Assembly (NCBI GenBank): GCA_028290385.1 | Contig: JAQGJZ010000452.1 | Coordinates: forward strand, 1 to 8,591 | Reading direction: 5' to 3' | Length of the DNA: 8,591 nucleotides | Source: Enterovirga sp. | GTDB lineage: Bacteria; Pseudomonadota; Alphaproteobacteria; Rhizobiales; Beijerinckiaceae | Shown here: positions 1 to 8,591 of the stretch, piece after piece | Layout of the letters: each line of letters starts with the position of its first letter | How positions within the stretch are numbered: the first letter of the stretch is position 1 | The notes under the pieces: model-generated | What the model was told of the DNA's origin: nothing | The model's input: the letters and a program-made list of their open reading frames with translations, nothing else | Databases searched by the model: none | Made by a program: the position numbers and the translations under genes

Positions 1-411
1 GGGGAACTCCGCACTCGGTTCGAGCGCGCCGCGGAATTCCGGCTCGTAATAGCCGGTCAGAAAGCCGCGTCCGCCCGGGACCAGCACCTCGAAGGGCGTG
101 AAGCGGCGCTCGAAGAATGCGCGCGCCACCTCGCGGTCGGGGCTCTGCGCCAGCGCCTCCCGGCAGGCGGCCTGGAGCCCCTCCGGAGCGGGGCGGGCGG
201 TGCCGACCGCGCGCGTGCCCTCGACCAGGGCGGGGCAGGTTTTGCGAAAGGCGCGGAACGCCGCGACGTGGTCGTCCTCGCGCCAGCCGGGCAGCGAGTC
301 GAAGCTGCGCGGCGCGAATTCGGCACCCGGAACGGCCGGCTGCGCAACAGCCGAGCCGCCGGCGGAAACGGAGGCGAGAAGAAGGGCGAGCGAGACGCCG
401 ACCCGCCCCAC
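1..411 (-). CDS. mltA: Membrane-bound lytic murein transglycosylase A (MltA), N-terminal part; C-terminus beyond left edge
   Basis: MltA cleaves the MurNAc-GlcNAc bond of peptidoglycan, forming 1,6-anhydro-muropeptides, in the periplasm. I translated the minus strand from a GTG at 411-409; the frame stays open for 137 codons to the window edge. Residues 5-23 form a hydrophobic signal peptide ending in AVA before Gln24, so cleavage there is likely. There is no lipobox cysteine, so it looks exported and soluble or peripheral, unlike the E. coli lipoprotein. The stretch FFERRFTPFEV (99-109) followed by GFLTGYYEPE (116-125) is the family hallmark. The catalytic Asp and the C-terminal 3D domain lie outside the window. 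The start is 4 nt after the stop of the Tim44-like gene, so the two are probably co-transcribed and translationally coupled. The GTG start is inferred from the signal peptide; its own ribosome-binding site is weak. Confidence 0.88.
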   Translation of the reverse strand, partial: MGRVGVSLALLLASVSAGGSAVAQPAVPGAEFAPRSFDSLPGWREDDHVAAFRAFRKTCPALVEGTRAVGTARPAPEGLQAACREALAQSPDREVARAFFERRFTPFEVLVPGGRGFLTGYYEPEFRGALEPSAEFP

Positions 412-415
412 GGAA

Positions 416-1147
416 CTATTGTCCCGCTTCGGTCGCGACCAACTGCCAGTTCGGGTCGCGGGAGCCGAGCGTGCGCGCAAACGTCCACACGTCGGTGACG
501 TCCACGACCTGCTCGGGATTGCCATCGATCACGCGGCCGCCGGCATCCCGGGTGGCCGTGATGAGCTTGGACAGGAACCGGATGGTCACCTGGGCCACGC
601 GGTTGCGGACCTCGACCGACACCAGCTCGGCCTTGTCGATGGACACGAAGGTGGTTTCAGCCTTCTCGCCGCGCGTCTCGCGGTCGGCGATGGCCCGCTC
701 GAACCCGTCCAGCACGTCCTTCGACAGGAGGTTGCGCAGCGTCTGCCGGTCGCCCTGGGCGAAGGCCGTGACGATCATCTCGTAGGCCGACTTGGCACCT
801 TCCACGAAACCGGGGGCGTCGAAATCCGGCTCGATCCGGGCGACGTCGTCGAGGCCGCGCGCCACGATGCTGTCCGGCTCGGTCACGCCGGCCCAGCGGT
901 TTCCTGCCGGGGCCGCGGTGGCCGGCGCGACGGGGCGCTCGGCGCCCGGGGTCGGCAGGCGGACGACATTGTCGGTTCCGTTGGCGGCCGGCCGCGATCC
1001 ATCCAGCGGCTCGCGCCGCACGAACGGATCCGCGGGTGGACGCTCGTGGCCCGTCTTCTGCCCCAGAACGGAACGCAGCCGCCAGATCACGAAGATCGCG
1101 AGGGCTAGAAAGACGATCGTCGTGACGTCGAACGAATCTTGCATCAT
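416..1147 (-). CDS. Tim44/TimA-like domain protein, membrane-anchored
   Basis: The protein has 243 residues. An N-terminal hydrophobic segment (about 9-23) is followed by a basic stretch, a low-complexity linker rich in Pro and Ala (about 33-95), and a Tim44-like domain (about 105-240) that begins near GFVEGAKSAYEMIVTAF and ends with DVWTFARTLGSRDPNWQLVAT. This architecture is typical of the alphaproteobacterial relatives of mitochondrial Tim44, the matrix adaptor that links the import channel to Hsp70. The bacterial role is not settled; an inner-membrane adaptor or protein-interaction function is inferred. Two adjacent Met codons (1147 and 1144) can both serve as start; the Shine-Dalgarno sequence is weak. 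It heads a leftward unit with mltA 4 nt downstream and is divergent from secB. A linked Tim44-like/MltA/SecB set is common in Hyphomicrobiales. Confidence 0.88.
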   Translation of the reverse strand: MMQDSFDVTTIVFLALAIFVIWRLRSVLGQKTGHERPPADPFVRREPLDGSRPAANGTDNVVRLPTPGAERPVAPATAAPAGNRWAGVTEPDSIVARGLDDVARIEPDFDAPGFVEGAKSAYEMIVTAFAQGDRQTLRNLLSKDVLDGFERAIADRETRGEKAETTFVSIDKAELVSVEVRNRVAQVTIRFLSKLITATRDAGGRVIDGNPEQVVDVTDVWTFARTLGSRDPNWQLVATEAGQ

Positions 1148-1389
1148 CTAACGGGTCTTCGGCCTGAGGGAGCGGCCGTCGACGGCCCGCTGGCCAGACG
1201 TGGACCACCCGGCCTCACGCCTATGTGGGGTTGCTCGTCGTAACATCCAGCGCCCAGCACCACAAGCAACGGGCGGCGGCACGGCCTTGTGAGCCTGAAG
1301 GAAGCGTGATAGCGCGACCTGCTGCTTTCCGCCGGACCAGAGCGTCGTCGCGGATGCGCCACAGCCCAGGAAACAGACAGGATCAACCT
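1148..1389. promoter_or_regulatory. Divergent intergenic region between the Tim44-like gene and secB
   Basis: Both neighbouring genes start outward from this 242-bp stretch, so it should hold their promoters. I could not assign them with confidence. The best leftward candidate is TTGCTT, 17 nt, ATGTTA, read on the minus strand across roughly 1239-1267. For secB only a poor TTGTGA with a GATAG-like element near 1287-1312 is visible. A 14-bp perfect palindrome, GGCCGTCGACGGCC, sits at 1174-1187, just upstream of the Tim44-like start. No gene with recognisable features is present in the stretch. Confidence 0.35.
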
Positions 1390-1905
1390 ATGGCCGAGAA
1401 TCCGGCAGGCAATGGCGCTCAGGCTGCCGACCAGGCACCCTCGCTGAACGCGCTCGCGCAATACGCCAAGGATATCTCCTTCGAGAACCCGAACGCGCCG
1501 CGCTCGCTCACCCCGCAGGAAGGCGCCGGGCCGCAGATCTCGATCCAGGTCAACGTCAATGCCAAGCAGCTGGCGGAGACGGATTTTGAGGTCGATCTCT
1601 CGCTCGAGGGCAACGCCAAGGTCGGCAACGAGGTGATGTTTGCCTTCGACCTGACCTATTCGGGCGTGTTCCGGGTCCGCAACATCCCGCAGGACCAGCT
1701 ACACCCGGTCGTGATGATCGAGTGCCCGCGCCTGCTGTTCCCGTTCGCGCGGCAGATCGTGGCCGAGGCGGTTCGCAACGGCGGCTTCCCGCCCCTCTAC
1801 ATCGACCCGATCGATTTCGTCGGCCTGTATCGGCAGAAGATGGAAGCCGAAGGGGCCCAGAACCCGGTCGGCGCCGGTCCGGCTGCGAACCAGCCGATGA
1901 ACTGA
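1390..1905 (+). CDS. secB: Protein-export chaperone SecB
   Basis: SecB is a cytoplasmic tetrameric chaperone that keeps preproteins unfolded and hands them to SecA. The product has 171 residues, usual for alphaproteobacteria. Family signatures are [11 protein letters not shown] (24-34), the beta-strand stretch [20 protein letters not shown] (53-72) and the helix/strand block [14 protein letters not shown] (111-124) followed by [13 protein letters not shown] (131-143). The N-terminal 20 residues and the Gly/Pro/Ala-rich tail after 155 are low complexity and variable in the family. I chose ATG 1390 because AGGA lies 7 nt upstream (1379-1382) and the protein then begins like known SecBs; the frame is open back to 1225, but that extension resembles nothing. 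The gene stands alone, pointing toward dnaQ, and ends before a strong terminator. Confidence 0.96.
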
Positions 1906-1932
1906 CGCTCCGCTCGCGGACGTCTTGATCGA

Positions 1933-1957
1933 GGCCACGCCAGCGCGTGGCCTTTTT
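1933..1957 (+). terminator. Intrinsic (Rho-independent) terminator of secB
   Basis: A perfect 8-bp GC-rich stem (GGCCACGC at 1933-1940, GCGTGGCC at 1945-1952) with a 4-nt loop CAGC is followed directly by five T residues (1953-1957). It begins 27 nt after the secB stop and lies between the convergent secB and dnaQ genes. On the minus strand the hairpin is followed by TCGATCAAG rather than a U-tract, so it should end secB transcripts efficiently and dnaQ transcripts less so. Confidence 0.88.
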
Positions 1958-1961
1958 CGTT

Positions 1962-2696
1962 TCAGGCGGCGTTCGCCTCGAGCTCGGCGTCGGCGACGTA
2001 TTCGCGCCAGATCGGGGTGCCGCCGAGGGAGTTCACGAACGCAATGTGCGCCGCGAGGGTCGCCTCGTCGAGCGCCGGACGGGTTGGACGCGGGGCGCGC
2101 TCGCCGTGGCCCCCGAAGGCGGCGCCCGGAACCAGGATGCGCGGCCCGGCCCCCATCGCCAGGCCGAGATCGGCCTGCTTTCCGCCGATCAGCTCGACAT
2201 AAACCTCGGCCAGGAGTTCGGCGTCGAGCAGCGCCCCGTGCTTGGTGCGGCGTGAATTGTCGATGCCATAACGCTGACAGAGCGCGTCGAGGCTGTTGGA
2301 CGCGCCGGGATGCTTGCGGCGCGCCAGCGCCAGCGAATCGAGCACGCGATCCATGACGATGACCGGATGGCCGGTTCGCCGGAATTCCGCGTTCATGAAG
2401 GCGATGTCGAAGCTCGCGTTATGCGCGATCAGCCTCGCGTCCCCGAAGAAATCGCAGATCTCGTCCGCCAGCGCGGCGAAGCAGGGGTGGCCGGCCAGAA
2501 ACGCGTCCGACAGCCCGTGCACCCTGAAAGCCTCCGGATGGCAAGGCCGCTCCGGGTTGACGTATTTGTGAAAGACCCGCCCCGTGGGGATGTGGTTCAG
2601 CAGCTCGACGCAGCCGATCTCGACCACGCGGTCTCCGCCGAGATGCTCGGTGCCGGTGGTTTCGGTGTCGAAGACGATCTCACGCAGCGGGGCCAG
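1962..2696 (-). CDS. dnaQ: DNA polymerase III epsilon subunit (3'-5' proofreading exonuclease)
   Basis: DnaQ is the editing exonuclease of the replicative polymerase III core. From the chosen start the protein has 244 residues and carries the full DEDDh active site: Exo I FDTETTG with Asp10 and Glu12, Exo II HNASFD with Asp97, and Exo III KHGALLDAE with His153 and Asp158. The C-terminal third (about 175-244) is the linker and the part expected to bind the polymerase alpha subunit. No ATG, GTG or TTG lies at a sensible place. The nearest is a TTG at 2813, which would add 39 unrelated residues inside coaE. A CTG at 2696-2694 lies 6 nt behind AGGAGG (2708-2703) and gives M-A-P-L-REIVFDTETTG; a second CTG at 2687 matches the usual family start, MREIVFDTETTG. 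Either way the start overlaps the end of coaE, which suggests translational coupling. Identity is certain; the exact start is not. Confidence 0.95.
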   Translation of the reverse strand: MAPLREIVFDTETTGTEHLGGDRVVEIGCVELLNHIPTGRVFHKYVNPERPCHPEAFRVHGLSDAFLAGHPCFAALADEICDFFGDARLIAHNASFDIAFMNAEFRRTGHPVIVMDRVLDSLALARRKHPGASNSLDALCQRYGIDNSRRTKHGALLDAELLAEVYVELIGGKQADLGLAMGAGPRILVPGAAFGGHGERAPRPTRPALDEATLAAHIAFVNSLGGTPIWREYVADAELEANAA

Positions 2697-3324
2697 AGCC
2701 TGCCTCCTCCCCGAACCGCGGGCCGAGGATCCGGCCCGGCCGGCCGGCCAGAGCGCGAACGATACCAGAGACCTGCGTCTTTGCCCGAGGGAAGCCGTAG
2801 CCCGTTTCCACAATGAAGTGGGCGCGCCGGCGCTTTTGCGCGTCCGGCATCTGCTTTGCGCGGATCGCGGCGAACTTCTGAGGCGTCATGCCGGGCCGGC
2901 CCAGAACCCGGGTTTCCTGCACGGCCGCGTCGGCGCTCACGACCACCACGGCGTCGCAGCGGCCCTCCCCGCCCGTCTCGAACAGCAGCGGCACATCGAG
3001 TACGACCAATGGGATCCGGTGCGTCACGGCGCGGCGCAGGAACGCGGCTTCCTCCTCCCGCACGAGCGGATGGACCACGGACTCGAGCCGCCGCATCGCG
3101 TGCGGCCGGCCGATCACGCGCTCGGACAGCTTTGTGCGGTCCACGGCACCGTCCACCACCGTGCCCGGGAAAGCATCCTCGATGAGCGGCGCAGCGCGGC
3201 CGCTATACAGCGCATGGACGGCGGCATCTGCGTCATGAACCGGGATTCCGAGATCCCGAAACATGATCGCGGTTGCGGATTTGCCCATGCCGATCGAGCC
3301 GGTCAGGCCGAGCACAAAGGTCAT
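2680..3324 (-). CDS. coaE: Dephospho-CoA kinase
   Basis: CoaE phosphorylates the 3'-hydroxyl of dephospho-CoA, the last step of coenzyme A synthesis, in the cytosol. The product has 214 residues, slightly longer than the usual ~200. The P-loop GSIGMGKS is at 9-16, the substrate-binding HDAD at 30-33, DVPLLFETG at 110-118, and the lid region RPGMTPQKFAAIRAKQMP at 143-160 with basic residues KRRR at 164-167. All look intact. The ATG start shares ATGA with the aroE stop (3324-3321). The 3' end overlaps the dnaQ start by 17 nt and holds the dnaQ ribosome-binding site; this may explain the unusual Gly/Pro/Ala-rich C-terminus (about 193-214). It is the fourth gene of a leftward unit starting with ppsR. 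Confidence 0.96.
   Translation of the reverse strand: MTFVLGLTGSIGMGKSATAIMFRDLGIPVHDADAAVHALYSGRAAPLIEDAFPGTVVDGAVDRTKLSERVIGRPHAMRRLESVVHPLVREEEAAFLRRAVTHRIPLVVLDVPLLFETGGEGRCDAVVVVSADAAVQETRVLGRPGMTPQKFAAIRAKQMPDAQKRRRAHFIVETGYGFPRAKTQVSGIVRALAGRPGRILGPRFGEEAGSGPAA
2703..2710 (-). promoter_or_regulatory. Strong Shine-Dalgarno sequence for dnaQ, inside the 3' end of coaE
   Basis: Read on the minus strand, GGAGGAGG occupies 2710-2703, a near-perfect anti-16S match. Its spacing to CTG 2696 is 6 nt, close to optimal, and to CTG 2687 it is 15 nt. This decides between the two CTG candidates in favour of the first, and it makes the lack of a conventional start codon here more notable. Confidence 0.65.
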
Positions 3325-4160
3325 GCGCCGCGTCCAAGATCGGCTTCGACAAGCGCGCGCAGTTCGGCCGTGACCTCAGGCCGGACGCCGAACCAGCGCG
3401 CGAAGCCCGGCACGGCCTGATGCAGCAGCATGCCGAGGCCATCCACCGTCCGAAGCCCGCGGGCCCGCGCATCGGCGAGGAGACGCGTCTCGAGCGGGAC
3501 GTAGACGATATCCGAGACGATTGCCCTGGCCGGCAGACCCGAGAGGTCGAGCGACAGCGGCGGCTGGCCCTTCATGCCGGCCTGCGTCGTGTTCACGAGG
3601 AGGTCCGCCTCGGCCATCGCCGTCGGCAGCCCCGCCCAGGAAACGACCTCGACGCGATCGGGCGCCAGCGCCGCGAGATCCCGCGCGCGCGCCTCCGTCC
3701 GATTAGCGACGCGGATCCTGGAGCCGCCCGCATCGAGCAGGGCGCCGACGATCGCCCGCGCCGCACCGCCCGCGCCGAGCACGAGTGCGACCCCGATCCC
3801 GCCGAGCCAATCGGCCCCGACCGCCCCGGCGACGCTGGCCAGAAAACCCTCGCCGTCGGTGGTGTCGCCGTGCAGGCGCCCATTCTCCAGCCAGAGCGTG
3901 TTGACCGAGCCGAGTCGATTTGCGCGCTCGGTCCGTTCCGCGACCAGCCGGAAGGCGGCTTCCTTGTGCGGGACCGTGACGTTGCCGCCCACGAACCTGT
4001 CGGCCTCCATGCGGGCCAGAAAAGCAGGCAGCTCGCCCGGGGCCACGTCGATGCGCTCGTAGGAGCCGTCGAGCCCGTGCTGGCGCAGCCAGTAGCCGTG
4101 GATCAGCGGCGAGCGGGAATGGGCGACCGGATGCCCGATCACGAAGGCGCGGCGGTTCAT
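3321..4160 (-). CDS. aroE: Shikimate dehydrogenase (NADP+)
   Basis: AroE reduces 3-dehydroshikimate to shikimate with NADPH in the aromatic amino-acid pathway. It has 279 residues, normal for the family. The N-terminal substrate domain has SRSP (15-18), NVTVPHKE with catalytic Lys66 (60-67), SVNT with Asn87 (85-88) and Asp102 in the stretch DTTDGEGF (99-106). Most relatives have DNTD here, so position 100 is Thr instead of Asn, next to but not at the catalytic Asp. The NADP domain has GAGGAARA (129-136) and the NADP-type NRT motif (153-155). Gln248 in GMLLHQAVPGF completes the active site. The start codon shares ATGA with the maf stop (4160-4157) and the stop shares ATGA with the coaE start, so this is a coupled chain. 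Confidence 0.96.
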   Translation of the reverse strand: MNRRAFVIGHPVAHSRSPLIHGYWLRQHGLDGSYERIDVAPGELPAFLARMEADRFVGGNVTVPHKEAAFRLVAERTERANRLGSVNTLWLENGRLHGDTTDGEGFLASVAGAVGADWLGGIGVALVLGAGGAARAIVGALLDAGGSRIRVANRTEARARDLAALAPDRVEVVSWAGLPTAMAEADLLVNTTQAGMKGQPPLSLDLSGLPARAIVSDIVYVPLETRLLADARARGLRTVDGLGMLLHQAVPGFARWFGVRPEVTAELRALVEADLGRGA

Positions 4161-4777
4161 AGGGCGATCAGGTCCAGCTCGCGCAGCAGGGCGAGCGTCG
4201 GGAGCAGCGGAAGGCCCAGGATGGTGGAATGTTCGCCGTCGACGGCGCTGAAGAGGTGAATGCCCAAACCCTCGATCTCGTAGCCTCCGGCGGAGCGCGT
4301 CGCGGCCTCGCCGGCCGAGGCGACATAATGGGCGATCGCGGCGTCATCGAGATCACGCACGGACAGACGTGCGGTCGCCACCCGGACGGCGTGGAGCCGC
4401 CCCCCTGTCGCAACCGCGACGGCGCTGTGGAGGAAGTGGCTTCGGCCGGCGAGCCGGGCGATCTGCCGCCGGGCATTCTCCGGCGACCCGGGCTTGCCGA
4501 GGCTTTCGCCGTCGAGATCGAGCACCTGATCCGCCCCGATGACGATTCGCTCGGGATGGAGGCGCGCGACTGCACTCGCCTTCTCGGCCGCGAGCCGGGC
4601 CGCGAGTTCGGCAGGCCGGATCCCAGGGCCGAGCGAAGCCTCGACAGCCCGCTCGTCGACGTCCGGGGGCACGGTCTCGACCGGAAACCCCGCGGCCTCC
4701 AGCAGCGTGCGCCGCACGGGGCTCGTCGAGGCCAGCAGCAGCGGTGCGGTGCCGCGCCAGATGGCCGACATGGTCAC
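4157..4777 (-). CDS. maf: Maf-family nucleotide pyrophosphatase, YceF-like
   Basis: Maf proteins hydrolyse non-canonical or modified nucleoside triphosphates to monophosphates. The product has 206 residues. The signature LASTSPVRR (15-23), the E-K pair at 65-66, [11 protein letters not shown] with Asp83 (81-91), GKP (94-96) and NARRQ (101-105) are all present. The forms GADQ and STSPxRR resemble E. coli YceF (7-methyl-GTP pyrophosphatase) more than YhdE (dTTP/UTP, usually GADT). Substrate preference is therefore an inference, and a septum-inhibition role, historically given to Maf, should not be assumed. The GTG at 4777 overlaps the ppsR stop as GTGA; an alternative ATG lies at 4771 in the same frame and would remove two residues. 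The stop overlaps the aroE start. Confidence 0.93.
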
Positions 4778-5604
4778 ACCGCGATGAACCTGACCGCGTG
4801 GTCGCGATACAGGTCGAGGATCGCGGCCGCCGTTTCCTCGATGGAGCGGCGCGTTACGTCGATCACCGGCCAGTTGTGGCGGGCGCAGAGCCGGCGCGAG
4901 AAGGCGATCTCCTCGGCCACGAGTTCGCGGTCGACATAGGACGTGTCCTCGTCCGCCTTCAGGCTGAGGAGGCGGTTCTGCCGGATTTGGACGATCCGCT
5001 CGGGTGAGGCGACCAGCCCGACAACCAATGTCCGCCTCACGGCCTCCAAGGCCGGCGGGACCGGCATGTTCGGCACAAGCGGGATGTTGGCGGTCTTCAG
5101 CCCGCGATTGGCGAGATAGATCGAGGTCGGGGTCTTTGACGTCCGGCTCACCCCAACGAGCACCACATCGGCCTCGTCGAGATCGGTCGGGAGTTGCCCG
5201 TCGTCATGCATCAGCGTGAAGTTCATCGCATCGATGCGCTTGAAGTACTCGGCGTTGAGCATGTGCTGCGCGCCGGGCCGGGCCGTGGAGGCGGCCCCGA
5301 TATAGCTCTCGAGCAAGGCGTGCACGGGCGCGAGCACTGAGAGGTGCGGGCAGCCGGTGGCCCGGCACGCCTCCTCCAGCCGCCCGGCCAGATCGCGATC
5401 CACCAGCGTATAGAGCACGAGCCCGGGCGCCGCATCGATCTCCGCGATCACGCGGTCGAGCTGCTTCGACGAACGCACGAGCGGGTAGACGTGCTCGATC
5501 GCCGAAACGCCCTCGTATTGGGCCGTCGCCGCGCGGGCCACCGCGATGAGTGTTTCGCCCGTCGAGTCGGAGACCAGATGGAGATGGAAGTAGCTGCGGC
5601 CCAC
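4774..5604 (-). CDS. ppsR: PEP synthase/PPDK regulatory protein: bifunctional kinase-pyrophosphorylase (PpsR/DUF299)
   Basis: Proteins of this family inactivate PEP synthase or pyruvate phosphate dikinase by ADP-dependent threonine phosphorylation and reactivate them by Pi-dependent dephosphorylation. From GTG 5604 the product has 276 residues, matching E. coli PpsR (277). It begins [18 protein letters not shown], a family hallmark. The P-loop GVSRTSKT is at 151-158, preceded by the conserved LMHDDG (131-136). The frame is open to 5703, but the extra 33 residues do not belong to the family and would place the DnaA box inside the gene, so I rejected that start. The ribosome-binding site is weak. 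Whether the target is PpsA or PpdK cannot be told from this window. It heads the leftward unit and is divergent from hemE across the candidate oriC, like the orthologue next to Caulobacter oriC. Confidence 0.95.
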
Positions 5605-5635
5605 GGGGACAATCCGCGATCGGGGAGTCGACAAG

Positions 5636-5644
5636 TGTGGATAA
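5636..5644 (-). promoter_or_regulatory. Perfect-consensus DnaA box
   Basis: The plus strand reads TGTGGATAA, the exact complement of the consensus DnaA box TTATCCACA. It is the only full-consensus copy I found in the window and lies 32 bp upstream of the ppsR start. A relaxed candidate, TTGTCCAGA, lies at 5765-5773 (two mismatches), and TGTGGACGG at 5873-5881 matches only in one half. Confidence 0.7.
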
Positions 5645-5786
5645 GGGACCCCGCGGCGGCGGTCCAGGTAACGGCCGACCCAAACCGTCCCAGCCGGGCT
5701 CAACAGGCTCGGCTGCGGGGCTCCTGGAACCAGGGAATCGGTGATGGCGCGCCGCGACCCGCCCTTGTCCAGAGGGGACTCGATGG

Positions 5787-5802
5787 TTAACCCCTTGGTA
5801 AC
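5787..5802 (+). promoter_or_regulatory. CtrA-like box 1
   Basis: TTAA, 7 nt, GTAAC fits the CtrA consensus TTAA-N7-TTAAC with one mismatch. It lies inside the candidate oriC, where CtrA represses initiation in Caulobacter. Its left half is part of the perfect palindrome GGTTAACC (5785-5792). It is spaced 17 bp from the second box. Confidence 0.5.
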
Positions 5803-5803
5803 C

Positions 5804-5819
5804 TTTAGCTCCCGTTAAC
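5804..5819 (+). promoter_or_regulatory. CtrA-like box 2
   Basis: TTTA, 7 nt, TTAAC fits the CtrA consensus with one mismatch. It starts exactly 17 bp after box 1, in the same orientation, leaving one base between them. The TTAA in this box and the one in box 1 are the only TTAA tetramers I found in the whole window. Confidence 0.5.
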
Positions 5820-5903
5820 GGTCCGGCCCGCGCGCCGGGGGCCGATCCGTGCTAGCCAGGCCGTGGGCAACCTGTGGACGGCCTTGCGGGACCGAATCCG
5901 ACC

Positions 5904-5953
5904 CATCAAGCAAGAGAAGCAAAGATTCAGATTCTAGATTCCTTTTTAGAAAG
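5904..5953. other. AT-rich tract, candidate DNA-unwinding element
   Basis: This 50-bp stretch is about 34% G+C by hand count, in a window of about two-thirds G+C. It holds three copies of AGATTC (5923, 5929, 5936) and ends in the small inverted repeat CCTTT-TTAG-AAAGG (5941-5954). Its place beside hemE fits an unwinding element; it may also contain the hemE promoter, although I could not identify a convincing -35/-10 pair. Confidence 0.5.
5923..5941 (+). repeat. Three near-tandem AGATTC repeats, each a GANTC methylation site
   Basis: AGATTC occurs at 5923-5928, 5929-5934 and 5936-5941; the first two are adjacent and one T separates the second from the third. Each contains GATTC, a CcrM (GANTC) target. 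A further site, GAATC, lies at 5894-5898. Confidence 0.75.
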
Positions 5954-5966
5954 GCCGAACGGGTCC

Positions 5967-7022
5967 GTGGCATCTGACAAACCGATCTGCCGGGTCCTCG
6001 ACGGCGAGCCCGTATGGCCCCCACCCATCTGGATGATGCGGCAAGCCGGCCGCTATCTGCCGGAGTACCGGGAGCTGCGTGCCAAGGCCGGCTCGTTCCT
6101 CGACCTCTGCTACAATCCCGAGCTCGCGACCGAGGTCACGCTGCAGCCGATCCGCCGGTTCGGGTTCGATGCCGCGATCATGTTCTCGGACATCCTGGTC
6201 GTGCCGCACGCGCTCGGCTGCGACGTGAGCTTCCAGGAGGGCGAAGGCCCGCGGCTGTCCCAGACCACCTCGATGGAGGCGCTCGATCGCCTGGCGCCCA
6301 CGATCCCGCTGGAGCGGCTCGCTCCGGTGTTCGAGGTCCTGCAACGGGTGAGGGAAGGGCTACCGGCCGAGACGGCGCTTCTCGGCTTCTGCGGCGCTCC
6401 CTGGACGGTGGCGAGCTACATGATCGCCGGGAAGGGCACGCCCGACCAGGCGCCCGCCCGCACCCTCGCCTATCGCGATCCGGCGTTCATGGCGGCGCTG
6501 ATCGACCGACTGGTCGAGGCCTCGACCACCTACCTGATCCGGCAGATCGATTCCGGTGCCGACGCGGTCCAGATCTTCGAGTCGTTCGGGGCCGCGCTGC
6601 CGCCGGCCCTGTTCGGTCCGCTGTCGCTCGATCCGATCTCGCGCATCGTCGCCGGCGTGAAGGCCGCGAGGCCCCAGGCACGGGTGATCGTGTTCGTGCG
6701 CGGCTCGGGCGGGCACATGACCCAGCTCGGCTGGAACTGCCCGGGCGACGCGCTCGGACTCGACTGGACGGTCGACCTCGCCCATGTGCTGCCGACCTTC
6801 CCCGAGCATCTGCCGACGCAGGGCAACCTTGATCCGCTCGCCCTGATCGCGGGCGGCGATGCGCTCGAGCGCGGGATCGACGCGGTGCTGGATGCGGTCG
6901 AAGGGCGGCCGCACATCTTCAACCTCGGCCACGGCATTCTGCCGGAAACGCCGATCGTCCATGTCGAGCACATGCTGCGACGGGTGAGGGGAGCCGCCTC
7001 GCGCTACGGGGCGAAGTCCTGA
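5967..7022 (+). CDS. hemE: Uroporphyrinogen decarboxylase
   Basis: HemE converts uroporphyrinogen III to coproporphyrinogen III in haem synthesis, in the cytosol. From GTG 5967 it has 351 residues, the usual length. The first family signature PPIWMMRQAGRYLPEYR (19-35) holds the substrate-binding arginines, the second is GFCGAPWTVASYMI (140-153), Asp75 lies in MFSDILVVPHALG, and QGNLDP (285-290) and His322 in NLGHGILP complete the set. The frame is open upstream to a GTG at 5874, but that extension runs through the AT-rich tract and does not resemble the family, so I preferred 5967. The ribosome-binding site is poor (AAAGG 12 nt upstream). The stop shares its last base with the hemJ start (TGATG), so the two are probably translated together. 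The gene borders oriC in many alphaproteobacteria. Confidence 0.96.
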   Translation: MASDKPICRVLDGEPVWPPPIWMMRQAGRYLPEYRELRAKAGSFLDLCYNPELATEVTLQPIRRFGFDAAIMFSDILVVPHALGCDVSFQEGEGPRLSQTTSMEALDRLAPTIPLERLAPVFEVLQRVREGLPAETALLGFCGAPWTVASYMIAGKGTPDQAPARTLAYRDPAFMAALIDRLVEASTTYLIRQIDSGADAVQIFESFGAALPPALFGPLSLDPISRIVAGVKAARPQARVIVFVRGSGGHMTQLGWNCPGDALGLDWTVDLAHVLPTFPEHLPTQGNLDPLALIAGGDALERGIDAVLDAVEGRPHIFNLGHGILPETPIVHVEHMLRRVRGAASRYGAKS

Positions 7023-7447
7023 TGCTCTACCCGGCGCTGAAGAGCCTGCACATCATCTCGCTCGTCGCCTGGATGGCCGGGATGTTCTATCTGCCGCGGC
7101 TCTTCGTTTATCACGCCGAGGCGCCCAAGGGCTCGCCGCAATCGGAAACCTTCAAGGTCATGGAGCGGCGGCTCCTGAAGGCGATCATGACCCCTGCCAT
7201 GATCGCGACCTGGGTCTTCGGGCTGTGGCTCGCCTGGGAGATGGGCGCCTTTGCGCAGGGGTGGCTGCACGCCAAGCTCGCGGTCGTGCTCGTCCTGTCC
7301 GGGTTGCACGGCCTGCTGGCGAAGCGCCTGCGCGAGTTCGCGGAGGACCGGAACACGCATTCAGGCCGCTACTACCGGATCGTCAACGAGGTGCCGACGT
7401 TGTGCCTCGTCGCAATCGTCGTCCTGGTCGTCTTCAAGCCGTTCTGA
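7022..7447 (+). CDS. hemJ: Protoporphyrinogen oxidase HemJ (UPF0093 membrane protein)
   Basis: HemJ is an integral inner-membrane protein that oxidises protoporphyrinogen IX to protoporphyrin IX, the penultimate haem step, in bacteria lacking HemG or HemY. It has 141 residues with four likely membrane helices (about 5-27, 57-75, 83-101, 125-139). Conserved features are His10 in SLHIISLVAWMAGMFYLPRL (8-27), VYH (29-31), the HAKLAVVLVLSGLHG segment with Lys85 (83-97) and RIVNEVPT (119-126) before the last helix. It overlaps the hemE stop by one base, and this pairing supports the haem role over a generic membrane protein. The next gene is rho, 182 bp away with its own promoter. Its presence suggests, without proving, that HemG and HemY are absent from the genome. 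Confidence 0.92.
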   Translation: MLYPALKSLHIISLVAWMAGMFYLPRLFVYHAEAPKGSPQSETFKVMERRLLKAIMTPAMIATWVFGLWLAWEMGAFAQGWLHAKLAVVLVLSGLHGLLAKRLREFAEDRNTHSGRYYRIVNEVPTLCLVAIVVLVVFKPF

Positions 7448-7448
7448 T

Positions 7449-7481
7449 TTTCCGGCCGAGCTCTTGAGGGCAGGCCGGAAA
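7449..7481. other. Hairpin after hemJ (9-bp perfect stem)
   Basis: TTTCCGGCC (7449-7457) and GGCCGGAAA (7473-7481) form a perfect 9-bp stem around a 15-nt loop that can itself fold (CTC/GAG). It starts right after the hemJ stop. No T-run follows on the plus strand, so it is not a standard intrinsic terminator; it could stabilise the 3' end of the hemE-hemJ transcript. The loop contains the putative -35 element of rho. Confidence 0.5.
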
Positions 7482-7492
7482 GGCCCTATAGG
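7464..7492 (+). promoter_or_regulatory. Candidate sigma-70-type promoter of rho
   Basis: TTGAGG (7464-7469), a 17-nt spacer, then TATAGG (7487-7492): four of six matches to each housekeeping consensus, with ideal spacing. Transcription would start near 7499, giving a leader of about 130 nt. The -10 lies in the palindrome CCCTATAGGG (7484-7493). It would allow rho expression independent of hemE-hemJ. Confidence 0.5.
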
Positions 7493-7498
7493 GTAAGT

Positions 7499-7629
7499 CC
7501 TTCCAACCGACAGGACGCTACGCGTGGAAGAGCCTTCGAGGCTCATTGCCGCGAGCGCGCACAACCGGGCTGCCCTGTCGTCCGTCCCCGCGAGTCCCGG
7601 CCCTTCCTTACCCGCGAGAGTGTTCCCCG
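7499..7629 (+). promoter_or_regulatory. rho mRNA leader with hairpins and a C-rich tract
   Basis: The leader holds a weak stem GTCCT/AGGAC (7497-7501 and 7512-7516) and a perfect hairpin GAGCCT-TCG-AGGCTC (7530-7544). These are followed by a pyrimidine-rich, A-poor tract at 7571-7613 (22 C, 9 G and 2 A among 43 nt). C-rich, G-poor single-stranded RNA is what Rho binds, and in E. coli Rho represses its own gene in the leader. Autoregulation here is an inference. The start has only a modest GAGAG (7616-7620) as ribosome-binding site. Confidence 0.45.
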
Positions 7630-8591
7630 ATGAGGGAAGTGAAACTTGAGGACCTGAAAGCCAAGTCCCCGACCGAGCTCCTGGCCTTTGCCGAGGAATG
7701 CGAGGTCGAGAACGCATCGACTATGCGCAAGCAGGAGTTGATGTTCGCGATCCTGAAGCAACTCGCGGCCCGCGAAACCGAGATCGTCGGGCAAGGCGTG
7801 GTCGAAGTGCTGCAAGACGGGTTCGGCTTTCTGCGCTCGCCGGATTCGAACTACCTCCCCGGCCCGGACGACATCTACGTCTCACCCTCGCAGATCCGGC
7901 GCTTCGGTCTGCGCACCGGCGACACGGTGGACGGCCCGATCCGCGGCCCGAAAGAGGGCGAGCGCTATTTCGCGCTGCTCAAGGTCAACACGATCAATTT
8001 CGAGGACCCTGAGAAGCTCAAGCACAAGGTCCATTTCGACAATCTGACCCCGCTCTACCCGGACGAGCGGATCCGGCTCGAGGTCGTTGAGGAGACCGGC
8101 AAGCGCGACTTCTCGGCCCGCATCATCGATGTCGTGGCGCCCATCGGTAAGGGCCAGCGCGCCCTCATCGTCGCGCCGCCCCGGACGGGTAAGACGGTTC
8201 TGCTGCAGAACGTCGCCAAGTCGGTCACGGCCAACCACCCCGAATGCTACCTCATCGTGCTGCTCATCGACGAGCGGCCGGAAGAGGTGACGGACATGCA
8301 GCGCTCGGTGAAGGGCGAGGTCATCTCCTCGACCTTCGACGAGCCGGCGGCACGCCACGTCCAGGTCGCCGAGATGGTGATCGAGAAGGCCAAGCGCCTC
8401 GTCGAGCACGGGCGTGACGTCGTCATTCTGCTGGATTCGATCACCCGCCTCGGGCGCGCCTACAACACCGTGGTGCCGTCATCCGGCAAGGTGCTGACCG
8501 GCGGCGTGGACGCCAACGCCCTGCAGCGGCCGAAGCGCTTCTTCGGCGCGGCCCGCAACATCGAGGAAGGCGGATCGCTGACCATCATCGC
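7630..8591 (+). CDS. rho: Transcription termination factor Rho, N-terminal 320 codons; C-terminus beyond right edge
   Basis: Rho is a hexameric RNA-dependent ATPase and helicase that ends transcription of untranslated RNA. I translated the plus strand from ATG 7630; the frame is open to the window edge (320 codons plus 2 bases of about 420). The N-terminal domain starts [19 protein letters not shown] (4-22); the RNA-binding OSB fold has [29 protein letters not shown] in two parts (64-80 and 81-92). Walker A APPRTGKT is at 182-189 with Lys188, Walker B VVILLDS at 264-270 with Asp269, and the Q-loop region [21 protein letters not shown] spans 290-310. There is no long insertion such as those in some actinobacterial Rho proteins. 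It follows hemE-hemJ in the same direction but probably has its own promoter. All functional residues within the window appear normal. Confidence 0.97.

Follow-up and report, generated by a model that had tools for sequence, protein, structure and literature searches.

Does chromosome replication in an Enterovirga-like bacterium start in the short gap between ppsR and hemE? The chromosomal origin of Sinorhizobium meliloti lies by hemE, and a sequence-only reading of the present locus had proposed a candidate origin between these two genes, with control by DnaA, CtrA and CcrM retained outside Caulobacter. The window analysed here, the whole 8,591-bp stretch, is contig C177 of an Enterovirga-like MAG (3.14 Mb, 552 contigs, 78% complete), whose nearest named relative is an Enterovirga MAG with a hemE identity of 78%. 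A further genome of the same genus, G008 (4.7 Mb, 10 contigs, 100% complete), carries a hemE gene 88% identical to that of the window. On the evidence assembled below, the gap is likely the chromosomal replication origin, operating under a proposed DnaA/CtrA/CcrM scheme, with a probability of roughly 0.87; the fit comes from its ppsR/COG1806 and hemE flanks, its DnaA box, its low-stability tract, the nearby parS, a layout kept in relatives and the lack of a DnaA box on the dnaA side in three relatives.

The ppsR-hemE gap and its motifs

The window reads, in order, Tim44-like, secB, DnaQ-like exonuclease, coaE, aroE, maf, ppsR, the gap, hemE, hemJ and rho, with the GTG starts of ppsR (5604, minus strand) and hemE (5967) directly bordering the 362-bp gap, which has an overall G+C content of 64% (Table 1). 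The earlier statement that the genes on both sides point away from the gap holds for six of the seven typed genes on the left and for all three on the right (hemE, hemJ and rho), but not for the SecB gene (1225-1905), which is oriented towards the gap. The likeness drawn to the Caulobacter origin in its flanking gene pair is borne out, with hemE and COG1806 on either side of Cori (PMC1914354).

Table 1. Features of the ppsR-hemE gap and its right and left flanks, in window coordinates
Feature	Position	Strand	Basis or remark
ppsR (COG1806/DUF299, kinase-pyrophosphorylase), left flank	4774..5604	-	PF03618, E 4.6e-93; NF003742 above cut-off; transcribed away from gap
Predicted chromosomal replication origin (ppsR-hemE intergenic)	5605..5966		Motifs; layout kept in relatives
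GANTC (GAGTC) within conserved GGAGTCGA block adjoining DnaA box	5625..5629		Motif scan, alignment
Exact DnaA box TTATCCACA	5636..5644	-	Motif scan; one of 2 in entire MAG
CTGGACC (GGTCCAG on plus strand), conserved	5661..5667	-	25 bp from DnaA box start; 46/46 regions with both motifs; alignment
TCAACA block, conserved	5700..5705	+	Alignment; recurrence in relatives
GANTC (GAATC)	5735..5739		Motif scan
GANTC (GACTC)	5777..5781		Motif scan
CtrA-like box TTAACCCCTTGGTAA, 1 mismatch	5787..5801		Motif scan; aligns with CtrA boxes of relatives
CtrA-like box TTTAGCTCCCGTTAA, 1 mismatch	5804..5818		Motif scan
Degenerate DnaA-like unit CGTGGGCAA, putative	5862..5870	-	Inferred from relatives; 11 bp before next unit
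Weak DnaA-like unit TGTGGACGG, predicted	5873..5881	-	Comparison with relatives
TTGCGG	5884..5889		11 bp after TGTGGA unit; spacing kept in relatives
GANTC (GAATC)	5894..5898		Motif scan
Predicted DNA unwinding element, least stable 50 bp of window	5903..5953		Nearest-neighbour energies
Three GATTC (GANTC) sites inside predicted unwinding element	5924..5941		Motif scan
hemE, right flank	5967..7022	+	TIGR01464 above cut-off; transcribed away from gap
hemJ	7022..7447	+	TIGR00701 above cut-off
rho, truncated by contig end	7630..8591	+	Rho_RNA_bind and Rho_N

The motifs attributed to the gap from its sequence were all recovered. The perfect DnaA box was confirmed as an exact TTATCCACA, which is the only DnaA box match within one mismatch in the window. 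All seven GANTC sites are present as well (at 5625, 5735, 5777, 5894, 5924, 5930 and 5937), forming a cluster with a Poisson p of ~6e-6 against the density in the remainder of the window, which over its entire length contains 22 such sites, below the shuffle mean of 47.7. Both CtrA-like boxes were found, but each departs by one mismatch from TTAA-N7-TTAA; two such near-matches in the window were reached by 1 of 200 window shuffles. When the region itself was shuffled (n = 2000), at least seven GANTC sites occurred in none of the shuffles, an exact DnaA box in 0.05%, and at least two or at least one CtrA-like sites in 0.05% and 2.75%, respectively. The AT-rich tract proved to be the least stable DNA of the window, whose least stable 30- to 80-bp stretches all fall between 5894 and 5983. 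The unit matching CGTGGGCAA reads TGTGGA in most Microvirga.

Within 5605-5966, we found neither the IHF consensus (WATCAN5WTR), nor the Caulobacter G-boxes (TGATCCACA) and W-boxes (TCCCCA), nor a trio-like run; in relatives, the IHF consensus occurred in 7 of 95 regions, against 5.4 in shuffles. The absence of these four elements, together with a single strong DnaA box and the imperfect CtrA boxes, counts against the origin reading. Rfam gave no match in 5300-6300 up to an E value of 1, and a sigma-70 promoter scan of 5500-6050 with an E. coli-type consensus found no promoter.

Rarity of the motifs across genomes

The exact box TTATCCACA occurs twice in the 3.14-Mb MAG and twice in the 4.7-Mb G008, against 13 and 17 copies of its reversed control, and in both genomes one of the two copies lies inside the ppsR-hemE gap. 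On the 648-kb hemE contig of G008, where the uniqueness of the cluster was checked (the remaining G008 contigs and the MAG being scanned for exact DnaA boxes), the gap contains the sole exact DnaA box and is the sole 362-bp window with at least six GANTC sites. One of the three exact DnaA boxes of the complete genome G041 lies in the ppsR-hemE gap; none of the six in the complete family member G017 lies at hemE, where the gap (L099) has a one-mismatch box. The second exact copy in the MAG (L236:3828-3836, G000:C260) and in G008 (L237:3925-3933, G008:C3) is found just upstream of an ORF starting MRRP(D/E)DQHVRAMR, with GANTC and CTGGACAGA words nearby; the copy of this ORF in the MAG had no Pfam match.

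Conservation and fixed spacing in relatives

We examined 112 sequences for ppsR beside hemE and kept 103, of which 95 were distinct after duplicates were removed; omitted were six without a ppsR match beside hemE (in two of them the contig ends there), two copies of the window (L001 and L082) and L102, with a gap of more than 800 bp. The 95 gaps measure 200-800 bp, 35 being counted as Microvirga and 60 as others (including the Microvirga-labelled MAG L042), and 20 regions chosen from them were aligned. TGTGGATA occurs in 51 of the 95 gaps, an exact CtrA box in 73 and at least two TGTGGA in 76, with fewer than one expected in each case; a CtrA box within one mismatch is present in 83, and CtrA boxes stand at the aligned position in most of the 20 aligned regions. 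At least two TCCACA were found in only 4 of the 95, and over all regions together TGTGGA outnumbers TCCACA by 215 to 16, indicating that the DnaA-like sites are mostly oriented one way. The TCAACA block recurs in 78 of the 95 regions, against 6.7 expected, with its reverse complement in 8.

The spacings between these motifs are close to invariant. The DnaA box lies 25 bp from GGTCCAG in all 46 regions with both motifs, 13 of which are outside the Microvirga set, GGTCCAG being missing in 5 of the 51 TGTGGATA regions. TGTGGA and TTGCGG are 11 bp apart in 43 of the 43 pairs found within 9-15 bp, and adjacent TGTGGA units are 11 bp apart in 41 of the 49 pairs separated by at most 30 bp. A search of 298 family genomes for the DnaA box-GGTCCAG unit, blind to hemE, returned 46 matches in 45 genomes, 40 of them reading TGTGGATA; of 30 matches inspected, 28 lay between ppsR and hemE and 2 elsewhere. 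The reversed control also gave ~31 scattered matches, so that a single unit match carries little weight unless its location is considered. The search found no unit in 253 of the 298 genomes; it is therefore a marker for one section of the family, with 10 of 43 genera represented.

Beyond the family, we compared ~800 bases upstream of hemE in each of 10 genomes chosen from the 65 class genomes with a hemE match (our own included). Eight had ppsR beside hemE, a count that would miss a more distant ppsR given the ~800 bases covered, and seven had a DnaA box within one mismatch; CtrA boxes with no more than one mismatch, like the 25-bp unit, were missing from all 10. The placement of ppsR beside hemE is thus old, and on this small sample the CtrA boxes and fixed spacings look local to the lineage.

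Position on the chromosome

A GC-skew minimum at this locus had been suggested as a check of the origin. We assessed skew in the relatives G017, G008 and G041, the MAG itself being split into 552 contigs, and the expected switch appeared at hemE in G017, but not in G008, with a displaced minimum, or in G041, with no clear one. G017 was sampled in 20 stretches of 20 kb: each of the seven that start at or before 690 kb has negative skew, and each of the nine between 710 kb and 2.5 Mb has positive skew, with a local minimum at ~706 kb and hemE at 703.8 kb; this switch (703-707 kb) is 168 kb from dnaA. On the G008 contig, cumulative skew reaches its minimum at 351.6 kb, which is 144 kb away from the locus; a strand-corrected third-position skew, no better than the raw skew, agrees with this value. 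A strongly negative GC skew (-0.0585) at ~240-260 kb of the same contig (G008:C5) helps to move its minimum off hemE. In G041 (60 stretches of 20 kb), in which GC skew has no clear minimum, a fit to GGGNAGGG polarity gave an origin position of 3.84 Mb (support 3.76-4.00 Mb), which is 170 kb away from hemE. With the arms set by hemE, GGGNAGGG counts split 100 to 71 in one arm and 41 to 81 in the other. The terminus was fitted at 1.52 Mb, and the point opposite, at ~3.62 Mb, is 52 kb from hemE, too coarse a placement to separate hemE from dnaA.

The skew of G008 and G041 speaks against a simple origin reading, an objection weakened by failures of skew elsewhere: reports describe no usable GC skew in Methylobacterium extorquens (PMC2680597), insufficient GC skew in several alphaproteobacteria (PMC1914354) and an unclear skew in Hyphomonas neptunium (PMC6650430), whose origin was afterwards mapped next to hemE by marker frequency.

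Partitioning sites were found close to the locus. In five of the eight genomes searched (G008, G017, G041, G042 and G043), parS-like sites lie 5-13 kb from hemE, the contig concerned in G042 and G043 being recognised from the coordinates of the unit matches; G016 has a perfect parS 89 kb from hemE and a two-mismatch site 14 kb away. A ParB gene is located 8-14 kb from hemE in G008, G017 and G041, with parS and ParB 5-8 kb from the locus in G008. In the MAG, a parS-like site that departs by one mismatch stands at 593 of contig C164 (L176), next to mnmE. This contig maps alongside the end of the window on C5 of G008, an exact end overlap with the window not being seen.

The dnaA gene is on another contig than hemE in G008, and lies 168 kb off in G017 and 73 kb off in G041. 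The 700 bp upstream of dnaA in these three relatives contain 4 to 6 GANTC sites, to which G041 adds a single CtrA-like site. They hold nothing within one mismatch of a DnaA box, and a dnaA-side origin was set aside on that ground. The GANTC and CtrA-like sites by dnaA count against the ppsR-hemE gap, as do the distant perfect parS of G016, the 253 family genomes without the unit, the six sequences with no ppsR match beside hemE and the DnaA and GcrA genes not found in the incomplete MAG.

Could the gap be merely a divergent ppsR/hemE promoter under DnaA, CtrA and CcrM, with replication starting elsewhere, for example near dnaA? The DnaA box-GGTCCAG unit may be read as having a promoter-like 17-bp spacing (TGGACC-N17-TATCCA, minus strand), CtrA boxes and GANTC also serve as promoter elements, GANTC occurs upstream of dnaA too, and the skew minima of G008 and G041 are displaced from hemE. 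We nevertheless regard this explanation as improbable, given that nothing within one mismatch of a DnaA box precedes dnaA within 700 bp in G008, G017 or G041, and given the parS and ParB near hemE in most relatives searched, and a skew switch in G017 that coincides with hemE, far from dnaA. Moreover, a promoter needs neither an oriented array nor the least stable tract of the window, and the E. coli-type sigma-70 scan returned no promoter. Still fainter is the chance that the origin moved within the genus and left the gap as an inherited, inactive former origin. The displaced skew minimum on the same G008 contig would agree with such a move, against which stand the rare motifs and rigid spacing retained in both the window and G008, the parS and ParB that are still 5-8 kb away in G008, and the weakness of skew in the group, exemplified by M. 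extorquens (PMC2680597).

Comparison with known origins

As a probable origin, the ppsR-hemE gap belongs to a known kind of site, that of Caulobacter. Like Cori of Caulobacter crescentus (PMC1914354, PMC8959179, PMC4285127), it has hemE/COG1806 flanks, DnaA boxes, an A+T-richer tract and, here with one mismatch each, TTAA-N7-TTAA CtrA-like boxes. Cori is credited with two strong G-boxes, five weak W-boxes, five CtrA sites and an IHF site. By contrast, the window has one exact E. coli-type DnaA box, TGTGGA-type units in one orientation and two imperfect CtrA boxes, without a G-box, W-box or IHF consensus. In the discussion of hemE/COG1806-type origins in PMC1914354, not all elements need occur in every genome. 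The Rickettsia hemE-side origins treated in the same source have hemE and COG1806 flanks as well, with DnaA, CtrA and IHF sites sought likewise, but these genomes are A+T-rich with IHF sites reported (PMC1914354), whereas the gap of the window has none. In H. neptunium, the origin is by hemE, with parAB ~7 kb off and two parS sites; skew, dnaA and DnaA sites gave no clear origin, and marker frequency placed it (PMC6650430), whereas that of the window is placed by sequence alone. What appears to be new is the geometry of the lineage. No description of the 25-bp and 11-bp spacings was found in titles and abstracts of the hemE-origin papers searched, and we do not claim priority.

Proposed mechanism and a possible shared blueprint

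In the scheme that we propose for the likely origin, DnaA would bind the strong box beside ppsR as an anchor. By way of a predicted array of weak sites, spaced in steps of 11 bp and facing one way, DnaA would open the low-stability tract beside hemE. Phosphorylated CtrA would bind the two middle boxes and keep the origin closed, as a gate. Origins that have just been replicated would be marked by CcrM through methylation of their GANTC cluster, which could also influence transcription from the hemE and ppsR promoters. The 25-bp unit, read on the minus strand, has a sigma-70-type promoter spacing, with the conserved CTGGACC as a possible -35 element of ppsR, suggesting that DnaA might act as a ppsR repressor as well when bound to the strong box, a suggestion to which the E. 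coli-type consensus scan gives no support.

We also consider it possible, rather than probable, that there is an origin blueprint peculiar to Enterovirga, Microvirga, Salinarimonas and Methylobacterium. A single strong DnaA box would lie inside the ppsR promoter, box and CTGGACC being held in a fixed 25-bp register, and the DnaA-like sites would all face the same way. In Enterovirga, Microvirga and Salinarimonas, an 11-bp-phased TGTGGA-TTGCGG array would lead to a melting tract that is studded with GANTC and covers the hemE promoter, a CtrA gate lying in between. If this blueprint is true, origin firing would switch ppsR and hemE simultaneously, and the motif pair would locate oriC where the GC skew of the family often cannot. 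For want of a visible GC skew, the numbering of M. extorquens chromosomes was by convention started at dnaA (PMC2680597); a mark in the sequence that points to the origin is therefore of use in this group.

Control by CtrA, DnaA and CcrM

Control of the gap by CtrA, DnaA and CcrM is less secure than the location of the origin. The MAG encodes CtrA (NF045991, 425 bits against a cut-off of 350) and a methylase with N6_N4_Mtase and RAMA domains. Among NCBIfam models, CcrM fits this methylase best, although the 600 bits scored fall short of that model's cut-off of 830; we infer control by CtrA and CcrM. A DnaA gene was not found in this incomplete MAG (78%), nor was GcrA, which is present in G008.

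The gap may instead be an origin that CtrA does not gate, its two imperfect boxes being relics or serving hemE transcription. The mismatch in each box, the reported failure of CtrA to bind the origin in Brucella abortus (PMC2877005) and the absence, upstream of hemE in all 10 distant class members, of any CtrA box within one mismatch would fit such an origin. We judge it unlikely, though a serious contender, in view of the CtrA boxes that are exact in 73 and within one mismatch in 83 of the 95 gaps and aligned in most of the 20, the adjacency of the two near-boxes in the window and the CtrA gene of the MAG. With an old element (ppsR by hemE in 8 of 10) set against local ones (CtrA boxes and spacings in 0 of 10), where CtrA gained its putative gating role becomes directly testable.

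In G008, a prophage-like replication module (L242:9235-18831; G008:C8, ~109-119 kb) encodes a clamp-like protein, a helicase, a DNA methyltransferase and a primase/helicase. The same module contains three consecutive small ORFs resembling pared-down host cell-cycle regulators: one is limited to domain IV of DnaA, another to a DNA-binding domain of the CtrA type, and a third is GcrA-like.
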